DNA from: Heliocidaris erythrogramma
Lineage: Eukaryota > Echinodermata > Echinoidea > Camarodonta > Echinometridae
Length of the DNA: 64,000 bases
Direction of reading: 5' to 3'
Assembly: GCA_025617745.1 (NCBI GenBank)
Contig: CM046861.1
Location: forward strand, 9,964,244 to 10,028,243
The notes under the pieces were generated by a model. It was not told the origin of the DNA. It worked only from the letters and a program-made list of their open reading frames with translations, and made no database searches. The position numbers and the translations under genes are program-made. Below, in pieces: positions 1 through 64,000 of this stretch; within the stretch, counting starts at the first letter, position 1; every line of letters begins with the position of its first letter.

Positions 1-1101
1 GCTCTCCGTTGATGAGGTATTACCGGTAGAAGAACGAGATCGTGGCAGAGCAGGGTTTTTATAGTATCGCGCACCGTTTTGTTTCTTGAAGGCATCCGGA
101 TGCTGATGAGTATCACCAGGTGTATTGATAGGTTTAGGTGCTCTCTGAGGATACTGAGACATTTCCGTCGTGGGTATGGGGGCTCGAGGATCGTAGTGAC
201 GTGAAATTGGAGGCTGCATTTGCCTTCCCTGGACATCAACGGGGTTTTCAGCCATCATCCTAGGTCCAGGAGGAGGTGCGTAGATCATTCCTGGACCGGT
301 TCCATTGTATACATCCCTTGGCGTAGGGTGACCTGCATGAGGTTGTGGTGGCGCTATAGCAGCGTCCAGAGGAGCCTGCCCTGGTGGGAAGCCAACCGGT
401 CTGTTCTGACCGTGATTTCTGGCCAATCGCACAGCAGCGCCCTTGTTCTTAGAGCCATCAAGAATGACTGAGTACATGGTCAAATCAGCAGCCGTCAATG
501 ATTCGGTAGGTGACGTCGGTGGAGAGAGGTCAAATGCAGGACCTGGGGTAACACCACTAATTGCGCTCTGCTGTCGGAGAAACTTTCGCTCTTGCCGCAT
601 CCGTCGCCGCTTCTGTAAGTCTTCAAAAACTTCGAGGAAAGTACGAAGCAACCAATATGTGATTTCACTTGCCTCTTTCTTTCGTTCACAGTGGAAAGCA
701 TGACATTCGAATAAACTGTTCTCAGGGTTTGAGTCTGTTCTGGTAATAATGGCAAAGACTTTAGGATGCTGCTCATCTGCTACTCCATAACAGATGTGAT
801 GTATTGGAATCAAAACGTGCTTCTCCTTACCGAATGCTCCGTTCAAATCCAGGAAATGAAAACCCTTTTCCGTAATCTGGAGAGCCGACTTCTTCGGCGA
901 CTTTTGTCGATCCTTCAGCTTCATGAGGGCCTCGACGGGTTCCGAAATAAACTCTCTTCCGTATTCTCCTCGAGCCGGCATTTTCCCCAAATAATGTACT
1001 GGGAATACGGGGCATTTTTGCTCGACGGGACCTCTCCCACTTCGAGGCAACCCGCCTCGATCCTTCTCCAAACTTTTCCGCATAATGTTCTTCGATGCCA
1101 T
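1..1101 (-). CDS. PTB/PID-domain adaptor protein, 5' part (C-terminus beyond left edge)
   Basis: An open frame of 367 codons runs on the minus strand from an ATG at 1101 to the left edge without a stop. An in-frame TGA at 1128-1126 lies just upstream, which supports this start. Residues about 35-140 read as a phosphotyrosine-binding fold: it opens with FPVHYLGK, which resembles the first strand of Dab/Numb/NOS1AP-type PTB domains. It continues through HICYGVADEQHPKVFAI and LFECHAFHC, the usual central strands, and ends in an amphipathic helix (TYWLLRTFLEVFEDL). A basic, probably coiled stretch follows (KRRRMRQERK), then a Pro-, Gln- and Gly-rich disordered tail with SPPTSP and repeated PPP runs. 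PTB proteins act in the cytoplasm as adaptors that bind NPxY-type motifs or lipids. I cannot assign the subfamily; FAM43, Dab and NOS1AP types are alternatives. The gene is divergent from the SEC14-like gene. No intron is visible in this piece. Confidence 0.78.
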   Translation of the reverse strand, partial: MASKNIMRKSLEKDRGGLPRSGRGPVEQKCPVFPVHYLGKMPARGEYGREFISEPVEALMKLKDRQKSPKKSALQITEKGFHFLDLNGAFGKEKHVLIPIHHICYGVADEQHPKVFAIITRTDSNPENSLFECHAFHCERKKEASEITYWLLRTFLEVFEDLQKRRRMRQERKFLRQQSAISGVTPGPAFDLSPPTSPTESLTAADLTMYSVILDGSKNKGAAVRLARNHGQNRPVGFPPGQAPLDAAIAPPQPHAGHPTPRDVYNGTGPGMIYAPPPGPRMMAENPVDVQGRQMQPPISRHYDPRAPIPTTEMSQYPQRAPKPINTPGDTHQHPDAFKKQNGARYYKNPALPRSRSSTGNTSSTES

Positions 1102-2774
1102 TTTCCCGTAATGTTGCCAACAGAATCAGAGTCCAGTTTTATCAAATCACTTTCATAATTCCAAAATGAATATGCTCCAGCAAATGTTCTTTGGAGCCAC
1201 AATAGGACAGTTTAGGTGGTATAGGAGTCCAGATTCCCCGCTATATTCTGCCCTGCGTGCAAACTCTTCACTTCACAATAGCATGATAGAAGAGTGTGCC
1301 CTTCCAAAGCGGGAAGTCTATCGACCACAACAGGTTTGCTCGCTCAATGGGTAAACTAAATCATCACGAAACACAATGGCAAACAATTCTTTGACGTAGG
1401 CTCCATTCTTCTCTCTCACGATCCACAGAAAGTAGTCTATGGAAAAAGAAAAAAAATTAAGACTAGAAGAGAGATTTCGTCCTTTAGTGAAGGTGCACTG
1501 GGTCGTGTCGCGTTTTAAGCTCCACTCTGTCATGGCTGGAACGATCGTCGACAGATTTTTCCAGGGGGTGGGAGAGGCAAAGAATGTCAAAGTCATCCAA
1601 CCATAAACCCAGACAGGAAACAAAATAGTTCAAAGTGAGCTAATTCTGCTGGTTATATTATGCTCAGTTAATTTAGGATCCAATAATGACGTCAGCTTGT
1701 TTTGTTATTCGGCAATAATGATCAAAATCTGCAATCTGTAAACAGCTTCTCATCTGTAGATACAGCAACTTTCAAGATATCAGACATTTAAAATCAAAGT
1801 CGGCGTTATGTAGATCCAGATCAGCATGGTATTGTTGATACTAATTTTGTACTTTGTTTTATTCAAATTCGTCCAAGTCGACAACAAATTAGTGAAGGCG
1901 ATGTGTCCGTCCAAAAACACACCTGAAGAATATCAGTTTTCTTTATCAGCATGTACGATTTTATCCCACTCACACTAGTACATGAGTACTTCCATCCAAA
2001 CCATGTCAACAAGATATTACGCTATTGTGTTTACCCTTTTGTAACAGTCTAGATAGATATTTCTCAGCGTGGACTTTACCTCCTATAAATCCTAACACTT
2101 CCTCGAATATCTTATTTATACCTTCAATTTACGGCTCTAAAGTATTATAATCATCAGTCACTTTGGAGCATGAAAATAATCATATTTCATCAAAATATGC
2201 ACCCAAATTCCATGCTATATAGGATAACCAGATCAGGCTATTATTCACCGCGCAAAGTACAAAGGCAAATATGCTATATGCAATGGACCAATAATTTGTC
2301 CCTACTAATATACACAAAAACCTACTTCTTTGTATTGTATCCATCATAATTGAACTTTGGCCTGTTATCTTGTCACGATGTTCACTATTTTACTGGTAGA
2401 AGGTGGTACAGAAAACAGAGCCTGTTTACAGATCGGTATCTTGATGAATGTCCAGGCAGACAATGTTTTATTTTAAAGTCGTAAGGATTATGCTATTTCT
2501 CTGACAAGGTTTCCCTTGACTATAATAATGTGTGACATGTTTTTCATAGGAGCAGTGCCGCTGATTTGATCAGTGACTGTTGATGCGGTAGTCCGGTTAC
2601 TTACCTTATTAATATTTTTTTAGAAATATATTTAATGTCTCACAGAGGGGGCCTTTTGCATATAAAACGCAAGTCATGCAAACTTAATTGGTTGAAAACT
2701 AATCCCCTATACATTTTTTTTTTGTTTTCCCACTGATATATATGACATCTCTACGGTTTTTTGATTTATATTTG

Positions 2775-2779
<5 letters not shown>
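1102..2779. other. Intergenic region upstream of the PTB gene
   Basis: No further coding exon is supported. The first part probably holds the 5' untranslated region and promoter of the minus-strand PTB gene. A minus-strand open stretch at 1318-1623 ends in a stop, resembles no protein I know and could be 5' UTR. The rest is AT-rich sequence with no recognisable motif. Confidence 0.4.

Positions 2780-2843
<64 letters not shown>
2780..2843. repeat. (AT)n microsatellite
   Basis: About 64 bases of uninterrupted AT dinucleotide, directly beside the foldback element that follows. Confidence 0.95.
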
Positions 2844-2845
<2 letters not shown>

Positions 2846-2846
2846 C

Positions 2847-2988
2847 CTAAAGGGTACATTAGGAGGACAGTTTTTGTCTTATTTCTATGGTCAACTGTCG
2901 ACCTAATGTACCAACTGTCTACCTAATGTAGGGGGCGCCATTATGACGAAATAAGCATTGCTGTGTGTCTACCTAATGTACCCTTTAG
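2847..2988. mobile_element. Short foldback element (MITE-like), 142 bp
   Basis: The ends are perfect 17-bp inverted repeats: CTAAAGGGTACATTAGG at 2847-2863 and its complement at 2972-2988. The core word ACCTAATGTA also occurs twice inside the element in the same orientation as the right end (near 2899 and 2920), so it holds one inverted and three direct copies. There is no coding capacity. The family is unknown. Confidence 0.7.
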
Positions 2989-3030
2989 TAAAATATAATA
3001 TATCATAAAGAAATGTGAGAAAATTACAAT

Positions 3031-3104
3031 GCCCCGACCGGGATTCGAACCCGGGACCCTGGATTACATGACCAGCTGTGCTCTACCAACTGAGCTATCT
3101 GGGC
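3031..3104 (-). tRNA. Degenerate tRNA-Thr(UGU)-like sequence, possibly a pseudogene
   Basis: On the minus strand the sequence has a clear A box (TAGCTCAGTTGGTAGAGC) and B box (GGGTTCGAATCCC), a paired T arm, and a 7-bp acceptor stem with one A-G mismatch. The anticodon arm reads CTGGT-CATGTAA-TCCAG, giving TGT (Thr). Three things are wrong. The invariant T33 is A. The last stem pair is T-T. Three extra bases (CAG) lie between the D arm and the anticodon stem. It may be a tRNA pseudogene or the head of a worn SINE. No CCA is encoded, as expected in eukaryotes. Confidence 0.55.
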
Positions 3105-5580
3105 TCCCTTTGAAGCAAAGTAACAATCTCACATATATATGTATATACTGTATCATCAGAATGTCTCCTTATATCGAAGGGCTAAATTATATTTCACAAG
3201 ATCACACCAGAATATAATCATCGTGCAGTGTGGAAATGGAAGCAGGCCCAAAGTGCGGCATTTTAGCATTTTGGGGCACATAGAAATTGAAAAGCATGTA
3301 CTTTTTTTCCTTCTTTTTTTAAATATAATTGTAACTAGCCTACAATTGAGCAAGGCTCCCAAGCATTATTCTCGTCTTGGTGTCAATCTGACTTGATGTG
3401 ACCCTGTGTCGACAATTTTATGTTTTCTTTTTGAGCCTTCCATTGTTGAACAGAATAATTAAACGACAGGTACGCGTTGGTACACCATGCATTATGATCT
3501 TATCGTGGCCGGGTTTTTTTTTTTTCTTCTTTTAAACCGATGCAAGATAACCTTGATATACTTGTTATTTTCTGTGCAAGATCAATTTTGTTTTTAGAAT
3601 GACAGGCTATTGAGAGAAAAAAAATCAAGTTGGCCTCAAACTGAAACGTATTACGCTCTATAATATGCTTCAGATATCATATTTTTGCATATTGCTTTTC
3701 TCTGCTCTTTCGAAGTCTATAATACTCATTCACACCCACCCTCCCCCTTTCGAAACGCAATACAAAAATAAAAGACGATGATTTTGAAATGAACATCTTC
3801 GCATTTTAATGACGTATAGGTCCTACTAATTAAAGAAGCAAACGAGCAACAACAAAAAAAATGTTATAAAAATCAATAAAAGAAGAGAATTAGATATTAT
3901 TAATGGTAGAGCGAGAGAAAAAAATTATCTTCAGTTTCAAAAGTTAGACCCATTGACTACTGAATTGTCAAATGCTTAATTGTGTGCTTTTCCTGCTCTG
4001 TTCCCCCTCTTTTACAAATTTCTGCATCCGCCCCTGCGTCGGTCTACTAGTATGTCTCGGCAATTTCTGTTGTTCTTATTCGGGGTAGCCGGGGGCATCG
4101 CCCCCATGGCCCTGACTGCTCATCCGATAGAAGAAAAAGTTCATCCACGTACGGAACTTATAGCGTCAAGACCTTTACCGGCGCTACCCCTATACACAGG
4201 TTTTTTGGAGGTTAACCCCTTAAACCCCATCTCTACCCGGAACCCCCTGTTCAATGAGTGTGGCTACACCAGTAGTTTCATTAAAAAGTCAGTGAAATGA
4301 AATAAATAAATATACGAATTTGAAAAGATAATATAAGGCTCCATCCTATTTACGCCTATGCCAGTGGCCGACTAGCTAGCCAGCTTTTTCCTATGCTTCA
4401 TAACCCCGGGCCTTGGGGCAATTTTTAAAAGTGTTTTTTTTTAAATACCTTGTTCAACTTCTCTTATAATAAAATGGTGACCGACGGACATGATATATCG
4501 GAGAAACGATATGCCATCCACCCCCTGTCCACGGCACCACTACCACACAACAATGATATCGGTGCCAGATCCAGAGTTACCGTCACCAAGGCACCAATCC
4601 AGGTTTACTTAGCCGCCCAGTGAGTATGAGGGTCTACTTGGACTGCGCCAAGATCAAGGGGTTATTTCATCACGCATACTTGGCTACAGGCCTAATACTA
4701 GTAATTTAAACAATAAACGCTATAAAAAAAATACAAAGAGAGATACAAAGAGAGTAGGCCTACTGAAATGAACATTATTTTTCATGTTAGAGATCTAGAC
4801 CTTTGATATGATAATGATGCCCCTAAATTATGGTAGGTCAAACTGCATTAACCGAATATCATGAATATGTTAAAAGAAAAGCGACTGATGCCTGTCTTTC
4901 TGGGTTTTTTTTCAAATCCCCCCCCCCCAAAAAAAAAAAAAAAAAAAAATAAATAAATAAATAAATAAAAAAAAAAAAAAAAGAATTAAATAAAAAAATA
5001 AATAAATAAATAAATAAAAAAATTTTTAAAATGCGTGCTATAAATTGTTTTGTTTGTAGATATGTTTGTTCATGGTTTTCGAGTCTTTTGTACCTGCAGA
5101 CATTATATGCTGCCTAATATAAGTTAGATCATAATGCAGTACGGTATATATCAAGTCCGAAAAAAACATAAATGGTATACCAAAACAGGGAAAAGTAGTG
5201 ATTCTGCTAGTTGATACATTTTGTTATTCTGATCAATACCCGTATATTGCCATGTTCAGGTGTATTGTGTAATTAATGCTTAATCTGTAATATTCATTTT
5301 GAAAATCTGAATAAAGGAATAAAAATTATGAAAAGAAGTATATAAAGTTTATAAAGTTCTTTCTTGAAACAGGAGACACTTTGAAAAGCGATGACTTTTT
5401 ATCCGACAGTCATTCACTGATCTCTTCATCTATATATAGCATGCATGAACCAAGAGGTCAACTATTGCATGCATGCTATGAGGTGATGATGTACCGCTAA
5501 TAATTAACATCACAATGAATCATGATTGCTGAAAACGGGGACTTTAAAAAAGGTGTTTAAATTTCACAAAGTAGGTTTTT
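3105..5580. other. Intergenic region upstream of the SEC14-like gene
   Basis: I see no exon with protein similarity. Content is AT-rich unique sequence plus an A-rich low-complexity block at 4918-5023 with (AAAT)n. The open frame at 3980-4300 has no recognisable domain and I do not call it. Confidence 0.5.
4918..5023. repeat. A-rich low-complexity tract with (AAAT)n
   Basis: A short C run is followed by about 100 bases of A-rich sequence with two blocks of AAAT units. It looks like an old poly-A tail or a microsatellite. Confidence 0.9.
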
Positions 5581-5631
5581 ATGAACGGAAAGCTAATATT
5601 TAGTGGAGATAAAACAGACATCATCTTAAAA

Positions 5632-8600
5632 ATGAGCGGTTTTGTTGGAGATCTAAGTAAAAAGCAATCAGAAGCTTTAGATAAGGTAAGTGATCAGACG
5701 ACAAATTTAGCTCCAGTCCCATATAATATTTTTTTATGTAGTGCGTTTCAACTCATCTCAACACGCATCCCATGCTACTGAAAATTCCTAGCTCAGGCTT
5801 ATTTTCTGATTTTCTTTTCATTATTCCTTATTTTGTTTTGTTTTCTTTTAGATCTAAAGAAACATAAATTGTAACAAGATATCAACAAAATATGGATAAC
5901 TAATGGTAGACCTAGACTCTACTAGTACTAGTACTACTAGCCTAGATCTATTTTGTTATTATTCTTCAGTTATTCTTATTTATTTTATTAACAGTTAAAT
6001 CATAATCTTATTTTATCTTCTTTGTTCTTGATTTGACATTTCTTTTTTTATTGAATTTGTGTGTGTTTTCATTACGAATACGATGTCTTACTTGTTGATT
6101 GTGTAAAATTTTATGACGTCCTGTAATCTTTTTGATATTAGACCTAATAATATATTAAAGGGTGATTTAGACTAGATCAAAACAAAATTGAATAGATCAG
6201 GTCCAATAAGCCGCTTCGGGGATGCAATCTGAGCATGAGCAGATAAAGGTCATCTGTACCAAATTCTAAAACCCACTGACACTAATATTCGATATGTGCT
6301 CATGAATGTCATGTAATCATTATTCAATTATGCACTAATGGTGCATTCCATGATATCCAGGTGGAAGTATTCTTTTTAAAGGGGGAAACAAAAGCTATTC
6401 ATGAGGCACCTCTATCACTCCCAGAGTTATTTTTCTGAAGTGCACATAAAGGGACCCTCCATGTCTAAAATATATGTGGATATTTGGGGTCATTTGTACA
6501 ATCTCAGTACCATGCGCTAACCCCGAACTGGCTTATTGTAATGACCAAAAAAAAATTAAAAATTATTGTGTCTTTGTTCTTGCAGCTCCAGTCAAGATTG
6601 AAAGGAGTTGACCTTCCAGAATCTGATGATATTGATTCCTACCTCCTAAAATGGCTCAGGGGTAAGACTTTGTATTTTACCTTTTTTCCCCTCTCTCTCT
6701 CTCTCTCACAAATAATGATTTTTTTTTTTTTCATTTATTTGCTCAAAGTCCCTCAAACATATCAAAATCTACTCGTTTCTTGATTTTTATATTGGTAAAC
6801 TTTTGTTTTTTGTTTCTTTTAGATGATTTATTTACAAAGTGATGAACTTATTTTTAGGCATAATGTGATGAAGAATCCTGTAATAGCAAAGCCACAGACT
6901 GAAACAATATCCAATAAGATCTGATAAATTGTATCACTTCCAGAATCTTTATGAATACAAATGAAATGTTCATAGAATAATTATACATACTATAGCTAGA
7001 TTTTGATATTTTTTTGTATCACAATGTGAGATGCTGAGAAAATTGATATGATGGTTTCCTGTGACTTGTTTCTTCACAGCTCGGCAATTTGATGTTGATA
7101 AAGCAGAATATATGCTAAGAAATGTAAGTAGCTCTTTTACTTGTTTTCACTTACTTAGCATGGATATGTATTTGAAATTTACAGGACAAACACAAGATTC
7201 TGTTATAGGCCTTAATGTATGAGAATAGCCAGTGAAAACTTTACAAACTCTTAGAACAAATAATATTATAGCAAAGGAGTTGAAGTACATGTTTATAAAG
7301 ATGGCCTGTAATCATTATTTGCATTGGTGTTAAAGGGAGCGACAAGTCGCAATCTATGGGCGCTTTTACCGTTGGCTGCTCCTTTCTCTGGATCAAAGTT
7401 CAAAGCGACTTCAATTTATCGTGCGCAGCTAATAAAAGTTCGCACATTGACCCAAATTTGAGTAAACAAGATCGCGCGTTCTTTATTCCAGTATTTGAAT
7501 CTCATTGGTCGGTTGCGTATGGAGGGATTCGAGTTAACGATCGCGCAAGGAATCCGGCAATAACATTCCTTCGGTAGCGAACAATTGGACCTGATTGTAT
7601 CCGAATTTCCCCGAGTCAGGCCAACTGATCAGGCCCATGGATTACGACTTGCCACTCCCTTTAATGTAGGAACATGGCAAATAATATTTTGTGTTCATCC
7701 ATCAATGGAAATGTGTTTTTTTGAAGTAATCTGTCCAAATCTAACACAGGTTATATGCTTTTACATCGTTGTAGTTAATTCAGCAATGGCTATCTTGCTC
7801 TTTCTTGCTGATAATTTTTTCAGTTATGAATTGGTAACGATAGCGTTTATTCCGTTATAAATAACTGAATTTCAACAATGAAAACCAAGAAATTTGACTA
7901 ATTATTCACTTGTTCAGGTGGATTTAATGGCCGCTGGGCATAATAACCACTTTGGCCAAAAGATCTAGACTTTCTGTTACTCAATTCTGCCATGATATCT
8001 GATTGTACTCATGAATCACTTGTCAATAAATAGCTAGGTAACAAGATACCGTACATGTTTTGTAAGATGGTCGCAGCAAGAATGGATTACGGACACAGAG
8101 ACATGTTAAGCTGAATTCCAATTAGTTAATTTTCTAAATCAAGGTTAGGACTTGACAAATGCATATTTAAACCCCAAATGTTTTCATATTGTTTCTTTCT
8201 CTCTATTTTTTAGCACTTATCATTCAGGGAAAAATGGAATGTGCAATCACTAGTAGACAACTGGCATCCGCCAGAGGTTAGTATTTCTTTTTCTGCCTTT
8301 TTTTTGCTATCTAAATCATAGGTAATAATTTTCCAAACTCTTTAGAAGTGCATAGGGACATTATATCATAGTGTTGTATGTTCGATATAAAAACAGATTA
8401 TTCTAATATAATTATTATAATGATTATTTTATCATCCTTTCATGAAAATAATGAAAAACATACCGTTCAACATTTAAGATGGCAAGACCAAAAGTCATCC
8501 CAGAGAAGTTGACCAAGGAGTCCAAGATGACCGAGGATTGCCCGACTCATGGAACCATCACTACGCGGGGCTGTGTCAAATTAAGCGGTGGTCGCGACCT

Positions 8601-11600
8601 CTAAGTTGAAGAGGTTAAAACACCAATATAATAGGCAAAATTTTGAGAAAATACTTCTTTCCACTTTTTAGGATAATAGAAAAGCTGATTTCAAGCAAAA
8701 TTCTTCAATAGGATCTTTATCACTTTGATCAACTGGCTGTTTTTGGCTGGCGATCTTGCTCCTTTATTTCACACATATGTGCTGAAGACTACACACTCTC
8801 TATGGGAGGCAATTCTCTGTGGTATGAAGGTATGGAGTGCGAGGTTATCTATAATAACCTCGCATATGTGTGATTGGAATTGTCCAAGAGTATATGTCAT
8901 GCAAACGCATAGAAATGTTGATGTAATGAGCCATACGGTGTAGAATATTATTTTTCATCTTATTCTATCATTATTACTATTTTTATTTTCATTATACAGG
9001 TGCTAGACAAGTACATGGTTGGAGGTTTGCACGGGTTCGACAAAGAGGGCTCCCCTGTCTGGTATGAGCCGTTTGGTTACTTTGACCCAAGGGGTGTGGT
9101 TCTTTCGAGCACGGGGAATGACCTGATGAAGATGAAGATCCAGATTTGTGAAGAGATCTTGGCTCAGCTCAGATCGCAGACGAAGAAGGTGAGAGAAATT
9201 TTATTCCAAAAGAAAATTAGAAGTCTTGTGATTGATGCTACAGGCCCATATTCTCGAAACCAGCCCAAGTTAAAAACTTTAGGCCATTGATTAGTGGAAA
9301 GCCAAGTGTCAGCCCTTAAGTTCTGTATGGCTTACTGTAATTAGGTATTAAACATATTAAAAAATGAAATTTTTATGAAGTGAAAATGAGAAAGTACTTT
9401 CATAGTGGAAAGATTCTGTATTTTCATTCAATTACAATGTTACGGTGATTTGTAGATGATGAAGAGGTTGCTATTTGGTATTTCATACATTGGTGGAATA
9501 CATTTGGCTCATAGGTGAGGTTAAATATGGCCTAAACTTAGGTGTTTTTCGAGAATGAGAACCACATTGACTGACATGACAATACGGTCTGTATATTGTT
9601 AAATATGGAAATTGTGCAGTGGGAAAGGAAAGCATTTATGAGTATTTTTTTTTTGGGGGGGGGGGGGGTGTAGTTCGGGGTAGTTTTTTTAAATACAGGT
9701 TTCCCAGCTTATTTTTAAAAATGAGTTACAATGTAATCTTCTTGGATTCAGTTTCTTTGTCTATATTTATGTTCGTATTCACCAAATTTTGTTTTCTCAC
9801 CTTTTTTTTCACCTAAATGCACGCTATGTATAAAGAGTAAGATAATTAACTAAATGTCTGTCATAAATAAATACAAATTGAACCTGAAATGTATACAAAT
9901 TTGTGAATAAATCACTTGTTTAACTAATTTTACAGCTAGGAAAGAGGATAGATAGGATGGTAATTGTCTTTGACTTGGAGAAAGCTGGTCTTTCTCACAT
10001 ATGGAAGCCTTTCATCGACAGATACAACCTCGTCCTGCAAATATTTGAAGCCCACTATCCAGAGATGCTCAAAAAGTGCTTTGTTATAAATGGTTAGTAA
10101 ATGTGCTATTCTTATTTATAAACAGAAAGAGATATTTCTACACTGTTTTGACACAGAAAATGCAATCATTTAAATCTATGACTGAAAATTTGAATAAAAA
10201 GTTATCAACTGAAAGCTAACTAGTAAAAAGGGCCAGCAAAAGAGAGGCTGAAAATGACAAGTATGATGGCTAGGGATCTATGGTAGTTCTTTTTTCTTAT
10301 TTTATGTGTTAATTAACCCATTGACTTCTGAATTCCCTAACTCCCATAGGCTTAATACAGGAGCTGACTGCTTCTAAAAGTCCAAGGGTTAAAGGCATGC
10401 GGCATGTCATGGATTATCTTGCATATCGTTGCCCTCGGATACATCAAATCCTTCCAAAACGTACTCTGATCAGTATTTCATGTCATGGATTATCTTGCAT
10501 ATCGTTGCCTTCGAATACATCAAATCCTTCCAAAACGTACTCTGATCAGTATTTCAGGGAAAGCTTATTGAAAACAAAGGTCTTACAAAAGTTATATATA
10601 CAGTCGCAAAAGAAGTATCTGAATGAAAAATTTTATGTCTCGATTCCCACCTTTGCAGCTCCAGCTTTCTTTTCAATTGGTTTCAACTTAATCAAGCCAT
10701 TCCTGAGTGAAGCTACCAAGAACAAAGTCACTATACTTGGAGGTAAGCTCTCTACAACTATCGATGGATCAGAAACAGCCACAGCCCCTTTTATGCCTCC
10801 TTCATACAAGTACATGTCATGTTATATAAACTGTCTCAAAAAAAAGGAAACTGCTCCTGCAAAATAGAAAAAAAAATTATGTAAATAGATGACAAGGGGA
10901 GATTAAAAAACGTAGCCGTGTGCAACAAATTAGGCGCTGCCGCAAACTGTATGATCTGTGTCATGTCATACTCAGATTTGTAACTTATGTCTTGTCATTT
11001 TGCTGCAGCGATTTTGTTTTGAGGCGGCTTAGGTAGCTTAGCGAAATGGAGTAGCACGAAACGGCGCGTCCGTAACGCAAATGGCGAAATTATTGGTGGC
11101 AGTGGTGAATGAAAAGTTGTAATTTCACATATGTAATGACAGTTTTGGTAATATGACTAACGAAGGTACGTTGTAGAAGGGCGATTCCGTGTAGAGTGTC
11201 CCCTGCAACATATTGCATTTTTATATGTATATTTCATCCATAAACAAAAACTCTCTTGATATGACCAGGTGGTGATACCAGAAAGTACCGTTATATAATG
11301 GTCGTATCGAAAGATTCTTCATTTTGGGAAGAAGTATGTGGAAAAAAGACATCTGTCGTACGGGACACATTGCACGGCATCGCCCAGTAGAGGTATTTTT
11401 ACCGACTCTATATTATGTTTCTACCTTAAAGGGGAATTAACCTCAAGATATAAATGTGCTTATATTCAAAGATGTAATCTATTCCTTCTTGTTGTCCTCC
11501 ATAGTTTTGCAGTAAAATATACGAGATGGGTATAAATCAAGATTTTCTCAGCAAAATTTATCGTCTGCTAGCGATACCTGGGGGCTGCCATTTTCTTGAT

Positions 11601-14600
11601 GTGTACATAAACTTTTAATCCGACTGCAAAATTGTCTTTCTTCCTGATACAAAATCCCATTTGAGATTTAAAATATTTAACAGATAAATACATATATTCT
11701 AAAAATGAAAATGAGCTTTATATTTCTTTGGAAATTTTACTAAATAGAAATCTATTTTCTTGATACAATGACGTACACGACGGAGCAAATTAATTCACAT
11801 TTATGGATGATAACTTTCCTGAGCGTCAATAGTGACAAACTATGCATTCAACTGCTTTGAGATAATGGACTTCAATAGTCAGTATGCGCGTTGTAAAAGA
11901 AATCTATGAATTTTAAATTTCAGAGTATATGTATCCACCTATTATATATTTTTCATCATATATGGGGATTTTTTTGTAATGAAGAGAAACAATTAAGCTC
12001 TAGGATTAAAAATATCTTCCTGACTGGATCGGTTTCCAATGGTTCATGTACAACTCCATATCATCAAGAAAATGGCATCCCCATGCAAAGTGTTAGCAGA
12101 ATGATACCGTCACTATGAACATGGCGAACAAATTAGCGGACAAAATTTACAGCTCCTCATTGTACCTTCCACACTAGCTCTGGTAGACAAAAGAACATCC
12201 CTTCATTGCTATTATGTAAAAATAAGTAGAACAGCTACTGATTTTCATACATTTTACTCGTAAAGTGTGTTTATTCTGTTACGGTGGTTTTTTTCGGGGG
12301 GGGGGGGGGGGTAACAAATCGTGTGTAAACAAGGCTTTAGGCTGTTGCATCATAAATTCAAGTGATTGTTATATTTTGACTTGTAATTACAAGAATTGAA
12401 AACAACTGCCATATGGAGGAGCTATGTCATAAAATACAGTTATTTGAATCTTTTTGTATATGTGTTTGAAGTGTATGTAGACAGAATTTAATTTATGGCT
12501 TCCCCATTAACATGCATATGCCATTTACATACATACATAGGCTATATGTATGTGCAGTGTAGGAAGATAATATTCTGGGATTTATTGCTTATCTACAGGT
12601 GAATATGCAATTCTGTATTAAAGGAGCTTCTTGCAAGTTGCAAAATTTATTTATTTATTGAGAAAGTGCCTCTTTAATGTTGAAGACTACACTCACAGTC
12701 TTGTGTTGAATATTAAGTGTCTGCAAGTGATATCAGTAATTACTACAAAGTGTTTGTTTAACGATAGCATGTTTGCAAAGCAGCTGGAATAGATAACACT
12801 TTCTGTCAGTAAGTTAGCCTGGTAAGTGCTATACTTTACTCTGAGTTCCTGACCACTTAAAACAATGTTGTTGTTTTTTAAACCCCCCAAAACCTAGTTT
12901 TGATACTGGTGGAAGGGTATGATAAACTTTATATCTTTCAGTCAAAATATGTTTGCTTTTGTGTAGCTTAGCAAACTGTATGACACATAAAGAAGCATCT
13001 GAAATGCAAAACCATAATTGTTGGTAATCGACCTGTTCACAAATATATTTAAATTTTATGCATACTTTTAAAACAAAGGTTGTTCTTGACGACCTGAAAG
13101 CTTGTTAGAGGCTTGTCAGACATAGCAACAAGTAATGTATGCAAACTGGATTCCAAGTATTGTAGTTCATTCATTAATAACAAGTTTATGGAATACCTCG
13201 TTACTAGGTCCCCAGGAAAGAAGCATCCATAGATTTGAAAAACTTTGTAAACATGTATATATCAGTGGCTTAAAAAGTATAATTTGACAAATCTGAATGA
13301 CAGTTTAGGTAACATCAAGCCTTATCATTGTAGTAGAGGTATTTAACCAACTCTATATCGTAATAGTATGGTTGTACCTCTGTGCAATGAAGTAATGATT
13401 TTCAACAATTATACACATTTCATTGGGGATGTATCTTTCCACACCACTAGCTATTGTTTAGCTACCTTATGTGTATCATTTTTCACCAGGAAATTACCAG
13501 GAAACGTTGATGGAGGCAATAGGAGAAGACTTGCCAGCTCACTTTGGTGGGACAGCGTGTGACCCAGACGGTGACCGTCGCTGTGTATCAAAGGTGAGAG
13601 GTCACGAATAGGAGTTATAATAGCCCCACTCATTAAGAAAATTGTTGTCTACTTGTAGTAACAGGTTATATGAAACCTACATATCCTTGTGTTGCCCTGC
13701 CTGCCAATCTTTTGAATTCTTTCTCTGATGACTCTCCTAGGTTACAAAACATGTCCTTGTTAAGATGAAAAAAAGATTATATTTAATGTTTGAATATACA
13801 GTCAAACCTGCTTTAGCGACCATCTGTATAGAAAGACCACCTGTCTATAAAGACCACAATTTTTGTTTCCCTTGAAAAATGTTTCTCATTGAAACGTTTA
13901 CTAAAGGAACCTGTACATAAAGACCGCTTTGCTTGTCTCCCTTGAGCGGTCTTTATATACAGGTTTCACTTTACTTTGGATGTTTGGTGAACATCATGAG
14001 GAATCTTTTGTTCAAATCTAATGGAAATGTGTGTTCTAAGAAAATAAAATTAATATATCCAGTTGGTCAATCTTGAACCTGCATTGTGTATTACCTAAAT
14101 TTGCCCTAATTCTTACGGTATACCTACAGCTCAAACCTTCAACCTCTCAACTGAACGTAAAGTGAATAAACCACTATACCCACTGGCATAAATCTGTAAG
14201 AATTTCTTTTCAACTGGGGGGCATGACCATTCATGGAGAACAAATTCATCCCCCCCCCCCCCCTGATGAAAAGAAGGAATGCCCGGATTTACGCCAATAC
14301 CACAACTCCCATGTCAAGTGTAATGTGTGATTTTGTTTGTTTGATCTCATTGTTACATTCTAGATCCGCTTTGGTGGAAAGGTGCCTGAATCGTTCTACC
14401 TGAAGAATGAATTCCTCCATGAGGGCAGACTGACGGAGGTTTCTATAGGCCATGGGTCAAAGTTAGAGCTTCCTTATGATGTCCAGGAGGAAGGCCAAGT
14501 ACTCAAGTAAGAACATAGCGTTCATGTGCATTTATTTAGTTTATGACATTTTTTTTATTTTGTGTGTGGAAAGTTCATTAAATTTGGGACAGATTTAATG

Positions 14601-15601
14601 TGTGCCATATCAACTACTCATTGTGCAGAAATCACATTTTTCGTGCAAATAAAGCATTGTCAAGTTTAAGTGTATATTAAAAAGGATACTTGCACCCATG
14701 ACAATTTTAAGGTATATAGTTGATCCTTATTTACTTTTTAGGGGATGTTTATGATAATTTTGATTACTCTTTGACTGACTTTATAATTTTGTCACTCTAA
14801 GCAGTTAACGATGTCTTTTAAAAAAAATAATGCTGTTCTTGATCAGGTGGGAGTTTATGACGAGACATAACAACATAGTCTTTGCAGTGTTCTACCAGCC
14901 ATCCCCAGATACCAAGAGAGACCAATGGGAGGAGGTTGTGAAGAAAACAAGATGCTCATGTCATCTTGTACCGGAGATTGGAGGGTACTCATGCTCCAAG
15001 CTGGGGACATGTAAGCTTTCATAGACCCTACTTCTTTCTCTGGCTCTATGTCTCTCTCTCTTGCTTTATGTATATATCTATTATCCTTCTTTTTCTCTCA
15101 GTCTTTCCACTTGTTATTTATGTTTTTGACATTTTCTGCTTCCTCCCTGTCCATGTATGTATGTATGTATCTACATTGTATCTATCTGTCCATCTACCTA
15201 TCTAGTTACCAGTCTCTATGTCTATCTACCTATCTATCTCTCTATCTATCTGCCGGTCTATATGTATATATGTATCCATCTTTCTATCTTCCCAGTTTTC
15301 TAGTTGCTCCAATATACATTAAAATTTAGCAATCTTTAAAATTCAAATTTTCAAACACAAACACTGTATGATGATTTTATTAATAGGATTGCATAGAAAA
15401 TAGAGTTTGTATCAATGTAAATAATTATTTTTCTCTGATATCAGATGATAGTTGTCTGTTTTTGTTTTTTAATATTCACACCTTTTGTTGTTTGTTTATC
15501 TTTCAGATGTTGTCCAGTTTGACAATAGTTTTAGTTGGGTGAGAGGTAAGAAGGTTCTTTACCTTATAGAGGTACAGAAGGAAGGTGACCATGAGAGCTA
15601 G
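5632..15601 (+). CDS. SEC14L2-like: SEC14-like protein (SEC14L2/3/4 type), complete, 11 exons
   Basis: Exons: 5632-5685, 6586-6661, 7080-7123, 8214-8276, 9000-9188, 9936-10092, 10659-10742, 13490-13593, 14364-14506, 14847-15010, 15507-15601 (stop TAG). All junctions are GT/AG and phases join to one 390-aa protein, close to the roughly 400 aa of vertebrate SEC14L2. The N-terminus MSGFVGDLSKKQSEAL matches the family start (MSG-VGDLS--Q-EAL), so I use the ATG at 5632 and not the in-frame one at 5581. The order is CRAL-TRIO N-terminal helices (about 1-60, with YLLKWLRARQFDVDKAE), the CRAL-TRIO lipid pocket (about 80-245, with GSPVWYEPFG, IVFDLEKAGL, NLIKPFLSE and HFGGT), then a GOLD domain (about 260-385, ending VVQFDNSFSWVRGKKVLY). 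Family members bind and transfer hydrophobic ligands (tocopherol, squalene, phosphoinositides) in cytosol and at Golgi membranes. Ligand cannot be predicted here. The GOLD domain excludes plain CRALBP/TTPA-type proteins. Confidence 0.95.
7334..7660. mobile_element. TTAA-flanked MITE, 327 bp, in intron 3 of the SEC14-like gene
   Basis: TTAA lies at 7330-7333 and 7661-7664, directly outside inverted ends AGGGAGCGACAAGTCGCAAT and its near-complement (AGGGAGTGGCAAGTCGTAAT read from the right). TTAA duplication is typical of the piggyBac superfamily. No transposase is present, so this is a non-autonomous copy. GC content is higher than in the surrounding intron. Confidence 0.75.
9243..9562. mobile_element. 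Diverged foldback element in intron 5 of the SEC14-like gene
   Basis: The left end (ATTCTCGAAACCAGCCCAAG, then TTTAGGCC) pairs imperfectly with the right end (GGCCTAAACTTAGG, then TTTTTCGAGAATG). About 320 bp, no ORF. Confidence 0.55.
9655..9668. repeat. Poly-G tract (14 G) after a T run
   Basis: Fourteen consecutive G preceded by ten or more T, inside intron 5 of the SEC14-like gene. Confidence 0.9.
10405..10556. repeat. Tandem duplication, two 76-bp units, upstream of SEC14-like exon 7
   Basis: Units 10405-10480 and 10481-10556 begin TGTCATGGATTATCTTGCAT and differ at only two bases, so the duplication is recent. It lies about 100 bp before the 3' splice site of exon 7. Confidence 0.9.
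10743..13489. other. Long intron 7 of the SEC14-like gene
   Basis: This 2.7-kb intron holds unique AT-rich sequence and a 16-base poly-G tract at 12296-12311. No exon-like open frame with a known domain was found on either strand. Confidence 0.6.
13799..13973. mobile_element. pogo/Tigger-like MITE relic in intron 8 of the SEC14-like gene
   Basis: The left end reads CAGTCAAACCTGCTTTAGCG and the right end, reversed, AAAGTGAAACCTGTATATAA. Both are followed by AAAGACC words that recur inside. Flanking TA and the CAGTNNAACC start resemble pogo/Tigger-type termini. A related relic lies at 23010-23199. Confidence 0.55.
14190..14295. repeat. Foldback-type repeat with internal poly-G and poly-C
   Basis: The segment runs from GTAAGAATTTCTTTTCAACT through six G, an interior near GGTCAT-complement, and a 14-base C run, to GGAATGCCCGGATTTACGCC. 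A second copy in opposite orientation lies at about 55604-55716. Confidence 0.65.
15055..15275. repeat. Pyrimidine-rich (TCTA)n-like microsatellite in intron 10
   Basis: Degenerate repeats of TCTA, TATG and TCTC over about 200 bases, just after the exon 10 donor. Open frames here are low-complexity artefacts. Confidence 0.85.
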
Positions 15602-15810
15602 AAGGTCTGAAGTCCATTATTGCCAATGTGGGACACAAGAACCACCAGCATGTAGATGTACCGCAAGCAGCACAAAGATATTTTCTGTTGAGAGCTAGAA
15701 GGGCATTAACTAATAATGTGAGCTAGAAAGTCTCAAGTCCAACATTGCCAACATGGGATATCAGTTCCACCAGCATGTACCTCAAGCAGCACAAAGATAG
15801 TATCGTTGGC
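15595..15810 (+). repeat. SEC14L2-like: Diverged direct duplication spanning the SEC14-like stop codon and 3' UTR
   Basis: The block starting GAGAGCTAGAAGGTCTGAAG (15593) recurs as GTGAGCTAGAAAGTCTCAAG (15719), each continuing through ATTGCCAA, CCACCAGCATGTA and CAAGCAGCACAAAGATA. The first copy includes the final codons and TAG of the gene, the second lies in the presumed 3' UTR. Confidence 0.75.
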
Positions 15811-15811
15811 G

Positions 15812-15872
15812 TTATGCCAAAAGGGCCTTATCACTGTATAAAGTCTATGGCCTTAAGGCCCTTTTGGCATAA
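15812..15872. repeat. Perfect 19-bp hairpin in the presumed SEC14-like 3' UTR
   Basis: TTATGCCAAAAGGGCCTTA at 15812-15830 is fully complementary to 15854-15872, with a 23-base loop. It may be a small foldback repeat; a structured 3' UTR element is the alternative. Confidence 0.8.
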
Positions 15873-16086
15873 GGCTGACGGTATGTGGTGAGAGCGAGAA
15901 GGGATTTAACTCTAAAAAAATGATAAAGAGTTAGTACCCTTCTATCTTTCAACAGACTATGATATTAGACATTCTTTATATTTCATATTACCATGCCATA
16001 TTTCTACAAAAGTTTTCTTGTTAAACAAGAAACTCCTTTTAAGGTACATGTATGCCATGCAATTGCTATCGCATGCCTTTGTAATA

Positions 16087-16749
16087 TGTGACCCTCCACC
16101 ACAAAACGACCAATAAGTGGGAAATTTGGGTTTTTAAAATATCAACACAGTTTGAAAGCTTAGATTCTAAGCTTTAAAATGATATATACGGTAACTTGTC
16201 TTGTATGGACTAAGCAAACCCTTGTAAACTACAATGAGAGTGTCGTGTCATACAGGCTAATGACCAAAACAATAGAGAAAACACTGGCTCTAAAGAAGAG
16301 TGACCATTTAAGAGTGTCTAATCTGTGTCCTATTGTTTGTCGTGCAAAAGGTTAGAGTCAAAACTCCCTAGCATACAGTGTGAAGTACTAATTGGATTGG
16401 GTTGAAATTTTCTATACCTTCAGAACAGATATATTTCTTTGTTTCTTTACATTTCGAATATCAGACAGTGCATAGTTCTTAAGCTATACAAGATGTGAAG
16501 TACAATCCCAGCAAGTTGACACACAGAGTTTGAATGTCAAGGAAAACATGGTCATTTTAAATGAGAGTAAAAACATATTTAAACAAGGTAATTTAACCTG
16601 AAATTTTGTCAGATGGTAGATTAATAAATGAACTTTCAGAAAATATAAAAAACTTAAAATCAAAATTTCCACTCCAAACCACCTTTTACAGCTGTTTACT
16701 CTTAAAATCCCATTGCGACTTATTGGTCGTTTTGTGGTGGAGGGTCACA
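16087..16749. mobile_element. 663-bp MITE with 32-bp perfect TIRs and TA target duplication
   Basis: TGTGACCCTCCACCACAAAA begins at 16087 and continues identically for 32 bases in the inverted copy ending at 16749. TA flanks both ends (16085-16086, 16750-16751). No transposase frame is present. TA duplication and long TIRs fit a non-autonomous Tc1/mariner-type element. The perfect TIRs suggest a fairly recent insertion. Confidence 0.85.
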
Positions 16750-17243
16750 TATGTACTCCCAAAATACAATATATGACTTTTAGACAACGTTAAACACAGA
16801 CATCTCAGCTGTTAGACGAAGGCATATTAATGCGGTTGTAGTTCTAGGAAGTGGCACTTTTAGATGCACCCCTAAGGAAAATATTGTTTTTTATATCACA
16901 TTATTTGGTTTCAAAAAGGGCATCTCAAAATCGGTATAAATGTGTATACTAGCTCTGGATCATGATATGGTTCTACCCCTGTGAACAAAAAATATTTTTA
17001 ACGTGCCGGATGCCTCTAGAAGTGCCACGACCTTTAATAACTGAGCTGCTACAGTATATACTATATTTATAAAAAAACTGGAAACCTTGCCTGCCTTATA
17101 ACTTGCAGGGTTTCTTATTTTCTCCTTTCAGGCATAACAATAGATAGGAAGAGATTAAGGCAACTTTTAAATGGTTTCTAAATCTACAATGATTCCTTTC
17201 TGTTGGATGGTTTCCTGTACTATATAACTTTATACCCCCCTTC

Positions 17244-17268
17244 TCCTCTCTCTCTCTCTCTCTCTCCT
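17244..17268. repeat. (TC)n microsatellite
   Basis: About 25 bases of CT/TC repeats in intergenic DNA. Confidence 0.9.
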
Positions 17269-17674
17269 CCTCTCGCTTAAAATGAAAGCCATATTTCATG
17301 CTACTTTGCCAAAACTCAATAGCAAGTGATTTTAAGGGAATATATAATTGTTATATATTTTAATCTGAACTACAAAACCGAATTTTCAGTCTTTAATTAA
17401 CATGGTTAAATATTTCAGATGATACATCACTTTTTGATATACTTATATCAACATTAACTATAGATAATGAAACAATTCTCAAGAACTGAACAGCTCAGGA
17501 TTTTAATTAATGCTGTTTAGTTGAACTGACTTCATAATGAGTTACTTTATAGACAGAGACAATTGAGTGCCATGGGTTAGGTTTTTGCATATGTGGAGAT
17601 TTGTGATCGTGAAGTGAAAATGGTTTAATATTAAATAAATGTGCATATTATCTTTCTGTTAATAGTAAAGTCAT

Positions 17675-17701
17675 AATATATATATATATATATATATATA
17701 A
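17675..17701. repeat. (AT)n microsatellite
   Basis: About 26 bases of AT dinucleotide. Confidence 0.9.
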
Positions 17702-18473
17702 TTTTTATTTCCATTATGACTGCCTACCTCTGCCATTTTGTCATAATGATATAGGCCTATTATTTAGGCCTATACATGCTAAATTAAGGCCAGTGTTTTT
17801 TGGCATTAAACTTTTGTGATTCTGTTCGCGAAAGTTGCTGATTTGACATTAGTCAATACTAAACATTTATTAAACTTGTAGCCTTATTCTATAATCTTTC
17901 TTTCTCTTTCTTTCTACAGTGCATCCCCCCAAAAAGTTAACAGTTGGAAAAAGTCTCCCAAAATAAAGATTTCAAAATATCTGGAGGAAATGTTCGTACT
18001 TGTGGATAGATTAGGGTCTCTTCTACCAAATGACACCAAAAAATCTAGCAATATTTAAAGCTCGAGTGAGCAAAAGCAAACGTTTACGAAAGGGTGCAAA
18101 ATTCAGACATGACAAGATTTAGTGTTTTGTTCTGGCTGGTATTACAAATTTGAGAACCGTTAAAAGTTGACAGGTGGGAAAATGTCTCCCCACATTAATA
18201 TTTCAAAATATGTTCATGAAATTTTCATTTTTCTTGACCTACTACTACTAGAAGACCTCATAGAACTTATATATGCCATTTTGATGGGGTGTCCAAACTT
18301 CACACATTTCAGTTTTTTCAGGAATGTGATATTCGATCCACGTTTTTTTCATATTATACCATAAAACTTTATTTTGAAAAATTGTAAGGCATCTTCGCTA
18401 GAAATAAAGATACTCTGACTTTTATTGGAAAACTCATATTTTTCAGATCGAATGCAAAGACTGCCAACTTTGC

Positions 18474-18720
18474 AGATCTATTGTCAATATTTTTATAATT
18501 CCGTACTTACTTCCAAACCAAACGTACTGTGGGCCATACTGGGTTTCTCTTTCCATTAGTGTTGTCAGATTTTGACATCTTGTCAAAGTTGGTTTTTTTT
18601 TAGATCTTGTCAATATTTTGATAATTTCATACCCAATTCCAAACCACATGTTGGTCATACTTCATGTCGTTTTCTCTTTCTATTAGTGGTGCCATATTTG
18701 TGACATCTTATTAATTGCTT
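18474..18720. repeat. Diverged tandem repeat, two units of about 128 bp
   Basis: The order GATCT-TTGTCAATATTTT, TTCCAAACCA, GGTCATAC or GGCCATAC, TTCTCTTTC-ATTAGTG, TGACATCTT occurs twice in a row, starting at about 18474 and 18602. Units are clearly related but diverged. Confidence 0.7.
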
Positions 18721-19410
18721 AGAGATATTGAACCCCATCTGCAAAGTTTGTGGTAAATAGGGACACGCCAACTTCCAAAGGAGGTGCACACCATTATGCT
18801 CTGTGTATGATTGTTTGACATTTTTCATTATTCATGTATGGTTTAGTGAGAAAGCTTAGTTCCATTAATTTAATTAATTTTGTTTCAAATTTATTATATG
18901 TTCTGGTAATTAACTCTTAACTCTTTCAGTGCTGATGGCACGTAAATGTGACAGATAGACTTGTCATTTTCATTCACCAATTGCTCGACCACAGGAAAGG
19001 TATGTGGTCGTCAATGTATATCAAAATTTTGAGCGTAAATCAAGCATTCTAAATATATGATTATAATTATATGCTACCATAGAAAATTTCAGAGAAAATT
19101 GCAGATTTTTAAAAAGATATTACCTTATTTCAACATTAAAAACAATAGTAAACAAATGAAAAACCAAAATATAATGGACAAAAAAGAAACTCAAATGTAA
19201 TTTTCAATCATTCTTATGTATAACGTTGGGTAAAGTAGTAATGTTTGGTATCATAAGAAATGATAATAAATTTCCTACAAGTCTTGTACACAATATTTTG
19301 TGAAATAATAGATGGTTAATGAAGTGCAGGCTTTTTGAAAAGTAAGCGTTGATCACATTTTGGTAAAATTTGAAAATAGCTAAACCCCTTGGCACAGTAA
19401 GAGTAAAGAT

Positions 19411-19482
19411 AGAATATGGTGCGCTTAGAAACAACAGTATTAAGCGCCTAATAAATGTTATGTATTATTATTATTATTACCT
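19411..19482 (+). repeat. SINE 3' tail fragment with (ATT)n
   Basis: GTGCGCTTAG...AAGCGCCTAATAAATGTTATG followed by (TTA)n resembles the end of the SINE at 48544-48829 (GTGCGCAATATAAATGTAG, then ATT repeats). Confidence 0.5.
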
Positions 19483-21305
19483 TCTATGTGTACATGTTAG
19501 GCATTGTGTGACCAAATATCTTTCCAAAGTACTTGTACTAACTAATGATGTGTATATAGTTTTGTATGGATGTAATCTTGCCCATTTTTAATCTGTGATA
19601 TGGTTATGGTTATATTTATGTATGGTGCAAGCTGATATTACATGTACACTATGTGAAATGATATGCTAATACAATTTATACATGTATGTCATATCAATAT
19701 GATTTTCATCGTTGACAATCTGACTGGTGTAATTATTATCAATATACATTTATATTGTAAGAAAGATTAAAGCTTAAATTTATATATAAGTAAACTTTTT
19801 ATTTTAAAAAATGTGTAGTGTGTAAATGTTGATACATACATGTACATCTTTAAAATGGTCATATTCTTTTCCATTTTATGTTGCATTTTACATTTTGTTC
19901 ATCTGAAAATTGTTGGGTTCATTTTGATTATTGAAAATGTTGGTGTGCATGATATATCTATTTCATTTTTTAATGTCCAATAGGTAGAATATGGGACATC
20001 TGAAGTTGTTGGTGGTTCAGTCTCTTTAAACTGTCATTGGCATCACAAATCAATCATAAATAAGTTTTATCATTATGTATGTATTCATAAGATTATTTAA
20101 ATGGTGGAGGGTGTTCAGTCCAAGTGTAGTGTATTTTTCTTTATTTCCTTAGAATTTGTTTTAATTTCACATCACGTTGTGTTTTAGATGGGTGTTATCA
20201 TACTGTTTTGTTGTGTAGTGTCCAATCACACTACAATTTGAATACTGATGTAACCTTATATCATTACTAAAGTAGTAGACGAATTTAAAAGACGAATTTA
20301 AAGGAACATGTAATACCGCCATTAACTTTCTTGATATCATGTCAGACATTTTAAAGCAAGTTCTGTGAGCATCCAGCAAAGGTGGATGCTGGTGCTATAC
20401 AAGAAGCCATCATCGCCGTTGTTGTCATCATCATATCTATGGTCTTTACATAAGAAACCCTCGTCCTCTTAATCCTTTATTTTAGAACATGTATGTCTTT
20501 CTTAAGTGTTTTTATGTGTGGGTTTGTTTAGCATTATGTCCGAGGACATTTTCGGACAGAGAACAAAAAAAAAATGACAACAATGGTCCTTGGAAGCCGG
20601 ACAATAGTCCTCGAACGTCGAACAATGAATTTGTGCTTTATTCCGTCGACTGTCCGAGGACGAGTAACAATAGAGAAACAATAGTTGTCCTCGGAAGTAA
20701 AGCCATGTAAACCTGTGTGTGTGTGGGTGTGTGTGTAGTTGGGTATTTGCAGACGTATCAAGCCGATTATGTTTACATCAGTGCACAGACCTGCCATCCG
20801 AAAGATGTGGCTTACTTTCAAACTGGGGTCTGTCAGAGTCGGTTTGTAGGCAAAGACGGAGGGCCGACGGTACTACTATACCAACCTCACATCTCCCTCT
20901 TATATTTTTATGTTCATATTGATATTAGATAAAGACAAAGTTGTACTCAGTTTATTCACTTCATACAACTGGTATATGGAATTGTGCAATACACACCTAT
21001 CCTCTACCTGGTGATCTTTTGTACTGTCATTACAAGGATGCATGCCATCTGCATGAAAAAAATGTATCTCACTTTTGTCATTAGCGAAAATTGTTGTTTG
21101 TGTTATGGTATAGCAGCTGTAATGGAAAAAAAATATTTATATCAATGAATATTTTTAAAATTTGTTTTCTTTTCATATTTTTGAAATGGAAAGGATAATT
21201 GTGTTCAACATGAAAGGAAGTAAAAGTGTGAAAATGTAAAATGTACAGAGAATGAGAGAATATCAGCAACAGTTGGTGGAAAGAGAAGTGATGGGAGAGA
21301 GTAAG

Positions 21306-21329
21306 AGAGAGAGAGAGAGAGAGAGAGAG
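21306..21329. repeat. (GA)n microsatellite
   Basis: About 24 bases of GA dinucleotide. Confidence 0.9.
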
Positions 21330-21396
21330 CAAACAGATATACACATTGTAATATACATACTAGTGCATGCTCTGGAGTTGTATATACCGTAATACA

Positions 21397-21505
21397 GTAT
21401 GTGCATCCATTGATAGCTTTACAATTTCTCAAGTGCATTATCGAGGCCATAGGCCGAGGTGAGATATTGCACAAGAGAAATTCTATTATCTATGGATGCA
21501 CATTT
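21397..21505. mobile_element. Small foldback element, about 110 bp
   Basis: TGTGCATCCATTGATAG and AATTTCTC-AGTGCA on the left pair with TATTGCACAAGAGAAATT and CTATGGATGCACA on the right. The centre holds GAGGCCATAGGCCGAGGT. No ORF. Confidence 0.65.
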
Positions 21506-22002
21506 TATGGTATATTTGACAATGAGCATGTACTGTGTATTATATAAGATGGGAAACTGCTTGTGGGAGCTCACCAACTACATGCATTTACATTACAACC
21601 TCCATCACAACTCATAAAATGCAAAATTCATTGCGACTTCACATAGTACACATGCATCGCAGTACAGGCACACTCATATAATTTGCTTGTGCGCAGCTAT
21701 ACCGTTCCGCGTATGTCATAAGTTATCGGTACTTTGGCCGTATGGGATTTTGTACACAAATACGCGTGTAAAAATTGCTATATACCACGGTCATGGCCAT
21801 ATAACGAATTATGCAATGGCAAGAAGAGTGAATCTGACCAATCAGAAGCCTTCTTTCAAGGGACCCATCTTATATAATAATTTATTTTTAACTTTTTTTT
21901 CAGTTTTCTCAAAACTGATGGTATGTCTATGGCACATCTAAAAGGCTTTTAATCTCCATAAAAGTTAACGTACCGATCTGGACCCACTATCATAGTAGGA
22001 GT

Positions 22003-22231
22003 ACTGTGGTATATTGGTGAATGCTCTCGACTCTCATACGAGATGTTCTAGGTTCGATCCTCGCTAGGTGCTTACATCCTTGGGCAAGGTGTTTTGCCGT
22101 TATGTCCCTCTCCACCCAGGTGTAAATGGGTACCTGGCAATACTGGATTAATAATAATTGCAGGGCCCACAGGAAGAGCAGTATATGAATACTGATGTGG
22201 CTACCCTGGGTAAATAAGACCACATTATTAA
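22003..22231 (+). mobile_element. tRNA-derived SINE
   Basis: The head has an A-box-like GTGGTATATTGGTGAATGC and a B-box-like AGGTTCGATCCTC. It is followed by a conserved central block (CTTGGGCAAGGTGTTTT, then CTCTCCACCCAGGTGTAAAT, GGGTACCTGG), shared with the SINEs at 48544 and 37330. It ends in ACCCTGGGTAAATAA and AT-rich sequence. The Pol III boxes imply plus orientation. Confidence 0.8.
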
Positions 22232-22418
22232 TACACTGAGTTAACTTTGCATAAGTCGAATTTGTTGGGACAAAATAAAAATTGTTCAACTTATGCAAAT
22301 TTTGAATTAGGAAATGTAAATAACACGTTTTGCATAGTCTGGTTAAAAAAAATTATTCGACTCTGACTCTAGGTAAAGTGCGACTTACGCGACTTTGAGT
22401 TATGCAAGGTTGACTGTA
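22232..22418. mobile_element. pogo/Tigger-like foldback relic, 187 bp
   Basis: The right end reversed reads TACAGTCAACCTTGCATAAC and the left end TACACTGAGTTAACTTTGCA then TAAGTCGAA. Inverted ends, no ORF. It directly follows the SINE tail, so one element probably inserted at the edge of the other. Confidence 0.6.
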
Positions 22419-23009
22419 CTGTACGTTATCATTACATTATCATTACATTATTTCCTACGTTACGGCGAATTCGATCAATGCAGTTTTTATTCCGTCACAA
22501 CTGAAATTCAACGTTAACGTGAAAGCAACCGCGAGTTAAGGTAAATGATAATAGGCTGAAATAAAAGGATTCGCCCTAACGTCGGAATAAACATCATTTT
22601 CATTATCATTATTCTCATTATTATTATCATTATGTTCAGAATTTACAAAGCTGTGATATATCTACCTTGAATTTAAAACAGAAGGCAGATGTAGCGACTA
22701 AAAAATGCCATGCGTCTAGATAAGTTGACTCTAACCTTTGTAATCAATGTCACTCATAACACATTCTAATATCAAAAGTTCTATGCAAAGATAAAAAACC
22801 ACGCTGAGCACTATCATTCTTTCTTTATTGTAGATATATATTTCTTCTTTCAAACAATAATAAAGTACTTTACATAAACAGTTATCTAAGAATACATCAA
22901 AACATGATTTAGTCGGTGAATACAAATATCGGAGATACATGTACATTATTCAGAGAAAAGTACTAGTTTAATACATGCACTTAAAATGTAAATCCCTGTT
23001 CACGTACAT

Positions 23010-23199
23010 TAAAACCTGTATATATAAAGACCACAAGAAATGTGGTTTTTATAAGCAGATGGTCTTTTTACAGGTTACATTATTACAATGATGTATACTT
23101 TTAATACCAGGGGAACAAAATATATTTTCTTTATAGACAAGTGGTCTTAATTACACTTCCCTGGTCTTTCTATACAGGTGGTCACTGAAGCAGTTTTCA
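23010..23199. mobile_element. pogo/Tigger-like MITE relic, related to 13799-13973
   Basis: Contains AAACCTGTATATATAAAGACC at the left and TTTCTATACAGGTGGTCACT at the right, with internal copies of the GGTCTTT word. Same family as the relic in intron 8 of the SEC14-like gene. Confidence 0.55.
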
Positions 23200-23272
23200 C
23201 TTCAATTTTATTCTTCATGTCGTGTAGCTTAACTTTTCCCAGCTCCTGCATGCCACAGACCATTATAACTAA

Positions 23273-23707
23273 GGGTCCATATTCAATTCAATACTTAAGT
23301 ACAAAATAGGAGTATCTCACTTAATCTTTGGCTTAGATGAAATACTTAAGCAACTTGGTATTCAATTCCATCTTTTGTCTAAGTATTTTACCCAAGTCTA
23401 AGAAAGCTCCATAGCCGACTTAAATAAATTACTTTGGATGCCGGATTGGGAGGCATGTGGATTTTATAAATAAGCTGGTCATAATTCTGTGCACAGCATT
23501 TAAACGCAAAACATTAATTGCGCATTTTGGACTACCGGGTAGCTACACAACGTCACAGTGGCTATCATTAAGTATTTTGCTTCAAAGTTGGCTTGCTATT
23601 TAGTAAACTTAGATGTGATTTGAATACAAGTTAAAACGTTTACTTAGCCAAGCCCATGCTCAGTAAAATACTTACTAAATGTGGGTTTTGAATTTAATAC
23701 TGGCCCA
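23273..23707. mobile_element. Diverged foldback element, about 435 bp
   Basis: GGGTCCATATTCAATTCAAT at the left pairs with GAATTTAATACTGGCCC at the right. Inner words ACTTAAGTAC, CTTAGAT and AAATACTTA recur in both orientations. No ORF. Confidence 0.6.
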
Positions 23708-26456
23708 GTAATAACGTTTTAAAGGTAACATTGCTACGTACTCATTCAACTTTATATTATAATCTTAGACTACAAAAAGAATGTTTCATGGTGCACCTTG
23801 ACTTAATGCTGTGATAAATCAATTCTACCTTTTGCATATGGTCACTCTTTGATATACCCTCTCCAAGAGACACTTTTCGTCATGATCAAATGATCAAACA
23901 TCTACACCGACATTGTATAGAAATAAACTAGGAAACTTTCCTTTCATGCCAGAAAAATAATTTGCTGCAAATAACTGTACATATTTTGCTGCACATAAAA
24001 CTTTTACATGGGGAATAATTAAATCAACAACATGATTCCATTATAAAAGCAAAGTCCTCCACACTGTAATCTGAACCAGTGGCAGTTACAATTACCCAAC
24101 AATGACTGGAAAAATCAAAACTATCAAAGAAAAAGCATAACAGTAGAAATGTTCGCGGACAAATGTATTACCTGTGATAAATGAATATCATGTTAACCCA
24201 TAGAAATACAGTGTCTCCTGTTAGTGTTGTTTTTGCATGATCTTTTGACCCCGGAGAATGATAGGAATTACACAAATACATGAGCAGAAAGAGCAAAAAA
24301 ATCACATAAATTTTCGAGTCTATTTGCAATGCAGCACATTGCACCAATCAAATAAGAGCGATTCGATTGTAACTCATCATTAAAGTCTCTAAATTGGCAA
24401 AGCAGTGTAAAATATATAATCACCATTTTTGTTTACAAATTTTTCTGCTAAATTTTGCAATTTTCCTTCACATCTTTTCATTTAATAAATTATATTTTTT
24501 TCCAACTATGTAGGAGTAGAAAATAAGAATAAGTGTTGTCAATTTTAGGAGGGAACACTGATTAATTTAGACCATGAGAAAACTCTGAACTGCACATGAG
24601 ACACTGGAAAGTGTACACACAAATTAAATATTGATCAGTGGTACACATAGCTTTCAGTGACCTAATCAGTTACAAAAATGCAGTGTTTTTTGAAGCATAA
24701 GCATGCACAAACTTGCAATTTTACTTCACAAATAGTCACAACCAAATTACAAAATGTACTCCTTTATTTCAGTCCTAAAAGAATGAGTTGATATTTCAAA
24801 AAGTGCTATGTGTAATTGGATACCAAATCATAAATGACAAAGTTTGACATGAATGGGAAGAACTGAAGTAGAAAAATGAAATGAAGAATACATTGAAAGA
24901 GAGAAAGGAAGGAACACAAGGAGCTATAACATCAAGGTATATAACTTGACTTTCATTATTATTTGTAACTGACATACTACAACTGCCTTAGTATTCAAAT
25001 TAACAAACGATAAGACAAGTCATGTACATGTATATGGGCTTGCAGTTTTGCCCAATTTTACTTTTTCAGCACTTTTCATGAGTGGTATAAAGCAAATTAC
25101 TTCTCATCTGGACTATACACATCAACCATCTTTATAAAAACTTTGGTAAAGTACATTTCGGATTCTTCATTTTGTATTATTATATAAAAATAAGCATCAA
25201 ATATAGTACACCGTCTTCAATCAAGTACAACAGATTAATGTACGTCACTGACCTCGACAAAGCAGCCTCACATGAATCTCGGCTAGGCAGCAAGTAGATG
25301 AAAAGTTGGAATACACAGATATTTTTTAAAATTTAAATTGGAATACACAAGTATTGCTAATTTATAAGCAAGGTTTCAATCATTCATTTCAATCATTTAC
25401 AGGTATTAAGCAGTACTAGGAACATGATACAAGGCACAATGTTAGATTACATGCCCAAATTATCTTATTACTCACTCTCCTACAATTATGATATAATGCC
25501 AAATATACATGAAAAACTCTTAATATAAGTTGCCAAAGAAATGTTACAGGTTACTGGAATGAATTAACAGAATACAATCAACTCTAGAGTCCTGACAAAT
25601 AGATATGAGAAGTACAAGTTGGAATACACATAATTTAAAGACCTTATAAACGCTTTGGTTAAAATAATCAGGGCAAATGACATTCATCCCAGGACTACAA
25701 GAAGCCATGTTACAAACTTGCTGCATTTCACAATTCCTTATCAGCTTTGCAAAGAAAAATGTCTACACATACTATAAATAAAATAAGCAAGTTCATGTAC
25801 TGTTTCACAGTACTGTCATTATGTTTGAAACTTTGGTCAAAACTGGGTTACTTTCTCTCACAATTATGGAAAACCAAAAACTATCATGATTTCCTTCCAT
25901 CATTATCTCACAACTTTAGCGCTTATATCCATAGATATCATGCATTATTGCCTACTTCTGGATATAAAGTCAAGATTTTATGACAAATCTTACCATAACC
26001 TTAACCATATCTTACCATAACATTTCAAAATTTGATTTCGTTCATATCACACAATGGTGTAAGACTCTATCATCTGTTATGGAAGTCTTCATACAAAGTG
26101 GTTACAAAACATCTCGTGTATAAAGAAATACATTGATATAAAACTGAATTTGTTATCACGAGGAAACGTGAACACGGTCATAAAGGCTCAGTGTCATATA
26201 AAAGAATAGCCCAAATATATCTACCATGATGAGTCCATCTTTCTGAGTTTTTGAGACATGGATCCTTTCCTCGGTACTCCACTGTTGGCATAGATAGATC
26301 TGTATCACCGGACAGTTTGTGGGTACTTTACAGTTCCAGACCACTATTAACACGTCACTTGAAATGTACTCAGAGGGCTCTTAAGAACAGGTGCTCTTTG
26401 TCGCCACGGGTCAAGGGTTAAATCCAGTCAACTGAGCACCAACATGTACACAGAGA

Positions 26457-29400
26457 TCACAGCCACATCCCCAGTGGATACTGCTGTGGAAAGAAAGAAA
26501 GAAAATATGTTAAAAACAAATGGAAAAACGTATATATTCACCACGAGCATACAATGCAAACTTGAACTGTGAATTTACTCAGGTATAAAGTTTTTGCATG
26601 CATTAATGCATTAGTGCAGTGTCTCCTCAAAAATGTATTGTAAATGTAAATGATGAGGGAGGGTGGCTACAACTAAACTTCATTTATAAATGAAAGAACA
26701 AAAACTGAGAACTAAATGTTACATGCTCTACTTTGTGATACAAAAAATTGTAAAACCCCAAACAACATTTAATCTAGGAACCTATATAAGGGATCATGTA
26801 ATGCAATTTCATCTTGTTAAAGCCAAGTAAACACATTAATAAAAGTATAAAACTTTGTTTTCCAATGTACTAACATGTAAGATCTCCCTGATGAAAGTGT
26901 TTACAGGTCATACAAACAGTTTAAGCAAAAAATTAAATTCTATATTGATAGTCTTCTAAAAGAGAAAAATCTAGTCTGGAGACAATTATGCGACTGGCCT
27001 GATGTCACTACAAATTACAGGTAAATCATGCTTTTCTTCTCCCACTTGAAGGCCAAAACAGTAATTGCAATTTTGCTATTCCTATAACTACTATGAACCC
27101 AAAACAGGAAGCTTTTAAGGTACATGTTAACACTTTAATATTATTTCAGTTCCTTCCAAAGTCGGATCACAGCTGAATCGATAATACATGGAGGGTTTCA
27201 CACAATTGTGGACCACAAGCAACCGTTCCTTGCACACAAAGGGATCGTTTTTTTATACAGTGAAGGGTCTATTGCAACATTGCATTGTATAATAAACATT
27301 GAAAATACAAAATGTGTGACCATTGACCAGAGTATGAAAAGCCAGTTGGGGTGAATATTGAGGAAAAGCCAAAGGAGAACTGAAGCATGGTGCATTTGAA
27401 AAATGTCATGGTGGAACATCAAATGAATGAATGACAGTCAACTGATTAACCAATCAACCCACACACATAGAGTAAAGAATGAACACAGGTGTATTTTTCA
27501 TGAGTACCGTGTGGTAAATATGAATATATTTACAGTGAATAATGATTATTTTGCAACAATGATTTTTAATTACTAGTGAAAAAGAGGATATTTGCTTACA
27601 GCTCTTTTTTACATAAAGTACAGTGATTCCCTAGTTTTAAAACCTGAACACAAAAAGCAACACAAAAAGCAACACAGAATGAAAGGCAATTAGGATATTG
27701 TATGGACATGTTCTTCATGATACATTCCCTGATTTTAATACACAGAATAAGAAATCTACACTGATGTAATGTTATGAGGAGTGAATGAACAACAGTTCTA
27801 TGCCACTGAAATACAATATTGTGATTAGTATTATCTGGAGAATGGGATTCTTTATAATAGCTGACTATGAGAGTAATACAAGATTGTATGAAAGAATGTG
27901 CTGCTATATTCGTGCAATTAAAGCATTAAACAGAAAACAAATGCAACAAACAATCACTCTAACAAAGGGGTCTTTGATACATGTACATGTTGTCAAAAGC
28001 TCACAGCTGTGGAATTCTTGAATGACAATTCCGTTTTGTGACTTTTTGCTCCCTTTCGTATTGTTTGAAAGCGGGGTTAAAAGAATTTAAAACATAATCA
28101 GTTTTCAGTGTGAGGGATTACATATATGTACATATATTAAGGTGCAGTTCCATTTGACCAATAATGATAACAATAACAGCAACTACATGCATAGATCGTT
28201 CCTATATCTGTCTCATGAAGTTTATGTGGAAAAGGTACATAGTGGATATTTACCACCGATCCAAGAAAATCAGGGCTGCAGGCTCCTTAGCATAATTTGG
28301 TTGGATGGGACCTTTTGCGCTAGTTTTCTTGGATCAGTGGCACATCACATACCTTTCCACATAAACTCCAGAAGACTGATTATGGAACGATTTGCAGTAA
28401 TAGTTATTGTTATCGTTATCAGTGTAAACGGGACTGGCCCTCAACACAAGTATTTTGAGTGGACATGACAACACAGCCAAGCTGGACAATGTGTTTTACC
28501 CATTCATCTGGAGAAGAAGTTGGGATCACAATCTTCATAGCATAACAAGGAATGCTGTCGCCCAAAGAACTGTCTTTTCTTAGACGATTTCCGAACCTTC
28601 ATGGGATACATAGATGTACATGATGAGAGCATGATTCATAGCATGTGATTCAAAGCATGAAAGATGACAGCGGTGAACAAAAACCAAATCTACACAGTAC
28701 CAACCGACTATGACAATTGTTTTAGGAAATTGCAACTGGTTTCGCTAGGATATATGTCAAGGAGTCCCGACAGATATTCTAACTAGGCATTAAGGTAGCA
28801 GGGCTCGACACCAAGTTTATGCACAAGGGGTCCAGATAGCAATTTTTACGATCTGTATACAACGGCCTCCTGTTTAAATCTAAAAATTTTAGGGGTCCAG
28901 ATGTAAAATTTTTGGGTCCATGTGCACAGTAACCCTGTTAGTGCGCTGCTGGGCCCTGAAAATTGTAATGCAGACTTGCAAAACCTTTCGACTGGAGTTG
29001 AAGAGAGTTGAGCAATTGCTAATAAAACCATGCTGAAAGGGTTCTCTCAATATTATCTCATATTTTAAAATCTTTCATAGATTACACCAGTTGCTACATC
29101 TCCCCAAACATGGTCATAGCCGGGTCTTACACGTACAATGAGGTTGGCTTAGAAGGGAAGCAACCAATGCATCGGTATATGTAGTGCAAGCACCAAGAAA
29201 AAAGAAGGGATGAATAGCCGACAGGAAAGTTTGCAGATGGAATAGCTCTACATGACGTATTTGTACATACATGTACATGTATGTAATGGAAAATAGTAAA
29301 AGCATAAAGATACACATAGCTACACTAGGAGATATCTGAAATGAATGAAAGCCATAAGCCAGCATACATTATATGTCCATTCTCACTTAAATGTGCAGTA

Positions 29401-32400
29401 CTGTAAGCATCAAACTTATCTCAGCATACATATTCCTAAACACCTGAACACCAAACCTGAGATAATTTAGGAGGAATCCCATTGGATCTACATCTCATGA
29501 TCATCCCTTCCAATCTTTCTGTTTCATTTAATTTTCTTTATTTTTACTTTTTTTTTTAAAAACGGTATACAAATTTCACCACACTATTTTGGGAAGAAGA
29601 AGAAAACACATTTCTTTCGTCAAAGTCAAAACCGGGTCACGAATTGTGAGGATAGATAACGGAGAATAATGTTGGTAACATGAAAAACAATGCAAAAGGC
29701 ACTCCATATCAGATGGAAAACTTGTTTCACAAAATTGTATTTGTGATGTGTGTGGTAATAAACTAGTTGGGCCCATACAGGTTAAATGAATATTGAATGT
29801 TTATTGTCCAACATGTCAGGTAAAGGATGTTACTGCCTAAAAGTTCTGGTATTCATGGATATACAGCCCGGGAAAAAATATTAGACCAGCTCCTTATAAA
29901 GGCCAAAGTGGCAAGTGTTGTCTATCTCAGTAATTGCATATTCAGTGAGAGTGATTTCTACTAGCTAACTCATAATGAGTGGATGAATACTCCCCAAAAC
30001 AATTAGCTTGTTTAATAAATAATCCCTCGGACAATTACCGCCAGGGTAGTTGCCCTAGGACAATTAACACCGGACAAGTTTCGCTGAAGGACAATTACTT
30101 CTAAGGGCACCCCAACGGATAGATCTTTCAAAACAACTAAGAGAATGTAAATATCCTAGATGAAAACTGCCTCAGGGATATTCTCCAGGGGTAGGGTTTT
30201 TTTCAAAAAAATGTCCTGACAGAAGTGGTCTGAGGATAATTGGCCAGGGGCTTTGCCTCATTTTCTCGTAAGCCCATGTCCACCGCTCTGGGGGAAGTTT
30301 GTTCAGTTCTTGGTGGAAAATTGCTACATTTGATGATAGCAGCCATGCCTTGTGGCATTCTGTCAACAAGGTGTTGCCTTTTTTTTTTCTTAACACTACA
30401 CATATATAAATTTTTCCAGGGCTGTATATCTACATGTACGTTGCACACATAATGACATATATGTACGTTGTAGACATTTAAAATAGGTATGCCTCCATAA
30501 GTCTGATGAACACAGTAGTACACATTGAAAACATTCACTTGAAAATAACAGGCAAGAGAAATCACCCAACACATATGCAGAAATGATTCATTTTTACCAT
30601 TCTGTTTTTCTTGATGCTGTCAATCATGTTAAACGTGTGGCTTCCATTCTTGTCATGTACTGGAAAATGTGATGGAGTATGTTCTACATTAGTCCTTTCA
30701 ATTATTAATTTTTGAAGGGCAATATTACTGTTGCTGATTTGAAAATTGCATGTACTATATTTCATTCTTCTGGGATGAATGCATATAGAAAAACAATTTG
30801 AAAATATCTGAAGCTATAATTAAATTGATCAAAAATCCAATCAAACATCAGTAAAACTAATATACATGCACTTGTGCGTTCAAATATATCATAGAAATAA
30901 AATTAAAGACAAAAATTAAAAGATGATTTTGATTTTAGAATTTACACAGAAAGGATGGCTTTCAATCATATAAATTTGTACTGAGAAATGACCAACACAC
31001 ACAAAAAATACAAAAATAAAAAGAATCTCTGTACACTTTCTGATGCCAATTCTAATGATGTATAATCTTTAAAATGAAGCAAAGAACGTCAAAATAAATC
31101 TTAACTGATTCAGTGGTAGGTTGAAAAATATCATTTGAATGTAGATTGTTTGCAATAGCAACTACTGAATCAGTATTTCTGCATGATTAGTTTTTAAGTA
31201 CAGATAGAAATAGGCAAATCTTTTTTTTAGTCACACAAGATGGGAGTGCTTGCTCATATGTGCTTCATACACTGAACTTTAAAAAAAAATTTTTTACTGA
31301 AATATAAGGCTATATTTTCACATATTTTCAATTCTCTGTATTCGCAATACGGTGCGCCATTTATCGGATGCCACAGATGGGCCAATTTCCAACCTCCAGG
31401 GATGACATCAAATCCGCGCTATTATACTGCAGCAGGTTTGTTGCGTGGCCATTTCGTCCACTGTATGTCTTGCATCCAGGAGTATTTCTCCAAAGTTTTA
31501 ACTTTGAAAGTGTGAGATGCTTCAGATAAAAACCGTGGCAAAAGTAGAGGCAGCATTCAACGAAAGTTGTCCAAATATCGCAGGATAATATGCAGCATGT
31601 ATTGTTTACATTAAATGTATAGCAGCTAGGCAAGTGAAGCCTGGGATATCCCGTGAGGCATAAACTGCACCCAACAGGTGGAGCACCGTATTGCAAATAC
31701 CGAGAATTCAGGGGAGCGTTTCATCAAGCATTTTGTCAGTGATTTTTACTGACAAATTTGCTCTCAGCCAATCAGATGCAAGGATTTCAGTAGCTTATAA
31801 CATTTGTCAGTGAAAATCATTGACAAAAAGCTTGATGAAACGCTCCCCTGGTTCCCTGTATATTGTTCGAAATTTCCCGAACAAATACATCGCAAAACTT
31901 GACAACATTTAATTGGGAGGAGGAAATTATCCTTGATCATACACTCACTTCATGCGAGAGGTCGTTGTCATTCAAATCTGCAAGTTCTTCATAGACGCTC
32001 TCTCCGCCCAGTAGAGCATCGGTAGCACCACCTTCTTCTGCTTCATATCTTTTAGCACACGACTGGTCAAGGATGAAACTCTACATGTACATACTTTGCT
32101 ATTTATGTTGAATTAAAATGGTATTCCTTGCACTAAAAACTCACATTTGCAGCCTGAGAGCTGAATAGTGAGGTCCTAAGAATGGAAAGAAAAAAGAAGT
32201 GATGAGAGAGTCTAAAGATACAAGAGATAGAGCGAAGGGATAGAATAGGCAAGCAAAATACAATGGTAACAGAGAAGAATCGGTTATAATAGTGATACTA
32301 ATACTTGTGAATCTTGAATAGTTTTTTTTTTAAACCCTTAATCTGCCCCAATGTTCCAACCACAGTGACACAGTGCTAATCCCTCCTGTGCCGGGTTTAG

Positions 32401-35400
32401 TTTTGGGGTGCCTAACAATTGGAATAGACGTGTATGTTGCACCGTTACGGAGGCTACTATACAAGGTTGTAGCACACGAGCGCGGGCTAGTGCAGCTATA
32501 CGCGGCACTGCTACGCAGATCAGTACACAAGGTTGTGGCATCGTATGGGAAATCACAATACACACACTTGTTTCAACATCTAATTTTGGTCGAATGGGTG
32601 TGCCTAGCTTTTGCTCTATGTGGGCTCCATCTACAGAATGTAAACTCAATAATAAAGCAATAATTCAATTTAACTTTGAACAGCTTGGTTACAAACAAAT
32701 ATATAATTACAAATTCAAAGGTTTAATTTAATGGGAACCCCTAACTTACGCTAGGGGTCATTCTGTACAAGTTTCATTCAATATAGATAGATTTCAATAA
32801 AAACGTTAATCAAGGTAAACAACAAAATTGGTCTTTAGAGATAGGCAATCTTTACAGAACATGTATATACTTGTCTTTTAAAATATAAAAATATGCTTGA
32901 TATCACTGAAGCAGCAGGGAACCTTTTGATTGGCCTATTTGGTACTCTCCTTACAGGTGCCGTGACTAGCTGGAAACAAAGTTCTCATGATACCTGAAGT
33001 GGCTAATACTGTTTGTAATTTTGTAATACATAAATATATGTACCCAAACAAAACATGCAGGTAGTCAATGTAGCACATTTGATAGATGTTATGTTAGATA
33101 ACTGCATAAAATTTGTAAATTGACAAGAAAGACCTACAGATGTAAAGGATACTTCCTAGAGGCTTTCTTCTTCTTCTGAAATCTTCCGGCCACCAGAGAT
33201 AATTTTGTCTTGGAAGCTGCAAAAACAAAACAGACAAAGAGGATGAAGCACTCCGATGACTGACCTTCTAAAAGAAAACAGTGAGGTGGTTTAGCAAAAT
33301 ATAATGGAAAGAAAACTGCTGTTTTTTCAACAAAAGATCACATATGGTCAATAAGAAATCATTTTTACCCATTTGAGATCTACAGTGAAGACTAGCTAAT
33401 CCGGGTATGCACTGGGTATTGTAATTTAGGTAGCTTACCTAAACGTTGTGGCACGTAAACACACGGGAAGGATGCATATGACAAAATTATCTAAAATCAA
33501 AATTTTATTTTATAGAGGCAGAACCAAAATATTAGGATGTAGAAATTGTATTTACCTCTTTGAACACTTTTAAACAAAATAATCTGAAAAATTTTATTCA
33601 GTTATGTCTAATTCTAATTTTAGAAGCACAGAAAAGTCTCGCAATTTTCCTCTTTGCGCCTTTCCCGTGTCTTTAAGCACCATTGCATTTTGCTAAGCTA
33701 TTTTAGATTACTACGCATGCTACTCCACTTAGTAATATCCTACCATTAGGTACAGTGGGGAGGGAAGATCTCCACAAAAGAGTGACTTACATTTGCCCAT
33801 ATGATTGAGTTTATTCCGGAACTCGATGTCTTCCACAGTGAGTCCTCCAGAGGCACTTGGTGTTCCATTGGTCATTCCTGCTCTGCTACCCCCTGCACTG
33901 GAGGAAGGCAAGGTGGAACCACTGCCTTCTCTTCTCATGCCAGGAGGCCTTGCAGGGAGCTCTGGACCCGGGGTCGCAGGGAGGGGGCGAGTGGCCATGT
34001 TTGGAGGGGGCTGCCGGTGAAGAGGGGTTTGCGATGGGCGGGGAGGAGGAGAGATGGGAGACGGCGGAGGGCTGGCTGTTGTTGTGGCTGTTGTTGTGGC
34101 AGATGTTGAATTGCTCGTTCTTGTGGCAGATGTTGAATTGCTTGTGGTTCTTCCCTCACGTAATGCATCATGGTAGTCTGTTGCAAGCATATATGTAATT
34201 GTACAGTCAATCCTGTTATAGTGGCCAATGCACTCATCGTTTCCAATTAAAGTTAGCAGCTTTTGTATAAAATATGTACACGCACTTTGTGAAAAGTGTA
34301 GAGACTTTATTACACTTATTATCATTATTATTATTATTATTATCATTATGATTTTCATTATACCGGTAAACTCTCTCTTTGCTATGGATCAAAATCCAAA
34401 ACTGCCATATATTAATATGGTACATGTAAACTGCACGTGTGACAAAAGTCCAGTACAGTGTTTTTTCTATTAGTCGACCAAAGCAAGGAAAGAAGTATTT
34501 GGCATCAACTGTGCCTTGAAGGGGAAAAAACAAAGTGAATCACGGTAGTTCTCATGTCTCTCCTCCCAGTATGACGGGAGGACTGACTGGGCAAATGGAC
34601 CACTACATCTCTACTCTTTTACAAAGAGTGCAGGTAGTTCCTAACATGTATAGGTGGTGACTCTCCTACACACAGGGGCTCCATTTTAATTTTCTAAAAT
34701 ATTTCAACTGTTTACCTCTCTCAAGCGCCGACAAGAACTCTGGATCTCGCTGGAGCTGACGAAGGAACTCTTCGTTCTGCAGCATAAGAGCTAACTTCTC
34801 ATCTTCTAGCATTTGGTTAGACTCTGGGTCATGGTGACCTACCGATCTCCGTCTGTTCGCATCCAATCGCTGTTGGATCCCTGGGGCAACCCTGGGCTGT
34901 GACTGTTTGATAAACAGAATAAGGATAATAACCTGCATACATGCCTGTTTATTGAAGGATGTCATTATTACAAAAAGTATTATTCATTTGAAAATACAGT
35001 GGAAACTTATTATAAAGAGCTCTGATCTCGTGAGATTTTTATATAACAAGGTAATTTTGCTGGTCCCCGGTCTTTACGTTTATGTTCTTTATACTGATAT
35101 AAGCACATCCTTATATAACAAGGTAATTTTCACAGTCTCAAGGTCCTCATTATAGTCAGTTTCCACTATACATAATATCAAGAGGGAAAATATAAAAATG
35201 ATGAAAACAGAGAATCATGTGCAATGGATTTTTTAAAAATAAGACTCAAGTCTACGGAAAATCACACCTCCTGACGACAGACAAGTATCCCTCTATATAC
35301 CCCCATAGCAGTAAAATCTCCCTCCCCCCCCCCAAAAAAAAACACAAAAAAACAAACAAAACAAAACAAAACAAAACAAAACAAAAAAGCAAAAACAAAA

Positions 35401-38400
35401 ACCTCAAAACCCCAAAATTAAAAAAAAAAAAAAATTAAAAAAAACATCAACAAATATATATATATACTTATATAATAAAATTTTTAAAAAACTATGAAGA
35501 AATAAATAACTGAATTAATAAACTAAACTAAAATGAATAACTGCATTAAAAAAAAAAATAACCAGGAATGACTCTTTTAGGATCTTTATGACCATTTCTT
35601 CTTCTAGGACATGATTTAAACACACAGGAAAGAGACCGTACCGTTTGAGTGGATGGTGAGGGTGTGCTCGAGGGCGAGTCTTCCGACACAGACAACCGCA
35701 AGAAATCTGATGGCAGGTTTCCGATCATGGGAGGATTCCATTCTCTGGAAGTCTGTAACTCCCCCATTCTTTGTATGACGTTCCTATAATTCTCCCTTGT
35801 GGCACCGCTAATACTCTCTGCTCCCCCAACGCTCCGTGGCCGCCGAGGCGGAGGGGGCTGGGGAGGGGTCCGTGGAAGGGGGGTGGAATCGCGACTGCGG
35901 GGTGCGGGTGTGGGTGGTGTAGCAGTACTGGACTGAGCATTGGAGTTGCTGTTGAACTGTCATGAAGAAAAGAGAGGGTGGATACCTCTTGATAAACATT
36001 ATACTAAAGAGGCTTTGCATAAACATGTTTGTCTCAATGATAAGTGTTTTTTAAAGGGAAGGTTGAGTTCTGGGAAAGGTAAAAAAATAATTTGTGATGT
36101 TTCTCATTCTTTTCATGTTAGAAGATTATCATAGTCACATTTAGAATATGACAAGAAATAGCTGAAATGTTCAGGCCGAACATTTGTGTGTTGTCCCATA
36201 TAGACATTTCTGTGTGCAGTGCATGTGACTCTCTGCAGGATTGAGTCAATTTCTTATCATTTTGGTGATTCCAAGACCTTACAGCATGCACCAATTCTTG
36301 TGTGCTATATCATCAACCTTTCCCAACTGCTTTGAAACAGCTTCTGTCACAATTCAATCTCATGACCAGAACTCAACTTTATCTTTAAAGAGAGCATTAC
36401 CAGATACAAGATCAAAGCCCTATACAGTGTCTTACCAACTCGGTTATATTTCAGCACTGAAACTGCAGAACTAAACATGCTTTATTCATGTACTTTATCC
36501 ATTGGATCTTCTAGCATTCGTGTAAGACTTCACTTTCCATGATCAAAAGCCCTGACAACTGATGATAGCAAATACACTGTATATTGTAAGCTACATGTAC
36601 CATATTTGATATCACAAGTCCAATAAACCGATTTCTTGGCACACAACGAGGTTATTTCAGGGGCTAGAATTCTCCTTTAAATTTGTTATTCGTGAGAACA
36701 TACTACAAGGCTAAGGTTCTTTGTGGTTGTTTTTACTTACCCTTGAGAAAGGACTATCTGGTTCTGGAGGAGAGTAAGGAGGAGGCTCATCTGGGAAACT
36801 ACCTGGTGAAAACATCTGTAAAGAGAAGCAGCAGCATGATTTTATTTTATCCTTTCAGGACAGGATATAAAAGCTAAATTTAGCACATTTTGTTCTTCAA
36901 ATTGGCAACAATAATATTTTTCTTTTAGTGTGGCATGTTTCTAGTAAGGTGTAATGTCTTTGAAAACAATATACATGGTTAGGGATTTTGTCGCAAAGTT
37001 GAAAAAATTGCAAATTTTGTTGAAAACCAATGATTTGGTACCTCTCAATGTGTTGCTAATTTGAGGATTTTAAAGCTGTTACTCCTTTTTAAAATTCCTG
37101 GTATAAAACGCAATATGGTCATGCAACAAAAATGGATATAGTGGGTGCAGAAATTTGTGCTCTTTCTACTCATGTATCTGGTATATGTTTTAGAGAGCTC
37201 TCTGAATCACAAGTAATGAAAAGTTATTGAGCCAAACCACAAAATGTGGTCGATTGTTTCGAAAAATAATTATGGTGACTTTTAGTGCAGCACTCCTGTC
37301 TGTCACACCATTATGATCCTGGTGCTCTAACAATACTACTCCAATCACAGCAGAGTGGCCAAAGACATGTATCTGGTGCTCTAGCATATCAAGGACCCAT
37401 CTACACCTGGGGAGAGTGGTAAACGTGGATTAATATCTTGCCAGAGGATGTTAGTGCCAGACGGAGATTTGAACCCCCAACCTTTTGACTGCAAATCAAG
37501 TGAATGCATCACTATACCAGGGCCCTGTTTCATAAAACTTGTTTTCAATGACAGTTGCAATAACTGTTAATAAGCTACTGAAATCCTTGCATCTGATTGG
37601 CTCAGAACAAATTTATCATAGAAAAGTGGCAGTTGTTACTGATTATACATGTAACAAGTTTTATGAAACGGGGGCCAGGACACCTCTAATGACACATAAC
37701 GTAGCACATAAATGCCCATTATGTGCATACACAAAAACAGTTTTCAAAAAATATGGGGGAAAAAATTCATTTTGTATCATTAGCATTATCCCCCCCCCCC
37801 CTCAAACAAAAAAACAACAAAAACTAACTGCAATTTAGAAGCAATAACACAGGAACATGCATAAGACCCTGTACAGAAATATTTTTTCCCAGTGTGTCTA
37901 TATTAGACCAGGAGCCTGTCCCGATATAGTCACCCCATATGAAATTTGACCCCTTTAAGTTACTTCGACCATCCATGTCATTCACAAAAAAAGTTTGTCA
38001 GCTCAAATGAAGCTACCGGGTTAGGCCCCCAGAGCCCCAAAAAGGGCCCCAAAGTCGGGTCAATTTCAACCCATCTAACCAGTGGGGTATCTAGGCACTT
38101 GGAGAGGGCGCAAAAAACGCAAAAGAGAGAAAGAAAAAAAAAGAGGGAAAATGAAGAAAATCACAATCGTTAAGGATTTGACAAAAGTTGACAAGATGAA
38201 TGTATCTCCTATATGCCTCTGCCTAAATTCAGTTGATGGCTCAAACTGTTCTTGAAATATTGTGATAACCAGAATAAAAAGCCTCTAATTACATGTTAAT
38301 TGACCTCTTTGACATTTGACCTTATACTTTATAACCCAAAAGTCTGATAACTTTATCTCTAGTCATGAATACCAAATAGTTGAGATGTGGTGATAACAAA

Positions 38401-41400
38401 AAAACATTAATTTCACATACACCTGTATAATGACCTCTATGACCGGTCACCTTTGACCTACGTGAACAAAAATCTAATCAGTTCGTCTCACTATGGTGAT
38501 GCATACTAGTTCCATGTTTGAAGTTAATGGATCAAATGGTTCTTGATGCCTAGTTTACATTTGCCCCGGGCGCTGTACGATAGATTGGTCTACGATTTTC
38601 CGTGCGATTTTGGGGGCATCGTACATGTAGGTGGCTATGGGCTACGGTGTTCATGTTTACATTATCTACAAGCATGGTGCCATTTCTTGTATTGGCTCTC
38701 TAGGGCAGGCCGAGGCAAAAATCCGTACAGAGGCTGCTCGGAGATTGTACGGAGCCCATCTGAAAAAAGTTTGGTCTGTCTCACGGTGGCTGCACGGCCA
38801 TGGTGCGGGAGCTGTGGGGTTGCCGCAGGATGACTGCTCACTATCATGGGTACCGCACGGGCAGCGAGCGTCAACCTTGTGATACATGTAGCTGTGCGAT
38901 GGCCGTGCGAATGTCCCATGAGTGTACACTCTCTGTACGATTTTTTTTGCCCTCACGATCAATGCGAGGCCATCGCGCGATGCCCATGTGGGGAATGTGC
39001 AATGCCACCTACGATATGTCTACAGGCTACGGGCTTACGATGTTTTCAAATTTGTATAACTTTCCACGAAACAAAATCGTAGAGGCCGCGGAGACGGTGA
39101 ATCCGTACAAAAATATCACGGCCTCCTCCTGTCTCCGCACGAGGATGCACGGAAAAGGGGATACGGGCAGGCTACGGGCTCCGTAGACCAATCGCAGGCC
39201 AAATATAAACTAGGCATGAGATATCACGTTAACAAGGCTTAACCCTGCGATTTCGGAATTGACCTCTATGACCTATGACCTTTGACCTACGTATCCCAAA
39301 ATCTACTCAGATCGTCTTTCTATAGTGATACATACTAGAACCAAGTTTGAAGTTCATATACCTCAAATGGTTCTTGAGATATCGAGTTAACAAGGCTAAC
39401 ACCTGTAATTTCAGGAATTGGCCTCTGTGACCTTGACCTTTGACGTACATACCCCAAAATCTAATCAGATCGTATTCTTATGGTGTTACATACTAGCACC
39501 ACGTTTGAAGTTCATAGCTCGTGTGGTTCTTTCTCGTTCTAGAACGAGAAAGCGGGACGGACGGACGGACGGACGGACAACCCGAAAACATAATGCCTCC
39601 GGCACCACCTTCGGTGGGCGGAGGCATAAAAATATGACCTTTTATTCCATTGAGAGATTGAAAGGTGAAGAGGCAGCCACATTTAATGTGGATCTCCCCT
39701 TTAATGAGATACACGCGTACATCCGGTAGAATGGAAATTGAAAAGCGGTATAATTAAGGGTCTTAGCTTACCCCTGGTGTAAGCTGTGACGGGGGTACGG
39801 GGATACCCGCTGAAGGGGGCATAACAGGTTGTGATGCAGCCTCAGGAATATCAGCATTAAGCTTCAACAGTTGATCAATGGTCTCATCTACCTTACCATT
39901 GTTGGATCTTAGAACAGTCTCAATGACTGCTAAATCCATCTTGGGAAACATGCCCTGTGGGAAGAGACAAGAGAGTATTACTAAGTACAAAGTTTAATCA
40001 GACTTTTAATTCTAGATAACCACGACTTTACCATACAAGGCTAAAAAAGTCCCAAACCTTCATGTTTTCTTAAAGATCACATTGCAAGAAAATTCCATCA
40101 AAATAAATATTGGCTTAATACTTATTATTGCAAAGATGGCATAAATTATACAAGGTTATCCAAATTCAACGCTTGGAAACATTTGAATTAATGATTATTA
40201 TCAATTATAAAACGGTAAAATACAGCTGAAGAGCTCCTTGAACGCTGCTGAGATGTGTGACGACACACGAAGGACCAGTCCTGTCTAAGCAGACGATGTC
40301 CCATAACATCTTACACATTTTTCAGTGCCTGTTTTGTCATCTCCTCTTCACTTATTTCTCTTACTTGACTAGCGTCAGTCTTAATGTTAGTCTGTTGCCT
40401 CACTCTTAACTTCGTGTATGGTATTATTTTGATGAAAAATGCAGCGTTAAAAAAATAAAGGAATCAGTCACTTGTAAACAAAATAAGACGCCATTGTATT
40501 TTCAGCTGCTTGCACCGGGGCATGTTCGGCGTTTCAAGAGGGAACAAATACAATCTGTGATATTATTCGGAGGGCTTTTCAATTTGAAAATGGGGTTTAT
40601 TTCATTGATCATTGACCCTTCTCCTGTGTATTTACAATCAAACGGTTTTAGTTATCAGAATCAGTTTCACTTTCCCTTTTAGAATGGTGTGAAATAAGGT
40701 CATGTTAAATATACCAAACTCTTTATAATTTGATAAATAATTGCATTGCAATTACGTTCATTCATTATAGGACGTCGTCTGCTTAAGCAGGACCGATCCC
40801 TAGTGTGACGACATCAAAACATCACTATATTTCTGGCGAATCCTCGGATATTCCAGATGCTTAGAAGAGCTTTTATTTATGTTGTTTTTATAATCATCAG
40901 ATACGCAGTTGACATAAAACTTATACGATTGCCATCTGTAAGCTTCCCAGTTTCTAGTGATACATTAATTGCCATATTTGTGATTTTCTTGCAATGTGAT
41001 CTTTAATATACAGGGTGGGAATTCATTTCCATACCAAAGTCTGATATATATTTTATTCAGTTTTCGGCCTTGATAAAATACTTAGCCAACTCTCTTGCAT
41101 ATAAAAGTATTTGACCTTATAAACCTTAAGTCTACACCAACTCCCAAGCAATTACTTTGGAAACCTTGGGGCATACAATAAATACATGTGTGTATCTCTA
41201 TTTGCTCTTTTTATTTGCTGCAAACTAAAACCCCAGACTGCCACAATGTTTTGAGAATATTTACTATACAAATTGTACCTTTGACTAAAGTCGACTATGG
41301 CAGTCCACTGCTCTTTCCATTAATCGACAGAAGCAGACAAAGAGTTAATTAAACACAATGGAACACAGTAGAACAAACTATCTGACCTTGAAATCAGCCA

Positions 41401-41734
41401 TTGCCTGATCAAAATCTAGTTGCCTTTGAGGGTCTTGTTGCGGCTGCTGTTGTCTTTGAGGTGGTGGCATCACAGGTGTAGCAGGGACCATCATCCCTGG
41501 AACACCTCCAGCAGGGACAGGGGCGACGTATACCCCAGGAGGTTGTATCGGGTAGCCCTGAGGGGCGTAGATCGCTGTTTGTGGAGGATAACCAGGCCGA
41601 TTTACCGGCATGGTGGTAGGGTAGGCTGCAGCAATCACGGGCGGTGGGCCATACGTGATCGTGTTTGGGGACGAGACAACAGGGGCGCTGTTCCTCTTCT
41701 TCTTGTTCTTCTTGCTTCCTCCAGCTGTAGCCAT
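26457..41734 (-). CDS. CUEDC1: CUE domain-containing protein 1, 9 coding exons
   Basis: Minus-strand exons in order: 41734-41387, 39954-39772, 36815-36741, 35956-35642, 34902-34716, 34177-33791, 33216-33153, 32048-31949, 26483-26457 (stop TGA). Phases join to a 561-aa model; human CUEDC1 is shorter (about 390 aa). Residues 1-100 are basic then Pro/Gln-rich. The CUE domain (about 108-150) is split by intron 1: ADFK, then GMFPKMDLAVIETVLRSNNG and DQLLKLN. It keeps the MFP and LL motifs that bind ubiquitin. SFPDEPPPYSPPEPDSPF, ENYRNVIQRMGELQ, LALMLQNEEFLRQLQRDPEF and FRNKLNHMGK follow in CUEDC1 order. The extra length is Pro/Ser/Thr-rich linker, including a doubled TSNSTSAT in exon 6. Exons 1-6 are firm. 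Exon 7 needs a weak donor (AA|GTATCC); if unused, the protein ends at RKYPLHL. Exons 8-9 are inferred from splice sites and phase. The role is probably ubiquitin-linked and cytoplasmic. The ATG has a good context (AAAATGG). Confidence 0.88.
28142..28440. mobile_element. Long-armed foldback element, about 300 bp, in CUEDC1 intron 8
   Basis: The arms are about 110 bases and imperfect. Matching blocks include GATAACAATAAC / GTTATTGTTATC, GATCGTTCC / GGAACGATT, AGTTTATGTGGAAAAGGTA / TACCTTTCCACATAAACT and GATCCAAGAAAA / TTTTCTTGGATC. The ends read GGTGCAGTTCCATTTGAC and its near-complement. No ORF. Confidence 0.75.
29864..30424 (-). mobile_element. Deleted Tc1/mariner-like element, 561 bp, with transposase C-terminal remnant
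   Basis: ACAGCCCGGGAAAAAATATT at the left and AAATTTTTCCAGGGCTGT at the right form imperfect inverted ends, each flanked by TA (29862-29863 and 30425-30426). TA duplication and CAGCCC-GGAAAAA ends fit Tc1-type elements. A minus-strand frame near 30390-30330 reads QHLVDRMPQGMAAIIK, which resembles the LVDSMPRR-AAVIKAKG tail of Tc1 transposases. The rest of the gene is missing, and the interior holds GGACAATT repeats of other origin (about 30018-30100). Confidence 0.7.
31328..31709. mobile_element. Foldback element, about 382 bp, in CUEDC1 intron 8
   Basis: Left CAATTCTCTGTATTCGCAAT then ACGGTGC; right GCACCGTATTGCAAATACCG then AGAATTC. About 25-bp inverted ends with a few mismatches. It abuts the next foldback element. 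Confidence 0.7.
31710..31849. mobile_element. MITE family X, copy 1 (140 bp)
   Basis: AGGGGAGCGTTTCATCAAGC at 31710-31729 is the complement of the right end at 31830-31849. The centre carries GCCAATCAGATGCAAGGATT and TCAGTAGCTTAT, which recur in opposite orientation in the copy at 37521-37676. Confidence 0.85.
33217..33790. other. CUEDC1: CUEDC1 intron 6
   Basis: Unique AT-rich intron with no other feature seen. Confidence 0.5.
34103..34149 (-). repeat. CUEDC1: In-frame 24-bp coding duplication in CUEDC1 exon 6
   Basis: AGCAATTCAACATCTGCCAC occurs twice in frame and encodes TSNSTSAT-(R)-TSNSTSAT, followed by ACA/GCC-rich codons giving TTTATTTA. It lies in a disordered linker. Confidence 0.85.
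34996..35169. mobile_element. pogo/Tigger-like foldback relic in CUEDC1 intron 4
   Basis: ACAGTGGAAACTTATTATAA at the left and TTATAGTCAGTTTCCACTAT at the right, with the inner word TATATAACAAGGTAATTTT occurring twice. TA-flanked, no ORF. Confidence 0.6.
35320..35465. repeat. Low-complexity C/A tract with (AAAAC)n
   Basis: A C run followed by A-rich sequence with several CAAAA units and (TA)n, in CUEDC1 intron 4. The apparent open frame is an artefact. Confidence 0.9.
37330..37520 (-). mobile_element. tRNA-derived SINE fragment (minus) in CUEDC1 intron 2
   Basis: On the minus strand: an A-box-like CTGGTATAGTGATGCATTC, a B-box-like GGGGGTTCAAATCTCC, then CTCTGGCAAGATATTAATCC and CCACTCTCCCCAGGTGTAGA, then TGGGTCC. 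This is the same central block as in the other SINEs. MITE copy 2 abuts its 5' side. Confidence 0.75.
37521..37676. mobile_element. MITE family X, copy 2 (156 bp)
   Basis: GGCCCTGTTTCATAAAACTT at the left pairs with AAGTTTTATGAAACGGGGGC at the right. The centre ATAAGCTACTGAAATCCTTG continuing CATCTGATTGGCT is the reverse complement of the centre of copy 1 at 31710-31849. Confidence 0.85.
38285..39640 (+). repeat. Tandem array of about 140-bp units with a GGCGGAGGCATA end, in CUEDC1 intron 2
   Basis: Three to four units share the order TGACCTTTGACCTACGT, AAAATCTAATCAG-TCGT, TGATACATACTAG, GTTTGAAGTTCAT, CAAATGGTTCTTGAGATATC and GTTAACAAGGCT. The last unit passes through an AGAACGAGAAA palindrome, (GGAC)n and CCGAAAACATAATGCCTCCG, ending in GGTGGGCGGAGGCATA. 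It is split by the insertion at 38547-39216. Confidence 0.8.
38547..39216. mobile_element. 670-bp insertion with TIRs and TGA target duplication
   Basis: The ends are TGCCTAGTTTACATTTG and, reversed from the right, TGCCTAGTTTATATTTG, with a shared inner GATTGGTCTACG. TGA occurs at 38544-38546 and 39217-39219. The unbroken neighbouring repeat units read TTCTTGAGATATC, so TGA was single before insertion. Interior is GC-richer and full of TACG/CGTGCG words. The open frames inside show no known domain. Three-base duplications occur in PIF/Harbinger and CACTA groups; the group is undecided. Confidence 0.85.
40074..41002. mobile_element. TTAA-flanked element, 929 bp, in CUEDC1 intron 1
   Basis: AGATCACATTGCAAGAAAAT at the left is perfectly inverted at the right end, and TTAA lies outside both (40070-40073, 41003-41006). 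This fits a piggyBac-type non-autonomous copy. A second, diverged inverted repeat sits inside at about 40256-40812 (TGTGACGACACAC...AGTCCTG-CTAAGCAGACGA), which looks like a nested foldback element. Confidence 0.8.
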
Positions 41735-42284
41735 TTTGAAATGAGTTAATATCTAAACTAACAGTTGAAGAACTTTGTTTTGCTTGATATTTTTCACGTC
41801 TCCTTCAAAATGAAGACACTATGCTAAATCAACACACATCCCTCAAATCAGGAAATTGCATTCACCATTGTTAAATCAGTTTCTAACCAATAAGACAACT
41901 CATCGAACCATGCACATGCAGAAAGTTCATAAATTTACTCATCGTCTTGTACTACAGATTCCAATAATAAAAAATTCTATCAATAATACATAGTGCTGGA
42001 ATTTCTGGATGCTTTAATTCTTCCCTATTCTTGGTTTTGGTGCTGGTGGACATCTATTTTAAACAGGTCTCCGTCCAGATGGTTTGTGCTAATGAACAGA
42101 CTGTTCTCAAGGATTAATCCTCAATTGGTCTTCAGTGTCAAATCATGCAAGGTGTAGAACTAATCACAGGACATCGTCATCGTCAAACCTGCAGTGAGGG
42201 TAGGGAAGAGAACAGATATGGAATCTTCATTAGTATGATGGCTTTCTTTGCAATGCCATCCTGATATACCTCCTGACTTCCATC
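41735..42284. other. Upstream of CUEDC1 coding exon 1
   Basis: A plausible 3' splice site (GTTAGTTTAG|A) on the minus strand puts the start of this exon at 41752, 18 bases before the ATG, implying an upstream non-coding exon. The rest is unique sequence with no gene seen. Confidence 0.5.
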
Positions 42285-42720
42285 TACAACGCCTCCACTG
42301 CCTGCATGCACAAAGCACCAGCCGGACTTGTAACTGTCACTAAAGGAGCAACCCACATCTCCCCCGTCCTTTACGCACTACACTGGCTTCCTTTCTGTGA
42401 ACGTATCAACTTCAAGCGTCAAGACTATTCTTCTCGTCTTTCAGGCTCTTCACTGCACTGCACCTTCATATACATACAGGACCTACATGGTCTCTATGAA
42501 CCACTGTGTCGATTTCGTTCATCTAACACCCAACTTCTTTGTATACCACGATCACGGCACTCATGGGGACATGGGGGAGGCGGTCACTTTCATGTTCAGG
42601 CCCAGAAATGTGGAACACACTCCCTTCTCAACTTCGAAAATGGGAACACGTACATGTATTCACAATTCGACACTCAAACACCTACATGTACTGTACATGT
42701 CTCTGTTCCCAACTCCTTAA
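42285..42720 (+). pseudogene. LINE reverse transcriptase C-terminal relic (CR1-like)
   Basis: Three plus frames together match the tail of CR1-like non-LTR ORF2 proteins: ATHISPVLYALHWLPFCERI (42350), then TILLVFQALHCTAPSY, then RFRSSNTQLLCIPRSRH, then MWNTLPSQLR. The usual family order is HITPVL-LHWLP, ILLLVFKALHG-APSY, RSSN-LL-VPRSR and LWNSLP. At least three frameshifts separate the pieces. Catalytic reverse-transcriptase motifs are absent because the copy is 5'-truncated, as is typical of LINE insertions. Confidence 0.8.
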
Positions 42721-44382
42721 TAATAACTTGTTTAATTTTGTCCACTTCACTTACCATGTAATATTTCTTGAAATATATCTTCTAGTGATTTTATGAATAT
42801 GAGCTACTGTAATATTTCTGTAGAAATTCCGTGCAACAGTGTTTATAATTTTGTTTCAAACTGTCATGCCAAGGTTACGTCCAGAATTTTAAAATTGTTA
42901 CTTTGCATTTTATGTTGCAATTGCTATAGTACATGTACATGTATGCCCACAGTTACACTGTATAACTCACGGAGTGTCAAATTTGACAGACATGGCGTGG
43001 TAAAAATGTTCACTATTTCAGGTGTATCATTAGGAATGTAAATACATGTAATATACATTACAGAGTTTTACAGACTACCAAGTGTGTAAACACACACAAA
43101 AAATAGCAGCACTTTTTTACATGATAATTACACATGTATGATGGGAGCTACATGTATATACTGTACTGTACGTGTATGTCATTATCAGGACATGGGAGCC
43201 ATGCAATTGCAATAATTGTTAAATTGCTAAATTGTACCAATACACCTAAAATAATAATTTGTGTATAGCTAGAATGTATAAAATCAATCTTAAAAAACTT
43301 TACCTGGCCTTCTATGGGTTAAATTTTGAGGAGTATGAATCAAATCAAGGAAAACCTAAATCCCCTCGCACGGAACCCAACTCCGAGTTCGGTTCCGCGT
43401 GGGCCATTATTATATGCGAGCATGTACATGTATAATGTACATCGACTAGTCTCCTCACAAGTCACTGTCTTCTTTATTAGGAGTGTATTTCAACTTGCAA
43501 TATCTCTTTACAGAATCAATATTTGAAGCTCGTGTTCTGAATATAGTACATGTATAGCGATATGGAACCCCTAATATAAAGAGCAAAATATTGTTACACT
43601 TTAAATAAATACCCACTTACTGTACTACTGTATACCTACACACATGTAGGTAATCTTCTGTGTTGGTGCTCTCAGCCATGACTGTTGCACCTCAGGTTCT
43701 ATAAAACCACTGGACTACTACACATCTGAAAGAATATGCATACAACAACAATGTTCAACTATGGCCTTACCATACCAGTATAACAACTGTATGTAGAGGT
43801 GTCCAGCTATCCACAATGCCTCAGAAATTAGTGTAGCCTACATGACTTTGCACATCTATCAGGGGTACCAGTAAATATGTACATCAATTGGTACATTGGT
43901 AGATTGCAGACATCAATTGTATCACTCTCGCCATGAAAGGAGAAATTTCAAATCAATACCTTAATAGTTGAAGCTTTTGGCTCAAAGTACAAGACAGTCA
44001 TACCCACTTGCTGTACGTACAGAGTGCAGAACTACAATTTTAAAGTCAACATACATACATGTAGGCATGCATGACATGCATTCTAAATATGGACCTGTAT
44101 AACTGGTCGATATAAAGACGATAATAATTTAGATTACGTGACGTATCAGACACATGTACAAATACAATGTCCGGGTATCAAAGTACAATTATTGGATCCC
44201 TAACAAAAGGGTACGAAAGTATCCAAAGAAACTTTTAAAATGCAAATAAATCATTGGGTTTATTGTTGTTTATTTACCACAATTAGAGGTTTTTTGGTTT
44301 TCTTGTGCTTGAAACTCAAACATTTCTTGGGTTCATATTTACATGTAGGCCTTTTACATTGGTATCTGCTGTTAATGCAGTG
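42721..44382. other. AT-rich region without gene
   Basis: Repeated TACATGTA words and a small hairpin at about 43371-43402 (CGGAACC/GGTTCCG). No coding frame supported. Confidence 0.45.
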
Positions 44383-44655
44383 TTGCCAACCTAAAATCGT
44401 ATTCCTTAACCTTTTACGGTTGATAAGGGGGTATGGCATTGTGTATCACAGGCAAAAATTTAGAACAGTTCTTGTAACCCAGAGCCATAAATAGTTAATG
44501 CCAGTGGATATAACAAAAGGTTGTTCGAGGAGACAGGTGCGATGCATTATGGTAATGTTGTGTTCCAAATTAATTCCAGACATCCATAGATGTTGGTACC
44601 CCCTTATCAAGTGTAATAGGAACGAAACTGGGTGAGGAATTCGTACTAGTTGGCA
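44383..44655. mobile_element. Diverged foldback element
   Basis: TTGCCAACCTAAAATCGTAT and GATAAGGGGGTAT on the left pair with TACCCCCTTATC and GAATTCGTACTAGTTGGCA on the right. No ORF. Confidence 0.5.
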
Positions 44656-44912
44656 TGTCTGTTAATGGTAGTAAAAAGGAAAATATGTACATGTACATGT
44701 AGTTTTTTTTTATATCAAAATTCAAATAGTTATAACATGCAAATGAAATTTTTGAAAGTTTTACAAAACTGGTTTATGGTTTAATGATTTATCGTACCTG
44801 ACTGCCAAGAGAGCACATTCATGCTTGTTAGTAAGCAACCAGGGGAATGACAGCTTTAAGTTTTCCTCCGAGGAACTTGATGATGAGGATATGCCTTACC
44901 AAAGTGCACTAG

Positions 44913-44994
44913 TGCATCCACTTGGTTTCGAACATGGGTCCTCCCAGCTACATATGAGAGCACTGCTCTACCACTCAGCTATCATGCCTCCTCA
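44913..44994 (-). mobile_element. tRNA-like SINE head (minus)
   Basis: On the minus strand, GATAGCTGAGTGGTAGAGC (A box) and CCATGTTCGAAACC (B box) sit at tRNA-like spacing. No clear CUB or tail follows; probably a SINE fragment or tRNA pseudogene. Confidence 0.5.
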
Positions 44995-45402
44995 ATAATA
45001 CATACAATCATGTTTCTTTGTCTTCGCACATTCAGAGGGATATACCGATATGTAGACATGAACATGTACATGTACATGTCTGATGTGCATGTAAGATTTT
45101 ACCGTCTAACGCTTTGTAGTTGTTGATCTAACAGTACAATGTACATATACATGGTAGTCTGTTGCTCAAATACAATAGGGAAGAAATTCTTGCGCAATAC
45201 AATGGCCATACAGGGAGTGTCATTCAATTGTTCCCATTACTTTTCATACAGTAACTCTTCACCCAACTCAAAGTGGCAAATTCAAAAACATGCAAATGGT
45301 AACTGTAAAATTAGTTCAAGTCTACACATGGTAAATATACATACGTGTACATGTATTTGTAAAAAAAAAAAAAAATTGCACCAGCATGGCGTTAACTGTA
45401 TC

Positions 45403-48400
45403 TGGGCAATTCCATGAGATGGGTGCCATGGGGTGAAAAAATAAATTCTTATTTTGGAACTTGTCACCCACCTAATTTTGTTCAGTATACTTCTGGGCAA
45501 ACGGAACGGTAAAATTTGTCAAAAATTTGCATCAAGAATTGCAAATATTGAACTTTGAACTTAGCTTACCCTTTTATTGAGAAAAACTGTAAATATTTAC
45601 CTAAAGATGTCATTTCAATTCATACATAATTAAAGAATGGTAAGCAGTTGTTTAGTTGATTTTTAGAATGTATGGGACATTAGTTTTGAGTTGCCGAAGA
45701 GAAAAAAATGGCCTCCATTCCCATGAATGGGTAGAAAGCATGCCATCCGACTGCTCAAACCAATGTAACGTGAGTAACGAAAAAAATGAAAAAGTTTTAT
45801 TTCTTAATATTCCCTTCCATTCAAAATTTGCCAATGGAAATTCTCTTCATACTCCTTGTACCTAATATGAAAAAAAGGGTAGGAGCTGTATACATGTCAT
45901 GGTATTACAATAAATGAGGCCCAAAAATTGTAACGTGAGTAACAATGTAACGTGAGTAACGATGGTGTAACGTGAGTAACAACATAAAATTGTGATATAA
46001 ATATGTATTTCACAGGCTATGGTACAGAATTCTTTTACTGTGTGACTGAGGGATAAAAACAAAGAGTTCAGTCCTTTAATGACCTTTCATGACCTTTTGA
46101 AGTGGTCAGTGTTGCCATTACATAACATAACGTACCACACCCCCGAGTGGATCTGTTCATTGAGCTTTGTAGCAAGTTGGAGATTGCAGTGTTCTTTAGC
46201 AAGCTCTATTCTCGTCTCCTAATTGTTTCTTTAGAGGAGAGTACAGATTTATTTTTTCATTTATTTTTTATCTTTACCGGTAACTTTTAGAATAAGCACA
46301 ACAATCAATTTGTTAACATTAGTAGCCATGTAATCCAAATGAACAAAATAATGCCTAACCTACATCTATTTGCAGACAAGTTGTAAATATCCACAGATGC
46401 CGTTAGATTTGCAATGTTTATCTGAAATCTACAGTCTTTTAATTGTGTATTGGAATATAAGTTGCCATAATTGTGATATATTTATTTATAGCTTTAATTA
46501 ATGGTGTGATGTTTAATTGGAATCTTGCATCCAATAAGAATATCAATTTTTCTTATTTGCAATTCTTTGTTTTCAGTAGGAAAGTTTTAATGGTCAGATA
46601 TCTGTTAATTTAGTTGTAAAATTACATTTCCTTCTGTTAATTGTAAAATTAAATCCTCAACAAATTCTATGTTGTATTAAGGGAGGGTCAGAATGTCACT
46701 CACAAATGCTGAGAGACAACAGCGCTTCAAAGCCAAACTGCAAGCTTCGGGAAGTTATGACGAATTTAAAGAGAAACATAACTTGAAACTGCTAAATCCT
46801 CTTGATGAAAGTACCATGCCCACACCATCATCAACCATGAGCCATGACACTGTCCATGTGGGCGAGTGGTATGCTGTTGACTATGAAGGGGTCCTTTACC
46901 CAGGGGAAGTAAATTGCAGTGGGAAATCTGGGCGACTACCAAGTCTCAGTCATGGAACGAGATGGAAAGCACTGGAAGTGGCCGAATCCTAAAGACATTT
47001 TCTACCCAAAGAAAAGCTTGATCGTCAAATTAAATAAACCAGATGTAGCTAACATTTCAAGTTTTCTGTTCAGTTTTACGCCTTTCTCAGACTTTTCATC
47101 AATGATGATGAATAAAACTGCATCTTTGGTTATATGAGTCTACATGATTATTGAATATGGCCAAATGTTTAAATACCAATAGGAACTTTTACCATTTTGG
47201 TACTACATTGTAACATTGCTTTCATGTAGAATTATAAGTTAGAAGAATAAATGATTAACCTGAATGAGATTTACAAATGGATAAAAACATGGCAAATAAA
47301 TGCACAAATCTGCATTTGATTTTAGTTTGGTAAAGGTGGCACTTTCTGTTTTCACAAATTGCTTTTGAAGGGGGGATGTAATAATTTCTTTCGCCCAGTA
47401 ACGCAATAGAGAAAATGTTTTGGTCAGAATTATTATCTTTGTACCACATAATTCTGTTACCTTTATCTTTGTGGCAAGTAGTTATGATCAGATAAATTGC
47501 TTGACATTGCTTACAATAACTCATTCATGGTATTGGAAGAGAAACATATAGTCTTTTAGTTCATGTGTTGGGTTGGGTCAGATTACACATAGAGTTGAGT
47601 CTACTATTTTTTTTAATATTTATTTTGCCAGTTGTAATATATGTTACTTCATGATTATTAAAATCTTTTAAGGACTGACTAGTGTTAAAATGTAAGTGTC
47701 TCCTGAGTGATTCACAGAAACTTGAAAGCAATTTAATTTTAAAGAGAATGGAAGGAGAATATTTTTCACTCTGCGCCACTTACAAAATGCATGTACTATA
47801 AGTAAAATTGACATCATATATGTGTGGTAATTTTGCTTGAATGTTGATGATTAGCCATATAAAATGGGTTATAACACTTGAGAATATTGTCAAATATATG
47901 TAAAAGGTTAACAAAACTGTTCCATTTTATGCCTAAATAATTTACACAGTTAAATACATCAAAATATACAGTTTCAAGCTAATTTTCATGGTCAGGAGCA
48001 TGGCAATGATTATATGTTAAATATGTAACGTGAGTAACGTAACGTGAGTAACGCTAATTTTGGTAAATTTCTCAAACATATGTAATGTTTCTAAAATTCT
48101 GAGCATCTACATTGGTGAACCTCTATGTCAGTTATAAAAATCATATACCCACTGCTTTTAATTCCACCCAGTATGAGGACACTTTTTGAATAAAGACATG
48201 TGCTTGAATTATGCGGTCCAAAAATGTAACGTGAGTAACGAAAGTTTGCTTGTCTATATTTTTGGGGTAGATTTGTTGAATTGAATTCTAATAACATACC
48301 AAGGTGTATTAAGAAATCATACACCTTGTACAGAAAAGAGAGATTGTCAAACCCCACAGTAAAAAAAATATGGCAATTACAATATGCCAAGGTGCCTAAA

Positions 48401-48431
48401 ATGTGTAACGTGAGTAACGTGGAATTGCCCA
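45403..48431 (+). mobile_element. 3.0-kb DNA transposon-like element with 12-bp TIRs and eight GTAACGTGAGTAACG repeats
   Basis: TGGGCAATTCCA at 45403-45414 is perfectly inverted at 48420-48431. Between them the 15-base word GTAACGTGAGTAACG (last base A in two copies) occurs eight times, all on the plus strand: 45765, 45930, 45947, 45967 and 48025, 48039, 48226, 48405. The last copy ends one base before the right TIR. A frameshifted ORF lies between the clusters. The repeats resemble subterminal transposase-binding arrays, but they are direct and not inverted. Superfamily not recognised; target duplication unclear. Confidence 0.75.
46693..47137 (+). pseudogene. Frameshifted transposon-type ORF inside the 3.0-kb element
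   Basis: The frame starts MSLTNAERQQRFKAKLQASG, a basic N-terminus of a kind I recall from repeat-encoded invertebrate ORFs. A linker follows, then VGEWYAVDYEGVLYPGEV. A one-base shift near 46912-46919 moves the rest into another frame: GDYQVSVMERDGKHWKWPNP, then KDIFYPKK. Together these form one small domain with a W-V-Y-YPGEV / VSVM-WKWP-D-FY pattern. From memory, this pattern sits at the C-terminus of larger transposase-like proteins, so the copy may have lost its catalytic middle by internal deletion. That is inference. Codon use looks protein-like on both sides of the shift. Confidence 0.6.
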
Positions 48432-48543
48432 TCTATCTTTTGCACCAAAAGTTGTTATTATCATACTAATTATCACAATTAATCCAGGAAATACTAAGGT
48501 TAATTGACTTCAGAGAATATGCTATATACTGGTACACTGGTAG

Positions 48544-48829
48544 AGGTGTCATGGTCTAGTGGATACGTCACCGGACTGTGATCTCATGGTTCGTGGTTCG
48601 AGTCCCGCCGCGGCACTAATGTCCTTTGGCAAGACATTAATCTGCATTTGCCACTCTCCACCCAGGTGTAGTAAATGGGTACCTGGTAGGAATTTATTCC
48701 TTGAATGCTTTCAGCACCTTAGGGCAGCTGGACTAATGCCAGGGTAATAATACTCCTTTGTAGGCGGCTTGAGCATCCTCTGGGATGGATACGTGCGCAA
48801 TATAAATGTAGCTATTATTATTATTACAA
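48544..48829 (+). mobile_element. Full-length tRNA-derived SINE
   Basis: A box TGGTCTAGTGGATACG and B box GGTTCGAGTCCCG at the head. Central block: CCTTTGGCAAGACATTAATC, CCACTCTCCACCCAGGTGTA and GGGTACCTGG. Tail: GTGCGCAATATAAATGTAG followed by (ATT)n. This is the best preserved of the SINE copies in the window, and it starts about 110 bp after the 3.0-kb element ends. Confidence 0.88.
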
Positions 48830-51800
48830 TGTAGTTTAATGTATTAATTTTGTACATTGTATATAAGCCACCATGTACATGCATGTGAATAGAATATTAC
48901 ATTAAATATATCATTCATCAGTGAATCTTCTCTAACATTCTACAGTACAAGCCTTACAAAAATCATATTATTCACTTTAGTTCCAAGGGTGTTTGTACAA
49001 ACAAAGGCAAAGATATATATGAAACTATTTTCAATAAATCATACTAAGTTCCCCTTTCTAGTGAACTGTGGGCCCATTCTAATGGCATAACATGTCCCTG
49101 CAGAATTACATGTTACTTTGCTCCTTTTTTAAAGACTTTGACCTCCTCCCAAAGAGAGAACTGTTTTTTTTATGATGATTTATTCATCCGTGCAGATTAT
49201 ACAAATATGTACAATACATGGCAAGAGCCAAGAGTTGACCCCCCCCCCCCCCCAAAAAAAAGTATTTTAATGACTTTGAGTCCTTGAAGCTATAAAGAGA
49301 ATTCATTCCATTCCACAAAATTGGTACTGTATATATGCACTGTACATGTACATACCTAGTATTATAAGAGAAATTTGGTAAGAAATAATTTATTGAATAT
49401 TGTAAGAAATCAATAATTGTAGTTGCCAAACACTGTCAAGAGAATAAATGACATGTGCATAAATTCATTTATAGTGTCTGAATGAATAAAATATTAATAC
49501 TTGGAAAGCGAACAACAAAAAATTAGGAAAAAATAAACAGGTCTACAAGTACTGTATTGCCTTTGAAAACACATACTGCATGGATCAGTGTGTCAATATC
49601 AACTACATGTACTATGCTTTGTCAGTAATGGTAACTATACTTTTAAATATGTTTTATAGTCAGGGTCATGCTAATAAAATGTAATTGATTGAGGTAATTG
49701 TGTTTCTTAAGGAATTTTTTTTTAAATATTATCTTCATTTTCACTTTAATACTGGTACCTGTTTCATTTTATTTTCAAGGTTATGTTTACATCCATTCAT
49801 ACTAATATACTGCTTAATAATCTCTTTCTATAGCACTAAAACTTTTACTTCATAACTCAACTTACGGTATCATTCTGGTTTGTAATAATGTCAGTAATTA
49901 CAATCATATTTATAGCTAATGAATACGAGATAAAATTTATTTGTTCATTATATTTCATAACTGAAATTATAGTTTAATGATGATTAAAAAATTGGATAAT
50001 GATAATAGTACTTTTAGTGATAATTACTACTGTTTACAACATGTCAATACAATCTGGTTTACCACATGTACAGATCATTCACTGTACATGCACGTTATCA
50101 TGCCAGTGCAAAAAAGTATTCATTATTTATTGGCGTACTGCTCCTCCTCTTGATATTATTTTTCTGTTTGATCCTTGTCCAATATGAAGACAGATTTTTT
50201 TCTTTATTTTCAATTTAAAATAAAAAATCTTTGATACAATTGTCTTTTATGATTTGATATTACAACTTTCCTCTGTTGGTATTTCATGTTATTTGTTATT
50301 GTCTTTTGTTATTTGATATAACAAATTTACCCTTTTTTTGTATTTCATTCCATGCTATTTTGTTAATCCTCCTTTTTTTACATATCTTTTACTTTATTCT
50401 GAGGTCATGCACTTTTATTTCGTGCGTACCCAAAATATTGATAACGCATGGTGACTCTGTAATGGACTGAAGAGATCAGCGAAACACATAAGTACATGTA
50501 CTATTCCGTCAAGGTCACAAACTTTTTTCTTGGGTCGACTGATATGGGGAAAACTACATTTTATCACGTGATTACCTTTTGACATATATATCTACATCTA
50601 CTCTGGTACTCAGCAACGTCCACTTCTGGATATAACGCTATGACCAATCTAACAGCAAGATTCTTATCCATGTAAACTTATGTGGAATATAATAAGTAAA
50701 TAATAAATAATGAATAATATCAAAACGGTATAATATAGTGCCTTGCATCCGACCTATCCCCATGAGGGCAATCCCACCTTTTCAACAAGATGAATTGGAA
50801 GAACAGAAAACTTAGAGAAAACTTTTGAAGTAAGAAATCAAGAACTGCATGCACATGTACATGTATGTAAAATGCACAGACATGGGCATCATACATGTAA
50901 TCTGTTTAAATTGCAATGTCAAAATGACTAGGTTGCCTTTCCTTGTAAAAAACGACACAGTTCTTACTGAAATTTTGATATTTTTGACAAAATTACTTGT
51001 TAGAATATCAGGAATATTATAAGATTTATGAAATACAGGAATGTAAAAGTAATTCTTCTTCAGTTTCCAGTCAAAGACTCAGGCGCAGACAGGGCTTCCC
51101 ATCATACTTCTCTATTGATGTAAATTTTCACTTTTGATAATGATTACATTGAAATAGTTATTATGACATCTGTATTTGATATTTGAACTATGTATACTTT
51201 CAATTGTAATGTTCATTGCAGATTTCTGCAGTATTACGAAATAAATGCATTCATTCATCCATTCATTCATTCATACCACTCATAGGCCCTTGCCTATGTG
51301 GGACTGTGTCCAACATTCACTGTCATGACTGTTGCAGCAGTCAAAAGCAGACAACAAAATTGCTCTAAACAAGATTTAATTTTCTTAAATGACTCTTCAA
51401 CTCTTACTTTGCCACAAATGTAGGGATTCAGACTTGAAAGTGAAATTTTAAATAATTATTTTCCTCTCCTGTACGAATGATCTAGCCTGAAAAAGGGCCT
51501 GCTGATACACACAAAAGCTATTGAAGCCTATTCACCCGTAAAAGCTAGTTTGGAGTACAAGGTGATCTTCAGATAAGCTTGTACATGTATAAATGATTCA
51601 TACTAGTATTAGAGTCTACTAGATTTTTAGCAGCCAATAATTCAGATTGAAATTTCAACTTCAAAAGTAAAACATGACCATTCTGTTTATCAGACTGACG
51701 TCACTCATCCCCATGAACAATAGTTTCCAAGAACGCCAAACGCCAAACAATGGATTCGCAAATGGCAAATTTTTTGCACACTTTCACTGGGATTTTGTCT

Positions 51801-52066
51801 TAAAATTGTGATTTCTAAAAAACGGTCGAAAGTTTCCCCTTTTCTAAAAAAGTCAGGGCAAAATATTCAGAATTATGTGCTAACAATTGGTGAGATAGTA
51901 TACAAATATTGACTGCTCATGAGGATGATGGTGGAAATTATCATTCCCAAGGTGTTGTTCATACCGCCCATACGACCTGCCCATTCTCTAGCATTGCGAA
52001 CCGCGACTACAAAAGTGCTATGCTTTTTTGCTGAAATTACATATATTTTTCATCTAAAAATTAAAC
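48830..52066. other. AT-rich region without gene
   Basis: No exon or domain found. It includes a 15-base poly-C tract at 49239-49253, an AATG/TTCATTCA-rich patch near 51245-51275 and TACATGTA words. Confidence 0.5.
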
Positions 52067-52335
52067 TACTGTAAATGCAGAAATATTCGCAGTACATTAA
52101 TTTTCGCGGATTTCGCACTATTTTCGGCGGGCGCGAATTCTAGAACACGATTTCTTATGCTTGTTTTCAATGGACGGTGCATTGCGCGCTTCATCTGATT
52201 GATATGTGTTTGCATCCAATTCATTTTAGAGTGCGAGTGAGTAATTGTGCAGCGCGAATTCAAGAACCCGCCAATATGTTTTTGGGTTGCTCAGCGCGAA
52301 AATTTAATCACGCGAAAATAACAGCGTTTACAGTA
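52067..52335. mobile_element. MITE with TACTGTAAA ends, 269 bp
   Basis: TACTGTAAATGCAGAAATAT at the left and, reversed from the right, TACTGTAAACGCTGTTATTT. Both ends run into TTCGCG/GCGAA words (CGCGAA, GCGCGAA). No ORF. Confidence 0.75.
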
Positions 52336-52810
52336 AATAAAACTTCAACCATTGACTGATTCCAACTGATTCCATTGCGTAATCTGCCTACAGTCGAATG
52401 GCAGAATGTAATCGCCCTGCACTTTTTCAAGGTCACACCTGTGTGTAACTATACACAGCGCTGTCGCAAAGTGGTACTTCCATGGACAGGTTTTGGCAGT
52501 CAAAAGTTGAAATTTTAATACTCTGACCCTGTGGACATTGCCAGATGACTTGCTCGGGATTGAACTTCAAGTTCAACAAATCCAACCAAGCAATCGATTT
52601 CATGTGAGTACAATGTAAAATTGGAAGTTTAACATACATTTTAAATTAATTTTGTACATAGTTTTTCGTGACATTGTCATTGAGGGGTGTCGCAATGAAA
52701 GTCTATGTATCATTGTATGTCATGTACATGTATGTGTCATTGTCAGACTCCATGATTTGCATGGCGTCTGGTCGGGCTATAGCTTTATAGGCCTACATGT
52801 ACATGATGTA

Positions 52811-53006
52811 TATCGTGGTTGAGGAAACCACTCGTTCTTTTATAGCACGCAAAAATAAAGTGCAGATCTATGCCTATGGCTATGGACGGGTCGAGGAAAC
52901 CAACAAGGCAACATGAACCAATGCAATGCCAATGCCATGGCAATGCATGTAACACAACTTCTGTGCGTACATGGCGTAGTGAATGGTGGTTTCCTCAACC
53001 ACGATA
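52811..53006. mobile_element. Foldback element with 21-bp perfect TIRs, 196 bp
   Basis: TATCGTGGTTGAGGAAACCA(C) at 52811 is perfectly inverted at 52986-53006. A third partial copy, GGTCGAGGAAACCAAC, lies inside at about 52888. No ORF. Confidence 0.8.
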
Positions 53007-53280
53007 ATGCCTATTTGAACTTGAAGAATTAGAAGACACCACAAATGAACAAGTTACAAGTACAACCACCGTAGTAACTACTACCACATGCAGTACCACC
53101 AGGCTGCAATTGTCAAAATGACTGAAATCTGATTCTGAATTGTGCAGAGTAAACTGAAAGAGAGACTGCATTCTGAATTTCTGAGACTGGTTATTCTTTC
53201 TATTTTTATATTAATATTAATTTAATCATGCTGACTTGTAAAAATGTATGCAAACAAAGGCGAAAGAGAAAAGAACTTAC

Positions 53281-53560
53281 ATCTCAACCGGCCTGACGTG
53301 CCTAATCTGCTAATGCATCGCACTAGCACTTGACTCTGACTTCTGAGTGACTGCAAATTTTGACCCGGTGAACAACAACATTATGTGAATGTAGGCGCCA
53401 TTAGCCAGCTGAAAGTCTGTACCGGAAGAGAATGCTGGGTCTACCGTACCAATATCCGCCACAGCTAGCGCCAATACTTCCCTACGCCACATGCACACAC
53501 ACAATTGGGGATCCAATATGGATTCATCGCGGATGAGAGGAGTTATAGGCACACTTCCCT
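53281..53560 (-). promoter_or_regulatory. CUEDC1: Candidate promoter and non-coding first exon of the CUEDC1-like gene
   Basis: On the minus strand a strong donor (GAGAT|GTAAGTTC) at 53280 ends a GC-richer block. It contains an ETS-type core (ACCGGAAG on the plus strand near 53421), TAATGGCGCC near 53395, and ATCCAATAT (CCAAT) near 53511. The coding exon of CUEDC1 begins at an acceptor 18 bases before its ATG, so a 5' non-coding exon must exist upstream. This is the best candidate I see; linking the two across 11.5 kb is inference. Confidence 0.35.
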
Positions 53561-55603
53561 GGTTGGGGCAAGGGGTTATCGGGATTATTGGAATTATCGG
53601 GAAGCTACAGTAATAAGGGAGTCGAGGTTAACGTACCACCAGTTGATAAAACTCCTCAAAAAATTATTCTACTACACAGTTAAAACCCGGAGTTAAAACA
53701 GATCAGTGATTGGATCCTAGGAAATTTGTATAGATTAAAGGGGGTACATTTATGTCCAAAAAAAAATTGAGGTGGTGGGGCCGGGGGGGGGGGGGGGCCT
53801 GGGAGCTGAGAATGATGGGGGTGCTGCAGTACCGCCACATTTATATGACTATGGGGGTACTGACTTACCCCATGTAATACTTAAAGCAGGGGGCAAAAAA
53901 CGCAAAAGAGAAAGAGGAAGAAAGTTATGTTTAAGAAATATTCGGCCCTAATCCGCAGGGTAAAGTTCATTAGAATTGGAGTTTTTCTTAGCTTCAACAT
54001 GTGAACATTTTCTGAAGCTCGGCCGCTTTGCTTTCTCGCATGTATTGCTTCAAGATCTCTAATTTTCGCACTCAAATATGGACTATATTAAACAGCATTA
54101 AAAAAAAAACTTTCAAAAATATATATTTTTAATTTTCATATTGCTTTTTAATTCCCTACCATTATTTATCAGTCTTTTTTTTAAATATTTATATAAGCGG
54201 GTAGTATTTTCATTCAGCTTCACCATTTGAAAGAAATTGCAGAAGTAAATAGAAGACCGTCATCAATTCCCAAAACTCGAAACGGGTCGATGCAGTGCTC
54301 GCTTGTGAATTTTTTCTGTATAAGTTAAATTCTTAAGAAATTGATGTTTTTAAAGCTTAAAAATGCAACAACATAAAATTGCCGATTGGTCGCTTAGCTC
54401 CCGCGCAGTTTCGTGCAAGTATGGGAATGGGTGGGGGAGCTAGGGGCAATTTCATTTTTTGCAGAGAGCAACAATACAGAAATTGCCTTTAAAGTTTGGA
54501 ACCTAAAAAAATATATTCCCATTTTCAGTTGCGTTCGCTCGCTTCGCACACTCGCGCAAAAATTTAGGACAACACAATTTGTCATGTCATAGAACGGAAT
54601 AATGCATATTGTGTATATTGCAGGGTTGAAATATGTCGGATTTATTTGATTTAAATTTATAACCCTTAATGTTGTTCCTATACCAAATAAATACATTTGA
54701 TTAACTATCACTTGCATAAGTTTTTTTCAGCCAAAAAATAAGGAAAATCAAACAATGATTTTTTTTTTTAGTGATATTTTTTAATTAATCTCTCATCAAC
54801 AAAATCAACAACAAATACGGACTTAGCGAAACAATGTGTAATAATATAAGTGGTGTATCTACTGGGGTCATGGGCACACTGCATGCTTGCCCAGGCGACA
54901 TTTGAAGGGGGCTAAAAACGCAAAAAAGGGTTTGAAATGCAAAAATTTTCGGAAACTCGGTCGCTTTGCATCCTCGCATATTGTTGCTCCAGGATCTCGT
55001 AATTTCGCTCCCGGCCCAGATAGGATAATTATAGAGTATCGGTGTTTTTGAAGGGCTTAAGATTGATAAATAATTATAGTTGCTTTCCTCGCTATCATGT
55101 AAGTTTCATCATCCTCTTCTTAAATATTGGATGGATTAAGTGTATAAAATCGCTTTTTGCAAAGGTTCAACATTTCAAAGAAATCTAAACTTTTGATTGT
55201 CTTCCCAATTTGAGAAGATCCCAAATGCCTCGAATATATATCTTAGGGGTTTCCATTGATGTTGGGCCCTATTTGAGAAGGAAGTGAATAGAAAACCTTT
55301 TACAAAATGTTCAAAATTCGGATCTCTATACCCCTCGATCGCAGTGCTCAGTTGCAAATTTTCCTGGGTAAATTGCATATTATAAGAAATTGCGTTTTGG
55401 GAGTCGTTTCTCAGTCGTTTTGCTTCCTCGCTTGTACAATGACGTGGAAGCGGGGGGGGGGGGGGGGGGGTTATGTTGAAATACCATCACATTCTTTTAT
55501 AATGATTAGATTAATGTAAGGAAATAAGAAATGGCATAATTTCAATCGAATTCGTTCGCTCGCATTGTTATTCTCAATTAAGGGGTTCCGTCCATTGGCG
55601 TAG

Positions 55604-55716
55604 ATCCGCGCATTCCTTCTTTTCATGGGGGGGGGGGGGGTGACTTTGTTCTTCGTGGATGGTCATTCCCCCCCCCCCCCCCGGTTGAAAATAAATTCTT
55701 GCATATTTACGCCCGT
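55604..55716. repeat. Poly-G/poly-C foldback repeat, inverted copy of 14190-14295
   Basis: GCGCATTCCTTCTTTTCATG, a G run, GATGGTCATTCC, a C run, then AAAATAAATTCTTGCATATT and TACGCCC. Read in reverse it matches the repeat in the SEC14-like gene intron. Confidence 0.7.
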
Positions 55717-56131
55717 GGTTCCGTCAATAACAATTTATCTAAAATGCTCTTATATCAACTGTTTATTTCTTACATGTACTTAAAATTAAACTGATATTAT
55801 AAAATAGTAAGTTCGGTCATCGGTGTCAATTATGACCTGGTGATACAGGGAGATCTGTACCCATGCATCTAAATTCTCCATTCTACCAGTAAAGATAATT
55901 TGCGACCTTGCCTTAATTTTAATGTCAAGACAATATCATGTAACACAAGTTTCTTGTATCGCAGCCTAACCAACTAGCCGGTTATTTATTTATTTATTTA
56001 TTTATTCAAACATAATATATTTACACAGGATAAAAACAATGGTATCAGCAATTAAATGCTGTTTTACAACAATGTCCTGTTGATATTTCCAATTCTTACC
56101 AGAGGGATGCTTCTTTTTAGATTGTTATTTT

Positions 56132-56969
56132 TTGCCGAATTAAAATAACAGAGATGGGTTTGATGGGTTTGATGGAATATTTTGTTATGGTAATAGCAAT
56201 AGAAAGACAAATAAGAAAAAATATAAAAAATGCTCATGACCTCATCATAAACATGGCAAATAGTTGTCAAATATAATTTTATTCAGCGGGGGTATGAGGA
56301 GAGAAAATTCTAGTTTGTCTTGAGAACTAGAGGGGCGTTATCAGAATTCAAAGATGTTCACTTAAAAGCTTTCTTGTTCTCAATGAAACATCTTCGAATT
56401 ATATGATCATCCTTCCAGTGGCGTATCTATAGGGATTATGGCGCCGGGGGCAAGCAATGAAGTTGCGCCCCCCCCCCCAGTGCCCCAAATTATTTAAGTT
56501 ATTACAAGCTATAGGGAGCAAAGCGACCGAGCGGCAAATTTTGTTATATTTTGCCGAATTAAAATAACAGAGATGGGTTTGATGGGTTTGATGGAATATT
56601 TTGTTATGGTAATAGCAATAGAAAGACAAATAAGAAAAAATATTTAAAAATGCTCATGACCTCATCATAAACATGGCAAATAGTTGTCAAATATAATTTT
56701 ATTCAGCGGGGGTATGAGGAGAGAAAATTCTAGTTTGTCTTGAGAACTAGAGGGGCGTTATCAGAATTCAAAGATGTTCACTTAAAAGCTTTCTTGTTCT
56801 CAATGAAACATCTTCGAATTATATGATCATCCTTCCAGTGGCGTATCTATAGGGATTATGGCGCCGGGGGCAAGCAATGAAGTTGCGCCCCCCCCCCCAG
56901 TGCCCCAAATTATTTAAGTTATTACAAGCTATATAGGGAGCAAAGCGACCGAGCGGCAAATTTTTCCAT
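56132..56969. repeat. Recent tandem duplication, two 419-bp units
   Basis: Units start at 56132 and 56551 with TTGCCGAATTAAAATAACAG and are almost identical to GGAGCAAAGCGACCGAGCGG. Visible differences are a few bases in an A-run and an extra TA in the second unit. Each unit includes CCAGTGGCGTATCTATAGGG and a 12-base C run. Confidence 0.95.
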
Positions 56970-57047
56970 TTTTAAACCTAAAAAACGCAAATCCTTTTGC
57001 ATTTTACCTAGGAATTTTGCAATTGACCACTGCAATTGTGCGGTAGA

Positions 57048-57235
57048 GAAGTTCGAATTTTGTACATTGATAAACGGTTTTCTATTCACTCACTTCTACA
57101 ATCGGGAGCAAAACTAACGAAAACCCTGAAAGGCTTGAGAAAGAGTCGAGAAATTCAGCAAGAGTACCTGAAGTTGAGATTTCTTTCAAAAGTTGAACCT
57201 TTGCAAATGCTGTTTAATACACTTTATCCTATATA
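57048..57235. repeat. Dispersed repeat, copy A (partner at 60143-60343)
   Basis: GATAAACGGTTTTCTATTCA through AAACCCTGAAAGGCTTGAGA to TTTGCAAATGCTGTTT is nearly identical in the partner. The open frames in both copies are by-products of a shared non-coding repeat. A diverged inverted copy lies at about 55150-55380. Confidence 0.9.
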
Positions 57236-57422
57236 TCGGGGGCCAGGGACGGCGGAGCGTCTTTCAAAGTGGGGGGGGGGGGGGGGGGACCAGCCAAAAA
57301 AGGCACTTTGGGGGAAACGGGGGCACCTACAAGGGGTGAACATAAAACGATAAAAGGAACCATATTTGTGACATTGGTATTACCCTAAATTCCAGATAAC
57401 ATGATTAATACATTATCAAACC

Positions 57423-57561
57423 CATGGGCGCAAATCCAACAGGAATTCTATTCAAGTGGGGGGGGGGGGGGGGGGGGGACACCCCATTGTTGCATCCAGG
57501 TGTGTCCCCCCCCCCCCCCCCCCCCACTTGAATAGAATTCCTGTTTGGATTTGCGCCCATG
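57423..57561. repeat. Near-perfect palindrome carrying 21 G and 20 C
   Basis: The left arm starts CATGGGCGCAAATCC, passes AGGAATTCTATTCAAGT and a 21-base G run (57458-57478), then GACACC. The right arm is its complement, with a 20-base C run (57506-57525), ending at 57561. Only one single-base indel was seen in arms of about 60 bases. The loop is about 15 bases. Confidence 0.95.
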
Positions 57562-58087
57562 ATCAAACCGCCCCAGCGGTGGCAAGAAGAGACACAGGAA
57601 AAGAAAGGAGAGCTACGGAATCTACATCTACAAAGTCCTCAAGCTGTCATGATGTCATCATCTTCTTCCTTTTTATTGTGGTTCTGGACACTGCTTCAGT
57701 TTCCCCAATAAGCAGTTGTGTGTGATGGTCTAATGACTCATGTGCGAGCGAGCGAAACGAGCGAGCAAAAATATTCAGACTTTTTTCTAATGCTGAATTC
57801 GTTTGGTTGACAATTATTTATAGTGATATAATGAAAATGACAGCAGCAAATTAACTGGGGGAATGTCGAATTATCTTTTAACTCATACATTATCCTTGTA
57901 GTTCTTCTTCAGGATTACATCGATATCAACATACTTTATGCGTTCTGCTTGATTTTATTATATACTATAAGAGCTTGCGAGCGTAGCGAGCAAGTTTGGG
58001 GGAGATTTTCAGAAAATATTGCCCTTAATTGTTAATTGGTGTAAATTATGGGCACATTCGAGCAAGCGTAATAAGAAATCCTTTGCC

Positions 58088-58104
58088 GGGGGGGGGGGGG
58101 GGGG
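58088..58104. repeat. Poly-G tract (17 G)
   Basis: Seventeen consecutive G in the repeat zone. Confidence 0.9.
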
Positions 58105-58979
58105 TAAGCATTATGCCCCTCTTGCCTCCAGCTCCACTGCCTTACATTGTAGTAATTATGTGTACCTGTTACTACATAAAGCCGCATCGATTCTTTGAAG
58201 TTAGATATGGCTCTTTTTGTTGTTGTTGTTGCTGTTGGAGCTTGATGGCGCTCTTCAATCTTCATAGATTATCTGCGCCACTGACGTTCCATATCAAGAT
58301 ACTTATTTGGCCTCATCTTTGTGATGTCCACTTTGTTGAGGTGGGTTCGCTTTTCCCGGCCAATGTCTTCGGGTTTGAACTGGCTCACCTGCCTCTGCGA
58401 AGTGCAAAATTAGTTTCCCATCACCTTTAATTGTGCATTATTGTAATCAAACTTTCGTACCAAAAAATAATGAGGATAATGACGAGTCGAATTCCTTTTT
58501 TATATTTTTTCGATTTATTGCACTATTTCTATAGTATAAGGTACAATTATAATACGCATGCCCATGGGTTATACGTATTTATACAAATATAATACAAAAG
58601 GGGACAGTTTATTTGTGTGCCCACTAGTAGTCTCAGCTCCTCGAATAACTGAGTAACTGGTGAACTAGAAGGGGTGCATGGACCTCTGTCTTTTGGCCTC
58701 TTATGTGCAACCCACAAGGGGTGCATGGGCCGCTGTCCTTGCCACCCACAACTAATCGCCAGCCGCGAAGGAGGCCTTCTCCAACCGTTGACCAATAGGG
58801 ATGTTGCGCTTCAAACATTCTTTGTTTATGCACTGTTCCTGCTATGCATATTTCAATGTAACTCACTGAATTTTGTAATTTGTAAATGACTATGTTGCAT
58901 GGTGAAAAAATAAAACAAACAAACAAACAATAAGAATGTTTTACTGGCCCCAGTATGAAAGAAACAGTGTGAAACAGTG

Positions 58980-59355
58980 TGAAATATAGGTAAAAGGGGA
59001 CATTAAATTTTATCCGAAGAGGAAAGGGTGCTTATCAGAGATGGAATGGAGCACGTATAAGAAGTGAAAAGGGGCGCTTATCAGAAGGGGAAAGTTGGCA
59101 CTATTTAGAAGGGAAAAGGGGCACCTATCAGAAGTAAAAATGTACTTATCATCAGAAGAAAAGGCCACTTTTTAGAGAGATAAGGAGGCAATTATCAGAT
59201 TTATAAAGGGGCAGTTATCAGCAGGGAAAAGGGTACTTATCAGAAGGGGAAAGGGCACTTATTAGAAAGGAAATGGGGCACTTTTAGTAGTAAAAAGGCC
59301 ACTTATTAGAGAGAAAGGGGGCATTTTTCAGATGTAAAAAGGGCACTTTTGGGGT
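58980..59355. repeat. Degenerate minisatellite of AAGGGGCACTTATCAGAAG-like units
   Basis: About a dozen variable units of 20-35 bases repeat the order AAAGGGG-CACTTATCAGAAG. Later units carry CCACTTATTAGAGAG. Strand-asymmetric purine-rich array. Confidence 0.85.
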
Positions 59356-59394
59356 ACTTGAAAAAGTGGGGGGCACTGTCTCCCCCAACCCTGT

Positions 59395-59600
59395 TGGGGT
59401 GCAATATTAAGCAGGACTCACATGGTATAGCGAGCAAAGCAATTACTTCTTTATTTTTTCAAATTTTGAAATCTTTAAGCTTTTTAAGAACTATATACTG
59501 GGGGCGCGAAATTACGAGATTCCGAAAGAAAATAATTATGCAAGGGAGCAAAGCGACCGAGCTTTGGAAAATTTTGCATTTCAAACCTTCGAAAACTAGA
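59395..59600. repeat. Dispersed repeat, copy B (partner at 60344-60560)
   Basis: GCAATATTAAGCAGGACTCA, CGAGCAAAGCAATTAC, GGGGGCGCGAAATTACGAGA and GGAGCAAAGCGACCGAGCTT occur in the same order in both copies, with modest divergence. Confidence 0.85.
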
Positions 59601-60142
59601 TTTCTAGTGCATTTAACTTGCGGATTTGGGGTGCATAATCCATACGGATTATGATTTTTCTTAGTTTCCTATTTTTTTCTTTCTCTCCTTTGCGTTTTTT
59701 GCGCCCCCTCCAAGTGGCACACGGGGAACGCCCCCCGCCCCCTATATACGCCACTGAGCGAAGCGACTGATCGGGGAGGGGTTGTGTGGGAGGGAGTATC
59801 CCCCTCCCGCACCAGAGGCTTTTTCAAAAATCTGTCTATAAAACTTGCATTTTAGAGCATGCATCCCGAAATAAAAGGGTTTTTATTGAAAAGTAGAAAT
59901 GCACGGGTCTACGCCAATGGACGGAACCGCTTAATTGAGAATAACAATGCGAGCGAACGAATTTTCTTCGATATTTTCATATTGAAAATTATGGCATTTC
60001 TTATTTCCATACTTCTAATCATTAAAGAATGTGATGGTATTTTAAGATCAAACATAATGAGTTTGGGTAATCATAATTTTTCAATTTTTAACCCTAAAAA
60101 ACGCAATTTCTTGTGCATTTTACCCAGGAAATTTTGCAATTG

Positions 60143-60343
60143 AGCGGTAGAGAAGCTCGAATTTTATGCATTGATAAACGGTTTTCTATTCACTCACTTC
60201 TACAATCGGGAGCAAAACTAACGAAAACCCTGAAAGGCTTGAGAAAGAGTCGAGAAATTCAGCAAGAGTACCTGAAGTTGAGATTTCTTTCAAAAGTTGA
60301 ACCTTTGCAAATGCTGTTTTATACACTTTATCCTACATCGGGG
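60143..60343. repeat. Dispersed repeat, second copy of 57048-57235
   Basis: Nearly identical to the first copy over the GATAAACGG...CTGTTTTATACACTTTATCC span, and followed here by the copy-B partner, giving a larger composite unit. Confidence 0.9.
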
Positions 60344-60715
60344 GCGCAATATTTAGCAGGAGTCATATGACACATACATTATATCGAGCAAAGCAATTAC
60401 ATCTTTATTTTTTGTAACCCTTAAGCTATTTAAGAACAATATAGGCCTACTGGGGGCGCGAAATTACGAGATTCTGAAAGATAATAATTATGCGAGGGAG
60501 CAAAGCGACCGAGCTTTCGAAAATTTTCTCATTTCAAACCTTCAAAAACTAGATTTTTAGTGCATTAACAGGCCATCACCCCACCTCCCGGGATCGACAC
60601 CCACTGGAGGGGGGCCAGACGTGAAGGGTCCAACCGTCCAACCGCACAGCCATGATGTCATTTTAGGGGGCGGTTGTGAGCGCGCGAAGAGTGCGAAATT
60701 GGTGAGTGGTCCCCA

Positions 60716-60970
60716 GGGGCGGTATTCTGAAAACTGTGTTATCTTTTGTGTTAAGGAAAACTGTCTTAATTGTCATAACAAATTGAAATTGCGCGCAATA
60801 AACACTAATCACTGGTGCTTGCGCAGATGTCTCTGTAAACTTTAAGCGGGCACAGCCATCTTTGCGCAATCATTAACCAATGACTTCTGCTGATTTTGAT
60901 TTGTTATGACAATTAACATCGTTTTACTAAGTAAACATAAAAGATAACACCGTTTTCAGAATACGGCCCC
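60716..60970. mobile_element. MITE with GGGGC-GTATTCTGAAAAC ends, 255 bp
   Basis: GGGGCGGTATTCTGAAAAC at 60716-60734 and, reversed, GGGGCCGTATTCTGAAAAC at 60952-60970. Inner blocks (GTTATCTTTTGTGTTAAG; TTGTCATAACAAATTGAAAT) are also partly inverted. No ORF. Confidence 0.85.
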
Positions 60971-60999
60971 AGGGGGTGGGTGCAGGAGGGGGAAGTTTT

Positions 61000-61410
61000 C
61001 CCCCTCCCGTGCGAAGCGCGAAAGCTCTGACGTTTTATAGCAAATTTGAGAGAAAGATAACGGCTTGTAGCAAACAAACTTTTAGGCGGAAAGTTATAGT
61101 TCGACGAACCGACTGCTTTTCAGTTATTTGGAGCAATATTGCACGGTATGTAACAGGGGTGGGTGTATAGGAAGGAGGAGTTTCCCTCCTTCCCGCGCGA
61201 AGCGCGAAAGCTCTAACGTTTTAGCACCCTTTTTTAGGCAGAATGTTAGTTCGACGCCCTGGCTGCTTTTCAGTTATTTTGGACGTAATACTGCACTTCG
61301 ACGCCATGACTGCTTTTCAGTTATTAGGATGCAATACTGCACTGTATGTGACAGGGGTTGGTGCAGGAAGAGGAGAGTTATTTCCCCCTTCCCGCGCGAA
61401 AACTTAACGG
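61000..61410. repeat. Diverged tandem repeat, about three units of 100-190 bp
   Basis: CGCGAAGCGCGAAAGCTCT, GTTCGACG, TGCTTTTCAGTTATT, CAATATTGCAC or CAATACTGCAC, and GTGACAGGGGT recur in order up to three times. No coding sense. Confidence 0.8.
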
Positions 61411-61605
61411 CTTGTAGCGCCTTCAAGTTAACCCTTTTTCTCTCACTTCTCCCGCTTTTTCACTCTCGCTTTTTTTTTTTTAGTGGCTGAATAGTGGGGG
61501 GGGGGGGGGATGGCCCCCTTGTGCCCCCCTGTCTACGCCAGTGCACATTTGGGTCTCATTGTCATTCAAAAATCTCTGGCAAGCAAAATAAAAAGAGAAA
61601 AAAAG

Positions 61606-61651
<46 letters not shown>

Positions 61652-61732
61652 TTATTATCGTTGTTATTATTATTATTTATATTATTATTATTATTTATAT
61701 TATTATCATTATTATCATTATTTTTATAGATT
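61606..61732. repeat. (TAT)n microsatellite
   Basis: About 125 bases of imperfect ATT/TAT trinucleotide. Confidence 0.95.
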
Positions 61733-62092
61733 TCTACTATTTCCTTTTTCTATTTAATGAAAAGTTATCCATTTCAAATACATCATTATTATAGGCCTAC
61801 TATTATCAGTAGAACGGACACTGCACTTAAGTACATGTAGTTTCATTATCATGGGCCATAGTTTTTAACTTTGTATTGCGATCAGATTTTCTACTGTCTA
61901 GATTCATCTCAGAAAATAAAATCAGAATCAGTAACCTCCCTTGGTCTAAATTATTTTTTCAATGGATGTACAGGCCTAGGTCTATATGGATTTTTTTTCA
62001 AAGGCGTACAATCATAAATTCAAGTTTTCATTTCTGAGATGAGTTTGCAATATTCTGACACCAAGATGACAAAATGAGAATAATATTATTTG
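61733..62092. other. AT-rich stretch before the LINE tail
   Basis: No feature recognised. Confidence 0.4.
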
Positions 62093-62156
62093 CAAACAAA
62101 CAAACAAACAAACAAACAAACAAACAGAATCAATCTTCTTCTTCTTCTTCTTCTTC
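62093..62156 (-). repeat. (CAAA)n and (TTC)n tail of the LINE
   Basis: On the minus strand the LINE 3' region ends in (GAA)n and then (TTTG)n. Short tandem repeats as 3' tails are typical of CR1/Jockey-group LINEs and mark the insertion end. Confidence 0.75.
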
Positions 62157-62270
62157 ATAAGTACAGGCCACCATCAGGTGTATTCTCGTACTGTTGTGCA
62201 GGTGTATGTACAGTGTCTCGATAAAAAGGGTCTACATTAAACTCTGTGCAGCTAAAAAGACATCCGTAAT

Positions 62271-63998
62271 TTAACGGAGCTGGATCTTGAGTACCTCTCT
62301 CTTAAAGCTTGGCAGAGAGGTACAGGAGACGGCAACCTGTGGTAGAGCATTCCATAGCCTGGTTGCATCAGGGAAGAAGCTTCTTTGCAGCGTCTGTGTT
62401 CTAGCAAATGGTACTTGTAATTTCTGATCATGACCTCTTTGTGAGGCATGGAGTGATGGAGTCAGAGTCGCCTGGGGGATGGATATTAGTGAGTTCCAAA
62501 TGCAGAACATCATCGCCACCTTTGCCTGCGCTCTCCTTTCTTGCAGGGATGGCCATTGCAGATGTTGAAGCATGGTTGTGACACTGCTCGTTCTGCGGTG
62601 GTCATTGCAAACGAAGCGTGCATACCTTCTCCGTATCATTTCCAGCTTCATGATGTTGGCTTGAGTGAAGGGATCCCAGATGATGCTTCCATATTCCATG
62701 ACTGGTCTAAGTAGGGTGAGGTAGCAGAGCACCTTGACTTTGCGAGGACACGATCTGATGTTCCTTTGGAGAAAAGCTCTGGTGGAGTTAGCCTTTTTTG
62801 CTACCTGGCTGATGTGATGATTCCAGCTGAGCTTTTCATGGAGGTAGATTCCAAGATATTTTGCTGTGTCTCCTTTGTCTAAGGTGTGTCCATGAATGGT
62901 ATAAGGCAAGATGATAGGCTTGCGTTTGTTGGTGACATGGAGCACTTGGCATTTCTTAGGGTTGAAGTCCATCAGCCAGTCAGCTTCCCATTGCCCCAAG
63001 GCATTGATGTCTTCCTGCAGTTGTGCACTGTCATCTTCTGATCTAATCTTACGATAGACTAGGCAGTCGTCTGCAAAGAGCCTAACAGTGGTGTCATTAG
63101 ACAGGTACTCCGGTAGGTCATTGATAAATATCAGGAACAACATGGGGCCGACGACACTACCCTGCGGCACTCCTGATGTCACTCGGGTCTTTGTAGAGAT
63201 GGTTCCTTCAAGGAGTACTTGTTGCGTACGATTGTCCAGAAAGTCAGCTATCCATGCATGGGTAGAGTTCCGTATACCATAGTAGTCTAGCTTGTGAAGA
63301 AGTCTCCCATGTGGCACTTTATCAAAGGCCTTTGCCAGATCAAGCAGGATGACATCAAGCTGTTCTCTGTTGTCTATACCCTTTGCAAGGTCTTGCACAG
63401 CAAGGGCAAGTTGCGAGACACAAGATCGCTTTTTACGGAATCCGTGTTGTGCATCAGAGAGTATGTCAAAGTCTTCAAGATGGTCCATGACGTTGCTGTG
63501 GACGATATGCTCCAGAACTTTACATGTAATTGATGTTAATGAGATTGGTCTGTAGTTTTCTGGTTTGCAATGATCACCTTTTTTGAAGACAGGGACGACG
63601 TTTGCATTCTTCCAGTCATCTGGGACCACTCCTTGCTCAAGAGAAGCTTGAAAGAGGACTGTCAAAATAGGTGCAAGTTCATGGTCCAAGTTTTTCAGTA
63701 GCCGCGAGGACAGTTCATCAGGCCCAGTGGCTTTGTGGATTTGTAGGCCAGACAGGATTTTCCGCACACCATCTGACTGGATGGTGATGGGTTCCATAGA
63801 TGGATACGAAGTTCTACCCATGTCCTTCACATTAGATATATCCTCATCTCTGGTAAAGACGGACGAAAACTGCCTGTTCAGGATATTACATTTTGAAGCA
63901 CTATCAGAGTATATAAGGCCATCAAAAGATTTTAGCGGGGCTACCCCAGATGCGTCACATCTTTTGCTGTTGATGAAACTCCAGAATCGTTTTGGATT
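62271..63998 (-). CDS. Non-LTR retrotransposon reverse transcriptase (CR1/Jockey group), 5'-cut by window edge
   Basis: One open minus-strand frame of 575 codons plus stop runs from the right edge (beginning NPKRFWSFINSKR). It is open upstream of the ATG at 63830, so the protein starts beyond the window. Reverse-transcriptase motifs appear in order: VVPVFKKGD, NYRPISLTSITCKVLEHIV, DAQHGFRKKRSC, LLDLAKAFDKVPH, SGVPQGSVVGPMLFLIFIND, VRLFADDCLVY (the catalytic FADD) and KYLGIYL. The carboxyl region has LRPVMEYGSIIWDP, a basic RRR and LWNALPQ, as in CR1/Jockey-type ORF2. The endonuclease, if present, lies outside. The product copies its own RNA at the target. No stop or frameshift is visible, so this copy may be young. 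The 3' UTR and (GAA)n tail follow to about 62093. It is not a viral gene. Confidence 0.93.
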   Translation of the reverse strand, partial: NPKRFWSFINSKRCDASGVAPLKSFDGLIYSDSASKCNILNRQFSSVFTRDEDISNVKDMGRTSYPSMEPITIQSDGVRKILSGLQIHKATGPDELSSRLLKNLDHELAPILTVLFQASLEQGVVPDDWKNANVVPVFKKGDHCKPENYRPISLTSITCKVLEHIVHSNVMDHLEDFDILSDAQHGFRKKRSCVSQLALAVQDLAKGIDNREQLDVILLDLAKAFDKVPHGRLLHKLDYYGIRNSTHAWIADFLDNRTQQVLLEGTISTKTRVTSGVPQGSVVGPMLFLIFINDLPEYLSNDTTVRLFADDCLVYRKIRSEDDSAQLQEDINALGQWEADWLMDFNPKKCQVLHVTNKRKPIILPYTIHGHTLDKGDTAKYLGIYLHEKLSWNHHISQVAKKANSTRAFLQRNIRSCPRKVKVLCYLTLLRPVMEYGSIIWDPFTQANIMKLEMIRRRYARFVCNDHRRTSSVTTMLQHLQWPSLQERRAQAKVAMMFCIWNSLISIPQATLTPSLHASQRGHDQKLQVPFARTQTLQRSFFPDATRLWNALPQVAVSCTSLPSFKREVLKIQLR

Positions 63999-64000
63999 GG

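Follow-up and report, generated by a model that had tools for sequence, protein, structure and literature searches.

The transposon, its surroundings and its genomic copies

The window considered here, a stretch of 64,000 nucleotides (C9:9964244-10028243), harbors at 45404-48430 a DNA transposon that is bounded by 11-bp terminal inverted repeats (TIRs) of the sequence GGGCAATTCCA and flanked by an exact 4-bp target duplication, ATCT. Between its ends lie eight short words in two groups and a relic open reading frame (ORF):

45400..45403, no strand: left target-site duplication ATCT (window sequence; 4-bp duplication defined on 33 copies)
45404..45414, + strand: left TIR GGGCAATTCCA (pattern search and copy comparison)
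45765..45779, + strand: word 1, GTAACGTGAGTAACG; at this position in 34 of 41 loci, some being truncated there
45930..45944, + strand: word 2, GTAACGTGAGTAACA; 28 of 41 loci
45947..45961, + strand: word 3; 33 of 41 loci
45967..45981, + strand: word 4, with final A; 33 of 41 loci
46693..46908, + strand: relic ORF, first frame; putative N-terminal transposase piece joined to the start of a C-terminal domain (MSLTNAERQQRF... VGEWYAVDYEGVLYPGEV)
46913..47050, + strand: relic ORF, second frame; putative C-terminal domain (GDYQVSVMERDGKHWKWPNPKD...), open in two older copies
48025..48039, + strand: word 5; 36 of 41 loci
48039..48053, + strand: word 6; 35 of 41 loci
48226..48240, + strand: word 7; 35 of 41 loci; counterpart of a site some 200 bp inside the right end in 6 of 6 families
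48405..48419, + strand: word 8, adjoining the right TIR; 37 of 41 loci, and also in L098 and L103
48420..48430, - strand: right TIR GGGCAATTCCA (pattern search and copy comparison)
48431..48434, no strand: right target-site duplication ATCT (window sequence and copy comparison)

Just downstream of the element, at 48540-48830, a repeat with a tRNA-like promoter (TGGTCTAGTGG ... GGTTCGAGTCC) looks like a SINE, and received no Rfam call at the gathering score. Elsewhere in the window, two head-to-tail copies of a 420-bp unit occupy 56122-56964 with 98% matches, and pieces of a CRAL-TRIO domain are found at 8922-9287 and 10325-10864. One of these CRAL-TRIO exons scores over the Pfam cut-off and one 0.1 bit under it, and the piece at 10325-10864 contains a 76-bp tandem duplication at 10403-10556 (97% matches); together they suggest that an animal gene lies nearby.

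An earlier note on this DNA, made from its letters alone, had described perfect inverted ends. A pattern search of the window finds TGGGCAATTCCA exactly at 45403 on the plus strand and at 48420-48431 on the minus strand, so that the ends are exact on both sides; because the duplication is 4 bp long across copies, the outermost T/A of the repeat as first described is part of ATCT, and the TIR proper is 11 bp. The same note had proposed a search for further copies with the same ends. In the host genome (1.06 Gb in 26 contigs), the left 588 bp yield at least 41 matches (40 of 43 candidates scored; two of the matches are pieces of one locus) and the right 432 bp at least 40 (40 of 47 candidates scored). 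Among the left-end matches listed, 40 of 41 are at 90% identity or more and 37 of 41 begin at position 1 or 2. The comparisons below are based on the window copy and 40 fetched loci, 41 loci in all, and both end searches list further copies outside this sample. The genome contains 219 exact instances of the 15-mer GTAACGTGAGTAACG, 116 of them forward and 103 reverse (0 and 1 for the reversed control pattern); far from being scattered without the TIRs, 194 of the 219 fall in the window copy and the 40 fetched loci, and the other 25 lie outside the sample.

Alignment of the copies, which the note had proposed as a means of defining boundaries and duplications, returned the 11-bp TIR and a duplication of 4 bp. 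Both ends are present in 33 of the 41 loci, and flanking duplications of 4 bp are exact in 21 of these 33, another 9 matching at three of four positions; random, mismatched pairs of left and right flanks match at 4 bp in 30 of 1056 cases. Flank matches at other lengths are rare in the 33 copies (2 bp, 6; 3 bp, 2; 5 bp, 0; 6 bp, 0; 7 bp, 1; 8 bp, 0; 9 bp, 0; 10 bp, 1). The duplications, mostly of the form A/T-T-W-T, are A/T-rich: the 21 exact ones, among them ATCT, TTGT, TATT and AGCT, carry A in 12, T in 8 and C in 1 at position 1, T in 16 at position 2, and T in 15 and A in 6 at position 4. The TIR GGGCAATTCCA is exact in the window, and likewise at 33 of the 37 left ends and 35 of the 37 right ends found. 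The element of the window is a multi-copy non-autonomous DNA transposon, whose enzyme has been lost and which has yet been copied recently. Flanks match at fewer than three of four positions in L059, L065 and L085. L059 (C6:20577500-20583000) has no 4-bp duplication, an 11-bp flanking repeat, GACAATATGGC, being found instead, and the first base of its left TIR is altered. L064 and L065, about 99 kb apart on C8, have a 30-bp left flank in common and differ in their right flanks, a pattern that could stem from segmental duplication or from recombination between copies. A single interrupted copy may have given rise to both L052 and L053, each being one of its ends.

Subterminal words in the family and in related families

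Eight copies of a 15-base word, four near each end, had been reported in the window. Eight matches to GTAACGTGAGTAACG (≤2 mismatches) indeed start at 45765, 45930, 45947, 45967, 48025, 48039, 48226 and 48405, in two groups of four, compared with a mean of 0.04 in shuffled sequences (n=100); six of them are exact 15-mers and, because the words at 45930 and 45967 end in A, the common word is the 14-mer GTAACGTGAGTAAC rather than a 15-mer. The single orientation and the proximity of one word to the right TIR were correctly seen: all eight lie on the plus strand, and word 8 adjoins the TIR at 48420. Across the 41 loci, 273 words were counted with ≤2 mismatches; 273 of 273 face the same way within the element, and 271 occupy the same eight places, with one each at 357 and 551. 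A final A is usual at sites 2 and 4 across the family. In the window, the word at 48039 begins 14 bp after the one at 48025 and shares a base with it; this spacing is 16 bp in the 13 other copies with both words listed.

Similar words occur in five further families of the same genome, which allows positions (in bp from the left and right ends) and spellings to be compared:

Window family: left 361, 526, 543, 563; right 406, 392, 205, 26; spelled GTAACGTGAGTAAC
L098: left 359, 499; right 388, 200, 27; spelled GTAACGTGAGTAAC
L103: right 629, 417 (degenerate), 402, 204, 27; spelled GTAACGTCAGTTAC
L099: left 367, 520 (inverted), 543, 565; right 418, 396, 382, 194; spelled GTACGTCCATCACG, TGTACGTCCAACCG
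C7 element: left 397 onward; right 942, 582, 559, 205; spelled GTAACGTAAGTTTC, GTAACGTAGGTTAC, GTAACGTATGTTAC
L096: left 553, 570, 590; right 694, 193

In 6 of 6 families a site lies at a distance of 193-205 bp from the right end, and all six have a site in any one 12-bp window in 1 of 200,000 random placements. L098, a sister element, carries five words, two of them exact (simulated sequences, mean 0.02, n=300), the scan of L096 with the word pattern gives 6 matches with ≤3 mismatches (simulations, mean 0.27, n=300), and the C7 element has 11 near-palindromic words, all in two subterminal regions (simulations, mean 0.12, n=200). In L102, two similar words with 2 and 3 mismatches are 176 bp apart. 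Outside the words, the end DNA of L098 aligns with that of the window at 60-61% and that of the families at 58-61%, as against means of 58-59% (sd 1.2-1.8) for shuffled partners, so that little or nothing except the words is recognisably conserved. Within the words, identity to the window is 84% at both ends of L098, 75% (left) and 59% (right) in L096, and 55% (left) and 71% (right) in L099, where the word is spelled differently from the window's; the right-end words of L096 are at background level in global alignment, yet are found by the pattern scan. To judge from these comparisons, the word positions are older than the window family.

The earlier note had suspected two half-sites within each word, and this receives indirect support from the related families, which spell near-palindromes (GTAACGTCAGTTAC, GTAACGTADGTTWC). 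When L099 and L102 are set aside, the common word form is GTAACGT-N2-GTWAC, itself a near-palindrome. Perhaps the ancestral pair of half-sites was inverted, in which case the direct pair of the window would be one substitution away. With regard to orientation, the words run one way in 5 of 5 cases in L098, in 6 of 6 in L096 (one probably a chance match), in 5 of 5 at the right end of L103, the degenerate word included, and in 7 of 8 in L099, to which a looser scan adds an overlapping reverse match with 4 mismatches. The C7 element is mixed, with 5 forward and 6 reverse among its 11 subterminal GTAACGTA cores, a twelfth core lying inside an ORF. It follows that uniform orientation characterises this branch rather than the lineage as a whole.

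In the output of Tandem Repeats Finder, 45929-45982 and 48025-48053 form small arrays, and young copies inherit their parent's content, as a functionless local expansion of tandem or minisatellite type, spread by the copying of the element alone, would have it. Such an origin is nonetheless very improbable, since positions and orientation persist where alignment of the remaining subterminal sequence is about as good as for shuffled DNA, and since it gives no account of the right-end site that 6 of 6 families place in one 12-bp window. The word columns also change less than the rest: relative to the family majority, changes number 16 of 3348 non-CpG cells in word columns and 1425 of 102991 in other columns, and 27 of 1031 and 129 of 1432 CpG cells, respectively, counts that are descriptive because the copies share ancestry. 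The effect is uneven among single 15-bp word windows (percentiles 0.07 to 0.75).

It is also conceivable that the words are sites of a host DNA-binding protein, for example a transcription factor of Myb-like or bZIP-like type, which the element captured for activating or silencing transcription and which the transposase does not read. The left group, some 710-930 bp upstream of the relic ORF, occupies a possible place for a promoter, TAACG may resemble Myb sites, and the 25 of 219 genomic 15-mers outside the sampled loci could be located elsewhere than in the element. A promoter does not account, however, for four words far 3′ of the ORF, one of them adjoining the right TIR; a related family spells all its sites differently at similar positions, and a host site would be expected elsewhere too, whereas 194 of 219 15-mers lie in element copies. 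This explanation is hence regarded as improbable.

Subterminal repeats are common in DNA transposons, and the piggyBac and piggyBat enzymes belong to a different superfamily from the one considered below. In a study of the hAT transposon Hermes, BED domains of a multimeric transposase read subterminal repeats, the first two of which form a quasi-palindrome; the motifs are 4 bp long, number 17 and 14 per end and are densest at the tips, with five within 55 bp of either tip (PMC10368747). The window element resembles Hermes in its asymmetric arrays of short subterminal repeats on both ends and differs from it in having 14-bp words that extend up to 563 bp inward, in clusters about 180-190 bp apart. 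Identical 19-bp palindromic repeats, again asymmetric on the two ends as in the window element, are described for piggyBac, and the ends of piggyBat carry GCGGGA motifs (PMC11707139). In contrast to the window element, the right-end motifs of piggyBat occur in both orientations, and these transposons have TTAA targets.

The relic ORF, its transposase relatives and the superfamily

A 158-aa frame is open over the relic ORF in two older copies, L088 and C21:43809546, and the L088 frame was used for all comparisons; in some other copies the matching part is covered by frames open for 145-146 aa, and in many, the window's included, the match is found only with stops or in two frames. A protein search of the genome with this frame gave at least 150 matches (150 of 157 candidates scored). 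In L096 (C18:28401691-28403138), a 257-aa frame opens with the same N-terminus, and some 1.3 kb further along the same C-terminus is encountered. Because of this arrangement, the best interpretation of the short ORF of the window is that it represents both outer portions of a longer transposase, the core of which would be gone.

Truncated P-element proteins that act as repressors offer a parallel for a different reading, in which the relic ORF makes a short repressor of transposition from the N- and C-terminus and the element is kept for that purpose. The frame being open at 158 aa in L088 and C21:43809546, and at 145-146 aa in others, would suit such a role. Changes at the three codon positions, by contrast, show no third-position excess, neither in the 13 older copies (25, 43, 23) nor in the 28 others (34, 21, 31), and the many copies with stops or a split frame include that of the window. 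With no constraint visible in the codon-position changes, a functional short ORF was rejected, and the repressor reading is considered highly unlikely.

A core persists in relatives. L099 contains a 266-aa frame with DFSEN...SDGASSQF...HGKG..DGLGG blocks; its C-terminal domain overlaps and then follows the core frame in another frame, and matches the L088 ORF at 40% over 97 aa. L097, part of the C7 element, has an 876-aa open frame with a protein of 874 aa, whose core is common with that of L099 (28% over 173 aa, E 1e-19) and whose C-terminal match is weaker (E 3e-8). The L088 ORF is thus homologous to the C-termini of the L099 and L097 proteins, and these two share D-containing blocks: QMDFAEN/QVDFSEN, VSDE, TDSPTSQ/SDGASSQ and HGKG..DG. 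Core queries from L097 and L099, run against the window and loci L050-L104 (E≤0.01), matched only L097, L099 and L102, the core of the last being 73% like that of L099. It is on this ground that none of the 41 loci is taken to contain the core, nor was a match obtained in L096 or L098; the loci searched include several truncated ones, and cover the region of L052 and L053 except for about 8.5 kb between the two. The full-length autonomous partner of the window family that the earlier note had suggested looking for was not found among the 41 loci. Long variants were examined as candidates and rejected: the extra DNA of L060 and L052 contains a DIRS-like retrotransposon, and that of L069 is another inverted-repeat element. 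The DIRS-like DNA, at 1572-7532 of L060 and about 4900-9900 of L052, has frames that by eye are like reverse transcriptase and tyrosine recombinase.

Scans of Pfam, NCBIfam and PDB gave no naming match for the relic ORF, its C-terminal profile or the L097 protein, and weak hits such as Band_7 and LexA were judged to be chance. No match was confirmed when two proteins were searched against viral contigs; the word matched once in each of 41 viral stretches, which was likewise attributed to chance.

The earlier note left the superfamily unnamed. Kolobok and piggyBac target TTAA, which does not occur among the 21 exact duplications; hAT, P and Merlin elements duplicate 8-9 bp (hAT 8 bp), and no copy of the 33 has flanks that agree over 8 or 9 bp, versus 21 of 33 at 4 bp. 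The Ginger transposase resembles the Gypsy integrase, and the L097 protein, by which this candidate had to be judged since the window family's own core is missing, has no Pfam integrase match (E≤1). The motifs of L097 and L099, on the other hand, may resemble those of the Sola transposase. For Sola, 4-bp target duplications, TIRs of at least 11 bp and a transposase of the DDD type are expected; the window family duplicates 4 bp and has the 11-bp GGGCAATTCCA, and the D-containing blocks of L097 and L099 might include catalytic residues of such an enzyme. The two relatives that kept the core have GGG ends and exact 4-bp duplications (GGGCAGTTCCG/GGGCGATTCCG with ATGA on both sides, read by eye, in L099; GGGYCAAAACC with TACA on both sides in the C7 element). 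Judged by these sequence features, they fit Sola, probably Sola2. Sola is also the most likely superfamily of the window element, a placement based on duplication, TIR and a putative likeness in motifs.

Sola TIRs range from 11 to 1124 bp (PMC10741241), amoebozoan Sola2 elements have duplications of the type AWWT, also ATAT, AAAT and ATTT (PMC3627910, PMC10741241), and relatives of one family have lost most of the transposase region (PMC3627910, PMC10741241). The likeness to Sola2 as described there thus comprises the A/T-rich 4-bp duplication, a TIR at the lower limit quoted for Sola, family members lacking most of the transposase, and perhaps the D-containing core in the relatives found here. 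A Repbase rule assigns non-autonomous elements by equal duplication length and by an alignment in which the first 11 bp differ at no more than one position (PMC4455052). The right end of L098 has one mismatch over these 11 bp and is within the alignment part of the rule, while its flanks, GTTT/TAAT, show no matching target duplication; those of L096 (ACAT/ATAT) match at three of four positions. In the literature searched, which left most subscription journals and Repbase outside, no text matched the word or joined Sola with subterminal repeats, transposase and TIRs. The window family may already have a Repbase name.

A proposed mode of end recognition and the spacing of the sites

The repeat family with its precise ends, the 4-bp duplications, the coreless loci, and the positions and orientation of the words are observed. 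They are best explained, with a probability of roughly 0.78, if the window element is an internally deleted cut-and-paste transposon, Sola-like and probably of the Sola2 type, that is moved in trans by a related transposase for which the words serve as docking sites. The transposase of a related element would bind each 14-bp word, probably as a dimer because the word was ancestrally perhaps a near-palindrome, GTAAC-N4-GTTAC, and several dimers would load on each end. Since all words point in one direction along the element, those on the left would face inward and those on the right outward; the best reading of the uniform orientation, as far as sequence can tell, is that it makes the two ends unlike. 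With non-equivalent ends, pairing of a left with a right end would be favored before cutting, which would take place at the 11-bp TIRs and be followed by insertion with a 4-bp stagger. One-way words thus suggest a testable way for a transposon with near-identical 11-bp tips to tell left from right. The related families of this one genome, in which site positions are kept while the word varies in concert across each family's sites, constitute natural material for studying the co-evolution of a transposase and its sites.

The C7 element, whose orientation is mixed, is 7333 bp long and inserted in a 28-bp tandem repeat (C7:13846000-13856500, comprising L100, L097 and L101); inverted arrays of a GGAGCAATTGTCGC-type repeat are found inside it.

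Site clusters tend to be about 180-190 bp apart. The gaps between them are 183, 179 and 194 bp in the window, 177, 205.5 and 219.5 bp in L103, and 190, 168, 361.5, 381, 365.5 and 371.5 bp in the C7 element, and the best period for window, C7 and L099 together is 187 bp. Taken by itself, C7 reaches p 0.005 when periods of 120 to 259 bp are allowed, whereas the window family by itself lacks significance (p 0.11). The full set of 19 gaps, poorly fitting ones among them, has its peak at 179 bp (p 5e-5, 1/20,000). These values are optimistic because the families are related and their gaps not independent. The 19 include two gaps at odds with a regular spacing, 140 bp at the left of L098 and 501 bp at the right of L096. 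A spacing of about 185 bp would most obviously be read as the nucleosome repeat; DNA looping with a fixed helical face would be another reading.

As a tentative and rather doubtful extension of the docking-site model, the sites might be phased to the nucleosome repeat, so that linker DNA would give the transposase access to a chromatinised end, with one-way orientation telling left from right. Clusters would then stand one or two nucleosome spacings apart, and the conserved C-terminal domain would possibly help the transposase. The spacing makes it testable whether the ends of transposons are organised for recognition on nucleosomes. In the Hermes paper, the nucleosome is mentioned once beside subterminal repeats (PMC10368747).
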